A stretch of DNA of 64,000 bases from the NCBI GenBank assembly GCA_030220185.1, contig JASPKZ010010238.1, forward strand, positions 965,501-1,029,500. The letters are read 5' to 3'. Position 1 is the stretch's first letter; each line of letters starts with the position of its first letter. The stretch comes from Diploptera punctata (taxonomy: Eukaryota; Arthropoda; Insecta; Blattodea; Blaberidae). A model generated the notes under the pieces. That model searched no databases. It saw only the letters and a list, made by a program, of their open reading frames with translations, and was not told where the DNA came from. This document shows, piece after piece, positions 1 through 64,000 of this stretch. The position numbers and the translations under genes were made by a program.

Positions 1-449
1 AGAAAGAAGCACTGGATGCTGCCGTAAAGCTAAAGTTAATTTGAATAAATCCGAATTATGCAAATTCTCTCAAGGCACACGTTGCTGCTGAGTTGGTAGG
101 ATGGCTCTCAGTGGCGTGCTTGCAACTCTTTTTTGCGGTCAGGGCCAAGCACTTGTTAGCACTGGATTATGCTTCTAATTTACTTTCGCAAGCATTCGAG
201 GCTCACGGATAAAATTCACCCTTTATCCACTTAACGGATAAACAGGAAGCCAAATTGAATATTCTAGAAGAGTATTTTCTCTGAATGAGAGGGAGATTTT
301 AAAACATGTAGGGAATAGATTTTTAATTCCAGTCAGACCCCTACACTGCGATTTTTTTAAAACAATTGTGTATAAGACGGATCTTGATATTGAATTATAC
401 ATTCTCAGAAAGTTTCCAAATGTAATCATTGCCGGTACATTCTGTGAGC

Positions 450-977
450 ACTGAGCAACAAAAAATAAACTTTATTTTTGTCTCAGAAAGAAAAATGTAT
501 AATTCTGATAGGAGTTTTTCTCCTGAATTCAAATATGATATCGGGTTTTCTACATCACGCAAGGTTTCCCGAGAGACAGGCATTTATAATTTCAAACACT
601 TTAATGTTTTCTACATTCGTAACTAGAAAGCATTCGAACATTCGGACTCGCCTAGAAAGTAAGAAATGACTATTGTCTACTATATTTCGCCTGTGGAGCA
701 TCCCTCTTGATGGTCCAACAATAATTGGCCAGCATATTAGGATTCCATTTGCCTTGATATCTCTTTTCCGTAGCTGAAATCTCCTGAGTTAGCTCATTTT
801 GTTCTACTTTACAATGTACAAATGGACGAAAAAACGTTTATTAAAAAAAATGATTATTTAAATCCATTAATTAAAATTGAAATAAAAAACTGGAGAAATT
901 CCGAATACATATTTGAAAACACGATGAAAAACTGCATTAAATACAACTATTGGTACTCATGAGACAAAATCATGTTG
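450..977 (+). repeat. Dispersed repeat G, copy 1
   Basis: About 530 bases that recur at 17632-18150 (inverted) and 20429-20959 (same direction). The shared block starts near GAGCAACAAAAAA and ends at CATGAGACAAAAATCATGTTG-like sequence. Its minus strand holds a short conserved reading frame with the core ADYCWTIKRDA (here as ANYCWTIKRDA), so the repeat contains the C-terminal end of some protein. I do not recognise the protein. No terminal inverted repeats or TSD are evident. Confidence 0.75.
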
Positions 978-1265
978 ACGAGTGTAATTAAGGCTGGTTG
1001 AATAAGTAATCAAACACAAAACTCCTGTTGTTTTATTTCTATAAAGCCTGTAGCATAATGAAAATTAAGCGATCCAAAATGGAAAATAATATGGAATATA
1101 ATTTATTATTCAGAACTGTAAGAAAACTCCCGCACGAATCAGTTATTCAAGAAGTCTCTTTCAATCCAAAAATAAGTTAAGACTTTTCCAATATGCACAC
1201 AAAGTTTCAGAATTTTTATCATTATCATACTATTCTAATATAATATACATATTATTGAATAAAAT

Positions 1266-1571
1266 GGCGGCACGCCTTAGCATTGTGGTTAAGGCAATAC
1301 GCTACAAGCCGGAAAGTCGAGGGTTCGAGTCCACGTGGGTCAAGATTTTTAAACTGACCCAAACATTCTGACGGCACTATGACCCTGAGATCGACCCAGC
1401 CTCAAACAGAAATGAGTATCAGACGCTTGTTCTGGAGGTAAAGGCGGGCGTCACGCAGGGCTGACTACTCGGCTGAGATAAAGTGTCGATTGTCCACTAA
1501 ATGTTTCAGCCGTAACCTCCTACTACCCAAAGGGCCTCCTGAGGTCTGTAGTGGGATCACTTTACCTTTAT
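1266..1571 (+). mobile_element. SINE-A copy 1 (tRNA-derived)
   Basis: The left end is tRNA-like, with an A-box-like GTGGTTAAGGC and a B-box GGTTCGAGTCC, the internal RNA polymerase III promoter. The body and 3' part (GGGCCTCCTGAGG, TAGTGGGATCACTTT) recur at 56185-56466 and 62241-62500 and, inverted and degraded, at 10900-11085 and 46595-46757. The element has no coding capacity and would depend on a LINE reverse transcriptase. Confidence 0.85.
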
Positions 1572-1585
1572 TATTGAACATTATG

Positions 1586-2152
1586 CAGAGTGATTCAGAA
1601 ATAAGGCTATACGTTTGATCGCATTTTGTGACAAAAATATTATTATTAAAGAAAATGTGATGTTATCATTGGAAAGGGAATCCTTCAAATTACAACAATA
1701 GAAAAAAACAAATCACTGCTCACGTGCAGCTTGGCGGATTGATTTTTTGGCCTAGCGTCGAACGCCTCCACAATTCTCTTCGTTGTTTCTGCATTCGTGC
1801 TAATGAGAGTCCTTCCAGGAGGTTTGATTTTCTGCATCCTTCCCGTTTCCAGCAGTCGTTTTCTCCACTTCCCCACAGTCGACGGCTGCAATGCTACGTT
1901 AAACTCACGTCTTGCCCGTCTTGCGGCCTCACGATCATTAGAATACGTTATTGCCCATGCAGCAATTGTAATTTGCTGTTGCATATTCAACGCCATTTTG
2001 ACTAATGACGTAAGTTCTAGACTGTTTTGTTTTATTACATTGTTGTAATTTGAATAATTGCCTTTCCAACGGTAATTTCATATTTCCTGTAATTGTAATA
2101 TTTTCATCACACAGCGCGATCAAACGTATAGTCATATTTATGATTCACCCTG
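1586..2152 (-). mobile_element. TA-element H copy 1, non-autonomous DNA transposon
   Basis: The element has long terminal inverted repeats of roughly 110 bases. The left end reads CAGAGTGATTCA; the right end, reverse complemented, reads CAGGGTGAATCA; both continue with CTATACGTTTGATCGC. A TA follows the right end at 2153-2154, as expected for Tc1/mariner-type insertion; the left TA seems mutated. Inside is an N-terminal transposase fragment on the minus strand and no DDE catalytic part, so this is a deletion derivative. A second copy lies inverted at 3357-3928. Confidence 0.85.
1685..1996 (-). pseudogene. Transposase N-terminal (helix-turn-helix) fragment in element H
   Basis: A 103-codon open frame starting MALNMQQQITIAAWA. 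It has the basic, helical look of the DNA-binding N-terminus of IS630/Tc1-type transposases of arthropods: a REFNVAL stretch followed by STVGKWRKRLLETG and a TTKRIVEAFDA segment. In a full transposase this domain binds the TIR. The catalytic DDE domain is absent because the frame runs into the right-hand TIR. The copy at 3357-3928 carries the same protein broken by a stop and a frameshift. Family assignment is by resemblance only. Confidence 0.6.
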
Positions 2153-2154
2153 TA

Positions 2155-2601
2155 CAGTAGAACCTCGAGGTAATGTGGACCGAGTGTACCACGGACAATC
2201 GAAAACTCGTATAACACGGACTTAGTCAAAAATCGAGAGTGAAATGTTTAGTAAGCTAATGAAATTAATCAAAACGTGACCAAAGATGGGAAAAAATGCA
2301 TCGATTCTGTTATAAAATAAAAAAAAACGTAATGTATGTTCTATTTAAAAAAAGTTATTTATTCAAAAAGTCCATAAGTATTTTCTGTTTAACGGAACTC
2401 TCTCGCTTATTTGTCGCCGTTTCACGCAATAGTCATGACAGTAGAAAGTCTGTTGAAGTTGTCTCTGACTGTAGCTCTAGGTATTCGATGGCCTTTTCTA
2501 TCGTTCGCATCCTTCACTGGATTTTTTTTGGGGGGGAGGAGAACTACCTCGTTTAACCCGGAACTCGGTTAGTCGGGGCTTGGATAACCGCGGCTCTGTT
2601 G
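2155..2601 (-). mobile_element. pogo/Tigger-like DNA transposon remnant
   Basis: The left end CAGTAGAACCTCGAGGT and the right end (reverse complement CAACAGAGCCGCGGTTAT) form degenerate TIRs flanked by TA on both sides (2153-2154 and 2602-2603). The minus strand at about 2382-2520 encodes a remnant resembling the C-terminus of Tigger transposases: AIEYLELQSETTSTDFLLS, a stop, then TATNKRESSVKQ. The catalytic core is missing. It abuts element H copy 1, and the two share the TA at 2153-2154. Confidence 0.65.
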
Positions 2602-2611
2602 TATACCTATA

Positions 2612-2745
2612 TAGGGACAAAATCATCATCATCATCATCACTCCAGGGATTAGGCAATTGCCCGTTCCGACTTCATAATGCATCAGTCCAACATCTTCTG
2701 GGTCTTCCAACATCACGTCTTCCTCTTGCTTGATAATTTCTTGCT
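2612..2745 (-). mobile_element. LINE 3' tail fragment with (ATG)n end
   Basis: Read on the minus strand, this ends in a GRPRR-like motif, a RNGQLPNPWSD stretch and a (GATGAT) tail, the usual C-terminus of one of the LINE families in this window. The same tail occurs at 29533-29650. Confidence 0.65.
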
Positions 2746-2904
2746 AACAATGGATATCTCTCCTTACTCATCATGTACTAAATATTAGACATCATTTATC
2801 ACTGTTTTTTATATTTTTAATATCTTGATTTTTAGTTTAAAATTAAAAAAAAAACATTATCCTTCCCTCTCTCTTGTTCATAGGTTAAATTATAGATAGA
2901 TAAG

Positions 2905-3178
2905 TTAATTAATGCCTTCAACATCGTCCGATTCCTAATAGCGAACTTTATCGGTCCATCCAATCTCCTGGTGAGTTAAGGGAAGAGTGGAGAATGTTGA
3001 GTTTGCAACGAAAGACCTGCTCTTGGGGAGAACACTATGAAATGAATCTCCTGGTTGTAAATGTTTCTCCTTCATGTATAAATATGTTGCCTGGCTCCAG
3101 GAGGATTTAGGTCTTCCTCTGCTCCGTCTACCCTCATGTTTCCATTCCATTCGCTTGACATGTCCGTACCATATTAAT
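2905..3178 (-). mobile_element. Degraded LINE C-terminal fragment (probable)
   Basis: The minus-strand translation shows a LLIWYGHVKRMEW motif followed by RRSRGRPKSSW. This matches the GHVxRM...GRPRxxW signature of the C-terminal part of RTE-like LINE proteins. About 80 bases around 2970-3050 also match 10350-10425 in inverted orientation, which suggests one repeat family. Confidence 0.45.
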
Positions 3179-3352
3179 AGCTGAGTTGTAATATAATCTA
3201 AAATAGTGCCTTGAATCTTCATTTTCTCCCTTATAACTCAGTTAGGTTAAATTCTAATAACGTACGTTATATTCTTCTCTTCATTTCCCACAGGTTTTAT
3301 TGGTAACCGTTGTGTGTGTGCGTGCGTGCGTGCGAGTGAACATTGTTGCATG
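3179..3352 (+). repeat. Direct repeat, left copy, flanking element H copy 2
   Basis: About 170 bases starting AGCTGAGTT, with AGTGCCTTGAATCTTCATTT and a GT-rich stretch near the end. They recur at 3931-4103 on the other side of element H copy 2, with modest divergence. Confidence 0.85.
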
Positions 3353-3356
3353 TGTA

Positions 3357-3928
3357 CGGGGTGAATCATAAATATGGCTATACGTTTGATCGCGTTGTGT
3401 GATGAAAATATTACCATTACAGGAAATATGAAATTACCGTTGGAAACAGCAATTTTCAAATTACAACAATGGAATAAAACAAAACAGTGTAGAACTTACG
3501 TCATTAGTCAAAATGGCGTTGAATATGCAACAGCAAATTACAATTACTGCATGGGTAATAACATATGCTAATCATCGTGAGGCCGCAAGACGGGCAAGAC
3601 GTGAGTTTAACATAGCATTGTAGCCGTCGACTGTGGGAAAAGTGGAAGAAACGACTGCTGGAAACGGGAAGGATGCAGAAAATCAAACCTCCTGGAAGGC
3701 ATCGCATTAGCACGGATGCAGATACAACGAAGAGAATTGTGGAGGCGTTCGACGCTAGCCCACAAAAAACAACCCGACAAGCTGCACGTGAGCAGTGATT
3801 TGTTTTGTTTTGTTCTATTGTTGTAAATTGAAGGGTTCCCTTTCCAATGATAACATCTTATTTCCTTTTAATAATATTTTCGTTACAAAACGCGATCAAA
3901 CGTATAGCCATATTTCTGAATCACTCTG
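3357..3928 (+). mobile_element. TA-element H copy 2
   Basis: This is the inverted relative of 1586-2152. The left end CGGGGTGAATCA is preceded by TA (3355-3356), and the right end TGATTC..CTCTG type is followed by TA (3929-3930). The inner plus strand encodes the same transposase N-terminus (MALNMQQQITIT from about 3513), but a TAG breaks it after REFNIAL and a frameshift follows. No catalytic domain is present. The element lies exactly between two copies of a ~170-base direct repeat. Confidence 0.85.
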
Positions 3929-3930
3929 TA

Positions 3931-4103
3931 GCTGAGTTTTAATCTAATTTAAAATAGTGCCTTGAATCTTCATTTTCTTCCTTATAACTCAGTTAGGTTA
4001 AATTATAATAACGTATATTACATTCTTCTCTTCATTTCCCACTGATTTTATTGGCAACCGTTGTGTGTGTATGTGCATGCGTGCGTGTGAGTGTACATTG
4101 TCT
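3931..4103 (+). repeat. Direct repeat, right copy, flanking element H copy 2
   Basis: Second copy of the block at 3179-3352, beginning directly after the TA at the right end of the transposon. Confidence 0.85.
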
Positions 4104-4483
4104 GTGGAGTGTATATATACAGGTGAATGTGAAGTCAAATGTAGTAAACGTACTTGCAAACACTCGTGCTAATGTAGAAATATGAAGAATCAATTTTTTT
4201 TACGGTGTAGAGAAGGGTTTCGTAAACATTTCGCAATATAAACAGAGATTTAGAGATGCAAGATGAGGAGATTGATGTTTTCAAGTTACAGAACATCAAT
4301 GCAGTGGTTGTCGATCGATTCATTGAAGAATTGTCTGGAAAACATGAAGGGTGCATTTCATAAACACAATTAAAGTCGCTCCTCAGAGAAAGAGCTATCT
4401 AGACTTGTAACATCATTCTTGCAGCAATAGAATGGTTCCTTGTGTTATTGGCAGTTTTTTTATCTCATTTATAATCTGTCAAA

Positions 4484-4735
4484 ATCGGCCTCGTCTGACG
4501 GATTATGTTCCTCGGCACTGGTCCTGAGGGAAACAGGTTCAAATCTGCCCGCGTTTGATGGATATTCAGAATGGAAACATTGAAGGGGGGACTTTAAGCT
4601 GTGGATCCCGAGCCTGAAGATATTCGAGCTCATAAAAGAACCGCAAGCCTAAATTAGAACCCGTGAACAAAATTTAATCGACGTTACTGATCGAAGTAAT
4701 ATCTTAGCTGCCTACCAGGCATCTGTTTGATTCGA
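4484..4735 (+). mobile_element. SINE-C, degenerate copy
   Basis: It matches 49712-50075 through a B-box-like CAGGTTCAAATC, a GACTTTAAGC segment and CCCGAGCCTGAAGAT. Many substitutions indicate an old copy. Confidence 0.6.
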
Positions 4736-4785
4736 CGAGCTAATCACTTGTCACTCGATGACATATGACTTAATTGCAACTAATA

Positions 4786-5466
4786 ATCCAGGCAGAGAAC
4801 TGACTCACGGACAACTGCCAGCCCTCTGAATAGCAGCACATGATATTATATTCTTAGCATATTGGCTGCAGTGCCCTAAACTAACTCGTAAGACTGTCAC
4901 ACATAGAGACCTAAAATATATGAACAATGCAGCTCTGTTTGAAGACGCTATAAAATTACCCTGGTATACAATATGGATGTTGCATTCTGTAGACGAAGAA
5001 GTTGAAGCATTAATTAAGCTTATTTTAAAATTATATGACAGACACGCTCCACTGAAAATAAACTCGTGAAACGACACCCTGCTCCCTGGATGACTGATAA
5101 CATTCGTAACTTGATGATTGAAAGAAACGCAGCACATCGGAAATATAGACTCGACAAAACTGACATAAATCTCAATCACTATAAACAGTTACGTAACAAG
5201 ACTAATCAAACTATAAGAAACGCCAAACTTAGACATATATACAGCCTTACTGAACCAAATAGCAATAACCCAGAAATACTTAATTGTATTATTAGACAAT
5301 TATTTTCATAATTACTCAATTTGAACAGATAATTAATTGTTTAAAAGAATAGAACAAAATCTATCAGCCGTAATTGTTTGTATTTAAATGTAACTTACGT
5401 TTTTTCGGAAGAGAAGGCCACATGGATTTAACTCCACCAGGCTAAATAAATCTATTATATTCTATT
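4786..5466 (+). mobile_element. Jockey/CR1-like LINE, internally deleted
   Basis: A reading frame with one in-frame stop near 5068 encodes the linker between endonuclease and reverse transcriptase: LYDRHAPLK, a stop, then RHPAPWMTDNIRNLM, HYKQLRNKTNQTIRNAK. This order is typical of Jockey/CR1-type ORF2. The frame ends at 5311, and the sequence then jumps to a LINE 3' end with GAAGGCCACATGG and CTCCACCAGGCTAAATAAAT. The catalytic reverse transcriptase is therefore deleted. The same 3' end recurs at 19438-19600 and 23194-23420 (inverted) and 28209-28254. Confidence 0.7.
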
Positions 5467-6094
5467 CTGTAAAAATATATGTAACTAAATAAATTCCTTA
5501 ATTAATTTCCACATTAACAAGATGTTAATTAACTTTATCTCATATGGAGATGCACGTTTATAGGTAGACATAATCTCACAAACGTTATTACTTTGCAAAC
5601 AATTTGTATGGTGTATGCATATCCGCTTGTATGCTATATGCATTTGCGCTGTTTTATCATTATGTTTGAAGAATGTATTAAGCTTATTGTACAGAATATA
5701 CGAAACGAACTGCATTTTAACAAAATTAATTCTCACTTCATATAATTTGAGAAATGAAAAAATTAATAATTCCCTTTTATCAACTGTATTTCCATTTAAT
5801 AAATTAGATTAATTACTAGAGTCCGGATGTTAGACACTTGAAAAATTCAAAATTGGCAGACAAAAAGACACTAACATCTTGCCTATAGGTCTATTATTGT
5901 TATTATCATTATGTGTGTTTCGTCTTAATATTGTGTTTTCTCGGAGGAGGCTGTGATATTGAGCTGATCACTCATTCGGGGATGTCCTCCATGATTTAAA
6001 ATCCCTTTCCCGACAGGTCATGCCATGGTAAGACCCGGGTGGCGTATGGTATATAAAAAGTAGCAATAAGGTGAGAGGTTTATACTGAGGTAAC

Positions 6095-6096
<2 letters not shown>

Positions 6097-6135
<39 letters not shown>

Positions 6136-6440
6136 GACTTTATTAGACAAAAAGTAAGATATTTACAATGTTATTTACAAATATGGGTCGCACGGGCTGT
6201 AAGCCGTACGTGCTGTTGACAGTCCGTCACAATAAAGTAATAATTGGTACTAGTGTAAAGAAAAATAAACAACAAAAAAAGCAATAACATTGCAATTACA
6301 TAAAGAAAACACAATAATATTACAATTAAATAATAACACAATAGCATTATACACTAAAAACATTCACATTGCAATTACATAAAGAAAACGCAATAATATT
6401 ACAATTAAATAATAACACAATAGCATTATACACTAATTTA
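6097..6440 (-). mobile_element. LINE 3' UTR, (TAC)n-tailed family, copy 1
   Basis: It starts with an (AGT)n run, then ACTTTATTAGACAAAAAGT and GGGTCGCACGGGC..AAGCCGTACGTGCTG. It ends in about two copies of a ~75-base AT-rich unit (CAATTACATAAAGAAAACAC). Related copies are at 42105-42335 (plus strand) and 48736-49285. Confidence 0.75.
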
Positions 6441-6453
6441 TTTATTTATAAAA

Positions 6454-6454
<1 letters not shown>

Positions 6455-6509
<55 letters not shown>
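6455..6509. repeat. (TTA)n microsatellite
   Basis: An uninterrupted run of TTA/ATT triplets just before a LINE fragment. Confidence 0.95.
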
Positions 6510-6512
<3 letters not shown>

Positions 6513-7210
6513 AAAATTATTGGACCAATTCGATAAAAAGGGTTTGGAAATAAATTCAGAAAAAAAAACATTTTATATGGTATGTTGAGCATAAAGCGAT
6601 GATTTAATATTAGAAGATCAGAAGTGGCATATTAGGGGATGTGAAGAATTTGAGTATTTGGGGCAATAGTAAATAAAGAGATAGATAAGGAAGTGACATT
6701 AATAACAGATTAAATAAGAGTTGAGCAAAAACATCAATGTTAAATGGTGTCCTATGGAACAGACATACAACCAGGGAAAATAAGTCACAGATATGAGTTC
6801 AATAGAGGGAAGTACTGTCACATTTGGAGCTGTATGGAAATTCAACAAATACTTAGAACAAAGACTTGCGTCAATGGAAATGGATTTCTTGAGTAGAGCA
6901 GCAAGATGTTCAAAATTAGAAAAAATAAATACTGTCATACGAGAGAAAATTAATACTGGATATTAAATAGTAGATTATACAAGATATAAGCAATTAAAAT
7001 GATGTGGGCATGTACGATGAATGCAAGAAGAAAGTTTACGCAGAAAAACATTGGAATGGTGTCCACCTGGAAGAAGAAGCAATGGAAGACCTCGAAACTC
7101 GTGGATGCAAGAAACAAGAACTGGAATGAGAACAAGATGACTGGAGAGCATGGGGTGGATGGATAGAGACGAGTGGAGAAGGAAAATAAAAATTTAGGCA
7201 CAGAAAGATG
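6510..7210 (+). mobile_element. LINE remnant (reverse transcriptase C-terminal part)
   Basis: The plus strand, with several frame changes, encodes LLDQFDKKGLEINSEK, CEEFEYLG, MEMDFLSRAARCSKLEKIN, WCGHVRRMQEESLRRKTLEW and PPGRRSNGRPRNSW. This is the order seen after the RT catalytic core in RTE-like LINEs. It is multiply broken and has no catalytic YADD. Confidence 0.7.
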
Positions 7211-7283
7211 TGTAAACAATGAAAATCTGTATATAAATATAAGTTATAGTTAATATAAAATTATATAAATTATTGTTATTATT

Positions 7284-7622
7284 ATTAATTTCGTCCACCG
7301 CTGCGGTCTCGAGGTAGCGTGCTGCCTTGTCACGCAGCGGGCCCGGGTTCGATCCCCGGTCGGGGCAGTTTTTCTGGGTCAGGTTTTCATCGGGGTTTTT
7401 CCTCACCTGTAAGACAAATGTCGGGAAAACTCTAAGGCCCAAACGGTCCCCGAAATCATATGGCCATCATCTTTATCATCATCATCATCCTTCACCGGTG
7501 TGGAAAGCAATGGGAAGCTACCACACCTACACAATTCCCTAGTAAAGCTGCAAGCATAGCATGAAAATGCTATGATTGCAGTGAAGGACCTGCCTTCGGA
7601 CAGAATTACTATGGATGGATTA
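7284..7622 (+). mobile_element. SINE-B copy 1 (tRNA-derived)
   Basis: The tRNA-like head has TCTCGAGGTAGCGTGCTG and a B-box GGTTCGATCCCCGGTC. The body contains TTTTTCCTCACCTGTAAGAC, a (CAT)n stretch and GCATAGCATGAAAATGCTATG (a small hairpin), and ends ATTACTATGGATGGA. Further copies are at 37990-38318, 41362-41680 and 41732-42090. Confidence 0.9.
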
Positions 7623-7690
7623 TTAATTTCATCATTATTATTTTCACTATAAACATTGCCATTTAGCCTACATTATCTTGATTATTATCT

Positions 7691-7721
<31 letters not shown>

Positions 7722-7739
7722 TGAATATTATAATTTTCA

Positions 7740-8414
7740 TAAGTAATGCCACGAGTGATTTCCAAATTATCGATAAATTCACGACTCACGAAGTGAGGAG
7801 TGAATTTATCTAGAGAATTTGGAAATCAAGAGTGGCATTTGTTAGGACTATTTAACGAATAAAATAAAGCTGTTTACTCACAAATCATTATTTAACTACA
7901 GTTATTTAAAAATATTTTTATATTTAAAGTAAACGGTGATGTTTGAAAACTAATGAGAAACGATAGGTAGCCTACGCTTCTACTGCTTCTTTTGTTTATC
8001 ACTGCAACCAGATCATACTATTTAGCCAAAGGAACGCAATATTGTAAGAATGCTCTCTAGTGGAGAAAAAAAATGAACACATCAATCTGTATATTAATTC
8101 ATTTTTGATGTCGTATACATTTAAGAAAGTGCAAACAGTGGTTTCTTTTTTTGGTGGTATAATCAATTGCTACAAATGTTGACATGTAAGCACTATTATA
8201 TACAATCTGGTAGCCGTATTTGTTATAGGCTCAGTCACTGCAAAATAACGGTCAGACCTGTTCAGAATATTAAAAAGGAGGAGCTTTGCTTAATATATGA
8301 TAATCCTAACGTTGATAATTATTTCGTGAAACACGTCTCTGATTGGTTGTAATACAGAAATCATTGAAACGTGATTGGTCATTGACTCCCATTTGGGGCA
8401 TGAGTTAAATAGTC
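7740..8414 (+). repeat. Hairpin repeat E, copy 1
   Basis: A non-coding repeat of about 675 bases, also at 33953-35230 (inverted, interrupted) and 51590-52170. The left end is an imperfect ~110-base hairpin (AATGCCACGAGTGATTTCC ... GGAAATCAAGAGTGGCATT). GACTATTTAAC beside it recurs inverted at the right end as GTTAAATAGTC. It also carries AAAAAGGAGGAGCTTT. This looks like a non-autonomous DNA element of unknown superfamily. Confidence 0.75.
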
Positions 8415-8547
8415 ATTATAAACATTAGCATATAGTCTATGTGGATCATGAAATATGTATAGAAATAATAGATATTTATATTGAATTGTGTCAATTATTT
8501 GTACAATTTTTAAATATATTTTATTTTTCTATGGCAGGCCTAGAGGG

Positions 8548-8857
8548 TTCTTAGCCTACCAGCCGGCTACTGGCCTCACATCCACGTGTGTCAATCACAG
8601 AGGTAGATGATCATCTAACCAATGTAAGGGTGACATGTAGTCAGCATGACGAGTCCCCCAGCCGTTATAGCTGGTTTTCTCAACTTGGAACCGCTACTTA
8701 TTGTAGCTACCCAAATGCGTCGCGATGCTGGGTGGGCACCGGTCCCATACTGGCCGAAATACCAAGAGACAAATTCCGTCCTCCTTGGAGACTCGAACCA
8801 GCGCAAGTCCCGTAGCTGTGCGCCAAGACTTCCTGCCTTAACCACTCGTTTTAAATA
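8548..8857 (-). mobile_element. SINE-D (tRNA-derived), single copy here
   Basis: On the minus strand it begins near GTGGTTAAGGCAGGAAG (A-box-like), then GCTGGTTCGAGTCTCC (B-box), and runs through GGGACCGGTGCCCACCC. No second copy was noticed in this window, so the SINE call rests on the two promoter boxes and their spacing. Confidence 0.6.
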
Positions 8858-9379
8858 GTTACATAATTTAATTTTTGTTATAATTTTCTACTGGTACTAA
8901 TATATTAGTTTCAATAAAAAAATTAATGTAATTTCTAATTTCTAATAAAATATATCACAAAGCTCAAATTCAAATTCTGAAGCTGTTTAAATATATAATG
9001 TCTGTAATAGACCTCATGCAAATAGAAAAGAAAAAAAAATGCTTTATTAGTGTGCAGACAGAGTTTATCCATGTCAGCGTCAGGCAGCAGAAGGATGGGG
9101 TTGGTTTCGGAAACCGAGGGGATGTTTTTGTTCCACCGCCGTCTCGGAGTTGAGCAAGTTGTTAAGAACGACATGTATTCAGAGGCGTAATGGCAAAATT
9201 CTAAAACAGCGAACTAATCGGATTAGATTAAATACAATCATGCATAAAACAATAATAAAATGTTCTGGAAGAGGCGAATAAATTATCGTTAATATATATT
9301 AAATTTACGTATCAATAACAGGTTAATATTCAGCATTGTAGCTTGGGACTTCAATCCTGGAACATGCGACAGACAATAG

Positions 9380-10024
9380 TTACGCCACTGTTTTGAGATG
9401 ATTGAAAAGAACCAGTAAGATGCAAATTAGAAGTGGAAAGAAAAATTATAGAACAAGTGTCAGAATTTAATTATTTAGGTGTATTAATAACAAACACTAA
9501 AAATTGAATAAAAGAAGTAAAGAAACAAGCTGATAAAACAACACAAATATCAGGGTATATTAAAGATTTAATTTGGCGCAACAAACATATGTCAATAGAA
9601 AACAAAACCCGCATATACAAAATGATAGTTCGACCAGTTATCGTATATGAAGCAGAAAATAGGGCTGATACAACAAAAACTAAACAAATAATAAGCACAT
9701 GCGAAATTAAAATCTTAAGAACTATTCAGGGGAAAACATTATTTGATAAAATACACAACACAAATGCCATATTCAAGACATAACCAAATTAATTATAGAT
9801 AGACGAAAATATTGGAAGGGTCATATAGAAAGAATGGAAGAAAACCGGCTTGCAAAAAGACCTAAAGAAGATAGACCAATGGATGGGAGAAGAACAAGAG
9901 GAAGACCAGCCAAGAGATGGATAGACAGTGAATGCACATCCAAAATGTCTTCCTCCGAGGAGTGATTTTGGAAATAAACAGGATGAAAATCCTACAAATT
10001 AAGTTTAAGAAGAAGAAGAAGAAT
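9380..10024 (+). mobile_element. RTE-like LINE, 3' part, (GAA)n tail
   Basis: The reading frame has EQVSEFNYLGVLITN, WRNKHMSIENKTRIYKMIVR, a degenerate Y-x-AEN-RADTTKTK, and EIKILRTIQGKTLFDKIH. It then breaks at 9781 and runs into EDQPRDGW-like remnants and (GAA)n at about 10007-10024. The RADTTKTK segment is typical of one insect RTE clade. The copy is 5'-truncated and non-functional. Confidence 0.75.
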
Positions 10025-10159
10025 GTAAAAAATTAGGCAAAATTTAGTGTCTCTACTTGTAAGATGAGAAACTAACAACTTAGCTAATAATCAATCAGGG
10101 AAAAATATATAATTAAGAATTTATATATTTGACATATAGTAAACGTTCTCAAATATTTG

Positions 10160-10800
10160 TTAATTTATTATTTTTTTTATTTAGCAAGTTTCACAATGTT
10201 TAAGAACATATTCCTGTGCCCAATATTCTACTGTAATTCTCCTTCACATCTCTCTGTCATTCCAATCTCGTTCGTCCAACCCTTTTTTTCCCCTCGTGCT
10301 GTTCAAATCTCCATCAATGCACGAATTGTATATTTATATAAATATTTCATTTATAGTGTTCTGCCGAAGTGGAGGTATTTCATTGCAAACTCAGCATTCT
10401 TCACTCTTTCCTTAACTCAGCTTTCCTTTATGTATCCGCATATAAACCATTTATTTTAATATTGTCTATCATCTGATGTCTTTTTCTGCCTCTAACTTGC
10501 TTTCCATTGTCCATTCCTTCTAGGGTATCCGCCAGCAGGCAGTTTCTTCTTAGCCAATGGTCAATCCAATTTCTTTTCTTCTTCTTATTCTTTATGAGTT
10601 CCAGCATTGTTCTTCTTTCATCCAGTCTGTCTAGCACATCTTTATTTTTTACTTTGTCTATTTTATACGTTCCATTCTTTTCCATATCCACATCTCAAAA
10701 GCTTCCAGTCGCTATTCTTCATTCCGTCGTAATGTTAATGTCTCTGCACCATACAATGTATATAAATATTAAATAAAACTTTATAAAACATATACGGCAC
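10160..10800 (-). mobile_element. LINE C-terminal remnant
   Basis: The minus strand at 10428-10691 encodes KNKDVLDRLDERRTML, NWIDHWLRRNCLLADTLEG and a RGRKRHQMIDNIK basic tail. This is the WIxHxLR...GxxxxGRxRxxxxDxI pattern of another LINE C-terminus. The flanking 10350-10425 segment matches 2970-3050 inverted. Confidence 0.6.
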
Positions 10801-10899
10801 AAAAGATTAATTTGTTAACTCTTATTTTATTCTATTTTCCTTATTTTATATGTAATTTTACGTGCTTCATGCCTCCCTCACTTTATGGGTCATGAACTG

Positions 10900-11085
10900 C
10901 GTGACGGCCACCTTCTTCTAGAAGAAGCGCCCAGTACTCATTTCCTTTAGAGGCCAAGTCTACCCCAGGGCCGTAGTGCCGCCAGGAGGTTTGCGTCAGT
11001 TTAAAATTCCTAATCCCACCGAGACTCGAACCTTCGACATTTCGGCGTGCTATGCTCCAAAAGTCGGCCAAATCCGACCATTTGA
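10900..11085 (-). mobile_element. SINE-A, degraded inverted copy
   Basis: On the plus strand CCAGTACTCATTTCC, CAGGGCCGTAGTGCCGCCAG and CCCACCGAGACTCGAACC read as the reverse complement of the SINE-A body and B-box. Confidence 0.7.
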
Positions 11086-11257
11086 ACTGGGGATTTACTT
11101 GAAACCCGAACTTGACAATTGACTGTAGCAATCGCCATATTTTTTTCATCGCAATGTATACTATACAATTTAATTAACCCGTTTAAAGTTGGTAATGTAT
11201 CTTATAAGTTACATTAATTTAATTTACGTAATATTTTCAATAAAGTACTGTAAAAAT

Positions 11258-11270
11258 GAATATGATATTA
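11258..11270. repeat. TSD of PLE-A1, left
   Basis: GAATATGATATTA occurs here and again at 11871-11883, exactly flanking PLE-A1. Confidence 0.9.
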
Positions 11271-11318
11271 TGATGATCTTGATGAAGGTTTTCGGGCTGT
11301 GGTCGTGAGGCTTGTAGT

Positions 11319-11360
11319 TCCCCGACGTTTCGCCAAAGACTGCGTCTGGCATTCTCAAGG
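11319..11360 (-). ncRNA. Hammerhead-like motif in PLE-A1 (degenerate)
   Basis: On the minus strand TTGAGAA, then a GCCAGA/TCTTTGGC hairpin, then CGAAACGTC. Compared with the hammerhead core CUGANGA...GAAA...UH, the first C and the conserved G8 are changed, so activity is unlikely in this copy. Confidence 0.4.
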
Positions 11361-11822
11361 GTTGTATTGAGACTGGCAATTCTGTCCACTGTCTGTCCTA
11401 TTTATACGTTCTCCGCGATGTGTTCGTAAGTTATATTTGCCTTCTGATTGGTCAGTGTTAGGGACTTCCATTGCTCCAATGAGATTGCTGTTTGATGGTC
11501 TCGTGGACTGTACGTTATCTCTGCCTTCTGATTGGTCAGCGGTAGAGACTTCCGTTGTTCCACTGAGATTGCTGTTTGATAGTCTTGTCGACTGTACTTG
11601 TAGAGGTTTACATTTTGCGTTTTTTAGAACCGGTTTCCATGCTTTGTTGACTTTTAATGATTCTTCTTTTCTATTGAAACTGTTTTTATGTTTGAATATT
11701 TCAATGGCTTCTCGTTGTAGACGGGTAAAATAGTGTGTGCAGTTAGATAATATGTCTGTATTCTGGTATTGTACTCTGTGGCCATCAAGTAAAGAGTGTT
11801 CTGCTACTGCCGACTTATCCAT
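11355..11822 (-). pseudogene. Penelope-like protein, C-terminal end after GIY-YIG
   Basis: The 155-codon frame (which can be read upstream as HEIYSRLKQ to about 11850) has DKSAVAEHSLLDGHRVQY, then LQREAIEIFKHKNSFNRKEE and VNKAWKPVL. In complete Penelope-like proteins this KSA-AEH...GH...REAIEI-KH-NNFNRE-G...W block lies at the end of the GIY-YIG endonuclease, which nicks the target for retrotransposition. The downstream ~80 residues contain two similar repeats around RPSNSNLIGAMEV / RLSNSNLSGTTEV. The protein is a fragment; the nuclease catalytic residues lie upstream and are lost. Confidence 0.8.
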
Positions 11823-11870
11823 TTGTTTAAGACGACTGTATATTTCATGCTCCTTAAGTCAACGTGAATA

Positions 11871-11883
11871 GAATATGATATTA
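11871..11883. repeat. TSD of PLE-A1, right
   Basis: Second copy of GAATATGATATTA; see 11258-11270. Confidence 0.9.
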
Positions 11884-13640
11884 TTTAAATCGGTGCAAAT
11901 TATACCTGAATATACAAATAGGAAGCATTACAAATTGTACATGGGAATAAAATACAAAATATTGTGATATACACCATTCGTTTTCACGGCAGTCAAATAC
12001 TTTTGAATAAGCTGGCATCGGAGATGGAGTTACTTACTTTAACAAAGGATATATGGTAAAGGGGGGGGGTACATTCGTGATATACGTAATTTCGTGATAT
12101 TCAATTTTGATACATTATTCCGAAGTTAAAATGCAAGGTAAATATATATTGAGGTATTTACAATAATGGTCATATTTTTAGATAACATATTTTTTTTAAT
12201 TTTAGTATTCTACATAGAATTATAATACTGTACCGAGATTTCGAAATTAACTACACGCAATTGCCAATATCATGAAAATACCTCCATTTACCCTATACAA
12301 TCCGTAAACCAGGAAATGTTACATTAATTGGACTTGCTGAGACATTCGCTTAGTTTACACAGTTGCTGCGTGACCGCTTTTTATTTTATTCCATGTAAAT
12401 ATTTAAATGTTTCCTCTAGTTCCAAGAAATAATCACATAAATGTCCACTTGTAATAAATTATGCTTCAGGATACACATCGGAAATATTTTACTTCGCCAA
12501 GTCACCTTTCTTTTTCCGATTAATATTTCTTTCGAATGGACGGTAGGGTCGAGAAAAAAGCTTAACTTCCTCGTTGATTAATGGCTACGATATCGATTTT
12601 TTTCATGTACCCTATTGAAGAGGTTTTCCTGCATTATATTATTCATATCATGTCACTTGTGGTCGCGTAAAGCAGCGGCCCATCCTCATCTTGCTCTATG
12701 GTAGCGGTTGTTTATCGATATAATTTACGGTAGGAATTGTTACGTTTTGCTAGCTTTCTTAGGGCTTAAAGGACCTTCGGGACTTGGATTTTTGTTAGCA
12801 TGAGATTCTAGCCGAGTGTTAGTATGTGGATGTATTAGTTATAAAGGCATATGTGTTTTCGAACATAAATAAATGGATTCTTAATTTTAACTATTTTATT
12901 TCTAGAGAATAATGATTACAATAACCCTAAGTATTCTAACCCTAAATAACTAATCCAAGCTTATATTAAGAAAACCTACATTCTAACTTTCTTGAGTTTC
13001 GAGAGAGGGAGATCTGGGTTTACGAATAAACCCTAATTTACATTCTAATAATTATCTAATAACTCTTACTCTTAGAAATATAGTATTAAACTATTTAAAA
13101 TACTTTACTCCATTTCTAATTGTCCTAGGCAAATTTTATTAAGAAAAAAATGGTATGTAGACTTACCCATCAGCTCACTGCTTCAACAGACACGAGTCCC
13201 ATATTTTGCAAGGTTTATATACTAAGCTTCTGCTCCTCCAGCTATAATTAACTGTACTAACATTCCTATAGTCTAAATGCAGAGATTTACAGTTAGCCTT
13301 GCAACTTTGTTCCTGCCATAATCAAAATTCTATCCTGAAATATAATATGTCTAAACGCTTTATATTTCACCAGCTGTTTTTATATGGAATAATTAAAATA
13401 ATATATGAAATAATTAAAATATATATGTAAAATAATAATCTATGTATTCGTAACAGAAATGTCCGTATTATTAAATAAACATTAAAATATTAATTCATAT
13501 TATTATTCTTCTTTATTTGTATTCCCTACGTATTCTTCTTGTTTCATGCTTTAATATTGCACAACGTCGTTTACAGTCGATTCTATTTTCTTCGGGGAAT
13601 GAAAGAGGTGCATGGAATCTGATAGCTAACTCGGGGTTTC
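11884..13640. other. No gene or recognisable repeat
   Basis: AT-rich sequence with no coding frame longer than about 60 codons and no match I noticed to other parts of the window. It includes a G9 run at 12061-12069. It may be unique host DNA or very old repeats. Confidence 0.6.
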
Positions 13641-13647
13641 CTTCCTA

Positions 13648-13852
13648 GGAAGCTTATTTTAGGAAAACCAGATGGAAAACGCCTAGTTGGTAGACCAAGA
13701 ATGAGGTGGGAGAATAATATTAACAATGATTTGAAGGAAGTAAATTATACAGGAGATGATTATAAAACATTGGTTCAGGATAGGGATGTATGGAGAGTTT
13801 ATGTCCGCGCGGAAATGACTCTACGGGTTCGATAGAGCCAGTTAGTTAATAT
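13648..13852 (+). mobile_element. LINE-T 3' fragment
   Basis: It encodes GKPDGKRLVGRPRMRWENN, LKEVNYTGDDYK and DRDVWRVYVRAEMTLRVR, the C-terminus of LINE-T, then GCCAGTTAGTTA in place of the usual (AAGT)n tail. It is truncated in front. Confidence 0.85.
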
Positions 13853-14480
13853 TCTTCTTCTTCTTCACTTTCTGGTTTAGGCAAGAGTTGCCTGTTCCTT
13901 CTTCACTAATAGATCTAAGACCATCTCTTCCGAGGATTTCCGACATCTCTTCTTCCTCTTGGAAAATAATGGAAGATTTTATTTGGTAATCTACTTTCTT
14001 CCATTCTTTCTACATGTCCTTTCCACTGTATCTTGTTGTTAAATATATTTTCTTTTATGGAGTAGATCTGCAGTTCTTCACGGATATACTCGTTTCTTAT
14101 CTGGTCCATTCTAGTGCAACCTTTTACTCTTCTTAAAAATTTCATCTCGGCTGCTTGGATTTTACTTTCTTGTTTGGCAGTGGTAATCCAAGATTCACTC
14201 CCATACAAAAAGACAGAGACAGCCATTGTTTTATAAAATTTTAATTTTGTTTGTTTATGGGCTTTATTATTCAATGTTCTTTTTATTGTACCACAAATAG
14301 CTTGAAACTGATGTGTTTTGTGTTCAATATCTTTATCATACCAAAGCTGATGTCACATCCTAAATATTTAAAGTGGGATACTTGTTCAATAATTTCGTCT
14401 CTAATTACTATTTTTGCACGCAGAGTATTTCTTCCACAAAATGCCATTACTTTTGTTTTACTTATTGAAATATTAAAATT

Positions 14481-14492
14481 ATAATCGCTACA
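14481..14492. repeat. TSD of PLE-A2, left
   Basis: ATAATCGCTACA here and at 14888-14899, within the LINE reverse-transcriptase frame. Confidence 0.9.
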
Positions 14493-14887
14493 ATGATGAT
14501 CTTGTAGAAGATTTCCGGGCTGTTGGCCGTGGTCTTGAGGCTTGTAGTTCCCCAACGTTTCGCCAGAGACTGCGTCCGGCATCTTCAAGGGATGTCTTGA
14601 GACTGGCAATTTTGTCGACTACCTGCTCTATTTATACATTTATCCGCGATGTGTTCTCTGCGCGGTCCGTTCTTCGTAAATTGTATCTGCCTTCTGGTTG
14701 GTTAGCATTAGGGTCTTCCATTGCATCAATGAGGTTGCTGTCTGATGTTCTAGTAGATCTAGGATGCCGGGCGCAGTCTCTGGCGAAACGTTGGGGAACT
14801 ACAAGCCTCAAGACCACGGCCAACAGCCCGGAAATCGTCTACAAGATCATCATAGTAACTCCGGCCGCGAAAGCCTAAATCAATATA
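14493..14887. mobile_element. PLE-A2, fold-back non-autonomous Penelope-like unit
   Basis: A 395-base insertion bounded by a perfect 12-base TSD. Two inverted arms of ~100 bases (ATGATGATCTTGTAGAAG ... CTACAAGATCATCAT) enclose a ~170-base middle. That middle matches the PLE-A1 3' region (ATTGGTTAGCATTAGGGTCT type, CTGTCTGATGTTC). No protein is encoded. The outer right end carries TAACTCCGGCCGCGAAAGCC, also seen inverted at the left end of PLE-A3. Confidence 0.85.
14549..14590 (-). ncRNA. Hammerhead-like motif in PLE-A2 left arm
   Basis: Minus strand: CTTGAAGATGCC, a hairpin closed by GCC/GGC, then GGCGAAACGTT. This fits TUGAAGA-stem-GAAA with C3 changed to U and one extra base between the core and the stem. 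The right arm (14759-14797) carries a more degraded copy on the plus strand (CTAGGATGCC). Confidence 0.45.
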
Positions 14888-15446
14888 ATAATCGCTACAT
14901 ATTGCAATTAGTTTGTAAGCAGCCAATTGTAACAGATCTTCATCATGGTGTAGCAAGACTAAATCATCGGCGAAAGTTATGAATACTTGAGTTATTGTTC
15001 AATCTAAGGCCATTGTTTAATATATATCGTAAAAATTGAGACCCACGTACGGTACCTTCTTTTGTACGTTGTCTATTCTTTCGCTTTAGAAAGTGTACTG
15101 AGTTTGCAGATATTAGTAGGAATTCTATATGCTGGAATCGCATTAGAAAATTATCGTCGATAAAGAGAGCTGGATGTAGACAAGGCTTTTAAGAGATTTG
15201 GCCAAGAAATATATGAGCAGCCGTAGCTCTTACTGACATTTTGGAATAAGTGAGCTCTAATGAAAACGTGTAGGGCGTAGTCAGTCTTGCTGATTGTACA
15301 ACACACGTCAAGCAGCCACCATTTTAATTAAAGCACCATTCAAATGAACAGAGAGCGGAGCAGTAGTTCAAGTGGTGGCAGAACACCGAACGTCTATCTA
15401 ACTCTTCATAGTTACTTCACATTTATCGGTATATTATATGGAATTA

Positions 15447-15545
15447 CACAGGGTGTTCCACAATAAGTATTACAGACGTCTAGGGGTTGTAGAGGGAACT
15501 TAGGAGATAAAGTTTTGGTAAGAAACTCGTATCCGAAAACGTACA
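15447..15545 (+). mobile_element. Possible Tc1-type transposon end
   Basis: CACAGGGTGTTCCACAATAA resembles the CAGGGTGTTCC-type TIR of Tc1/IS630 elements. About 100 bases later a partly similar block (AGAATAAGTGTTATAGAATT) appears. No transposase or matching right end was found. Confidence 0.3.
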
Positions 15546-15730
15546 ATTTCGATGTACCGTAGATTTGAAGATCGAAACACAATGGACTGATATCGTGTCT
15601 CTTGTGTTTCAGAATAAGTGTTATAGAATTCTAGGAGTTCTACAGACCTTTTCTCAGAACTGTACCTGCGTGGCAGGAAGAAACATTGCCGAGTGGGGGA
15701 GGGAACTAGTAGCCATGCAAAAAAAAATCT

Positions 15731-15734
<4 letters not shown>

Positions 15735-15763
<29 letters not shown>

Positions 15764-15992
15764 CTCACTGGCACTATCGAACCCATAGGTTCATGGCCGC
15801 GGACATAAGCTCTCCACACATTCCTATCCTGAGCCAATGCTTTCCAATCATTCCCTGTATAATCTACTTCCCTCAAATCATAGTTATTCTCCCACCTCAT
15901 TCTTGGTCTACCTACTGGGCGTTTTCCATCTGGCTTTCCTACAAGAAGCTTCCATGCAAGTCTTTCATTCCCCATACGTGCCACATGGTAGA
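15735..15992 (-). mobile_element. LINE-T 3' fragment with (AAT)n tail
   Basis: The minus strand encodes MGNERLAWKLLVGKP, GRPRMRWENNYDLREVDY and DRNVWRAYVRGHEPMGS. The tail on the plus strand is (AAT)n at 15735-15758 joined to ACTTACTCACTGGC, unlike the TTAC repeat of other copies. Confidence 0.85.
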
Positions 15993-16135
15993 CCAAGATG
16001 GAAATGGAAAACCTATGTCAGATCTATAATGGATGATAGGAATTTGGAAGAGGGAGAGATTGGAGTCATAGAGATAATGGAAACTGTAGACGTCAAACCT
16101 ATAAGTGAGGGATAGCCGAAGAAGAGGAAGAAGAC
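15993..16135 (+). mobile_element. LINE tail fragment, opposite orientation
   Basis: The plus strand encodes GRPRWKWKTYVRSIMDDRN followed by VKPISEG, a stop and a GAAGAAGAGG tail. It is fused head to head with the preceding LINE-T fragment at the shared GGTAGACCAAGA. Confidence 0.55.
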
Positions 16136-16394
16136 ATTAAGTTAGTTTATATATAAATACCGTATTAGAGGAACCTCGGGTAGTGTGCACCCCTATTTTG
16201 AATTTGTTGTTTTCCTTATTTCAATTAAGGATTTTAATTTTATTTATTTATAGTGATTATCATTAGTGTTGTAACTATGAAATAACATTTTTTTTCAAAT
16301 ATGGAAATATCTTCAAAATTTATAAACTCTTTTACATTACATCAAAGATTCGCTTCAACCTCCATATTCGGATAAAGTGCACCCCAGAGTCCAC

Positions 16395-16788
16395 CCTAGC
16401 TTTAAGTTTATTTTTAAGTTTATTAAGTCTTAAGTAGCGAAGTATGGACGTTGAAACAGAAGGATATACAGAGACTTAGATCTGCTGAAATGAGATCCTT
16501 CGGAGGACTGCAGGATACACACTACTAGATCACAAAAAAAATGAAGACATCTTAGAAGAATTACACATGGAATCTTTAGAAAACAAAATTTCTGATTATA
16601 AGTCAAGATGGATACAACATGTTCATCGAATGGAAGATCACAGAATACCCAAACTAATGTTAATATATCAACCTGCAGGAAGAAGAAGACCAGGACGTCC
16701 ACTCAAAAGACTTCTGGATGGTGTTTCTCTTGAGGCCGAAACAGGTCAACAAATGGCCTAAATTCGTGAATGTACTATGATGATGATG
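16395..16788 (+). mobile_element. LINE 3' fragment, (GATGAT) tail, copy 1
   Basis: It encodes SEVWTLKQKDIQRLRSAEMR, a frameshift, then NEDILEELHMESLENKISDY, RWIQHVHRMEDHRIPKLML and PAGRRRPGRPLKRLLDGVS, ending CTATGATGATGATG. The same 3' end is at 36006-36327, almost identical. Confidence 0.85.
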
Positions 16789-16799
16789 ATGAAGTCTTA

Positions 16800-17630
16800 A
16801 TTTATATAGACAGTCAAAAATTAATCTGAAAGTATTTATGGCTGATCATAATTAAAAAGCTTCATTGTTTATTTAACGTTTTGAAAAATGATTTTTGATT
16901 ATAACATTCACATGTCATTCATATGCAGACAGCGACGGTTTTTTGCTTCACTAAAATTACAAGGATATTAAATAAAATTTAATAAGTGCATGGTTTTTAT
17001 AGATAGCATCCTCATTGATAAAAATATACGTATTTGTGAACCGCCTCGTGGAGGGTCCACATTATAACAGAATTCTTTTGTTATGTTTTATTGTTTTATA
17101 CAGCCACTATGTCACATAATATGAAACCAAACCCGTCAGTATATTAAAACAGCAGCTGTATAATATAATATATTTAGGATATTTTTCTATATTTATAATA
17201 TTCAATAGCATAAATTAAGAATTAATCCTTAGATTAAATAATTTTAAAAATGTTCATTTTCATAAATATCACAAATAAATCGTTGTTCGCACAAATAGTA
17301 ATATAATAAAGAATAATAGAACACATCAATTAATGAGGGGAAGAAGATAGACTATTTATGTTCGAAGATAGCACTAATTAAGGAAGATATTAACAGGGTT
17401 CGCTGAAACCGAACGGTCTACATTACCCTAACTTCCTCTATATGATGAATTATTTAGCGTACCTACAGCACCGTTATGTTTATTCTCAGGTAGTTATTCA
17501 TTCTTAAATTAGATTTATGTGGTTAAACGAATATTTTTTTCAGTGACTCTATACTTGATTTTGGATCGAAGACTTTTAATATCATCTTACATAAAAGCTG
17601 CATCCTTCAATTTTCTTGAATACAGAAATA
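16800..17630. other. No gene recognised
   Basis: AT-rich sequence without long frames. I noticed no match to other parts of the window. Confidence 0.55.
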
Positions 17631-17631
17631 A

Positions 17632-18150
17632 CAACATGATTTTTGTCTCATGAGTACCAATAGTTGTACTTAATGCAGTTTTTTATCGTGTTTTCAAATA
17701 TGTATTCGGTAATTTCTCCATCATCCACATTTTTTTTATTTCAATTTCAATTAATGGATTTAAATAATTATTTTTAACAAGCCTTTTTTCGCCCTTTGTC
17801 CATTGTAAAATAAAACCAATGAGCTAACTCAGGAGATTTCAGCTATGGAAAAGATATATCAAGGCAAATGGAATCCTAATATGCTGGCCGATTATTGTTG
17901 GGCCATCAATAGGGATGCTCGAAAGGCGAAATCGTCATTTCTTACTTTCTAGGTGAGTCCGAATGTTCGAATATTGTGTAGTTACGAATGTAGAAAACAT
18001 TAAAGTGTTTGAATTTATAAATTCCTGTCTGTTGGAAACTTTCCGTGATGGAGAAAAACCGATATCATATTATATTTGAGCAAAAAAAAATTCTATCGGA
18101 ATCACATATTTTTCTTTCTGAGACAAAAAAAAGTTTCTTTTTTGTTTTGA
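17632..18150 (-). repeat. Dispersed repeat G, copy 2
   Basis: Inverted relative of 450-977 and 20429-20959. The left end here is CAACATGATTTTTGTCTCATGAGTACC (given in parts in copies 1 and 3). The plus strand contains the longest uninterrupted version of the conserved small frame at 17845-17952. Confidence 0.8.
17845..17952 (+). pseudogene. Conserved C-terminal protein fragment in repeat G
   Basis: 35 codons from ATG to TAG: MEKIYQGKWNPNMLADYCW continuing INRDARKAKSS. The other two copies of repeat G, read on their minus strands, give similar residues (KGKxNxNMLADYCWTIKRDA, QAKYSRK, stop). Conservation of protein-like residues among three diverged copies suggests the parent element encoded this. 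I cannot name the protein. It is probably the end of a longer ORF whose upstream part is not in these copies. Confidence 0.45.
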
Positions 18151-18794
18151 CTGGGATCGATCCAATGAACCTAAGGGTTCAGAAGCAAACACGTTATTCA
18201 TACCGTTTTAAAGATAATTTAAATATGTCAGGACTATATTATCACTTGTCAGTGACAGAAATGGAAGTTTATGTGGAAATATACTATTTTTCAGTGAGAA
18301 AATGTTTCCACCAGGTTTAATGTTGTTTCATGTTTGATATTTTAATTTAAAGGAATTCATATAAACTCACTTTGACATCAACTTTGTGCGAAACAAATGC
18401 AACCACATAAAATAGGCCTTCAACATCGTAACTAACTGCTCTTCATTTGTTTGGCTTCCTTGTAGTTCAAACAAATATTGAGGAAAATATTAAGCCATGT
18501 AGAGGCACGTGTACGTACACACGATAGATGTTCATCCTGGTGGTGCATTCAACTGTTATGAATTTTCGGGACCTAATATACAGCGAGTTGTGACCTCAGG
18601 CAAGATAGGGGATTGAAAAAGCATTGCGGTTAGGGTGGTTGTTCATACAGTTACCTCTGATAACAAACCAAATCCAATATTGTAGTTAGCAGACGACAGA
18701 TCTTTACTATGTAATTCTTTTCTATAGAAACTCTTTATTGCGAGAGTGGAGATATATTAATTTACTATTGCTTATGTTTAGAATTCAATTATCT

Positions 18795-19325
18795 TAATGT
18801 ACAAAAATTACGTGTCACGTTGTTTGTCCGCGATGGAATCCTAAACTACTGAACCGATTTTAATAAAATTTTGCTCACTGTGAGCAGTTTGATCCGACTT
18901 GAGACTTAGGGTAGTATATAACTAAATTTATAGTCGCATTATTTTTTTATTGCAAATTATTTATTTATTATTTAACAAAGAGTGAGTTCCATACGATTCT
19001 AACAGATGGCGGAGTAATCATCTGTGAGTTCCATACGATTCTAACAGATGGCGGTGTAAGGTAATTTGGTAAGGTATTTGGTGTATTATTTAACAAAGAG
19101 AGATCCAGATGGCTGTGCTTTTTGTTACAAACGCGAATTTCAATTGAATTACAAATGTTGATTATTTCATAATTTAAATGTGTTCAGTTTTTTTTTATTT
19201 TCAATATTATTAATTTCGTCTGAAAGTATTAGTTTTAAGTAATCTGGTTGAAAGACAGCAACTTAATTTAAATTTTTAACGTATACCTTAGCCACAGCAA
19301 CGCGTGGGTAGGGACTTCTAGTTAT
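18795..19325 (+). mobile_element. Helitron-like non-autonomous element (probable), copy 1
   Basis: It contains ACGTGTCACGTTGTTTGTCC, CTAAACTACTGAACCGATTTT and, at the end, CCACAGCAACGCGTGGGT followed by GGGACTTCTAGTT. These phrases resemble insect Helitron ends, which close with CTRR (here CTAG before T). The second half matches 63748-64000 inverted. Inside, GAGTTCCATACGATTCTAAC-type sequence is tandemly duplicated (about 18987-19054). No Rep/helicase coding is present. Confidence 0.5.
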
Positions 19326-19344
19326 CTTATATAATATATATATA

Positions 19345-19432
19345 ACATCAATTGAATTCGCGTTTACTTGATGAAAATTTGTAATATATTTAATTAAGTA
19401 AGAATAAAACTTACTTTTATGTGTATATAGAT
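19345..19432 (+). repeat. Short Penelope-associated repeat
   Basis: GTTTACTTGATGAAAAT followed by ATATTTAATTAAGTAAGAAT also occurs at the start of PLE-B1 (53478-53530) and, inverted, just after PLE-C (50915-50950). It may be a PLE terminal segment left alone here. Confidence 0.5.
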
Positions 19433-19437
19433 TAGAT

Positions 19438-19600
19438 TAGATTAGACTATATTTATTTAGCCTGGTGGAGTTAAGGACATGTGGCCTTCTCTTCCACTCA
19501 CCAGGACAAACATATATTATATCAGAATATAACAATCTCAATTAACTCTAATATTAAATACTAACTAAAAATTTGATCAAAAAGAAAATATATATTATAT
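19438..19600 (-). mobile_element. Jockey/CR1-like LINE 3' end
   Basis: The plus strand ATTTATTTAGCCTGGTGGAG and ACATGTGGCCTTCTC are the reverse complement of the LINE 3' end at 5400-5466. A (TAGAT)n tract at 19430-19446 is its tail. Confidence 0.8.
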
Positions 19601-19775
19601 TACGATCTACTCAAATTACTTCCAATCACCGGTGAGCTGATTTTCCGTGAGCAAGTGCAAAGATCGAATTAGCTACCCACTAACTGGTCATGCATGAAAG
19701 TCGTCGTTTTCGTAATATTGGCAAGAAATTACCCAGAATTCTCAGCAATAAAACCACTTACGTTATTTTCATCTG

Positions 19776-19952
19776 CTAGACGAGCGCATTTACGGTTGCG
19801 TCCCGCAAATAATACCGTATAAGACGACGTCTGCATCGCGCAATATTACGCCGATTCTCCTGTTCATCCAGTTGAATTCTTTGGAACACTCTATCAAATT
19901 CCTCTTCTCCGCGTATACCGAAAACATGATCGAACTCTTCAAGGTCCGACAT
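19776..19952 (-). CDS. Small ORF, possible Harbinger-type N-terminus
   Basis: 58 codons from an ATG in AAGATGTCGG context: MSDLEEFDHVFGIRGEEEFD, then RVFQRIQLDEQENRRN, an arginine-rich stretch (RCRRRLIRYYLRDA) and a TAG. An acidic start followed by a basic helix with YYLRDA resembles N-termini of PIF/Harbinger nuclease proteins, but no downstream catalytic sequence is visible and no TIR was found. Treat the function as unknown. Confidence 0.3.
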   Translation of the reverse strand: MSDLEEFDHVFGIRGEEEFDRVFQRIQLDEQENRRNIARCRRRLIRYYLRDATVNALV

Positions 19953-20181
19953 CTTGGATAAAGCAGCAAGGTACGCGGCAAGGTTTCAAACTACATCGGT
20001 TCCCATCAGGTTGCTCACGATTTGTTCTCTGCAAAGTCACCTCGCCCAGGTAGCTTAGGAATTTAGACAATTATTATCGCATGAACAGATTTTTGAGTAC
20101 GCAAAAACGTCTTTGGATGCAACTTTCTCAGCAGAGAACGACTTTTACGGTTTAATGCGTTCATAGATACGACCTTTAATG

Positions 20182-20398
20182 TTCGGTGCAGTCGATTGCG
20201 GTTGTCCAGAGGTTACGTTTCATGCCTCTAGTCTCGAGGTTCGCAGGATCATACCCGGCCGGTGTCGATGGATTTTTACTTTGGAAAAATCCAAGGGGCA
20301 AATCCCCCCGGAAAACGTTTAAGCCGTTGGTCACTAGTATGAAGATATTCAGGCTCGTAAAGAACCTCAAACTTGAATAAAAATGCCAATGAACAAAA
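20182..20398 (+). mobile_element. SINE-C, 5' part of split copy
   Basis: TTGTCCAGAGGTTACG, GGCCGGTGTCGATGGATTTT and GAAAAATCCAAGGGGCAAAT match 49712-49900. The 3' part resumes at 20985 after repeat G copy 3. Confidence 0.75.
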
Positions 20399-20428
20399 TT
20401 CAATCGATCTTCCCCTATCCAATTAACA

Positions 20429-20959
20429 CTGAGCAACAAAAAAAAACTTTTTTTTTGTCTCGGAAAGAAACATATGTGATTCTGATACTATTTTTTCTCC
20501 TGAATTCAAATGTGATACGGTTTTTCTCCATCACGCAAGGTTTCCAAGAGACAGGCATTTATAATTTCAAACACTTTAATATTTTCTACACTCGTAACTA
20601 CACAATATTCGAACATTCGGACTCACCTTGAAAGTACGAAATGACTATTTTCTGCTATATTTCGCCTGTGGAGCATCCCTCTTGATGGTCCAACAATAAT
20701 CGGCCAGCATATTAGTATTCCGTTTGCCTTTATATCTCTTTTCCATAGCTGAAACCATATGAGTTATCTCATTTGGTTTTATTTTACAATGGACAAATGG
20801 ACGAAAAAAAGTTTATTAAAAAATAATTATTTAAATCCATTAATTGAAATTTAAATAAAAAAAGCTGTTGGTGATGGAGAAATTCCTAACACATTTGTAA
20901 ACACGATAAAAACTGCATTAAGTACAACTATTGGTACTCATGAGACAAAAATCATGTTG
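20429..20959 (+). repeat. Dispersed repeat G, copy 3, inserted in SINE-C
   Basis: Same direction as 450-977. It separates the two halves of a SINE-C, so repeat G behaves as an insertion. Confidence 0.75.
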
Positions 20960-20984
20960 ACCAGTGTTATTTAGTTTTCTACAC

Positions 20985-21130
20985 GTCTCCTCGAGGCGCT
21001 GTACTAACTACACGTTGCTCGCTGACATCTATAAGGACATAAGTGTAACAAAATTAGTCTGGTTAATAAATGTCCCACTAAGGAACACCCATTTCCCCAC
21101 AGGGATGAACGGTGATCAATGAATCAATCA
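20985..21130 (+). mobile_element. SINE-C, 3' part of split copy
   Basis: GCTGACATCTATAAGGACAT, AGTGTAAC-AAATTAGT and the CCCAC-GGGATG segment match the second half of 49712-50075. Confidence 0.65.
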
Positions 21131-21624
21131 AATATTCGGCTCAGAGTTAGTAAGTTCTACACTTTGTAGCGTTAGTAATTCCTAGAATTAAAATTAATTT
21201 TGTTATTATTTCGGACCTCACAATAAGCTATTGTTATACAGAGGTAAACGGTAACTCAAGGGTTGGCAGGTATGTGCACCTAGCGAAGCGAAACTAATGT
21301 TTGTTATGAAAGTGTAAATTTGATTGACGTATTGAATATGCTCAGATTTTCAAAACAATAAATTTTGTTAAATGGAATACTTGAGCCAATTTTAAAACTT
21401 CCTTGTAAATGAATATAAAAGACCAAGAAATTGTATTGTTAACTGAGTGTGACCAGTAACTCCCATACAGTGTGGTTATAGTCCATGATGACTAAAGTCT
21501 CTAGAATACTTTAGAAAGAGAAAGAGAGTACTCACCATCTTCTTTCTCACTCATACGCATATCTCTTCACGGTGACAGCGGTAGGGCAGACACTCCCTGC
21601 AGTGGTGGCATTCCCTTCTTCTAA

Positions 21625-21810
21625 ACATTCCTCCTGGCAAGTTTCTATGTCTTCATTTTAATCGTCGTCGGTATCCTCTAAATTTATTTCAAACCGATCA
21701 CTAATTTCTTCAATTACACCGTCTGCCTGCCAATATGACTCTTCAATCTTTTCAGTGATTCACATGCTCTTCTCCAATTTTCTGCAGTCACTTTTAACAG
21801 AACACTCTGA
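21625..21810 (-). pseudogene. Possible DDE-superfamily (pogo-type) transposase C-terminus
   Basis: With one frame change the minus strand reads VTAENWRRACE, then HVKRIEESYWQADGVIEEIS and DRFEINLEDTDDD, followed by more acidic residues. The VTAExWRxxxxHV...ExxYWxxD pattern and acidic tail resemble C-termini of pogo/jerky-type DDE transposases. No catalytic residues are visible and the assignment is tentative. Confidence 0.35.
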
Positions 21811-21829
21811 ACCAGTCGCCACTGACAAA

Positions 21830-23190
21830 AATTACCAGACACAAAAGTGACTGGACGGAAGTGGGGGGGGTGGAGTTTTTCTAGCATTCCTAAGTAATTT
21901 TACAAGGGTAGCCCATTGTGTTTTTCGAAGGGTGGAAGAACAGTTATCTAGACAAGGATAGCATAAATCATGCCAACTTAGTCCTTTTACACTATAGTAG
22001 CTCATACACACACATAGAGTGTGGCCAGTTGCTCTCATATGATCACAGAGTGGGGCCAGTAGCTCCCTTACAAAAGCAGAGTGGGCTAGTTTATCATATT
22101 ACGAATATTCAGAGGAGCCTGTTCCTCCCATATTATTACCTAAAAGTGTGAATCAATCTATCGTACGTAAATAATACTAGAGAAGTCTAGATTTGCTCCA
22201 GTGGTCTACAAGATAATATTAATTTCTTGTGTGTTGTGTTGTTCATAGGAGGTTAACAAAATAAACCCTTTTTAATTAATTACACAACTCATTGTTACTG
22301 ATATCGAATTCCTTATCCTTCACACCAGTAGAACCCAGAAATAAGCTTAATCTAAGATACGCCCTAAGGGACACTCGTGCCTACACAAGAGCTCGCTACA
22401 ACTTTTCACAGAAATGTAAAATTATAAAGCTGCATGTATTACCACAGAAAAGGAGTCTGACAGAGACTTGTTTAAAATAATAATCCCAGTATATTATGTA
22501 TACCGAGCTGTAAGGGACATGGAAACCACAGAACAGAAGTTGCAAGAACACGTGGTATTAGAGTGGCAGTGCTGTTGGTTTTCATTTCAAAAGAGAACGG
22601 AATTAATGTATGCTCTGGGAAATGAGGTAGACCCAGATGCTGTTACCCGATGTATTAGTGTGTATGCGCCAGTACTGTCCTTTTTTCAAAGAAGACAAAA
22701 TTAAAGTAAACTAGCGAATGTGCTTGCTTTGGTTCAATGCAAAATGCATAGCTCACAACTCAGCAGCCACTGTGAATGGATGTCAGAAAAGCTTATGCAG
22801 CTAATCCTTTTCAGTTTGTGCTGACAGAAATAACCTTTTTTATTCTCAATTTTTTGTAAAGTTTTACATTTTGTGTTGTCATGTCTGCATTGTTTAATAC
22901 CACGTATCCAAGAATAATTTAATGCCGTTCCTAGAATATGGAGGAAACAAATACAATAAGTTTCATTTGCTTGGACTTTATCACAAATTTGCTATTTTAT
23001 TCAAGTAAGTACCATAAATTCAATTCAAGGGATTTTTCCCTAATTACATCATAGTATGTTTTGTGTTAATCTCACGTACTAGAATCCAACATATGAAATT
23101 TACTAAAATAAAATAGAAAATGATTTAAGACATGATTAAATTAAATTGGATTTGAAAGATCCTACTTTATTCGACAGTTTATTATTCTTA
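21830..23190. other. No recognised gene
   Basis: Apart from an open frame at 22468-22704 (+), 78 codons with no family resemblance I recognise, I see no coding or repeat structure. A G8 run lies at about 21865. Confidence 0.5.
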
Positions 23191-23193
23191 TTT

Positions 23194-23420
23194 AATTTAT
23201 TTATTTAGCCTGGTTGAGTTAAAGCCATGTGGTTTTCTCCTCCTCTCACCAGACAAACATGTTTTACATTTAAATAAAAAAAATTACAATAATATTACAT
23301 ATTAAAAAATAAATTATATGCTCAAACTGAACAATAATAAAAATGTTTCATAATACAATAAAATTAAAACAATTACAATTAAAACTAATAAAATAATATA
23401 TGCACAAAGGAATAACAGCC
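23194..23420 (-). mobile_element. Jockey/CR1-like LINE 3' end
   Basis: TTATTTATTTAGCCTGGTTG and AAAGCCATGTGGTTTTCTCC are the reverse complement of the 5400-5466 LINE end. AT-rich UTR follows. Confidence 0.75.
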
Positions 23421-23552
23421 CGAATCTACTATACATGATTGAGAAAATATACAAAGAAAGTAATATTGCGTAATGAATTAATCTATCGCTTATATGTAAG
23501 ATATCAAGTAAAATATTAACAAATCTTAATACTATTTTTAATAAATGTTTTT

Positions 23553-23862
23553 GCCAATGGTTCAGAGGACGAGGTAGACTCGCCGGCTGTTAAATGGCCT
23601 TCATCTCAGAAGACGAGGTACACTCGCTTAACTCTGCTGTTATATATTTTGCAATATTTTGTACATCCCATTCTCAGGGTAATCTTAGCTTAACATTTAT
23701 GAATAGTATGTGTTGTGTTTGGCCTTTCCCCTAATTGCGATCTCAAGTACTGTTATTTTTTTTTTGGTTTTGAATTTCTGAAAATAGAGAATATAAGTTA
23801 CGGTGACTTAAATGCGGCTTCTGGGAAAATGCATTATGCATTTAAACCTGAAGTGAATGGTT
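23553..23862 (+). mobile_element. piggyBac-like MITE, copy 1
   Basis: It is 310 bases, colinear with 37321-37630: GACGAGGTAGACTCGCCGGC, TTAACTCTGC, CATCCCATTCTCAG, TTACGGTGACTTAAATGCGG. The ends are degraded (GCCAATGG left, GTGAATGG then TTTAAG right). No coding sequence is present. Confidence 0.75.
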
Positions 23863-23943
23863 TAAGGAGCTTGAACTTCCTCCATTCTCCTACTATTTTT
23901 AATAAATAAATGAAAACTCCTTTCAAAAAACGTTAAACTGAAA

Positions 23944-24360
23944 ATATTTAGAAAGAAGATTACAAGTATTTGAGAATAAAGTACTTAGGAAAATTTTTGG
24001 ACCAAAGAGAGATGAACAGACAGGTGAATGGAGAAGACTACATAAAAATGAACTACATGGTCTTTATATGAAGCCAGATATAATAAGAACTGTTAAGTCT
24101 CGTAGACTGTGATGGGCAGGACATATTGCACGTATGGGGAATGAAAGACTTGCATGGAAGCTTCTTGTAGGAAAGCCAGAGGGAAAACGCCCAGTTGGTA
24201 GACCAAGAATGAGGTGGGAGAATAACATTAACTATGATTTGAGGGAAGTAGATTATACAGGGAATGATTGGAAAGCATTAGCTCAGGATAGGGATATATG
24301 GAGAGCTTATGTCCGCGCGGCCATGAACCTACGGGTTCGATAGTGCCAGTGAGTTAGTAA
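23944..24360 (+). mobile_element. LINE-T 3' fragment
   Basis: It encodes RRLQVFENKVLRKIFGPKRD, a stop where RLRWAG is expected, then RMGNERLAWKLLVGKPEGKR and the usual end, with GCCAGTGAGTTAGTAAGTAA. 5'-truncated. Confidence 0.9.
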
Positions 24361-24425
24361 GTAAATGAAAACAATTATTAATTGTTAAAATGTAATATTA
24401 GTGAGATGTTTCTGTTATTTTTTTT

Positions 24426-25790
24426 TCAATTTGTTTTGAAAGATGGTAAACTTTGACAGTCTCTGGCATAGGGTGGAAGAGAATTCCATGTTCTAGCAGG
24501 AGAAACGGTAAAAAAAAAGATTGGGTGATACTTGGTGTGTGAGGAGGGTTGCTGATTAGATAGGGCATCTAATTTATGTGTATCAGAGAATCTAACGAAG
24601 CAGTGTTTTAAATAATAAGGTAATGATTTGTGAAAATATTTTATAGAGAAGAGATAGGGAATGGATGGTTCTATGATCTTGTATGCGAAGCCATTACAAT
24701 TGTTCCAGGAATGGTGTAACGTGATCAAATCTGCGAATACCAGAAATAAAAGTATGCAAGAATTATGAACACGTTGAAATATTTGGGTAAGAAGAGTATT
24801 TAGGTCTGTAAACATAGTATCCCAATAATAATCAAAACGGGGCATTGCAAGTGTTTGTGCTAACATTTTCTTAGAGCAAATGGTAAACAATTTCTAATAC
24901 GATTTAATGAGTGTATTATTGAGAATATTGTTTCATAAATGTAATTTATTTGTTTATTATAATTTAGATTTTTATCCATAAATACTCCTATACTTTTTAC
25001 TGTCTCGCTATAAGGGATTTGAACCCCAATAAGTGGCACATATAATACTGTGTTTGTGTTAATTGAGGCCAACAATCTCTGATGACTCATAATGATTGCT
25101 TGTGACCTTCTTTCTTTAATTGAAGTCCATATTTATTTGTCCATGATGTTAGCGAGTCAAGGTCCACATTAATTTTGGTTTCCGCGTCAATTAAACAATA
25201 TTTGTCTAAGAGTATGTAAATATGCATGTCCGCAAATAAATTATGTTTGCAATATTTAGAGAGTCGGATGTAATTTGCATAGATTGAAAAAATCAGTGGG
25301 CCGAGCACCGAACCCTGTATAACTCCAGCATTACGGTAGGTTCAAGAATAACGTAACGCAGAATTAACAACAAATTGCTGGCTCTCAGGAATATGGAAGT
25401 TAAACTATTGCATGGCCCTGTCAAAAAGTGAGAGGCTTTTTAATTTAAGCAACAATAAGTCCAAGTCTACCGTGTCAAATGCTTTACTAAAGTCAAGTAG
25501 TGTTAGAATAGCAAGTTTTCGATTATCAGGTTTTTCGCGTTTGTCTTCACATATATTTAGCAGAGCAGTACTTGTATCGTGTCCTATCCTGAAGCCTGAT
25601 TGGTATTGATCTAAAAGGTCGTGTTCAGTTAGGTAGTCACTCAGTTGTTTACGGACTAATTGTTCCAAAGCTTTTGAAAGGGTAAGTAAAATAATAATGG
25701 GTCGAAAATCGTTCGGAGGTCAGGGAGTTTTAGCTTTCAGTGGGCGTACAATAATTTGCTTCCACAATGTGGGGATTAAAAAAATTAAAC
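24426..25790 (-). mobile_element. CR1/Jockey-like LINE, reverse transcriptase remnant
   Basis: From right to left on the minus strand: MEQLVRKQLSDYLTEHDLLD, QYQSGFRIGHDTSTALL (the YQSGFRxxHSTxTAL motif of CR1/Jockey fingers), TLLDFSKAFDTVDLDLLL (the D of RT motif A), then LGPLIFSIYANYI, NLFADMHIYI (FADD changed to FADM), ESVKSIGVFMD-like and the C-terminal LPYYLKHCFVRFSDTHKLD. Frameshifts occur near 25400, 25310, 25090 and 24880. The altered FADD and frame breaks show it is dead. Confidence 0.85.
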
Positions 25791-25799
25791 ACTTTTAAA

Positions 25800-26825
25800 T
25801 CATATTTTCTTCTGAATTAATTGATTACGTATTTATTGAGTAATTATGTTCACGACTTATTTTGACATTTTAAAATTATGCCTGAGATATCTCTCAAAGC
25901 AACATAAGAAATGTTAATATTCTAAATGCTTTAAGTAGAAAAGAGAATATATGTTGTTAAATTCATTCTCGATTTTTGGTTGATTTAATCTATAACCTAG
26001 TATAAAATGAAAGTTGAAATATTAGTATTTAAAACTCCGAAGGAATGACAATGTCCTTAAAGTGAAAGTAGAACATGAATGCTGGTGATTAGGGAGACCA
26101 AGAGTAAACTCAAAAGGTTATAGTGCCAAAGAAGAAAAGAAGACATGTTAAATTTTACAGGTGTTTTCAGCAAAGTAAAACACCACACTTGTAAGTGGTT
26201 TGAATATATAATACTAAGAATGAACCGGTAATGCATAACAAGGAAAAAAGTATACATTTCGACGCCAATTGAAAATCATACATTGGACGACCAATGAAAA
26301 TGTAATGTAAGCTAGAAAATTAAAACTTGAACTTGGAACAGCCGAAAGATATAAACAGTAAATGCAGTTATTATTGAACATGATTTTTAATTCGTTTGAA
26401 TTTGTATTTTTGCCCTGTAGTAGATAAATACGTGTTATCTACTTTGTTTAGAACATATGTCGTTCAATTTGTTTTTTTAAATGTTGTAATATTTTTTATA
26501 AAAATAAAAACCACATTTCAGTGTTCTGGAAGGTATGTGATTATGATGATAATGATGATGATAATAATAAAAGGAACAACGGAATTTTTAATTATAAAAG
26601 GCAAACCTGATTTTAATAGACTGCAGTGTTTTTCCCCTGGTTCTTCAAAAGTACGACAACATTAATTAAAAACATGCCATCATACTCTCGTGTATACTAG
26701 ACTATTAACATTACATCTCTAGTGAAAAAAAAAACTATTTGTGTTAATGTACGGTATCGTTTGGTATTTCAAGTTAATCGTGAAAAATTAGACATTTGTA
26801 GGGAAAATAAGGAACCATATAAATA
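25800..26825. other. No gene recognised
   Basis: AT-rich. It includes a small (GAT)n-like run at 26541-26570. No other feature noticed. Confidence 0.5.
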
Positions 26826-26831
26826 ATACAA

Positions 26832-27052
26832 CTAACTCACTGGCACTATCGAACCCGTAGGTTCATGGCCGCGCGGATATAAGCTCTCCATACATCCCTA
26901 TCCTCAGTCAATGTTTTCCAATCATTCCCTGTATAATCTACTTCCTTCAAATCATAGTTAATGTTAATCTCCCACCTCATTCTTGGTCTACCAACTGGGC
27001 ATTTTCCCTCTGGTTTTCCTAAAAGAAGCTTCCATGCACGTCTTTCATTCCC
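26832..27052 (-). mobile_element. LINE-T 3' fragment joined to mariner
   Basis: The minus strand encodes GNERRAWKLLLGKPEGKCPV, GRPRMRWE and the YIRAAMNLRVR end. It stops abruptly at the GGGAATGAAAGACG codons, where mariner sequence begins. The plus-strand left end has ACTAACTCACTGGC. Confidence 0.9.
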
Positions 27053-28130
27053 AGTGATTTGAATGCGCACGTCGGAACTCGAGATGTCACAGTTTGAGCA
27101 ACGGGCAAGCATCAAGTTCTGTCAGAAATTAGGCAAAACCACTGCTGAAAAGTTTCAAATGATGCAGCAAGTTTACTGTGAGGGCGCATTGAGTCGCTAT
27201 GTTGTGTTTAGGTGGCACCGATGTTTTTTGCAAGGAAGAGACAGTTTGGAAGATGATGTGCGTACTGGTCGGCCACAAATAATTCGAACTGAACGCAAGA
27301 TCGAAGAAATTGCAACGCTGGTGCGTGCTAACCGCTCCCAATCGGTAGATGATCTCGCAGCAGCAGTAATAATCAGCCATAGTACTTGCTACAAAATTCT
27401 GTCTGATGACCTGAACATGTCTCGTGTTATCCAGCACAGTGTGCCACGAATCACATGACGATTTGTGGAGACCTCATCAGTAATGCTGACGATGATCCGA
27501 CGTTTCTCAATCGGATAATAACTGGAGACGAGACGTGATGTTTCCTTTACGATCTGCAGCTAAAACGACAATCCGCCACCTGGAAAACGCCATTATCACC
27601 ACGACAAAAAAAAAAAACCGCAACAAGACAGGTCAAAAGGCAAGGTGATACTTGAACTGTTTTTAGATTCAAATGGAATTGTTCACATGGAATTCATCCC
27701 AGAAGGTGCAACTATAAACAAAACCCGCTTCAAAGAGATCCTTGGCCGTTCACGCGATTCAATTCGCCGTAAGCGACCTAAGCTTTCGAGTACAAAGAAG
27801 TCGTTGTTTCTACACGACAGCTCCCCAGTACATTGTTCTGTCCTCATCCAAAAGGAACTTGCAAAGCAACATGTGACAGTTTTGCCACATCCTCCATACG
27901 CACCTGATCTGGCACCATGCGATTTTTTCTCTTTCCTCGCATGAAATCAATCCATGGTGGGCGTAGATTTCTTTCTTCCGAAGAGGTATTCACTGCCACA
28001 AGAGCAGCCATACGGGACCTTCCTACCAACATCTTTTAGCGGTGTTTCCAGCAGCTATACCAACGTTGGCAAATGTGCATAACGGCCAACGGCGACTATT
28101 TTGAGGGAGGTTGTGGTTCTGTTTAAGTGT
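27053..28130 (+). mobile_element. mariner element, broken
   Basis: A Tc1/mariner-superfamily element of the mariner (DD34D) group, represented by the near full-length but dead transposase gene described at 27084-28126. I could not identify either TIR; the left end is lost at the LINE-T junction. Confidence 0.85.
27084..28126 (+). pseudogene. mariner transposase pseudogene (DD34D)
   Basis: The start is MSQFEQRASIKFCQKLGKT, the N-terminal helix-turn-helix; RWHRCFLQGRDSLEDD-RTGRP and the second HTH (VDDLAAAV, STCYKIL) follow. After a stop at about 27457 the frame shifts. The first catalytic Asp is in IITGDET at 27527-27529, but the usual Trp codon after it is TGA (27536). The second Asp is in FLHDSSPVH and the third in YAPDLAPCDFF, with 34 residues between, as in mariner DD34D. 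The C-terminus ends WQMCITANGDYFEGG. The length fits the ~345-residue family. Multiple stops and frameshifts make it non-functional. Confidence 0.9.
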
Positions 28131-28208
28131 ACGCTGAGTTATCGACATCTTGTGAGACATCCAGATTCTTGTGGGTACCTACCCTCTAGGCGTAAAGCTC
28201 AGAACTTA

Positions 28209-28254
28209 ATGACTGTACTCCACCAGGCTAAATAAATAAATCTAATCTAAATCT
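28209..28254 (+). mobile_element. Jockey/CR1-like LINE 3' tail
   Basis: TACTCCACCAGGCTAAATAA followed by AATCTAATCTAAATCTAG is the LINE end seen at 5440-5466. Confidence 0.7.
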
Positions 28255-28406
28255 AGTATAACGTAACAATATAGTACTGTAAACATGTTGGAGTCACTAA
28301 TAACCTGGAGACACTAACAATGGATATGAATGCGATGGAGAAGGTGTCTTCCACATCACCGTAAGCTGGCGTCGAACATTCTACGGTTCCATATATCAAA
28401 TTGTTT

Positions 28407-28636
28407 CATTCTTGGTCTACCAACTGGACATTTTCCCTCTGGTTTTCCTAAAAGAAGCTTCCATGCACGTCTTTCATTCCCAGTGATTTGAATGCGCACG
28501 TCGGAACTCGAGATGTCACAGTTTGAGCAACGGGCAAGCATCAAGTTCTGTCAGAAATTAGGCAAAACCGGTGCCGAAACGTTTCAAATGATGCAGCAAG
28601 TTTACTGTGAGGGCGCATTGAGTCGCTATGTTGTGT
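28407..28636 (+). repeat. Second copy of the LINE-T / mariner junction
   Basis: These 230 bases match 26978-27207 without indels (offset 1429): about 75 bases of LINE-T (minus strand), the identical breakpoint, then the first ~155 bases of mariner. I count five mismatches, four of them within 15 bases. Confidence 0.95.
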
Positions 28637-28639
28637 ATT

Positions 28640-29520
28640 GTCCTTTTACATTTTGCACCCTTTTACAGACTAGTTTGTATAATATGTAGGTCTAAGACTG
28701 CAAGCCCTATGTTACTTCTTTGTTTTCGATCTTTAATCATGTTATATAATAAGTAGGTCTGATAAGTTGAATAGTCTGATAGTGCACTTAATGTCTGCAG
28801 GGACGGGGGGAGGGGGGTATGAGCGTGCGGTGTGTATATGTGTGGGGGTGTGTGGGTGTATGTGTGTGTTTTTTTCTAATTTGTTTTCTAGCATTTTTTT
28901 TAATATTAATGTACGGAATGTGGATGAATGTAGATATGTATTATTGTGATGTAGTGTAGACATAGATTTTACTTATATATAGCCTGTTATTGTTTTTTGA
29001 TACAGGTGTATTTGTAGGTATTTGTTTATATTATTAGTTTTATTTTTTATTCATGGAAAAATAATGCACGTACGACCAAGCAGGCCCGTGCGCTATGTAA
29101 ATGCATGTGTATTTTCTTTATTCTGAAAAAAAGGCAATAAATTCCATATTCTATATAGTTTGATAAATCATTGCTTTGCTTCAGTCTTATGTGGATTCAG
29201 GGTTTTGTTGCAGGACTATTACTATAATTAGAGATAACATTCAGAAGCTCTAAGTTAAGCCGTGTAATTGAATTAAAGAAAATCTGTGAGATTTGTTCTG
29301 TACTAAGAATAGCAATATATATCTCTCGTATATATTCTACAACGGAATCCTAAGATAATTACATTTTCAAATACAATATATGTGTTCAGTTATATTGTGA
29401 ACTAATGATAAGAAATCTTGTTTTAAACAAACAAAAAATATACTTCTTACAAAATAGTACCTTCATAATTCATTGCGTAAATTTGTATAATTGAAAATAT
29501 ATTAACACCCGGTGTGCGCT
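28640..29520. other. No gene; GT-rich tract
   Basis: A G-rich and then GT-rich run is at about 28803-28875. The segment near 29070-29150 (GCAGGCCCGTGCGCTATG, AGGCAATAAATTCCATATTC) looks like a LINE 3' UTR, but no coding tail supports it. Confidence 0.45.
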
Positions 29521-29522
29521 GC

Positions 29523-29532
29523 TACACCTAAT
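29523..29532. repeat. TSD, left, of deletion-derivative LINE
   Basis: TACACCTAAT here and at 30054-30063. Confidence 0.9.
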
Positions 29533-30053
29533 CATCATCATCATCATCACTCCAGGGATTAGGCAATTGCCCGTTCCGACTTCATATTGCATCAGCCCAA
29601 CGTCTTCTAGGTCTTCCAACATCACGCCTTCCTCTTGCTTGATAGTTCCTGGCTAACAATGGATGTCCGGCTGATTTCCATGAAGCTTCTCAGTAAGATA
29701 AATGTCTCCTGGAAGCGTTACGAGCGCTTCGCAGGACAAGGATGGTGGAAGCGCTGCTTCCTCTGAGCCTCCAAACCTGCTCCTCTGGGTATCCACCCCC
29801 CAAGAGAGGGCTGCTTCTTCCGCTCTTCAAGCCCTACAAGTTTAGCTGTGCTATTCCTTGTCGCCCTGTTGACCGTTGAAGACTTGACGAAGATGTGGCC
29901 GCCCAATATGGATACAGTCGCCATTCCTTCGTTGTGAGCTATACTTAGTTCCCCTCGCCTCTTACCCACCAGCAAGATTAACCTAAGTCAATCTTCCCCA
30001 GTAGAGTCGTCTGGTTCATCGGGTACTAAGCCCCCCCACCACGTCAAGGTGAT
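29533..30053 (-). mobile_element. Non-autonomous LINE deletion derivative, complete with TSD
   Basis: 521 bases flanked by TACACCTAAT on both sides. On the minus strand the 5' end is CACCTTGACGTGGTGGG followed by GGGCTTAGTACCCGATG, then a short open frame (29718-29975: MLVGKRRGELSIAHNEGMAT and onward). This joins directly to the 3' tail of the LINE family seen at 2612-2745 (RNGQLPNPWSD, (GAT)n). Endonuclease and reverse transcriptase are absent, so both ends were kept and the middle lost before or during insertion. Confidence 0.8.
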
Positions 30054-30124
30054 TACACCTAATTAAATTAAAATTAATGTAATTTTATGTTTAGTTGAAT
30101 AAGTAAAAGGAAAAATAATTATAA

Positions 30125-30650
30125 ATTTATATTTTTTTAGATACCCCGTGCTCATTACTCGGCCTTGTCCGGGAATCTACTTATCCCGATCTTCTTGACA
30201 TAAATGAGCTAAAGACAACAATTAATGTACTTCTTATGATTAGTTGAATAAGTGAAATGAAAAAATAATTATAACTGTATATCTTAATTATTTTAAAATT
30301 CTCCATGCTGATTACCCGGTGTTGCCCGGAAATCTACTTATCTCGATCTTCTTGGCATAAAATAGCTAAAAGACAAAATTCGTTATTGTGAGTTATCCAT
30401 AAAAGAATACTCGCCATTTGCTCTGCTTGCATAGGAATCTACGTATGCAGCGTAAGCCATTTAAGCGTCCAAAGATCTACTTTTTTCACGTTTTCCACTA
30501 CATAGGGAAATTGTTAAGGGTGTAGGAGTTTAGTATCACAACTCTCTTATAGCCTATGTTCTTCCCTGAAATCTCCTGAACATTTTGCAAAAAGCCACAT
30601 CACAATCGGATCAACGATATGGCCGCGCATTAAGTACGAACAAACAAACA
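30125..30650 (+). repeat. Dispersed repeat F, copy 1
   Basis: It contains two similar internal units (GGGAATCTACTTATCCCGAT and GGAAATCTACTTATCTCGAT, each near TTCTTGGCATAAA-type sequence), then CCAAAGATCTACTTTTTTCA, CACATCACAATCGGATCAAC and GATATGGCCGCGCATTAAGT. The whole order recurs inverted at 39345-40250. Non-coding. Confidence 0.75.
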
Positions 30651-30794
30651 AACCATTTTTATATATTAATATTGTCAGCAGTTGGCCGGGGGGTTCGTCT
30701 TCACGTGTTTTGTGTCGTATATAATCAAACAGATTATCGTGTAATATTTCACTACAACTATGTTTGATTCTACAATTTGTAGTAATAATTAATC

Positions 30795-31208
30795 TTGATT
30801 TACAGGTTTATCTCGTACACAATTATTTTAGAGTCTCTGATGAGTACACTCACTACAATGTTTTCTTTTTCCGCTCACTTAACGCTGTCAATAACACAAC
30901 TGACTCGCTTCTGTCTTCGCCACATATTATATACACACACATCATTACCTTATTATTTATCTCACCGCTTCACTAGACCCTCTGATACTAATAAATTAGA
31001 TACCCAATACCTTGAGCACAGTGTCCTTTATATCCCTCCTCATCACACTACCTATGATTGCAAATCTTTTACAATTTCGCTTGCTAGAACATGGAATTTC
31101 CTTCCACTCTGTCAGAGACTGCCAAACTTTACAATCTTTCATAAACAAATTGAAAACAAAATTATTAACAGAAGCAACTCACTAATATTACTTTTTAAAA
31201 ATCAGTAA
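30795..31208 (+). mobile_element. CR1/Jockey-like LINE C-terminus
   Basis: The frame of 137 codons has LPYYLSHRFTRPSDTNKLDT and FTISLARTWNFLP. These match the C-terminal part of the LINE at 24426-24890 (LPYYLKHCFVRFSDTHKLD, SPARTWNSLP). Only the end of ORF2 is present. Confidence 0.75.
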
Positions 31209-31216
31209 TTTGTTTG

Positions 31217-31478
31217 TATTCACGTAGACTTTCACGGCCGGAGTTGCTATGATGATCTTGAAGAAGGTTTTCGGGCTGTAGGCCGTGGTCGTGAGACTTG
31301 TAGTTCCCCGACGTTTCGCCAGAGACTGCGTCTGGCATCCTCAAGGGTTGTCTTGTCTGAGCCAAGACAAGACAACCCTTGAGGATGCCAGACGCAGTCT
31401 CTGGCGAAACGTCGGGGAACTACAAGCCTCACGACCACGGCCTACAGCCCAAAAATCTTCATCAAGATCATCAATAAT
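31217..31478. mobile_element. PLE-A3, near-perfect fold-back unit
   Basis: Two arms of about 115 bases form an inverted repeat centred near 31359, with a spacer of only a few bases (TCTGAGCCAAGA). Each arm has GGCCGTGGTCGTGAG, GTAGTTCCCCGACGTTTCGC and GTCTGGCATCCTCAAGGG. The outer left end has TTTCACGGCCGGAGTTGCTA. Because both strands read alike, similar short frames occur on both; they are not genes. Confidence 0.85.
31376..31416 (+). ncRNA. Hammerhead-like motif in PLE-A3 right arm
   Basis: CCCTTGAGGATGCC, a six-pair stem (GCCAGA/TCTGGC), GAAA, CG, TC and GGGG. It fits helix I (CCC/GGG), TUGAGGA core (C3 changed to U), helix II, GAAA and a minimal CG stem III. The mirror copy is on the minus strand at 31306-31347. 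Confidence 0.5.
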
Positions 31479-31544
31479 TTTTTTCATTATTTAATAAATT
31501 TATGTTTTGACTGAGATAACGTTTATTTGTTTGTAATTATAATA

Positions 31545-31705
31545 GAATCCCTCAGCTATTATTAAAGTACAAACCAATAGGACGTAGAATTGTTGGACGG
31601 CCATTTACTAAATGGGAAGATTAATTAAATCCCACATTATGTGAAAACAGGTCAAAAGGCCTAATTTCATGAAGTAGAAGGAGAACAAGTAGTAGTACTC
31701 TGGGC
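31545..31705 (+). mobile_element. LINE tail fragment
   Basis: It encodes YKPIGRRIVGRPFTKWED, a stop, then ENRSKGLIS, and ends with AGTAGTAG. 5'-truncated. Confidence 0.65.
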
Positions 31706-32095
31706 CGAAACTTAAATTATATAAAACGATGGCTGTTCCTTTGTTGTTGTATGGAAGTGAAAATTGGATAATGAAATCAAGGGATAAAAGCAGGATACAG
31801 ACTGCGGAAATGCTGTTTTTACGTAATGTGAAAGGATGCACAAGAGCGGATAGAATAAGGAATGAAACTATACGAGAAGAATTAAATATATATAAAATTG
31901 AAGATAAAATCAGCGAAAATAATAAGAAATGGACAGAACACTTAATGAGAACGAACAACGAAAGAATACCAAAAAGAACCTTCCTGTATAATCCCAGAGG
32001 AACAAGAGATGTTGGCCGACCACGTAGAAGACGGACTCCACTTTTAACTTAGCCGGAACAGGCTGCATAGCCTAAACCTTGTAGTAGAAGAAGAG
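31706..32095 (+). mobile_element. LINE C-terminal fragment
   Basis: The frame 31729-32052 has MAVPLLLYGSENWIM, EMLFLRNVKGCTRADRIRNE, WTEHLMRTNNERIPKRTFLY and PRGTRDVGRPRRR, then a GTAGAAGAAGAG tail. It is closely related to the LINE at 13855-15010. Confidence 0.8.
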
Positions 32096-32099
32096 AAGA

Positions 32100-32584
32100 C
32101 TCTGGGCCATATACGACTTTCATCATTCACAAGGATAGAAGAATGGCATGGTAAAGTAGATAACGTTCTCTACAGTATATCTTACATTCTTAAGTCAGCT
32201 ATATATACGCGACTATAATACCGTGCATCGATGGTAGAATTTCCAGCATCTTCAAAATTCCGGAGTGTTGGATCATTTAGATTCTGAGCGAGTATTGCTC
32301 TCATACTATATTCAGCTCATGTACTAGCATTGTTCAAATTATTCCTCCCTGAAAATTAAACCACCATTTGTGTGTGTGTATACAAAACATTAATAAAATA
32401 ATTAATGGTCTGTTTGCTGTGAATATCATAACCTTTATCATCGTAAAAAAGTGTTGATATCATTATTACGTCCCTGCGGTGAAGTGCTGGAACAATTAAA
32501 ACACTTTTTAATCTAATCTAAAACAAATTATTATAGAGAGTTTGTTTAAATGGAAATATAGAAATAGTAGATTTGACAACTCGA
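32100..32584. other. No gene recognised
   Basis: No long frame and no internal match noticed. Confidence 0.5.
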
Positions 32585-32599
32585 ATGAGCGACAGCTTA
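32585..32599. repeat. TSD of LINE-T, left (15 bp)
   Basis: ATGAGCGACAGCTTA here and at 33192-33206. Confidence 0.95.
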
Positions 32600-33191
32600 C
32601 TTACTTACTTACTCACTGGCACTATCGAACCCGTAGGTTCATGGCCGCACGGACATAAGCTCTCCATACATCCCTATCCTGAGCTAATGCTTTCCAATCA
32701 TTCCCTGTATAATCTACTTCCCTCAAATCATAGTTAATGTTGTTCTCCCACCTCATTCTTGGTCTACCAACTGGGCGTTTTCCTTCTGGCTTTCCTACAA
32801 GAAGTTTCCATGCACGTCTTTCATTCCCCATACGTGCAACATGTCCTGCCCATCGCAGTCTACGGGACTTAACTGTTCTTATTATATCTGGCTTCCTATA
32901 AAGACCGTGTAGTTCATTGTTATGTAGTCTTCTCCATTCACCTGTCTGTTCATCTCTCTTTGGTCCAAAAATTTTCCTAAGAACTTTATTCTCAAATACT
33001 CGTAATCTCCTTTCCTCCCTTAAAGTAAGAGTCCATGTTTCGCATCCATATAATATAACTGGTAGAATAATAGTTTTATATATTTTCAGCTTAACGTTTT
33101 TTGAAAGGAGTTGGGACATCAAAAGTCTCTGCAATGCATAATAGCATGCATTTCCAGAATTGAGCCTATGTTTAATTTCTTTGTGCATCTC
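32600..33191 (-). mobile_element. LINE-T, 5'-truncated, intact TSD
   Basis: The minus strand is an open frame of 188 codons: HKEIKHRLNSGNACYYALQR, IILPVILYGCETWTL, RLRVFENKVLRKIFGPKRDE, RLRWAGHVARMGNERRAW and the GRPRMRWENNINYDL end. The tail on the plus strand is (CTTA)n. A 15-base perfect duplication, an open frame and few differences from other copies all suggest a recent insertion. Confidence 0.95.
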
Positions 33192-33208
33192 ATGAGCGAC
33201 AGCTTATC

Positions 33209-33481
33209 ATGACTATTTATCTCATGGCCCAAATGGTAGTCAATGACCAATCATGTTTCAATGAATTTTGTTTTACAAACCGATGACAGTAGTGTTTCAC
33301 CTCGCTTTCTATCTATTTCGCTTTACCATCTCCTACTTTTGTGATAAAGGAAGCTCCTCCATTTTAATATTCCAAACAAGTCAGAGCATTATTTTTCTTC
33401 GACAAACACATTGAATATATCAAATAATGAACAAATTCCTTGATTTTACTGAGTTGCTTACTAAAACATAAATGAATAACC
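33209..33481 (-). repeat. Hairpin repeat E, partial copy 2a
   Basis: It starts GACTATTTATCTCATGGCCC and contains CAATGACCAATCATGTTTC and AAAGGAAGCTCCTCC, matching the right half of repeat E inverted. It continues directly into the 35-bp minisatellite. Confidence 0.75.
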
Positions 33482-33796
33482 AGTAATGTTGATTATAATA
33501 CACATTTTGATGTGTTAGTAATGTTGATTATAATACACATTTTGATGTGTTAGTAATGTTGATTATAATACACATTTTGATGTGTTAGTAATGTTGATTA
33601 TAATACACATTTTGATGTGTTAGTAATGTTGATTATAATACACATTTTGATGTGTTAGTAATGTTGATTATAATACACATTTTGATGTGTTAGTAATGTT
33701 GATTATAATACACATTTTGATGTGTTAGTAATGTTGATTATAATACACATTTTGATGTGTTAGTAATGTTGATTATAATACACATTTTGATGTGTT
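33482..33796 (+). repeat. Minisatellite, nine units of 35 bp
   Basis: Nine identical or near-identical units AGTAATGTTGATTATAATAC / ACATTTTGATGTGTT over 315 bases. Each unit has a small dyad ACACATTTTGATGTGT. The unit matches a single-copy stretch of repeat E copy 3 (inverted around 51870-51900), so the array grew from a piece of repeat E. Confidence 0.97.
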
Positions 33797-33952
33797 AGTA
33801 TAACGATAATCAAATATTATAATTTACAAGCTGTATCATAGTATTGTAAATATTTAAATGCACCAAAAATATTTTCAAATTTCAGGGTCGATAATGATCA
33901 CCAGGACAATTCTGTATGTGGGGAAAAATCTTACTCAGTATTCAAATAATGT

Positions 33953-35230
33953 TGACTATTTAACTCGTGCCGCAAATGGGATTCAATGACCAATCACTTT
34001 TCAATGATTTTGTAATTACTACCTATCACAGTCGTGTTTCACCTCGAATTTATCAAATATGTTTATCATATTAAAGAAAGCTCCTCCTTTTTAATATTCT
34101 GAATTGGTCATAGCATTATTTTCCAGTGAATGGCTCTCTAAGAAATACGGCTACCTAATTGTATATATAGTGCATGAATGTCAGCAGAAAGCGCATGCGA
34201 TAGATAATATAAAAACATTTGTAACAATTGATTATACCACAAAAAAAAAGAAAACACTGTTTACACTTTCTTAAACGAATTATTTTCCAGGAAATGACGT
34301 TGCAGAAAAATATAATTGACATATTTACATCATAGGACATCAAATTAATTAATACCTATAACGTTGGTTATAAATTTCTTCACTAGGATGCATTATTACA
34401 ATATTGCGATCCTTTGGCAATAAATAATATTATGATCTGGTTGCAGTGATGAACAAAGAAAGAAAATGAAGCGTACCAATCGTTTCTCATTTGTTTTCAA
34501 ACATCGCCGTTTACATTAAATATATAAATATTTTAAAACATCTCTATCTATCTTCGGGTTTTTACAGCTGCTGCCGTCTTCCCGTGCCAAACCTCCAAAG
34601 CCTACGGTCTTGGGCATCTTCGATGCTTAGCCCTCTAGCTTGCATTACTGTCTTCATGTTTTCCTTCCATGTTAACCTTGGTCTTCCTCTTTTCTTCTTT
34701 CTGTTCGGATGCCATTCATATAGTTGCTTCGGCCATCGCTCATCTTCCATTCTTAAAACATGTCCTAACCACTTTAATTCCTTCTCCTCAATTCTTTCAA
34801 TTATGCTTTCTTCTGCTTCCATTATGTTTCTAATTTCCTTATTTGTGACATGTTCTAATTTAGACTTTCTGGCACTTCTTCGTAAATAATCCATTTGTAG
34901 AGCTATTAGTCTATTCTTGTAGAACTTATTGATTGTCCATACATCACTTCCGTACATTGCAACAGATTCCACCAATGTTTTACCAATATATTTTTTTGTG
35001 TCTTTCCAAATATGCTTAACCCACCATATGGAATTTAATTATGATATTATTTTGCTACTCAATTCAATTCTATGTTTTATGTTCTCTTTGCCTATACCTT
35101 CGATGTTTAATCGTTAAATAGTCCTAACAAATGCCACTCTTGATTATCAAATTCTCTAGATAAATTTACTCCTCACTTCGAGAGTCGTGAATTTATCTAT
35201 AATTTGGAAATCACTAGTGGCATTATTTAT
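33953..35230 (-). repeat. Hairpin repeat E, copy 2b, interrupted by a LINE
   Basis: Inverted version of 7740-8414. The right end carries the hairpin (AATGCCACTCTTGATTATC ... GGAAATCACTAGTGGCATT). A LINE fragment (34555-35035) sits inside. Confidence 0.75.
34555..35035 (-). mobile_element. LINE C-terminal fragment inside repeat E
   Basis: The minus strand encodes VESVAMYGSDVWTINKF, LQMDYLRRSARKSKLEHVTN, LKWLGHVLRMEDERWPKQLY, RKKKRGRPRLTWKENMKTVM and DRRLWRFGTGRRQQL. One open frame of 137 codons with no catalytic RT part. Confidence 0.85.
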
Positions 35231-35234
35231 GATA

Positions 35235-35865
35235 AACAGATCTATAAAATTATAGATTTTATCAAAATATAAAGAGAAAAAACTGTTTAAATTACAATAT
35301 TTATAGGACATGAAAGTGTGTTCCTTTTTGCCGTTTCTATCATTGATCAATCTTTGCAAATATCATTCAATGATACTCCGTATAAAATAGTTTTGGAATG
35401 TTATCGTATTTTAAGGAATATAGCCTTTAGTGGTATGGACAATTTCTTATCTATCTCTAGTTTGACAAATGCAATTCTTCTATAGCTATATAAGGACTCC
35501 TTTAAAGTAATTTACTTTCTATTTGTAGTGTCACATATAATACTGAAAGAAATAAATTGTTCCAAACACTGACATGATGTGATTGTAACAATGTTATTAT
35601 GTGCAATGGATGCAACATTGTTTTGCGTGCCATGGAATATAAAGTTAAGGAGTTCTCTCGGGAATATTTCTTGCCATCGTTCCATGTCGTACCAGTCAAA
35701 TTCACATTCACAGACTTACTAAGAGTAAACGTCATTGTATTGGAAATTCTCTACGAACATAGAAAAACCTTAATCTAGTACTCTTTGTACCTTTTTAACA
35801 CTACTGCGTCTTAAATAGTTCAAACATGTATCCCTAAGTAAATTAGATTTTTCTTTATTGAACTT
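35235..35865. other. No gene recognised
   Basis: AT-rich without recognisable content. Confidence 0.5.
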
Positions 35866-35869
35866 TCTA

Positions 35870-36327
35870 ATTAATAGAAACCATAAAATAGACTCTTTGC
35901 TTTTTGCAGATGATTTGGTATTAATAGCTCCAACTGGAACAGATTTACAGTATTCTATACATAATTTTAATATGATTGCAAAAAGGTACAATATGGAAAT
36001 CAATACAAGAGACTTAGATCTGCTGAAATGAGATATCTTCGGAGGACTGCAGGATACACACTACTAGATCACAAAAAAAAAATGAAGACATATTAGAAGA
36101 ATTACACATGGAATCTTTAGAAAACAAAATTTCTGATTATAAGTCAAGATGGATACAACATGTTCATCGAATGGAAGATCACAGAATACCCAAACTAATG
36201 TTAAGATATCAACCTGCAGGAAGAAGAAGACCAGGACGTCCACTCAAAAGACTTCTGGATGGTGTTTCTCTTGAGGCCGAAACAGGTCAGCAAATGGCCT
36301 AAATTCGTGAATGTACTATGATGATGA
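35870..36327 (+). mobile_element. Internally deleted LINE, (GATGAT) tail, copy 2
   Basis: SLLFADDLVLIAPTG (FADD motif) continues through IHNFNMIAKRYNMEINT. At about 36004 it jumps to the RLRSAEMR segment, missing roughly the stretch between the RT palm and the C-terminal region. The rest is nearly identical to 16468-16788. Confidence 0.8.
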
Positions 36328-36945
36328 TGGTACAAAGAATATTAAAGTGATGGCCTTTTGTGGGAAATACCCTGTACCTAGCAAAATTGTTTTGGATGAT
36401 GAAATTTTAGAACGAGTAAACGAATTTAATTATTTGGGTTATAATTTAACATTTCAAGATGAAGCTGATATATCAAAGAAAATCACAAATTTTACAAAAA
36501 CAACGGGGATAATTAACAGTATCATGAAACTATCTTTAGTACGGAAGAACACAAGATTACGCCTTTATAAGGTTCTCGCAAGACCAGTATTAAGATATGG
36601 TAGTGAAGCATGGACAATACGAACAAGCGATGGAAGCAGAATAACAGCAAATGAGATGTGATTTATGCGCCGTACAGCAGGCTACACAAAGTGGGACCAT
36701 AAAAGAAATGAGGAAATTATGGAAGAGTTGGATGTAGAACCCATTCGTCACCATATACAAAGTACCAGAAGAACAGGAAAGCCCATCTTCAACGAATGCC
36801 GTCTCATAGAATTCCAAAAGCCATACTTCGCTACTGCCCGCAAGGCAAAAGATCGCTGGGACGTCCAAAATAGCGCTGGATGGAAAATTCCTCTTTGAGA
36901 CCGTAACAGGCCACATGGCCTAATACTTCCATGGATGATGATGAA
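36328..36945 (+). mobile_element. LINE fragment inserted in or after the (GATGAT) tail
   Basis: It encodes IKVMAFCGKYPVPSKIVLDD, ERVNEFNYLGYNLTFQ, LYKVLARPVLRYGSEAWTIR, a TGA after ITANEM, then FMRRTAGYTKWDHKRNEEIM and KPYFATARKAKDRW. It ends with GGATGATGATG. Related to but distinct from the preceding family. Confidence 0.8.
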
Positions 36946-37320
36946 TTAATCCCATGTCGCGCTAAATATTTATCTGTATTACTCATCTCTAAACGAATTT
37001 TTTTAGCTCCGTTCAATAAAATAATCGAAAGAGCAATTGAAGTCAGGAGAAATGGCAAGTGGATAAACACATTTTTTATGAAATTGAGTTAGGAGCAGAA
37101 ATGACTCATTTTAATTGTCCGTCATTATTGGACACGGCTTTCTAGAGAGTTGATATTGGTACCAATGCGTAGTGCAGTTCAAAGCATTGCCAGTCAGTAT
37201 GGAGCGATGGTCAAAGGAACACCGTGCGTTTGCAATAGAAACGTTTTACACGCTTTATATTAGCTTGACCAATATATATCTATGTAAAGGAATCTTTCAA
37301 CACGATTTTCACCCACTTAA

Positions 37321-37630
37321 CCCATTCGCCTCAGAAGACGAGGTACACTCGCCGGCTGTTAAATGACATTTAACTCGGAAGACGAGTTACACTCGCTTAA
37401 CTCTGCCTGTTCTATATTTGGAATAATGTGTACATCCCTTGGCAGTGTAATCTTTTGTTAACATTTATGAATATTACAGGAATGTATTTTGGCCTTCACC
37501 CTTATTGTGGTCTCAAGTACCGTTATATTTTGTTCGTTTTGAATGTCTGAAAATAGATAATACAATTTACGGTGATTTAAATCCGATTTCTGGGGAAATA
37601 CATTGACAATTAAAACTCGGAGCGAATGGG
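37321..37630 (+). mobile_element. piggyBac-like MITE, copy 2, intact ends
   Basis: 310 bases with TIR CCCATTCGC at the left and GCGAATGGG at the right, flanked by TTAA on both sides (37317-37320 and 37631-37634). TTAA target sites and CCC...GGG ends are the piggyBac hallmarks. Inside, GACGAGGTACACTCGCC and GACGAGTTACACTCGC are a short internal repeat. No ORF; it would depend on a transposase elsewhere. Confidence 0.9.
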
Positions 37631-37810
37631 TTAAAACATTGGATCGACTTGAAACTTTGTTTACTTGTAAAGAATCGATGACAGTACAATAATTTCATCA
37701 TTTTTTTTCTAAGATCCTGGGCAGGATCATCAGGATATCAAAAAAAATAAAGACCGGTATAATAGGTTGTGGACATAATAGTCCATCGTTGTAAGAAATT
37801 AATATTATAT

Positions 37811-37901
37811 CCTCTGGTAGCTCAGTTGGTAGAGCGGTGGACGGTAGTGGTATATAATTTCAGTAATCCATAGGTCGCTGGTTCAAATCCGGTCCGGAGG
37901 A
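37811..37901 (+). tRNA. tRNA-Tyr (GTA) with an 18-base intron
   Basis: The acceptor CCTCTGG/CCGGAGG pairs, with discriminator A at 37901. The D-arm is GCTC..GAGC, and the anticodon stem GTGGA/TCCAT. The anticodon GTA is at 37844-37846, with the intron at 37848-37865 between positions 37 and 38, as in eukaryotic tRNA-Tyr. The T-arm GCTGG-TTCAAAT-CCGGT pairs with wobbles. TTTT directly follows as a polymerase III terminator. Position 33, nearly always U, is G (37843). The gene may be functional or a recent pseudogene. Confidence 0.88.
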
Positions 37902-37989
37902 TTTTATATTTAGAAGAGTATTACCTTTAGCTCATACTGCAGTTTCTGGGAGCTCTTCTATGAGAAATGGCTCCTTTGTCAGTTCATAA

Positions 37990-38318
37990 TGTCCACTGCT
38001 GTGATCTCGAGGTAGCGTGCTGCCTTTTCACGCAGCGGGCCCTGGTTCGATTCCCGGTCAGGGCAGGCTCCTGGGAGGTTTTTTTCGGGGTTTTCCTCAC
38101 CTCTAAGACAAATGTCAGGAAGCTTAGGGCCCAACGGTCCCCAATATTCATCCGGCCATCATCATCATCCTTATCATTATCATCCTCAACCTTCACCGAT
38201 GTGGGAAGCAACGGGAAGCTACCACACCTACAACTCCCTAGTAAAGCTGCAAAGCATAGCATGAAAATGCTATGATTGCAGTGAAAGACCTGCCCTCGGG
38301 CGGAATTACTATGGATGG
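37990..38318 (+). mobile_element. SINE-B copy 2
   Basis: CCACTGCTGTGATCTCGAGG and a B-box GGTTCGATTCCCGGTC start it. It ends GGCGGAATTACTATGGATGG. Confidence 0.9.
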
Positions 38319-38319
38319 A

Positions 38320-38890
38320 AGACCGTGAGGGAGGGTGCGAACTTTAACCCTTAAATTGGCAAAACACAAATTTCTTCTGTTAAATATTTGAATGTGGCGG
38401 ACCGCAGTGAAAATGGAATCTTGTATAACTGTTAATATTAGGTATATTGTATAATTAGACACACATTTAATTTGTTTATTTTTGTTCGTTTTCTTCTGAA
38501 TTATTTAAAAATAATAAATTAACTAAACCAACTGATGTATCTAAAAGGATACATTACGAATTTAAGGGTTAAATATAAATGTTAGGTAATCGCTGTTTTG
38601 TAGTTACATGTTTAAATTGTGTAGCTTGTAAACTGTATATCAGTGTCAACTTCAAGAATTTAGAAAATCTGTTAAATAATATGTTCTTGAAGCTCTAGTT
38701 TTCAAGGTACCGCCATATTTCACTCTTGTTAAATCTGCTGAGGATTTCAGATATCACGGACCAACGCAATATTTCGTTCCAGCCACAAGTGGAAAATTTG
38801 ATTCATACATTTTTTGTAACCTAGAAGTCACAATGAAATGTTGAATTATCTTTGTTTAATTCACAATAAAATTAAACACTATTTCCGTTT
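38320..38890. other. No gene recognised
   Basis: No long frame or repeat identified. Confidence 0.5.
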
Positions 38891-38894
38891 TATA

Positions 38895-39272
38895 AACATT
38901 GGCAGTTCGTGCATTACTTTATGGGAGGGCAACATAGGTAATGGCCAAAACATTACAAAATAGAAAAGAAAGCGTAGAAATGAACTTCTTTAGAAGAACA
39001 AAAGACTGCACAAGATTGGATCGGATAAATCGTGAATATATACGAACAGAGTTAAATATATATCCATTGGATGATAAAATCAAAGAATATAGAAATAAAT
39101 CGTTTAGACATGTATAAAAAATGAATGTAACAAGATTACCAAAAGCAGCATTTAACTACAAGCCAAGAGGTTGAAGTAATATAGGAAGGCCAGTGAAAAG
39201 ATGAACAGAACAACTGTGAGGCGGGGCAGGCAATTTGCCTAGGCCGTGAAGTGAAGAAGATTAAGCATATTT
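38895..39272 (+). mobile_element. LINE C-terminal remnant
   Basis: The translation shows VEMNFFRRTKDCTRLDRINR, RTELNIYPLDDKIKEYRNK, a stop, then NVTRLPKAAFNYKPRG, a stop, SNIGRPVKR and a GTGAAGAAGA tail. Several stops mark an old copy. Confidence 0.75.
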
Positions 39273-39344
39273 CCAATTTTTAACCTATATTTAATTTTTA
39301 CTAATTTAATCCAAATCTAATATATACAAATGCATGTTTGATTA

Positions 39345-40250
39345 TTTGTTTGTTTGTTATTACTTTATGCGCGGCCATATCGTTGATCCGATTGTGATGG
39401 GGCTTTTTGCAAAATGTTCAGGACATTCCCGGGATGAACATAGGCTATAAGAGAGTTGAGATACTGAACCCCTACACCTTTAAAACTCACCCTTTGTAGT
39501 GGAAAACGTGAAAAAAGTAGCTCTTTGGACGCTCAAATGTCTTACACTGCCTAAACCATAACAAAAACACAAAATTAATGTACACACAATTGAATATCTA
39601 AAAACGCTCTACAAAAAATTCGGCAACAGCATATGTTTATCTCTTACGGATAACTCACAATAACCATTTTTGTCTTTCAATTGATGCCAAGAAAATCGAG
39701 ACAAGTACGTAGATTCCTGTTGAAGCATAGCAGCACATGGCGGGTATTGTTTTATGAATAACTCACAATAACCATTTTTGTCTTTCAATTGATGCCAAGA
39801 AAATCGAGAAAAGTACGTAGATTCCTGTTCAAGCATATCAGAACATAGCGGGTATTGTTTTATGAATAACTCACAATAACCATTTTTGTCTTTCAATTGA
39901 TGCCAAGAAAATCGAGAAAAGTACGTAGATTCCTGTTCAAGCATATCAGAATATAGCGGGTATTATTTTATGAATAACTCACAATAATGAATTGTGTCTT
40001 TTAGCTCATTTATGCCAATATCAAGATAAGTAGATTCCTAGGTAACATCGGGTAATCAGCACGTGGAATCTTAAAATAATTACGATATACATTTATAACT
40101 ATTTTTCATTTTACTTATTCAACTAATCATAAGAACTACATTGATCTTCATCTTTCAGCTCATTTATGCCAAGAAGATAGGAATGAGTAGATTCCCGGTC
40201 AACGCCGAGTAAACAGCACAGGGTATCTAAAAATAATTACGAAATACATT
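39345..40250 (-). repeat. Dispersed repeat F, copy 2, expanded
   Basis: It is inverted relative to 30125-30650: GCGCGGCCATATCGTTGATC, AAAAAAGTAGCTCTTTGGAC and the TAGATTCCTAGGTAACATCG unit. It holds a 108-base tandem array that copy 1 lacks. Confidence 0.75.
39650..39990 (+). repeat. Tandem repeat, 108-bp unit, about three copies
   Basis: Units start at 39650, 39758 and 39866 with ATAACTCACAATAACCATTT and continue through GTACGTAGATTCCTG. A diverged fourth begins at 39974. An open frame across it on the minus strand is a by-product of the 108-base (36-codon) period. Confidence 0.95.
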
Positions 40251-40570
40251 TTCTTAGAATTAAAGAGACATCAGAGCTTGCTAGGTTTAGGCTAGGAGCA
40301 TGGATATTTCCAAAAATTAGGAACGATCACGATATGCGAATATGTCCAATATACGGGAGCTTTGAAGACGAGATACGTACCTATATTAGGAAAATGTAAC
40401 GATTTAGAATATTGGAGGCGTCAGTTATCACCGGAAAGATTTCTAAATTCAAATTGTGAGTGATTGGCATGTTACGAGTTAATGATAAATCCGGAAAATT
40501 GGATGAACTTGGGTAAATTTCTGGACAAATCGCAAAACATAAGAACACTCATTCGTGAATAACTAAACAT
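40245..40570 (+). mobile_element. LINE ORF2 C-terminal remnant
   Basis: With frame changes it reads SELARFRLGAWIFPKIRND, MRICPIYGSFEDEI and a LGKFLDKSQNIRTLIRE end. The RFRLGxxxxP...CPxC...ED pattern is the end of several insect non-LTR ORF2 proteins, with the second cysteine lost. Confidence 0.5.
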
Positions 40571-40579
40571 GTTATCAAA

Positions 40580-41355
40580 AGTAATATATTTCTTAATAAT
40601 TCTACACAACCTAATTAGTGTATAATGCAATTGCATTGTCAACTAATTTTAAGAGAGGTGATGGGTGAAAAATTGACAATTTGATATAAAAATTTACATT
40701 GTTTTTTGTACTAAAACATAGCCTGTACTCTAATGTACATGTTGGCAAAGTTCTAGAGGCCTATGGCGTTTCTAAGTACCCTAAATTAAGTCAGAGTTAA
40801 AAGGCTGCGACAGTTAAATGCCACCTGCATGCAAATCTTTAAACTTGTTTTTCCACACTTTTCTTTCACTGCATTTTTGAACATTCAAAATCGAATGGAA
40901 TTCAGAAATTTTGCCCTAGAAGGTTCATATTTTTACTGCACGTCCTAAAAACAATGGATAACAAAGCAGTGCATGGGTGTCATGATTGAAGTAGTATTTT
41001 AAGAAATAAAAAATAAAATGTATGCAATTATTATTTTTTTTGTAATTCCACGCATGAGTCCAACATTATTTTTTTTCTCCCTCTGTATTCACATTATAAG
41101 AATTCTAATGCATGCTTTTTTCTAAATATTTAGGGGTCTTATAAAAAATCAGAAATTTTTCTAAAAAATTGTGGGATACATTTAATTATAATACTGTATA
41201 TGCAATTTTTTTATTAAAATATAATATCTCGTAAAATAAATATCTCACAAGAATGAAACTTAAACACATGGTTATGTATCATGCAGTGAATGATTGAACA
41301 AAACATAAAGTCACTAGTTCAAAAAATGTAGAAAATAGAAATTTCACCCAATACC
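40580..41355. other. No gene recognised
   Basis: AT-rich stretch; nothing identified. Confidence 0.5.
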
Positions 41356-41361
41356 TACTTA

Positions 41362-41680
41362 ATTGTGCACCGCTGTGGTCTCGAGGTAGCGTGCTGCCTT
41401 GTCACGCAGCGGGCCCGGGTTCGATCCCCGGTCGGGGCAGTTTTTCTGCGTGAGGTTTCTATCGGGGCTTTTCCTCACCTGTAAGACAAATATCAGGAAA
41501 ACTTTTAGGCCTAAACGGTCCCCGAAATCATATGACCATCATCATCATCCTTTACCGGTGTGGAAAGCAACGGGAAGCTACCACACTTACACAATTCCCT
41601 AGTAAAGCTGCAAGCATAGCATGAAAATGCTATGATTGAAGTGAAGGACCTACCTTAGGGCAGAATTACTATGGATGGAC
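41362..41680 (+). mobile_element. SINE-B copy 3
   Basis: GGTCTCGAGGTAGCGTGCTG, GGTTCGATCCCCGGTCGG and the ATTACTATGGATGGA end. Copy 4 follows 50 bases later in the same direction. Confidence 0.9.
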
Positions 41681-41731
41681 TTAATATTATTGTTTTTTTT
41701 TTTGTTTTAAGTTATATTATTTTCAAACAGT

Positions 41732-41931
41732 CCACCGCTGTTGTCTCGAGGTAGCATGCTGCCTTGTCACGCAGCGGGCCCGGGTTCGATCCCCGGTCGG
41801 GCAGTTTTTCTGGGTTAGGTTTTTATCGGGGTTTTTCCTCACCTGTAAGACAAATGTCAGGAAAACTTTAAGGCCCAAACGGTCTCCGAAATCATATGGC
41901 TATCATCTTTATCATCATCATCCTTATCATT

Positions 41932-41963
<32 letters not shown>

Positions 41964-42092
41964 TCACCGGTGTGGAAAGCAACGGGAAGCTACCACACTT
42001 ACACAATTCCCTAGTAAAGCTGCAAGCATAGCATGAAAATGCTATGATTGAAGTGAAGGACCTGCCTTCGGGCAGAATTACTATGGATGGAT
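41732..42092 (+). mobile_element. SINE-B copy 4
   Basis: Same head and end as copy 3. The internal (CAT)n run is expanded (about 41907-41961). Confidence 0.9.
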
Positions 42093-42104
42093 TATCAAAC
42101 ATTA

Positions 42105-42335
42105 TTTAATTGTAACGGACTGTCAGCAGCACGTACGGCTTACTGCCCGTGCGACCCATATTTGTAAATAACATTGTATGTATGTTACTTTTAGGGTCGG
42201 TTTCACCAACAGAGGTAACTGTATTACGCCAGTTTAAGCTATGCATTATACACGGGGAAAACTGGCGTAATACAGTTACCTCTGTTGGTGAAATTGACCC
42301 TTAGTCTAATAAAGTCCTACTACTACTACTACTAC
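42105..42335 (+). mobile_element. LINE 3' UTR, (TAC)n-tailed family, copy 2
   Basis: GGACTGTCAGCAGCACGTAC and CGTGCGACCCATATTTGTAA, then TCTAATAAAGTCCTACTACT. It is the plus-strand match to 6097-6240 and 48736-48860. A 107-base MITE interrupts it, and LINE-T is inserted in the tail. Confidence 0.85.
42191..42303. mobile_element. Harbinger-type hairpin MITE (107 bp) with TTA TSD
   Basis: The element is 42194-42300, with TTA on each side (42191-42193, 42301-42303). The arms are about 42 bases, nearly perfect: GGGTCGGTTTCACCAACAG left and its counterpart GGGTCAATTTCACCAACAG right (reverse complement), both running through GTAACTGTATTACGCCAG. A three-base TTA duplication and G-rich TIRs fit PIF/Harbinger. 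It sits inside a LINE 3' UTR whose uninterrupted form is seen at 6097. Confidence 0.85.
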
Positions 42336-42337
42336 TG

Positions 42338-42338
42338 C

Positions 42339-42374
<36 letters not shown>

Positions 42375-42960
42375 CTCTGGCACTATCGAACCCGTAGGTT
42401 CATGGCCGCGCGGACATAAGCTCTCCATACATCCATATCCTGAGCTAATGCTTTCCAATCATTCCCTGTATAATCTACTTCCCTCAAATCATAGTTAATG
42501 TTGTTCTCCCACCTCATTCTTGGTCTACCAACTGGGCGTTTTCCTTCTGGCTTTCCTACAAGAAGTTTCCATGCACGTCTTTCATTCCCCATTCGTGCAA
42601 CATGTCGTGCCCATCGCAGTCTACGAAACTTGACTGTTCTTATTATATCTGGCTTCCTGTAAAGACCATGTAGTTCATTGTTATATAGTCTTCTCCATTC
42701 ACCTGTCTGTTCATCTCTCTTTGGTTCAAAAATTTTCCTAAGAACTTTATTCTCAAATACTTGTAATCTCCTTTCTTCCCTTAAAGTAAGAGTCCATGTT
42801 TCACACCCATATAATATAACTGGTAGAATAATAGTTTTATATATTTTCAGCTTAATGTTTTTGAAAGGAGTTGGGACATCAAGAGTCTCTGCAATGCATA
42901 ATAGCACGCATTTCCAGAATTGAGCCTATGTTTAATTTCTTTGTGCATCTCATTCCTATT
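42338..42960 (-). mobile_element. LINE-T inserted in a (TAC)n tail
   Basis: The minus-strand open frame of 174 codons has ILPVILYGCETWTL and the KRPVGRPRMRWENN end, starting near a frameshift at VPTPFKNIKL. The plus-strand tail is (CTTA)n at 42338-42372. CCTACTACTACT..GCTACTTAC occurs on both sides, so the target was the LINE microsatellite tail. Confidence 0.9.
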
Positions 42961-42964
42961 TGTG

Positions 42965-43555
42965 ATTATTGTTCCTACTACTACTGCTGCTACTTACGAA
43001 TACTAGGATTATTTTCAGTCAGGTAGGTTGAGTTCGGGCTTTAAACTCGCTACCTCCCAAAAACGAACCTCAAATGTCACGTGTGCTGCTCGCTCGGCTA
43101 AATTAAAATGTAAGTCGTATAAATTCAAGTTTAACGGCCACAAAAGTTAACAAAGGAATATACAAGTTTCTGCATAAACCAAGTTTAAAGCAAGTTATTA
43201 CGTTTTCCACATTTAAAATCTGGTATAAAATGAATGTCCTGGGGAAGTCTCGGGTAGGAAACAAAAACGCTGAGATGTGCAATAAAGAGTATTACATCAT
43301 ACTGTTAAATAAGCTAGAGAACAGTTGAAGTAAGATGAGTTTTGTCTACTGCGTTTCTCCTTCGCACATTTGCGCTGGCACGTAGAAGCCATATGTTATC
43401 AGCTCTGATCATGATCATTTCTCATGGTGTTCTGGCCGTTATATACGCACGTGTTGTACACAAAATTATAATTCTCTCAGTTTAACACAAATACAAACGT
43501 AGATACAGGCTGATTTATAATTTGATAAATACATTTCATATAATAGCTCCTATAT
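42965..43555. other. No gene recognised
   Basis: No frame or repeat identified. Confidence 0.5.
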
Positions 43556-44803
43556 TGATGACATTCTAGGAGATCATCAATGTGCATTTAGAAGAAACAG
43601 GTCTACAACAGATCAGATTTTTGGTATAAGACAGATTTTAGAAAAGAAATAGGAATATAATGGTACTGCACATCAACTATATGTAGACTTCAAAAAAGCA
43701 TATGATTCAATTAAGAGGGAGAAATTATATAGTATCCTGCTGGAGTTCGGAAATCCTAAAAAGTTAGTTAGACTTATACGAATGTGTCTAAATGGCTCAA
43801 AGAGTAGGGTGCGTGTAGGCAAACAGTTTTCAGACACTTTTGTAATCCAGAATGAGTTGAAGCAAGGAGATGCACTATCTCCTCTATTATTTAATTTTGT
43901 ACTAGAGCATGCAATTAAATCTTTAGAGAATGAGGAAGGCTTACAACTCAATGGTATTAATAAGCTGTTAGTTTATGCTGATGATGTAGTATTATTAGCC
44001 GATAGCGAGGAGATACTAAAGGACAACACGCACACACTACTGACTAACACTAAGAAATTAGGACTGGAAGTAAATAGCAATAAAACTAGATATATGGTCA
44101 CATGTAGGAATTCATTATATAATGGAAATGGACAGCTAATGACAAATGAGGGAAATTTTGAGGAAGTGGCTGGATTCAAATACCTAGGAACAATAATCAC
44201 AAATAGGAATGAGATGCACAAAGAAATTAAACATAGGCTCAATTCTGGAAATGCATGCTATTATGCATTGCAGAGACTTTTGATGTCCCAACTCCTTTCA
44301 AAAAACGTTAAGCTGAAAATATATAAAACTATTATTCTACCAGTTATATTATATGGGTGCGAAACATGGACTCTTACTTTAAGGGAGGAAAGGAGATTAC
44401 GAGTATTTGAGAATAAAGTTCTTAGGAAAATTTTTGGACCAAAGAGAGATGAACAGACAGGTGAATGGAGAAGACTACATAACAATGAACTACATGGTCT
44501 TTATAGGAAGCCAGATATAATAAGAACAGTTAAGTCTCGTAGACTGCGATGGGCAGGACATGTTGCGCGTATGGGGAATGAAAGACGTGCATGGAAACTT
44601 CTTGTAGGAAAGCCAGAAGGAAAACGCCCAGTTGGTAGACCAAGAATGAGGTGGGAGAATAACATTAACTATGATTTGAGGGAAGTAGATTATATAGGGA
44701 ATGATTGGAAAGTATTAGCTCAGGATAGGGATGTATGGAGAGCGTATGTCCGCGCGGCCATGAACCTATGGGTTCGATAGTGCCAGTGAGTAAGTAAGTA
44801 TAA
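43556..44803 (+). mobile_element. LINE-T, longest copy with reverse transcriptase
   Basis: It covers the RT fingers (HQCAFRRNRSTTDQIF near 43575), palm and the whole C-terminal part, and ends GTGCCAGTGAGTAAGTAAGT. The endonuclease is missing through 5' truncation. A stop (TAG) at about 43650 breaks the frame before the 332-codon ORF. Confidence 0.95.
43651..44780 (+). pseudogene. LINE-T ORF2 fragment: reverse transcriptase and C-terminal region
   Basis: The open frame extends upstream from the Met at 43782 to the stop at about 43650. Motif A region: QLYVDFKKAYDSIKREKLY (catalytic D). Motif B: LKQGDALSPLLFNFVLE. Motif C: LVYADDVVLLAD with YADD at about 43974-43985. Then EEVAGFKYLGTIITN and the C-terminal LYGCETWTL, RRLRWAGHVARMGNERRAW and GRPRMRWENNINYDLREVD. 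This enzyme would copy LINE RNA at a nicked target. Catalytic residues look intact, but the absence of the 5' half and the upstream stop rule out an autonomous element. The layout is RTE/BovB-like; clade not verified. Confidence 0.9.
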
Positions 44804-44809
44804 TCGCTT

Positions 44810-44925
44810 TCTATCTACAACAGATCAGATTTTTAGCTTAAGACAGATTTTAGAAAACAAATGGGAATATAATGACACTCTACATCATCTATATGTAGAT
44901 TAAAGAAAAAAACATATGATTGATC
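44810..44925 (+). mobile_element. LINE-T second copy, 5' piece before nested LINE
   Basis: CTACAACAGATCAGATTTTT and ATATGTAGAT continue as in 43590-43690. The piece is cut at ACATATGATT by another LINE and resumes at 45541. It lies head to tail directly behind the previous LINE-T copy. Confidence 0.85.
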
Positions 44926-45540
44926 AATTAAACATTGTAGGAGTGTATGCACCAGAAGAAGGGAAAATTGAAGACACTGTTATTTTCTATGATAAATTAC
45001 AACAAGAAATAAATGGTATTAAAAACACAGAAATTATCATCTTAGGAGGTGACTTAAATGACAGAGTTGGCAATCTTCCAATCCCAGGAATAGTAGATAT
45101 GTTTGGAGAAGATGTAATAAATAGAAACGGGGAAGAACTTCGACAATTTGCTGCCTATAATAAACTAAAAATCACGAATACTTTCTATAGCAAAAAGGAC
45201 ATACACAAGTATACAAATAACTTGCAAAATCCAAGCAGCCGAGATGAAATTTTTAGGAAGAGTAAAAGGCTGCACTAGAATGGACCAGACAAGAAACGAG
45301 GATATCCGTGAAGAACTGCAGATCTACTCCATAAAAGAAAATATATTTAACAACAAGATACAGTGGAAACAACATGTAGAAAGAATGGAAGAAAGTAGAT
45401 TACCAAATAGAATCTTCCATTATTTTCCAAGAGGAAGAAGAGATGTCGGACGTCCTCGGAAGAGATGGTCTTAGATCTATTAGTGAAGACGGAACAGGCA
45501 ACTCTTGCCTAAACCAGGAAGTGAAGAAGAAGAAGAAGAA
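44926..45540 (+). mobile_element. LINE with endonuclease joined to C-terminus (RT deleted)
   Basis: Frame 44916-45278 encodes part of an AP-type endonuclease: LNIVGVYAPEEGKIEDTVIF, TEIIILGGDLNDRVGN (the GDxN catalytic motif) and LRQFAAYNKLKITNTFY. At about 45235 it jumps to QAAEMKFLG-RVKGCTRMD-type sequence and the frame 45244-45474 (WKQHVERMEESRLPNR, PRGRRDVGRPRKRW). It ends in (GAA)n at 45525-45540. The C-terminal part matches 13855-14200. The reverse transcriptase is deleted. Confidence 0.85.
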
Positions 45541-46565
45541 GTTTTATAGTATCCTGTTGGAATTCGGAATTCCTAAAAAGTTAGTTAGACTTATACAAAT
45601 GTGTCTAAATGGCACAAAGAGTAGGGTGCGTGTAGGCATACAGTTTTCGGATACTTTTTAAATCCGGAATGGGTTGAAGAAAGGAGATGCACTATCACCT
45701 CTACTATTTAATTTTGTACTAGAGCATGCCATCAAATCTTTAGAGGATGAAGAAGGCTTACAACTCAATGGTATTAATAAGCTGTTAGTTTATGCTGATG
45801 ATGATGTATTATTGGCCGATAGCGAGGAGATACTTAAGGACAACACGCACACACTATTGAATAAGACTATGATTTTGGGACTGGAAGTAAATATCAATAA
45901 AACTAAATATATGGTCACACATAGAAATAAATTATACAATGGAAGTGGACAGCTAATGACAAATAAGGGACATTTTGAGGAAGTGGCTGGGTTCAAATAC
46001 CTAGGAACAATAATCGCAAATAGGAATGAGATGCACAAAGAAATTAAACATAGGCTCAATTCTCGAAATGCGTATTATTATACAATACAGAGACTCTTGA
46101 CTCCCAACTCCTTTCAAAAAAGTTAAACTAAAAATAAGTAAAACTATTATTCCACCAGTTATATTATATGGGTGCGAAACATGGACTCTTACTTTAAGCG
46201 AGGAAAGGAGATTACGTGTATTTGAGAGTAAAGTTCTTATGAAAATTTTGGACCAAAGAGAGATGAACAGACAGGTGAATGGAGAAGACTACATAACAAT
46301 GGATTACATGTTTTTTTTATAGGAAGCCAGATATAATAAGAACAGTTAAAGTCTCGTAGACTGGGATGGTCAGGACTTGTGGCACGAATGGGAAATAAAA
46401 GACGTGCATGGAAGCTTCTTGTAGGAAAACAAGGGGGAAAACGCCCAGTTGGTAGACTAAGAATGATTGGAAAACATGAGCTCAAGATATGGAAGTATGG
46501 AGAGTTTATATCCGTGCACCCACGAACCTACGGGTTTGATAGTGTCAGTTCGTTAGTCATAATTT
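45541..46565 (+). mobile_element. LINE-T second copy, main piece, degraded
   Basis: YSILLEFGIPKKLVRLIQM, a stop at 45659, then KKGDALSPLLFNFVLEHA and LLVYADDDVLLADSEEIL. Frame is lost near 46125 and 46240; the end has ARMGNKRRAWKLLVGKQGGK. An AVR-type tail is seen as CACGAACCTACGGGTTTGATAG-like sequence without clean (AAGT)n. Confidence 0.9.
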
Positions 46566-46594
46566 ATTATTACAGTCATAAAGTCTACATACAC

Positions 46595-46757
46595 GCGTCT
46601 AGTACTCATTTCCGTTAGAGACTGAGTCAATCGCGAGCCATGATGCCGCCAGAAGATTTAGGACATTTTAAAAAGCCAGATCATATTGGGACTCGAACCG
46701 TCGATCTTGAAGCTTGTAGCGTATTCCCGTAATCAACTAAGTTACGGTATGCCCCCA
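46595..46757 (-). mobile_element. SINE-A, degraded inverted copy
   Basis: AGTACTCATTTCCG, ATGATGCCGCCAGAAG and GGGACTCGAACCGTCGA read as the reverse complement of the SINE-A body and B-box. Confidence 0.65.
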
Positions 46758-46837
46758 TAGCAGCCAATTAAGATATTATTTGTATGGGAAAGTCCGATTA
46801 AATTTTGATTAGAGGCTCTAATTTAGAATTAAGGTTC

Positions 46838-46975
46838 TTTACAGTCAGAAAATTTTAAGGCTCGGGGCCCACGACTTAAATCCTATCCGGAGGACTTCTA
46901 CCTTGAATTTCTCCATCGTTAAAATACTTTGAAAGGGCTTGAACACGCGACTGCGGAACCAGAGGCAAGGGGAGG
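46838..46975 (-). mobile_element. SINE-C, degraded inverted copy
   Basis: TTAAGGCTCGGGGCCCACGA, GGAGGACTTCTACCTTGAAT and CGGAACCAGAGGCAAGG are the reverse complement of SINE-C. Confidence 0.65.
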
Positions 46976-46989
46976 GCGATTTATGAATT

Positions 46990-47425
46990 GTTAATCCATA
47001 ATGTGTGGATATGACCTTGTATAAATTTATTTCACTATGACTTTTTTATCTCATGACCTTAAACTTATTTCCATTGTTATCTGAACCTTCTTCATTTCGT
47101 GTTGTCACTTCCTCATTGTTAGAGAAGAACAAGAAATTGATGACAAGAGAATAATGATCCATCTCAAGATTCCCTTTCTTCCTTCCGCTTGTGATTTATA
47201 AAAGCGTACAAATACAGGTGTCTGCATGGAATTTTATTACCTACGAATAAACCATCAAGATTTATGATTAATTGCTTTTGTCACAGCAAAGTGGGTGTTA
47301 CATGCAGGTTATATTAATGCTCGTCATTACATATGTGTAAATAACTGAAATAGTCGTTAGTGTATCCATACTTATCTTCTTTCTTTAAACTCTCTTTTTT
47401 TTTTCTTTACCTCTCCGTTTATAGA
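46990..47425. other. No gene recognised
   Basis: AT-rich; nothing identified. Confidence 0.5.
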
Positions 47426-47433
47426 TACTTTTA

Positions 47434-48612
47434 CAGAGTGAAAATTATTTAAACCGACAAACTCTGGGAGGTCGTAGGGAACACCAAAACAAATATTTTC
47501 CCCTAATGTAATTTTTTCCTATGAGGATTATTTAAACCGGTAGAGGAATATTTCTCTAGCGGCAAATTAACCTTTACACTGCTATGAACGGGTATATCCG
47601 TTGGCAAAGAAAATGCTTGCCATGCTATGGGTGTGTATATCCATTCTCAACTCCAAACGTCTGTTAGTTATATAATACGTATTGCATTGCTTTCAAAGTA
47701 GTCAGGCATATACTGCCATCTCTTAGGAACCTAAATAAACTTTTCCCATATTTCTCCCTGCATTGAGCAAGGAGGGTTTTAAAGGCTGGAAATATCTCAG
47801 CAGTGAAAAGGTTAATTAAACCAACAAACACTTTTGCATTTTTTATTACCAAGAGACAACAAATTAACACAACGCAATTACTTAAATTACAGTAGAGGTT
47901 CAAAAATACTTCCATTGACATGTAAACAAAGGTTACACCGGTGGATCATGTTCTGTCTAGCACGGGCAAAAACTCCAGGAGTATCGTTAATTGCTCCTGC
48001 TGCTGCTACCATCTGGGGCAACCAGATCCTCTTCTGATGCAACAGGGGTTGTGTAAACAAGGTTGTGCATCTCTCCCCACAAAAAAAATTTCAAAGGGCT
48101 CATATCTGGGGATCGAGCAGGCCATGGTACAGGACCACCTCTGCGAATCAACTTTTCTGAAAACCGTTGGTTCAAGAATCGACGCACACGACGACTGAAA
48201 TGTGCCGGCGCCCCGTCATGTTGAAACCACATGCGTTGTCTTGTAGGGAGCGGGACGTCTTCCAGCAATTCTGGCAAAGCTCTGGCGAGGAAATTGAAAT
48301 AGTGTCTGCCATTTAATGGCCTAGGTAGGAGATATGTCCCAATTAAACAGTCCCCAACAACACCGGCCCACACATATCATACTCACTCTAGGTGTATCGC
48401 TCCATTAGTAAACAGATACAATTCACTACTATATTGGTGGACAAAACAATTCCTACCATCAACAGCAGTTGCAGTCATGACAACTGAAGAGCGTAACACC
48501 CTCTACTGGTTTAAATAATCATCATAGGAAAAAATGACATTAGGGAAAAACATTTGTTTTGGTGTCCCCTGTAACCTCCCAGAGTTTGTCGGTTTAAATA
48601 ATTTTCACCCTG
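47434..48612 (-). mobile_element. Long-TIR TA-element with DDE transposase remnant
   Basis: 1179 bases flanked by TA (47432-47433, 48613-48614). The TIRs are ~115 bases: CAGAGTGAAAATTATTTAAA left and CAGGGTGAAAATTATTTAAA right (reverse complement), both continuing CCGACAAACTCTGGGAGGT. Tc1/IS630-like by target site and transposase. Confidence 0.9.
47987..48373 (-). pseudogene. DDE transposase C-terminal half
   Basis: 128 codons: MWAGVVGDCLIGTYLLP, LNGRHYFNFLARALPELLED, RMWFQHDGAPAHFSRRVRRF, RRGGPVPWPARSPDMSP and LKFFLWGEMHNLVY. It resembles a widespread arthropod transposase with DUF4817-type N-terminus. The middle Asp (QHDGAPAHF) is present, but the expected third acidic residue in SPDxxPLDFFLWG is Lys (PLKFF). 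The N-terminal half, including the first catalytic Asp, is lost. Non-functional. Confidence 0.85.
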
Positions 48613-48735
48613 TATATTTACATCCCACCCAGGTCAATAAATGTTAGTCTATTAATTACGTACATATATTTTGACCACAAAAGAGAACACCATTAAAGGA
48701 GGATGATGGTGATTCAACTTAAACGAGAAGAAAAT

Positions 48736-49285
48736 TCAAAAGTAGTAGTAGTAGGACTTTATTAGACAAAAAAGTAAGATATTTACAATATTATTTACAA
48801 ATATGGGTCGCACGGGCAGTAAGCCGTACGTGCTGTTGACAGTCCGTTACAATAAAGTAATAATTGGTACTAGTGTAAAGAAAAATAAACAAAAACAGCA
48901 ATAACATTACAATTACATAAAGAAAACACAATAAAAATATTACCATTAAATAATAACACAATAGCATTATACACTAAAAACATTAACATTACAATTACAT
49001 AAAGAAAACACAATATTACAATTAAGTAATAACACAATAGCAATAACATTAAAATTACATAAAGAAAACACAATAATAATATTACAATTAAATAATAACA
49101 CAATAGCATTATACACTAAAAACATTAACATTACAATTACATAAAGAAAACACATTAATATTACAATTAAGTAATAACACAATAGCATTATACACTAAAA
49201 AAACATTAACATTACAATTACATAAAGAAAACACATTAATATTACAGTTAAATAATAACACAACAGCATTATACACTAATTAATT
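48736..49285 (-). mobile_element. LINE 3' UTR, (TAC)n-tailed family, copy 3
   Basis: GTAGTAGTAGTAGGACTTTA start, then GGGTCGCACGGGCAGTAAGC. The rest (about 48890-49285) is five or so imperfect ~75-base repeats of the type AATAACACAATAGCATTATA and TTACATAAAGAAAACACA. The 6097 copy has only about two units. Confidence 0.8.
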
Positions 49286-49289
49286 TATA

Positions 49290-49705
49290 TATAATTGTTA
49301 ATAATTAATGGTTGGTTCAGTGGTAGAATGCTCAAAAGTACGTTTAAACTTACAAGCGTAGAGAATAGAACCATTTTTGGCTTTAAAAAGGATTGAATTT
49401 ACACAACTTGTATCTTCTCCTTATGAGTTTATTAATGATTTGTTGAAAGCAATAAATAAATACAATGGTTTGTGACTAAAACTCATACGATAAGCGTACT
49501 ACCTATTACAAAAAAGTTAATTACCGTTAATTATCGCTCAGTCCAATATGGGATTTAAATGCACAGGGAAATAGAAATTAAGATAATTTAAACGAATCGT
49601 TCACTAATAACTGGAAATTTGAGGAGACTAGGCAGACGTCAAGTAGAATAAATTGCGTTTTTAACTTTTGCCCTTAATTTTTATTTTTCATGTTAGTTAA
49701 ATAAA
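49290..49705. other. No gene recognised
   Basis: Nothing identified. Confidence 0.5.
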
Positions 49706-49711
49706 AATCGG

Positions 49712-50075
49712 CCGCGGTGGACTAGTGGTTATGCTCCTTGCCTCTGGTCCCGAGGGTCACAGGTTCAAACCCGACCGGGGTCGATGGACTTTTTAGGATG
49801 GAAAAATCCAAGGAGCAAGTCCTTCGGGAGGGACTTTAAGCCGTGGGTTCCGAGTCTGAAGATTTTCAGGCTCGTAAAAAATCCTTAAGCCTGAATGTTC
49901 CTGTCCTAGTACTATCTTGGTTTCCTAGATGTCAGTATGAGGCGGAACGCTGACCACGGACCACTCAAATGACATCTATATGAAAAGAAGTGTAACTAAA
50001 TTAGTATGGTTCAAATTCTTCCCTGTAGGGGAGAGCGCCTAAATCTCTGTTAGGGGAAACATGGGCTTACGAGAA
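49712..50075 (+). mobile_element. SINE-C, best copy
   Basis: The head GGCCGCGGTGGACTAGTGGT and the B-box CAGGTTCAAACCCGACC are tRNA-like. The body has GAAAAATCCAAGGAGCAAGT, GACTTTAAGCCGTGGGTTCC and GACATCTATATGAAAAGAAG, ending GGGCTTACGAGAAGAAG. Confidence 0.85.
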
Positions 50076-50218
50076 GAAGAATTAAATAAAAATAAAACTT
50101 AAAGTTGTATACGATTTTCATATTTATTAAGATACAAATTCTTAACAGTTCAGTACTTTGTATCTTAAGAATTAAATTAATGTTTTTATTACCTCACCTC
50201 ATATCCTTTTTTCTTCTA

Positions 50219-50255
50219 GACTGCAGTTTCGGATCTATATCTCCATCATCAGTAG
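50219..50255 (-). ncRNA. Hammerhead-like motif in PLE-C
   Basis: Minus strand: CTACTGATGATGGAGATA, then TAGATCCGAAACTGCAGTC, then TAG. The core CUGAUGA and GAAA are intact, helix II is GGA/UCC, stem III is the palindrome CTGCAG, then UC. Helix I can pair CTA with TAG. One extra U separates the core from helix II. The opposite arm (50350-50395) has GGAAC instead of GAAAC and is broken. Confidence 0.5.
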
Positions 50256-50542
50256 TCACTCGTCGACCTGTGTTATGTCGTTTCTTGGCGGTTTCCTTTT
50301 TCCTTCTGTCGGTGGACCCATGAACATAACACCGGTCGACGAGAGGCTACTGATGATGGAGATAAGCTTCGGAACTTCAGTCTAGAAGAAAAAGGATATG
50401 AGATGAGGTAATAAAAAACATTAATTTAATTCTTAAATTTAACCTCATAGTGTTTTTTCCCTGTGAAAATTAAATAACTTTGTACCTTCTTCAGACGAAT
50501 TCGTACAAAGTACTGAAACAGCTGTTACTAATTTTGTATTTT

Positions 50543-50870
50543 AATACGTATGAGATGAAATGAAGATGTTGAGAGCAATAGCAGGACACCAAAGGACCGA
50601 TAAAAAGAAAAACGAAGATATAAGAACAGAACTTAATATATTTGATCTCTGTGAAAGAATAAAATATTATCAAAATACCTATCTTCAGTACGTATTACGA
50701 ATGAATGAACAGCGCATACCAAGAAGAATGTATAATTATAAACCAAAAGGGAGAAGAATGTTGGGAAGACCATTGAAGAGATGGAAGGACCAATTCGACC
50801 TATAATGAGATCGGAACAGGCCATTGGGCTTAATCCTTGTTGATGATGATGATGATGATGAATACGTATG
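50543..50870 (+). mobile_element. LINE 3' fragment nested in PLE-C, with TSD
   Basis: The LINE is 50553-50860; AATACGTATG lies at 50543-50552 and 50861-50870. It encodes MKMLRAIAGHQRTDKKKNED, RTELNIFDLCERIKYYQNT, LQYVLRMNEQRIPRRMYNY and KGRRMLGRPLKRWKDQFD, then a (GAT)n tail. Confidence 0.92.
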
Positions 50871-50914
50871 AAAATCATATAAAACATAAAGTTTTATTTT
50901 TATTTAATCAACAT

Positions 50915-51585
50915 AAAAATGGATTTTCATCAAGTAAACGCCAAATCAATTGATTATTTATTTTTTAATCTTTATTTTGAATTAATTACATTTAATCCTT
51001 AACCAATGTAACACACCTGAAGTAATGTACGATTCAAAAATGTTTCCTTTTTTTTAATTTTTATCCCCTTGTAAATTTAATTCAGAATTAACTATAAAAT
51101 GGAGGGATTTAACTAAACATTTCTCCTCAATTGTGCCAGATTCAAATATCTTGACCGCTTACTATATTCTGCGATTTCTGTTGAATTCTGAACACAATGT
51201 CATTTTAAAGGCTATCTCTACAATTGAATAGAAAAACTGTCGCCTTGACATGATGGTGTCGAAAATTGAAAAAATCCTGTTGCTTACGGAAGCGTCAAAT
51301 TTGTTGCCATGGTTGTAACCTCTTTCCTCTTCCTCAAAAATAGAGGGTTTAAGTTACTGAAACACTTGATGCTTCATAACCTTCTCTTCCTCCCTCAAAA
51401 ATAAAATGTTTAAACAACTGGAACACTGGCACACGATGTTTCATAAAAAAACATTTTATATTTTCCAGCAAAGATTTGAAGTGTATAACAGAATAATAGT
51501 ATGCTTTCATTACTGAAGCACAATCTCAAGTCTTGTAAAAATAAGTCATAGAATATATTGTGAGATGACAGGACATAATCATAAG
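50915..51585. other. Short PLE-associated repeat, then no gene
   Basis: GATTTTCATCAAGTAAACGC at about 50923-50945 is the inverted match to 19350 and 53485. The remainder has nothing I recognise. Confidence 0.5.
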
Positions 51586-51589
51586 TAAT

Positions 51590-52170
51590 GCCACGAATGA
51601 TTTCCAATTTATCTAGAGAATTTGAAAATCAAGAGTGGCATTTGTTAGGACTATTTAACGAATAAAATATAGCTCTTTACTAAAAAATAATTATTTGAGT
51701 ATAGTTACCGGTGTTTAAAAAAAAATTATATAGTTAATATAAACGGCGATGTTTGAAAACAAATTAGAAATGTGAGGTTATGTATATTCACTGCAACTCG
51801 ATCATGTTATTTATTGCCAAATAGGATCGCAATATTGTAAGAATGCAGTCTAGTGGAGAAATAATGAAACATATCAAACTATTATAACCAACATTATAGG
51901 TTAATCATTTATATTTTGAATAAAAAACTCAGTAAAATCACTGAATCTATTCATTATTTGCTATATTCAATGTATTTGTTGGAGAAAAATAATGGTCTAA
52001 TCTGTTCAGAATATTAAAAAAGGAGGAGCTTTCTTTATCACAAAAGCAGGAGCTGATAAAGAGAAATCGATAAAGAGCGAGGTGAAACACGACTGTTATC
52101 GGTGTAAAACAGAATTCATTGAAACGTGATTGGTCATTGACTAGCATTTGTGGCATGAGTTAAATAGTCA
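51590..52170 (+). repeat. Hairpin repeat E, copy 3
   Basis: AATGCCACGAATGATTTCC, AAATCAAGAGTGGCATTTGT and GGACTATTTAACG at the left; GGTCATTGACTAGC and GGCATGAGTTAAATAGTC at the right. The left hairpin is shortened. It carries the single-copy version of the segment amplified at 33482-33796. Confidence 0.8.
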
Positions 52171-52277
52171 CAATATTTAGAAGAAACATTTCCAGTAAAT
52201 AACGTTTAATCAGCTGTGGATCTGATAAATAATGCGCACATTTCCTCACACATATCCTCGGAATAACGTACTTTATA

Positions 52278-52808
52278 CACCGTTCTCATTCAAACCTCCC
52301 ACATTTTAATTAATCATAACTCTCAAAGTATGTGGAATTATGAAATGAGGTTGGTATTAAAAGAAAGAGAAACTCGAAGAATATTAGTTTTCATTCTTGC
52401 AGTTAATTCATCTGTCGAATGTTCGACAATAATGACATAAAACAAAATGGTGACTCCTCAGCAACGTGCAGAAACTGTTTTATGGTATGCAGAGACGAAG
52501 TCAATAATTACAGCGCAAACAAATTACCGGAGAGAATATGGAGGAAATGCACCTGATGGGAAGATCATTAAGGCATGGCTTGATTATTTTCTGGCGACTG
52601 GAAGCTTTAAAAAAGAATCAGAAGGTGCTCGTACATGTGTTTCAGAAGAAAAGATTTAAGAATTAGAGCAGGATATAGGTGTTTTAGTGTGTGGCAATGA
52701 AAATTATTTGAGTTTCTGTTTCGTTTAATACCGGCTTCATTTAATAATTCCGCATACTTTGTTAGTTATGATTAATTAAAATGTGGGAGATTAGAATGGG
52801 GCACTCTG
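52278..52808 (+). mobile_element. TA-element with DUF4817-type fragment
   Basis: 531 bases between TA dinucleotides (52276-52277, 52809-52810). The TIRs are ~100 bases: CTCCCACATTTTAATTAATC, then ATAACT and CAAAGTATG near both ends. It encodes only an N-terminal transposase domain. Confidence 0.85.
52447..52659 (+). pseudogene. Transposase N-terminal domain (DUF4817-like)
   Basis: 70 codons from ATG: MVTPQQRAETVLWYAETKS, NYRREYGGNAPDGKIIKAW, then LDYFLATGSFKKESEGAR and VSEEKI. This closely follows the helix-turn-helix domain that starts many arthropod IS630-like transposases (F/WAETKS, RREYG, P, IKAW, FxxTGS). The catalytic half is deleted. It could be the missing N-terminal partner type for the 47987-48373 protein, but the TIRs differ. 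Confidence 0.8.
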
Positions 52809-52814
52809 TATTAC

Positions 52815-53475
52815 AAAGTAAGATTCTTATATGTTTTAAAACGCATTTTTTAAACTAGTATTTTATAGTTTTGGCATACGGATAAAAAAATGGGCGTTAA
52901 CAGAATCATATATGTCGGTTGAATCCTACACTACGAAATATGGATGTATGTGTGCTAGGAATATCTCGTAAAAATAACAGCTTGTTAGGCAACATAACGA
53001 GAGTGACAGATATTATCTAAAACATAAAGGAATTGAATTGCATTCTCTCGGTTATGTTTTTAGAGCAAATACCAATCTGTGGAAAACAATAATATTTTAC
53101 TGTATACCATCTGACAAAAAGGCATCAAAGCAACTAACTCTCGTACAATATAGCAGAGACAAACAAGTAGTATTTTGGAGATAGATGGGTTGCAGAGAAC
53201 TCGTTTTTACTGAATCTGAATAATAAAATATGTGTACCGTCTTGAAGATCAATAGCAACATTATTAAGGGAGAACTTTTGAATTTTCTTTTAAAAATGTT
53301 TTATATAATTTTGGCGACAATTTTGGAACAATTTTCCGGTCTGTAATTGTGTTAAAACAACACGAGTGAAATACTTAATCTTCTGGAGTCATGAATTAGC
53401 ATAAGTAATGTTTTGCTTATAAGCGATTCCATGAGAAAATTCAATGTGGACCTGTCCTCAAATTATAATTTAATA
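52815..53475. other. No gene recognised
   Basis: Nothing identified. Confidence 0.5.
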
Positions 53476-53549
53476 ATCAATTGAGTTGGTGTTTACTTGA
53501 TGAAAATCCATATTTATTAATTAAATAAAAGGTTTAAGAAGGTTCATTA

Positions 53550-53945
53550 CAAAAAAGCAATTTTTCCTTTACCCAAAGAAAACATAAAGAAATATGTCGT
53601 AATGTCATACATAGGCCCACTTTCAAATAAAATAACTAAACACTTTAAAAAGTTGAACATTAATGTGACATTTAAAACTAATAAAACTCTACAAAATATA
53701 ATAAAAAACAATAAAACCAAAACAAAAATTATCAGGTGTATATAAATTGAAGTGTGGCACATGTGACAATGTCTATATAGGACAAACTGGTAGACCTTTT
53801 ATCTCTCGGATAAAGGAACACATGAGAGCGTATAACAGAAATTTAGAAAATTCAAAATATGCTAACCGCCTATTCCAATTTAATCATTGTTTCGATCCAA
53901 ATTTTCAAATTTCACATATTTGTGATAAGGGTAAGAAGTAGATCT
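53550..53945 (+). pseudogene. Penelope-like protein: linker and GIY-YIG endonuclease
   Basis: KYVVMSYIGPLSNKITKHFK and FKTNKTLQNIIKNN precede a one-base shift near 53730. YKLKCGTCDNVYIGQTGRPF then holds the GIY-YIG-type core (here VYIG with QTGRPF), and SRIKEHMRAYNRN the conserved Arg and His. It continues SKYANRLFQFNH and ends in a stop at 53941. In full Penelope-like proteins the nuclease follows the reverse transcriptase. A zinc-finger-like CGTC lies just before the nuclease. Truncated, frameshifted. Confidence 0.85.
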
Positions 53946-54104
53946 TTTGGAGGCTGTAGAAATTAATTAATTTAAAAGTAGTAAAAAGCTGTTAAATTCT
54001 CAACTTGATTTGAATGAATCCCCTTTGTTAAATTAAAAAATTTAAATAAAAATTGTTGTATTGTTGCTTAGATCAGTTGGAACACAATTCATAATTTAAC
54101 ATGT

Positions 54105-54137
54105 CTGAAGAAGGTACAGTGTACCGAAACAGCTGTC
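54105..54137 (+). ncRNA. Hammerhead-like motif in PLE-B1
   Basis: CTGAAGA core, one extra A, helix II GGTAC/GTACC with AGT loop, GAAA, then the palindrome CAGCTG and TC. All core positions (CUGANGA, GAAA, UC) are present. Helix I pairing looks weak. Confidence 0.5.
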
Positions 54138-54504
54138 AATGAATTATATAATAAATATGAAAATCAAATAAAACTACGTTTTATTTTTATTTAATTAATA
54201 TAATTTAATATGTACATAACATTAGAATATAATTTATGGCAGTGGATAATTAATTAAGTCAAATATTTGGCATTAGTATAATATGAAAAAAATCTTGTAA
54301 ATACTTCAATGAGCTAGCCGAAAGAGAAATAAATATGAATTAAATGGGATTAACGTTACATAGCCTAAAATTAAATTCTAAACCCGAAACAGCCAAAAAT
54401 ATTATTGTTGGTATTCTCTTTTACAAAGAGTAAAAATAAAACAAATAAATGAACCCTTATACTTCAAACTTCAATGGTTTGTGCTAAGTAATTCTGTAAT
54501 TAAA

Positions 54505-54690
54505 ATTTCAAATTATATTGTACAAAACGCTAGAACAAGTAAAACGTTTCATTTATCTAGGTGTATCTTTAGGTAGTAATACAGAAAAATACATAAGTAA
54601 TAAATTACAAATATTTCAATATTTATGTGGCACCCTTAAAACAAAACTAGAAAGGAAAGTAAGAAAAGAAGTACAATTAAAATTGTACCG
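54505..54690 (+). mobile_element. LINE fragment, part 1 (host of the mitochondrial insertion)
   Basis: EQVKRFIYLGVSLGSNTEKY, then [19 protein letters not shown] and [10 protein letters not shown]. This is the segment that precedes LYGSExW in RTE-like LINEs. It stops at 54690 and resumes at 57330 with RKYGQSIIRIEAAEIKYLR; about 16-18 codons are missing between. Confidence 0.75.
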
Positions 54691-54893
54691 GTAAGAGGTT
54701 CAATAATTTTGGCTGGAATTCTTTTGAAGTTAGGAGGGTATGGATTACTTCGGGTGTATAATTTATTAATGAAAATTGGTTGTAAAATAAACTTCGTTTG
54801 GATTTCTGTTAGTGTAATAGGAGGAACTTTAGTTAGTTTAATTTGTATACGTCAGACTGATTTGAAAACTTTAATTGCCTATTCTTCAGTAGC

Positions 54894-55296
54894 ACATATA
54901 GGAATATAGCATATAACAGAAATTTAGAAAATTCAAACTATGCTAACCACCTATTCCAATTTAATCATTGTTTCGATCCAAATTTTGAAATTTTACATAT
55001 TTGTGATAAGGGTAAGAAGTTAGATCTTTTGGAGGCTGTAGAAATTAATAAGTTTAAAAGTAGTAAAAAACTGTTAAATTCTCTACTTGATTTGAATGAA
55101 TCCCCTTTTTTAAATTTAAAAATTTAAATAAATATTGTTGTATTGTTGCTTAGATCAGTTGGAACACAATTCATAATTTGTTAACATGTCTGAAGAAGGT
55201 ACAGTGTACCGAAACAGCTGTCACTAAATTATATAATAAATATGAAAATCAAATAAAACTACGTTTTATTTTTATTTAATTAATACATATAGGAAT
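54894..55296 (+). mobile_element. PLE-B2 inserted in the NUMT, with 12-bp TSD
   Basis: The element is 54906-55284 (379 bases), with ACATATAGGAAT at 54894-54905 and 55285-55296. It matches 53828-54190 of PLE-B1 (ATAACAGAAATTTAGAAAAT to CGTTTTATTTTTATTTAATT). It encodes only the end of the GIY-YIG region (CFDPNFEILHICDKGKKLDL, LEAVEINKFKSSKK). Confidence 0.95.
55190..55222 (+). ncRNA. Hammerhead-like motif in PLE-B2
   Basis: Identical to 54105-54137: CTGAAGA, GGTAC/GTACC, GAAA, CAGCTG, TC. The following ACTAAAT differs from the AATGAAT of PLE-B1. Confidence 0.5.
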
Positions 55297-55445
55297 TGTT
55301 ATCTGTGGTTTAATAACTTTGACTTATTGACGGTATTGTGGATCTTATACTTTAATAATTGCCCACGGTCTTTGTTCTTCTGGTTTATTTTGTTTAGCAA
55401 ATATTACATATGAACGGTTGGGTAGTCGTAGATTAATAATATTAA

Positions 55446-57009
55446 CCCTTCAAAGTGGATGGATTTAAATGGCCGGGAATACTCTGATGCGGGAGGAAGT
55501 TCAGCGGTATTTAAACTCAGCCGTTCAGTGCCAGTATTCCAATAACGCATTTAAATTGATATATCTTGAGTAATTTAAATGTTTTTTTTATGGTCTTAAT
55601 ATAATATTTAATTAATTAAATTTGATACGGTTCTCACGTAACATCTCTGCATTTTTTGCAGACTTATTTATGGTTGTTGTGCCACAGTTGAAATAGGTCC
55701 TTTTTGTAAATTTCTCACATAAATGACACAGTGTATTGCACTAGGGATTCTTTGAAGAATTCAGAGAACCGGCTTACCTAACAACAAAACGAAATATTTA
55801 CACAAAGAGAAGGGTCTTGAAAAAAAAAGTATGATCTTCAAAAATTGGTGTGATAAATCTTCAAAATGTAAACCAGCTGTTTGACACTCGGGCAACAATA
55901 AGTGTATTTTTTCCCCTTGTGTTTACTTTGTTCATGTTTATTACAAACACATTGCTTGTATGCGCTGACCTTCTTTCTTGTAGGGGGGGGGACAGCGTTC
56001 TCCAAATGTGTCTTTCTAACACTTTGGAAACATTATTTTAGGTCGTGTGCCTTCAAAAAATGGTCTTTCTACACATCAGACCTGTTGTACTAAAAGACCT
56101 TCATCAACCCTAAATTTCAATGCCTTTCTTCTGGTTTCCAAACCGAAACCAGTTGATGAAATATGACTATACTAGTTTCGCCGGAGGTGTGGACTTAAAA
56201 GATCAACATGCTACAAGTCGGAAGATCGAGGGTTTGAGTCCCGGTGGATCAGGATTTTTAAACTGAACCAAACCTTCAGGCGGCACCGTGAACCCGGAGT
56301 TGACTCAGCCTCTAACTGAAATGAGTACCAGATGCTTGTTATGGGCCGTCAGACAGAAATAAGTACTCGGCTTACATCAAGTACCGATAGTTTAGAAAAG
56401 TGGGAGCCTTAACCTCCTAATATCCCAAGAACCTTCTAAGGTCTGTAGTGGACCACTTTACCTTTTAGATACTGACTGAATTGTAGACTAACTACCTTTC
56501 CATAATGTAAGGATATCGTCATTTGAAATGTGTGTATATATATATCTGAAATTTACTGTTGTGTTCCTGTACTGTAGCGTAAATCGGAAATAACTTTGTT
56601 GGGTCTTTATATATACTGAATTTTGCGACATTATTATTAAAAATGAAGAGATTTGAAAATAGATACAATTTGATAGACAAGCTAATCTACAAAAAAAGGC
56701 GAATTTAGTTTTATAAGAAATCCTTTATCAAGTTATAAATTTAAGAAAAATGTCAGAGGCCGCAAGAATAAATGCAAATATAAAATTATTTTAACTTGTT
56801 ACTGAGGGCCGTAATCAGTTAATATATGCACTAATATAAACTTTGAAGTCTCTACATAAAATTTGTATAAACTGTAAATAGTTAATGTAAACACAAAGCT
56901 AATAATTACAGTTTAAAGCAGTGCGTGTAGCTAGCGTACACGTCACGTCGTTCCGCATTTGGTGAAGAATTCAACGTGCGTACACGTCACGTCGCTCCAC
57001 GCTGACGGG
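55446..57009. mobile_element. piggyBac-like element inserted in the NUMT
   Basis: TTAA at 55442-55445 and 57010-57013 bounds 1564 bases. The TIRs are CCCTTCAAAGTGGATGG left and CCCGTCAGCGTGGAGCG right (reverse complement), 12 of 17 identical. Near the right end CGTACACGTCACGTCG is present twice (about 56935-56998). No transposase frame is recognisable. It contains a SINE-A. The ND4 reading continues across the target site. Confidence 0.85.
56185..56466 (+). mobile_element. SINE-A inside the piggyBac-like element
   Basis: GGAAGATCGAGGGTTTGAGT, TTTTTAAACTGAACCAAACC, GTAGTGGACCACTTTACC. The 5' A-box part is missing or altered. Confidence 0.8.
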
Positions 57010-57329
57010 TTAATAAGGGATTATTGAATTTTATATCTAGAATGTCTTTATGATGATTTTTATTAAAATCTTGTAATATGGCAGCCCCTCCTTCTATTAA
57101 TCTTTTAGGGGAGATTAGATTATTAAATAGAATAGTGGGCTGGAGTTTTCTTCTTATGTTAATGTTAATTTTTCTATAATTTTTTAGAGCAGCTTACACA
57201 TTATATATATTTTCTTATAGACAACATGGACAGATTTATTCTGATCTTTACTCTTGTTCTTTAGGGTATACTCGTAAATATTTATTATTATTTTTACACT
57301 GATTTCCTTTAAATCTCTTGATTGTAAAG

Positions 57330-57531
57330 GCTCGGAAATACGGACAGTCAATTATAAGAATAGAAGCAGCAGAAATTAAATATTTACGATTTGTGGCGGA
57401 ATATACTTTAATTAATAAAAAACGGAGTGAAGATATCCGTAAAGAACAACACATATTCAGTTTGACAGATAAAATAGAAGAGTATAGGAGAAAATGGTAT
57501 GAACATGTCTGCAAAATGGATACCAACAGAT
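57330..57531 (+). mobile_element. LINE fragment, part 2 (same host LINE)
   Basis: RKYGQSIIRIEAAEIKYLRF, LINKKRSEDIRKEQHIFSLT, YRRKWYEHVCKMDTNRLL. It is cut by LINE-T and continues at 58288. Confidence 0.8.
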
Positions 57532-58285
57532 TACTTACTTACTTACTTACTTACTCACTGGCACTATCGAACCCGTAGGTGCATGGCCGCGCAGACATAA
57601 GCTCTCCATACATCCCTATCCTGAGCTAATGCTTTCCAATCATTCCCTGTATAATCTACTTCCCTCAAATCATAGTTAATGTTGTTCTCCCATCTCATTC
57701 TTGGTCTACCAACTGGGCGTTTTCCCTCTGGCTTCCCTACAAGAAGCTTCCATGCACGTCTTTCATTCCACATAGGTGCAACATGTCCTGCCCATCGCAG
57801 TCTACAAGACTTAACCGTTCTTATTATATCTGGCTTCCTATAAAGACCATGTAGTTCATTGTTATGTAGTCTTCTCCATTCACCTGTCTGTTCATCTCTC
57901 TTTGGTCCAAAATTTTTCCTAAGAACTTTATTTTCAAAAACTCGTAATCTCATTTCCTCGCTTAAAGTAAGAGTCCATGTTTTGCACCCATATAATATAA
58001 CTGGTAGAATAATAGTTTTATATATTTTCAGTTTAACGTTTTTTGAAAGGAGTTGGGACATCAAGCGTCTCTACTATGCATAATAGCATGCATTTCCAGA
58101 ATTGAGCCTATGTTTAATTTCTTTGTGCATCTCATTCCTATTTGTGATTATTGTTCCTAGGTATTTGAATTCAGCCACTTCCTCAAAATTCCCCTCATTT
58201 GTCATTAGCTGTCCATTTCCATTATATAATGAATTTCTACGTGTGACCATATATTTAGTTTCATTGATATTTACTTGATTTCCTT
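57532..58285 (-). mobile_element. LINE-T inserted in the host LINE
   Basis: The minus strand encodes ETKYMVTRRNSLYNGNGQLM, FKYLGTIITNRNEMHKEI and LPVILYGCKTWTLTLSEE. A one-base change splits the frame near 58070, and the GRPRMRWENN end follows. The plus-strand tail is (TTAC)n. 5'-truncated within the RT domain. Confidence 0.9.
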
Positions 58286-58287
58286 GG

Positions 58288-58430
58288 GAAAAGTCTGAAT
58301 TATCAGCCAAGAGGAGGAAAAAGAAATCGGGGACGCCCACGAAAGAGAGGGACACAGCAGCTGTAATACTTGGAACCGGATCCAACCAAAAATGTTTAAT
58401 TCTTGCAACAAGAAGAAGAAGAAATTATGC
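58288..58430 (+). mobile_element. LINE fragment, part 3 (C-terminal tail)
   Basis: LNYQPRGGKRNRGRPRKRGT, then QQL, a stop, and (GAA)n. It directly completes MDTNRL of part 2, since RLPKxxLNYxPRG is the usual order. Confidence 0.8.
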
Positions 58431-58434
58431 TACA

Positions 58435-59085
58435 TTCCTTAGGATTTAATGCCACTGTTTGCATGCTATTTCGCTTCTCGCTTCATTCTCTAAAGTATCA
58501 TGTCCTGAACAATTTAATTGTAAAAGATAAGTAAGTATTGACATTCACCTATTTTGTTTACGACGGCGCTAAAAAAACTTCTTGATTCTAAAAAAAAATG
58601 GAAAAATTAATCGGCCAATATATTTTGACACATATTTGCATCATGATATAGAACACAAGTGTTGCTGAAATAGGACAAAGAGAGAAATAAATATCGGTGT
58701 TTGGAATTTTATCCAATGAGTGTCAGCTGATACAATTGTTGTTTTGTTATATGTATTTATGATCTCACATCACTTATCCATCGAGGCGATAAAATGTTTT
58801 GAAGCTATGGAGAGTGTGGATTAACTTATCATTTTGTATATCTCCCTACACATGAAATATTGGTTATCAAACAATATAAATGACAATCCAGTTGAAAAGT
58901 TATTCTAAAATGTAAAACATATTTAACACAGCCCATTGGGATTAGATTGTTTATTTAACTAGCATGTGTTCCTTATTATTACATGCACATATGTGTGTTC
59001 TGCAAGCGCATGTCTGTATGTACATATGTGTCGTGTGTTAGTGCATAATTATGCAGACTTTATTTATGTTTCAAATTTTGCTGAA
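58435..59085. other. No gene recognised
   Basis: AT-rich; nothing identified. Confidence 0.5.
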
Positions 59086-59086
59086 C

Positions 59087-60267
59087 TAATCTTTGTATAT
59101 AATGGGAATATAATGGTACTGTACATCAACTATATGTAGACTTCAAAAAAGCATATGATTCAATTAAGAGGGAGAAGTTATATAGTATCCTGCTGGAGTT
59201 CGGAATTTCTGAAAAGTTAGTTAGACTTATACGAATGTTTCTAAATGGCTCAAAGAGTAGGGTGCGTGTAGGCAAACAGTTTTCAGACACTTTTGAAATC
59301 CAGAATGGGTTGAAGCAAGGAGATGCACTATCTCTTCTACTATTTAATTTTGTACTAGAGCATGCCATTAAATCTTTAGAGAATGAGGAAGGCTTACAAC
59401 TGAATGGCGTTAATAAGCTGTTAGTTTATGCTGATGGTGTAGTATTATTGGGCGATAGCGAGGAGATACTAAAGGACAACACGCACACACTATTGAGTAC
59501 CACTAAGAAATTAGGACTGGAAGTAAATATCAGTAAAACTAAATATATGGTCACACGTAGAAATTCATTATATAATGGAAATGAACAGCTAATGACAAAT
59601 GAGGGCAATTTTCAGGAAGTGGCTGAATTCAAATACCTAGGAACAATAATCACAAATAGGAATGAGATGCACAAAGAAATTGAACATAGGCTCAATTCTG
59701 GAAATGCATGCTATTACGCATTGCAGAGACTTTTGATGTCCCAACTCCTTTCAAAAAACGTTAAGCTGAAAATATACAAAACTATTATTCTACCAGTTAT
59801 ATTATATGGGTGCGAAACATGGACTCTTACTTTAAGGGAGGAAAGGAGATTACGAGTATTTGAGAATAAAGTTTTAGGAAAATTTTGGACCAAGGAGAGA
59901 TGAACAGACAGGTGAATGGAGAGGACTACATGACAATGAACTACATGGTCTTTATAGGAAGCCAGATATAATAAGAACAGTTAAGTCCCGTAGACTGCGA
60001 TGGGCAGGACATGTTGCGCGTATGGGGAATGAAAGACGTGCATGGAAACTTCTTGTAGGAAAGCCAGAAGGAAAACGCCCAGTTGGTAGACCAAGAATGA
60101 GGTGGGAGAACAATATTAACTATGATTTGAGGGAAGTAGATTATAGAGGGAATGATTGGAAAGCATTAGCTCAGGATAGGGATGTATGGAGAGCTTATGT
60201 CCGCGCGGCCATGAACCTAAGGGTTCGATAGTGCCAGTGAGTAAGTAAGTAAGTAATCTTTGTATAT
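59087..60267 (+). mobile_element. LINE-T with perfect 14-bp TSD
   Basis: The element is 59101-60253. TAATCTTTGTATAT lies at 59087-59100 and 60254-60267. It starts inside the RT domain (YVDFKKAYDSIKREKLYSIL) and ends in (AAGT)n. Confidence 0.97.
59101..60231 (+). pseudogene. LINE-T ORF2 fragment
   Basis: Motif B LKQGDALSLLLFNFVLE. Motif C is YADG instead of YADD (LLVYADGVVLLGDS), so the second catalytic Asp is lost. Then KYLGTIITNRNEMHKEIEH. A frameshift at about 59876 (VLGKFWTKER) separates the last part, RMGNERRAWKLLVGKPEGKR to VRAAMNLRVR at 60231. Inactive, but its sequence is close to 43556-44803. Confidence 0.92.
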
Positions 60268-60780
60268 GCGTGTAAACTACTGTTTTGAAACATTCTTGAT
60301 TAAAAACGATACTATATAGTGTTAATCTTTAAGTTATATTGATTCTCGAAAATGTTAAATATATTATGAATTTGGCTCAAATACAGCTAAAAATTAAATC
60401 ACTAATCATTCTCTTCCATCATCAGTACTGACTTTTTGATAGTGCGCGTTCATTTTATCACATTGTTCAATTACATTATCCAGGTTAATATGTAAATTAA
60501 ACGTGGAAATATTTTACATATTTCTTTGTGCTTGTATTAAAAACAAAAATGGAAATTGGTTGCCAAAAGAAGTTAATCATCATATAATATATTGTATCCT
60601 ATATGAGGACAACACTCCACCCATCATCTAGCGTGTTGTAGCAAAATTAATATTTAAAATGACGTCAGAGGAATTATTATATAAAGTGACAATATTTCTC
60701 ATGTAGATTTTGAATTTGTTAAGATGTACTTAAAAAGTATTGCTGTTAAAATAATTAACAAAATATATTACTAGCAATAA

Positions 60781-61562
60781 TACAGTGCGATCAGTATAGC
60801 GTAGGACAGCAGAGGCGGGGTTTGTGCTGCGCTGTGACGAAGACAGACACGGGACTTGAAATGTGCGCAGACTCAGCAGTATACAAGCTGATCCCACGCA
60901 TTCACGGTCGCAGTCAGATTGTGTACTTCGAGTGGATAAGATGCTCGCTCGCTTTTCCTTGTGTACTGAATGGAGTGTGTATAAGTTATTTCAATTTTAA
61001 AATTTGTATCTTATAAAACAGGCGTTTATAATTGTAAACTGAATAATGGCTAATAATTTTTCTACTGAACAACGTGTATTTATTTATGATTGATATTTGT
61101 TAACTCAGTCTGCTAGCCAAATAAGAAGACTCTTTGAAACGCGAATCCCGAATGTAAAAATTCCATCGTATTTAACAGTCTGTACAACAAATTTCATGCA
61201 ACAGGAAGTGTCGAGAAACCATACAAGTCGCGTAGCGTTCTCACAGAAGAAACAATAGATGACATCTGTTATCGATTGGAACACTTAGGCTCCTTTTGCA
61301 ACGAGTAGAAATTTCTTAAGGTTCTATACAAAAGCTACCGTACTAAATTGTTAAAATTGCATCCATATAAAATAACCAACATACGTGATCTTCAACCGGG
61401 TGACGCTATTCCAGCACCTGCGTCAATAAAGTTGGTAAGTACGAAAATGTGTGTGGTTGTATCACCGCGATCCTACGCTGTCCGTTTCCCGCCGCGAGTG
61501 CGTCAGCAGTATACAGTGAAATCCCCGCTTTTGCTGTCCATTGCTATACTGATCGAACTGTA
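60781..61562 (+). mobile_element. TA-element, third transposase family
   Basis: The element is 60783-61560 with TA on both sides. TIRs CAGTGCGATCAGTATAGCG and, reverse complemented from the right, CAGTTCGATCAGTATAGCA, then GGACAGCA-A/G-AGCGGGG. It encodes a broken transposase N-terminus. Confidence 0.92.
61046..61400 (+). pseudogene. Transposase N-terminal fragment
   Basis: MANNFSTEQRVFIYD, then a TGA where Cys/Trp is likely, YLLTQSASQIRRLFETRIP, NVKIPS. After a frameshift near 61175 it reads FHATGSVEKPYKSRSVLTEE, TIDDICYRLE, and after another, KLLKLHPYKITNIRDLQPGD. The FSxEQRVFIYDxYLxTxSAxxxxxLFxxRxPxxxxPS pattern is a known arthropod transposase N-terminus. The DDE domain is absent; the right TIR begins about 100 bases later. 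Confidence 0.8.
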
Positions 61563-61599
61563 TTATTATTTACAGATTATATTTTTTTGTATATACCCT

Positions 61600-62238
61600 C
61601 CCTAATGGAGAACATGGATGCTCCCTTAGCAGGAGTTTCTTGACGACGCTAATTTTAATTACGCTTATTTGCCTACAGGTACCAGTGAGTGGCATGTGAC
61701 CCGGGTGGTACGTCGCAGTAAAAGTACCTAAAACCTGAGAGGTTAAAGTGCGTTAATGAAAAAAAAAGCCTTGAAAGTGGAACATTTTGTAATAGTTCGT
61801 TACAGAAGGCGTGATATAAATTTTATTCGGTGTAAAGCATGGCCCATAAAACTGAAAGATTTCTTGTTGGAATGATAGCTAATTGCATTGCCTAGTGAAT
61901 TATATTTCCCCTCCAGAAGCACTTGTCCCACCGCTTTGCTGAAGAATGCGATCCGCTTATTGCCTTTAATCGTGACGAGAATTTTCTACTCTGAATTGTA
62001 TTTCGTTTTTAATTGTTACATGAATTTATGGGTTCTACTTCTATTACATTTTATATACAAAATAATGTGCAATATTTTAAGGGGATCGACTGGTGAATTT
62101 CATTTTTTTTATTTAGTTTTCGTCTGATTGTTTTGAATTTTATATCACATATATTATGTGTTTATAGAAACCTTTCTGTAATATTTGGTGTTTATAAGTA
62201 AAATAGTTTCAGAATTATGATTTTTTAAACTGTATGTT
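61600..62238. other. No gene recognised
   Basis: No repeat or frame identified. Confidence 0.5.
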
Positions 62239-62240
62239 TG

Positions 62241-62500
62241 GGGGCACGCCGTAGCGTAGAGGTTAAGGCACTGCGCTACAAGTTGGAAGGTCGAGGGTTC
62301 GAGTCCCGGTGGGGTCAGGATTTTTAAACTGACCCAAACCTTCTGGCGGCACTATGGCCCTGGGATCGACTCAGCCTCTAACTGACTCTTGTTCTGGGGT
62401 AAAGGCGGCCATCACGCAGGGCTGACAACCCGGCTGACATCAAGTGCCGATTATCAAGAGGCCCCAAGGGCCTCCTGAGGCCTGTAGTGGGATCACTTTT
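62241..62500 (+). mobile_element. SINE-A, best-preserved copy
   Basis: GGGGCACGCCGTAGCGTAGA, GTTAAGGCACTGCGC (A-box region), GGTTCGAGTCCCGGTGGGG (B-box), ending CCTGTAGTGGGATCACTTTT. Confidence 0.9.
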
Positions 62501-62751
62501 TTTAAACTATATGTTTAATATTTTCTAAATAAAATTCTACTTATGATGCATTTTTAAATATTATCTGATGAAATTTGAGATTCAGAGTCTTTATGATTGC
62601 ACTAAACATATTTGCTGTGCAAAAAATATTCTTAAATGAAAAATACTGTTTATTTTTTATTTTTGTAAAAACAAATATTTTTTACCACTCTCATTATTTT
62701 TTCCATCTCAATTTAAAAGAAGACATATGTCTTAGACTAGTAAATGCATAT

Positions 62752-63196
62752 ATTGGGGAGTCTTACTTACTTACTTACTCACTGGCACTATCGAACCCGT
62801 AGGTTCATGGCCGCGCGGACATAAGCTCTCCATACATCCCTATCCTGAGCCAATGCTTTCCAATCATCCCCTGTATAATCTACTTCCCTCAAATCATAGT
62901 TAATGTTGTTCTCCCACCTCATTCTTGGTCTACCAACTGGGCGTTTTCCTTCTGGCTTTCCTGCAAGAAGTCTCCATGCACGTCTTTCATTCCCCATACA
63001 CGCAACATGTCCTGCCCATCGCAGTCTACAAGACTTAACTGTTCTTATTATATCTGGCTTCCTATAAAGACCATGTAGTTCATTGTTATGTAGTCTTCTC
63101 CATTCACCTGTCTGTTCATCTCTCTTTGGTCCAAAAATTTTCCTAAGAACTTTATTCTCAAATACTCGTAATCTCCTTTCCTCCATTGGGGAGTCT
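62752..63196 (-). mobile_element. LINE-T with 12-bp TSD
   Basis: The element is 62764-63184. ATTGGGGAGTCT is at 62752-62763 and 63185-63196. The minus strand encodes EERRLRVFENKVLRKIFGPK to VRAAMNLRVR without a stop; the (CTTA)n tail lies on the left. Confidence 0.95.
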
Positions 63197-63199
63197 AAC

Positions 63200-63598
63200 C
63201 ACAAAATTTCACTTTGATAGCATAAAAATTTCATCGTAAGGAGCATTTTAAGTTTTGGAAAAATATCAAAAAAATGGAAACAGAAAAAAAAACGCATTTT
63301 AAAATTTAAGTAGTAAAGCTGAACATATGTGGAAGGGTATTTAAACTCTTACGTCACGGACTCAATTTTTCTCCGACAGTAGATATGTTTCACTTGAAAA
63401 TGATCCTAAAAAATCAGAGTCATTAAAAAGCAAATAAACAAAAAAAATCATTTTTTTGCCAATTTTTTAAACATTAACACCAGTCGGTCCCCTTAACTTC
63501 CCAATATATTCCTCTTACGGTATGCTTTCTTATGTAATTTCTATAATAATTTTCACTTTTAATTTCTTGGGGGTAATTATAATCAAAACATCCTACAA
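63200..63598. other. No gene recognised
   Basis: Nothing identified. Confidence 0.5.
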
Positions 63599-63602
63599 AC
63601 AT

Positions 63603-63605
<3 letters not shown>

Positions 63606-63656
<51 letters not shown>
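63606..63656. repeat. (TAA)n microsatellite
   Basis: A run of TAA triplets followed by TTTGTTTATTGTGACAGAAT and AAGGCCGTAGGGCC, possibly the reversed 3' end of another LINE. Confidence 0.9.
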
Positions 63657-63747
63657 TTGTTTATTGTGACAGAATTAAGGCCGTAGGGCCTAATCTTCCA
63701 CTCAATCACCATAAATATACAAGTACATACTTACAATATATATTTAT

Positions 63748-64000
63748 ACTAGAAGTCCCGGTCACGCGTTGCTGTGGCTAGGGTGTACGTTAAAAATTTA
63801 AATTAAATTGCTGTCATTCAGCCAGATTACTTAAAACTAATACTTACACATGAAGTTAATAATATTGAAAATAAAATAAACACTGAACACACTTAAATTT
63901 TGAAATAATCAGTATTTGTAATTCAATTGAAATTCGCGGTTGCAACAAAAAGCACAGCATCTGGATCTCTCATTGTTAAATAATTTACCAATTACCTTAC
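63748..64000 (-). mobile_element. Helitron-like element (probable), copy 2, cut by window end
   Basis: ACTAGAAGTCCCGGTCACGC, GTTGCTGTGGCTAGGGT, then AGCCAGATTACTTAAAACTA and GCATCTGGATCTCTC. It is the reverse complement of 19060-19325. Confidence 0.55.

Follow-up and report, generated by a model that had tools for sequence, protein, structure and literature searches.

A nested insertion block in Diploptera punctata and a SINE that probably travelled with its piggyBac-like host

Background

Can the history of a stack of insertions be read from its nesting alone, or may an inner element have arrived together with the one that contains it? This question is raised by a block of insertions in a 64,000-nucleotide stretch of contig JASPKZ010010238.1 from Diploptera punctata (positions 965,501 to 1,029,500; hereafter "the window"). 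A sequence-only reading of the window described one LINE split in three, with mitochondrial ND4 DNA in its first gap and a second LINE (LINE-T) in its second, the ND4 itself being split by a Penelope-like element (PLE) and by a TTAA-bounded piggyBac-like element with a SINE inside. We searched the assembly (3.12 Gb, 10,165 contigs; the best 40 candidates scored per search) for other copies of these parts and revised their limits (Table 1). With a probability of about 0.93, we conclude that five separate insertions built the block and that the SINE is a sixth element, which came as a passenger. The nested stack is real yet ordinary, every part of it being of a known kind, and its pieces are truncated or have no long open frames.

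Table 1. Features of the nested block, in window coordinates (mt, mitochondrial position)
Feature	Position	Strand	Remarks
Left flanking repeat AAATTAT of outer LINE	54510..54516	+	candidate target-site duplication, perfect match to 58422-58428
Outer LINE piece 1, 5'-truncated	54517..54687	+	from alignment to other copies; start approximate, similarity clear from about 54522
ND4 piece 1	54688..54905	+	mt 4774-4991; ends with the 12-base PLE target repeat
PLE, 5'-truncated copy, 379 nt	54906..55284	+	limits from six fetched copies and the copy at 53827
12-bp target repeat, right copy, ACATATAGGAAT	55285..55296	+	perfect repeat of left copy, 54894-54905
ND4 piece 2	55297..55445	+	left TTAA (55442-55445) included; mt 4981-5135 corresponds to 55286-55440
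piggyBac-like element, non-autonomous, 1564 bp	55446..57009	+	CCCTTC...GACGGG, TTAA on both sides
SINE-A, 5'-truncated, inside piggyBac-like element	56204..56466	+	limits approximate; resembles SINEs at 1295, 62275, 46591 and 10934
ND4 piece 3	57010..57330	+	right TTAA (57010-57013) at start; mt 5135-5455
Outer LINE piece 2	57329..57532	+	GG (57329-57330) common to ND4; GATT (57529-57532) repeated after LINE-T
LINE-T, 5'-truncated 3' end of second non-LTR retrotransposon	57533..58276	-	(TTAC)n tail at left
Outer LINE piece 3	58277..58421	+	starts with GATT; AAG/GAA-rich tail at end
Right flanking repeat AAATTAT of outer LINE	58422..58428	+	pairs with 54510-54516

Results and discussion

The outer LINE and LINE-T

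Our analysis bore out that a single LINE is split in three, all pieces having the same orientation, but its limits, previously put at 54505-58430, had to be corrected to approximately 54517-58421, with AAATTAT flanks starting at 54510 and 58422. No other perfect repeat of at least 6 bp turned up when 54490-54525 was compared with 58400-58440. A 200-base query identified 39 other scored copies in the assembly (best 40 of 2,570 candidates), of which 29 were fetched and 12, hand-picked for covering the joins, were aligned. All 12 are uninterrupted at the ND4 site as well as at the LINE-T site, and three of them (L015, L019 and L034) are unrelated to the window LINE farther upstream. The window LINE differs from the majority of copies at 41 of 498 sites (8.2%, which may reflect subfamily differences in part), and the 12 other copies span 2.4-13.2%. 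A search of Pfam, limited to two C-terminal pieces, gave no reverse transcriptase match.

At the ND4 join (54687/57329), about 30 nt of LINE sequence that are present in the 12 related copies are absent from the window, and another gap of 11 nt lies immediately to the right. Such losses would also be in keeping with a rearrangement that placed pieces of two LINE copies on either side of the mitochondrial insert (NUMT), in which case ND4 was never inserted into the LINE at all. We regard this as very improbable, as the pieces share one orientation, the LINE is continuous after the 30-nt gap, and both outer ends carry AAATTAT.

LINE-T is present in the second gap, as had been claimed, between two GATT repeats, and its insertion site reads AACAGATT in 12 of the 12 aligned LINE copies. 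The window contains seven other LINE-T copies of more than 400 bases (89-96% identity), from whose majority the nested copy differs at 24 of 732 sites. A longer copy (about 59133-60256) encodes a reverse transcriptase domain (RVT_1, E-value 1.5e-14). The target repeat of the nested copy is 4 bp long, and that of the copy at 32596 is at least 10 bp.

The mitochondrial ND4 insert

The first gap of the LINE does hold mitochondrial ND4, though not the 674 bases originally counted: the insert measures 684 nt (218+145+321). Translated with table 5 (invertebrate mitochondrial code), its first piece matches residues 212-284 of PDB entry 8b9z_M (E-value 2.7e-28), chain 4 of NADH-ubiquinone oxidoreductase, which we take to be a Drosophila entry. 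The three pieces join colinearly, as the nested reading demanded, being consecutive on the mitochondrial ND4 of the same assembly (mt coordinates are those of locus L041): the spans of pieces 1 and 2 overlap by the PLE target repeat only, and pieces 2 and 3 meet at the TTAA. L041 shares one identical ND4 stretch with L039 and L042, in each of which the frame is open. We note that L041 (C6400:94300-104200, in a 355-kb contig) is a long piece of mtDNA, 99% identical over about 7.1 kb to part of a 19-kb contig, and that it may be a NUMT that arose very recently, or a join made in assembly. Of 120 matches listed among 1,558 for the mitochondrial ND4 stretch of the assembly, the best was the ND4 of another cockroach, Opisthoplatia orientalis (Blattodea), at 86% identity.

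The window ND4 contains an in-frame stop and a 2-base insertion and reads through no longer, and its position inside a contig of 1,129,705 bases (C9704) places it in the nucleus. At its junctions GG is common to ND4 and LINE at the right and 0 or 1 bp at the left, with no target duplication; the loss of about 30 nt of LINE and the 2-bp microhomology at the right fit double-strand-break repair. Colinearity with a mitochondrial gene, nuclear location with no read-through and junctions of the end-joining type all characterize the insert as a NUMT. Three of five other NUMTs aligned (L002, L003 and L005, covering all 684, 657 and 653 nt of the window ND4, respectively) are continuous through both insertion sites and contain neither the PLE nor the piggyBac-like element; the remaining two (L004 and L007) are continuous at the PLE site and depart from mtDNA before the third piece.

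Compared to the mt reference, the window NUMT differs at 79 of 682 sites, with 14, 6 and 59 differences at codon positions 1, 2 and 3, respectively, an excess at third positions that would be expected for mtDNA under selection. Its private changes, counted against four other sequences (the mt reference plus the NUMTs at the loci of L002, L003 and L005, also numbered L045-L047), are 5, 3 and 8 at the three positions, i.e. 8 of 455 sites (about 1.8%) at positions 1 and 2. Judging from these counts, this more even spread would be as expected in the nucleus.

Searches with ND4 piece 1 gave 39 other scored matches (best 40 of 772 candidates). A nuclear repeat family with ND4 among its parts was considered and rejected: the flanks compared (L049 excluded) are similar only in ND4 at the E-value used. 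Nine of the 16 loci mapped (L043-L058), including the near-duplicates L048 and L049, start within mt 4732-4776, a clustering to be expected because the query favours short NUMTs that cover it. L048 and L049 lie on two contigs with 99.5% identity over 8.7 kb, and are perhaps separately kept haplotypes. L058, another ND4 NUMT, seems from inspection of its left flank by eye to lie within LINE-like sequence. It could be argued that the events took place at some other nested locus, of which the block would be a copy made by segmental duplication, given that repeats are abundant in the genome and that the matches scored are the best 40 of 772, but this has a very low probability, as no other scored match covering piece 1 in full exceeds 92% and the closest short fetched matches (L048 and L049, 97% over 150 nt) extend no further along this ND4 stretch, the flanks of L048 being unrelated.

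Five Blattodea have a mean of 84 COI NUMTs of at least 100 bp (PMC10249859), and two have been described from the cockroach Episymploce splendens, one of them 87% identical to its own mtDNA (PMC9162313). According to a review (PMC2820518), NUMTs fill double-strand breaks with 1-7 bp of microhomology, and deletions are absent from more than half of primate NUMTs and otherwise very small. Like insect NUMTs described in the passages cited, the window ND4 is a short piece of mtDNA with slight microhomology at a junction; unlike the primate NUMTs portrayed there, it lost about 30 nt of its target, which is larger than usual (PMC2820518). Cockroach NUMTs nested with transposons were not found among the literature matches listed, by which we do not claim that they are absent from print; the words "transposon", "transposable" and "nested" are all absent from the main text of PMC9162313.

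The Penelope-like element

The PLE was said to split ND4 with a 12-bp target-site duplication, and a perfect 12-bp repeat, ACATATAGGAAT, indeed flanks it. There are 39 other copies at 96-99% identity (best 40 of 519 candidates). When six fetched copies and the window's own copy at 53827-54200 were aligned with the nested one, the 3' end fell at an identical position in all of them, and the nested copy proved to be shortened at its 5' end; it shows 6 differences from the majority in 377 sites (1.6%) and 0 private substitutions. A hammerhead-like core string (CTGAAGA, GGTAC stem, GAAA) is present in all eight aligned copies (in the window at 55166-55240 and 54090-54150) and is followed by CAGCTGTC in six of them, and the core region folds with two hammerhead-like stems. 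The insertions of the PLE and of the LINE are in keeping with target-primed reverse transcription.

Directly upstream of the block (window 53740-54200) lies a longer PLE copy, 95% identical to the nested one. It contains a GIY-YIG-like segment with a Pfam score of 17.4 bits, under the curated 22.6 (E-value 0.0055). We also observed short inverted PLE pieces adjoining full copies at L068 (C4794:272983-273027) and at C7844:2000623-2000658; inverted tails of this kind are known from Penelope elements. The PLE copies resemble the Penelope-like elements described in PMC11167929 and PMC6155905 in the 5' truncation and, tentatively, in the putative GIY-YIG-like segment of the longer copy and the hammerhead-like core, and differ from the elements in the passages cited in that this core has no match in Rfam and the nested 379-nt fragment is without a reverse transcriptase.

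The piggyBac-like element and its SINE

The TTAA-bounded element in ND4 was found as claimed, between TTAA at 55442 and at 57010. Its first 715 bases have 39 other copies at 95-97% identity (best 40 of 1,452 candidates), 36 of which start directly behind TTAA and the other three one or two bases further into the query. The six copies fetched all have TTAA on both sides, unrelated flanks and the SINE at an identical point; one of them (L062) has CCTC in place of CCCT at its left end. The TTAA target duplication and the terminal inverted repeats beginning with CCC are those of piggyBac, the repeats being short and imperfect (in the window copy, 11 of the 14 end bases agree). No match to a DDE transposase was obtained from Pfam or PDB for the pieces tried; a GGVDLKDQ stretch presumably resembles a motif of the piggyBac family. 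Since no transposase domain was recognised, we label the element piggyBac-like and non-autonomous; judging from its sequence, it keeps both ends and might be mobilised by a putative helper transposase. Once it is removed, the left TTAA has two bases next to it that are lacking in the three NUMTs that reach the site. CCCTT is the best conserved end motif of piggyBac (PMC10813416), and the window element is like members of this superfamily in being flanked by TTAA and in having ends that begin with CCC, and unlike those in the passages cited in its lack of a recognised transposase domain, its imperfect short terminal repeats and the SINE inside.

This SINE-A is 75-86% identical to other SINE copies of the window, four of which were aligned. 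It has no tRNA match by ARAGORN or Rfam, and we assume that it contains Pol III boxes. The sequence-only reading took it for a later layer within the local piggyBac-like copy, i.e. for an insertion that came last, when its host had already landed in ND4, and both its position inside the element and its similarity to other SINEs of the window are compatible with this. The other copies of the element tell against it: the SINE is at one shared position in 18 of the 18 read, six of them in full and with unrelated flanks, 12 across the junction (the top-ranked rows not yet fetched and not among the matches to a junction query). The element-SINE junction query itself gave 39 of 39 other best matches that are continuous end to end at 98-99%, in a search that favours such matches. 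In total the junction was confirmed in 27 of the 39 scored copies (nine via the junction query), and none was seen without it among those.

From the majority of copies the window element differs at 18 of 1546 sites (1.2%; 7 of 1546 unique, a TA-rich microsatellite excluded) and its SINE part at 2 of 263, within the range of other copies. Divergence from the majority is comparable among the copies (0.97-2.14%), which argues against the window copy as the sole source of the family. As the SINE is common to all copies read, it was aboard before the jump into ND4, and we attach hardly any weight to a late insertion.

We think it probable that a piggyBac-like element with its coding part broken by the SINE was the founder of a many-copy family, in which the SINE piece spreads by cut-and-paste and not by RNA copying. 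This family possibly comprises hundreds of copies or more (1,452 first-look candidates, of which the best 40 were scored). The closest parallel is MER6, a Mariner-derived MITE that has spread a SINE domain in mammals, another case of SINE-derived sequence multiplied within a DNA transposon (PMC6887750); unlike the Mariner-derived, mammalian MER6 as described there, the carrier in the window is piggyBac-like and from an insect.

Order and age of the insertions

It had been proposed that the removal of any layer gives back the layer beneath it, so that the order of events is readable and each layer gives a relative date. Removal does restore the layer below for the PLE and LINE-T and nearly so for the piggyBac-like element, but not for ND4, where about 30 nt of LINE were deleted. 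The order of the LINE, then ND4, then the PLE and the piggyBac-like element, with LINE-T within the LINE, stands, whereas the SINE has to be taken from the end of the series. Nesting gives no order for the PLE versus the piggyBac-like element, nor for LINE-T versus the ND4 stack. The relative dates are compatible with the order and rough, because different types of reference were used: the divergences are 8.2% for the LINE, about 1.8% for the NUMT, 1.6% for the PLE (with no private change) and 1.2% for the piggyBac-like element, each by its own yardstick, and the last three are too close and too differently derived to be ranked on their own.

We propose that the five insertions proceeded as follows. 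The LINE, 5'-truncated, would have landed by target-primed reverse transcription, to which we attribute the AAATTAT repeat observed. A double-strand break in this LINE would then have been closed with 684 nt of ND4, presumably by end-joining, at the cost of the approximately 30 nt seen to be missing. A Penelope-like RNA copied into ND4 would have given the 5'-truncated copy and the 12-bp duplication, and, before or after this, the piggyBac-like element with the truncated SINE aboard would have inserted at a TTAA of ND4. LINE-T would have been copied farther downstream into the same LINE, with no set order relative to the ND4, PLE and piggyBac-like steps. Points against this scheme are the LINE-T repeat of only 4 bp, given at least 10 bp for the copy at 32596, the two surplus bases at the left TTAA and the 11-nt gap near the ND4 join.

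Other features of the window

Outside the block, we observed a near-perfect palindrome of 168 bp at 31278-31445 (identical to its reverse complement at 162 of 168 positions), probably a fold-back element, and an intact-looking tRNA gene at 37811-37901, identified as tRNA-Leu by ARAGORN (bacterial code), which has 24 nt where the Rfam model has 6, suggesting an intron. Rfam matches to MIR538, mir-4 and mir-1537 were rejected, all being under the gathering scores, the first two on one palindrome.

Conclusions

Nested insertions serve for dating transposon activity, but such stratigraphy can mislead: an inner element need not be younger than the element around it and may have travelled with its host. 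A comparison of sibling copies settles in one step whether an inner element is a passenger or a late insertion. The SINE-carrying piggyBac-like family is the best lead from the block and a clean example, in an insect, of a DNA transposon multiplying a SINE fragment.
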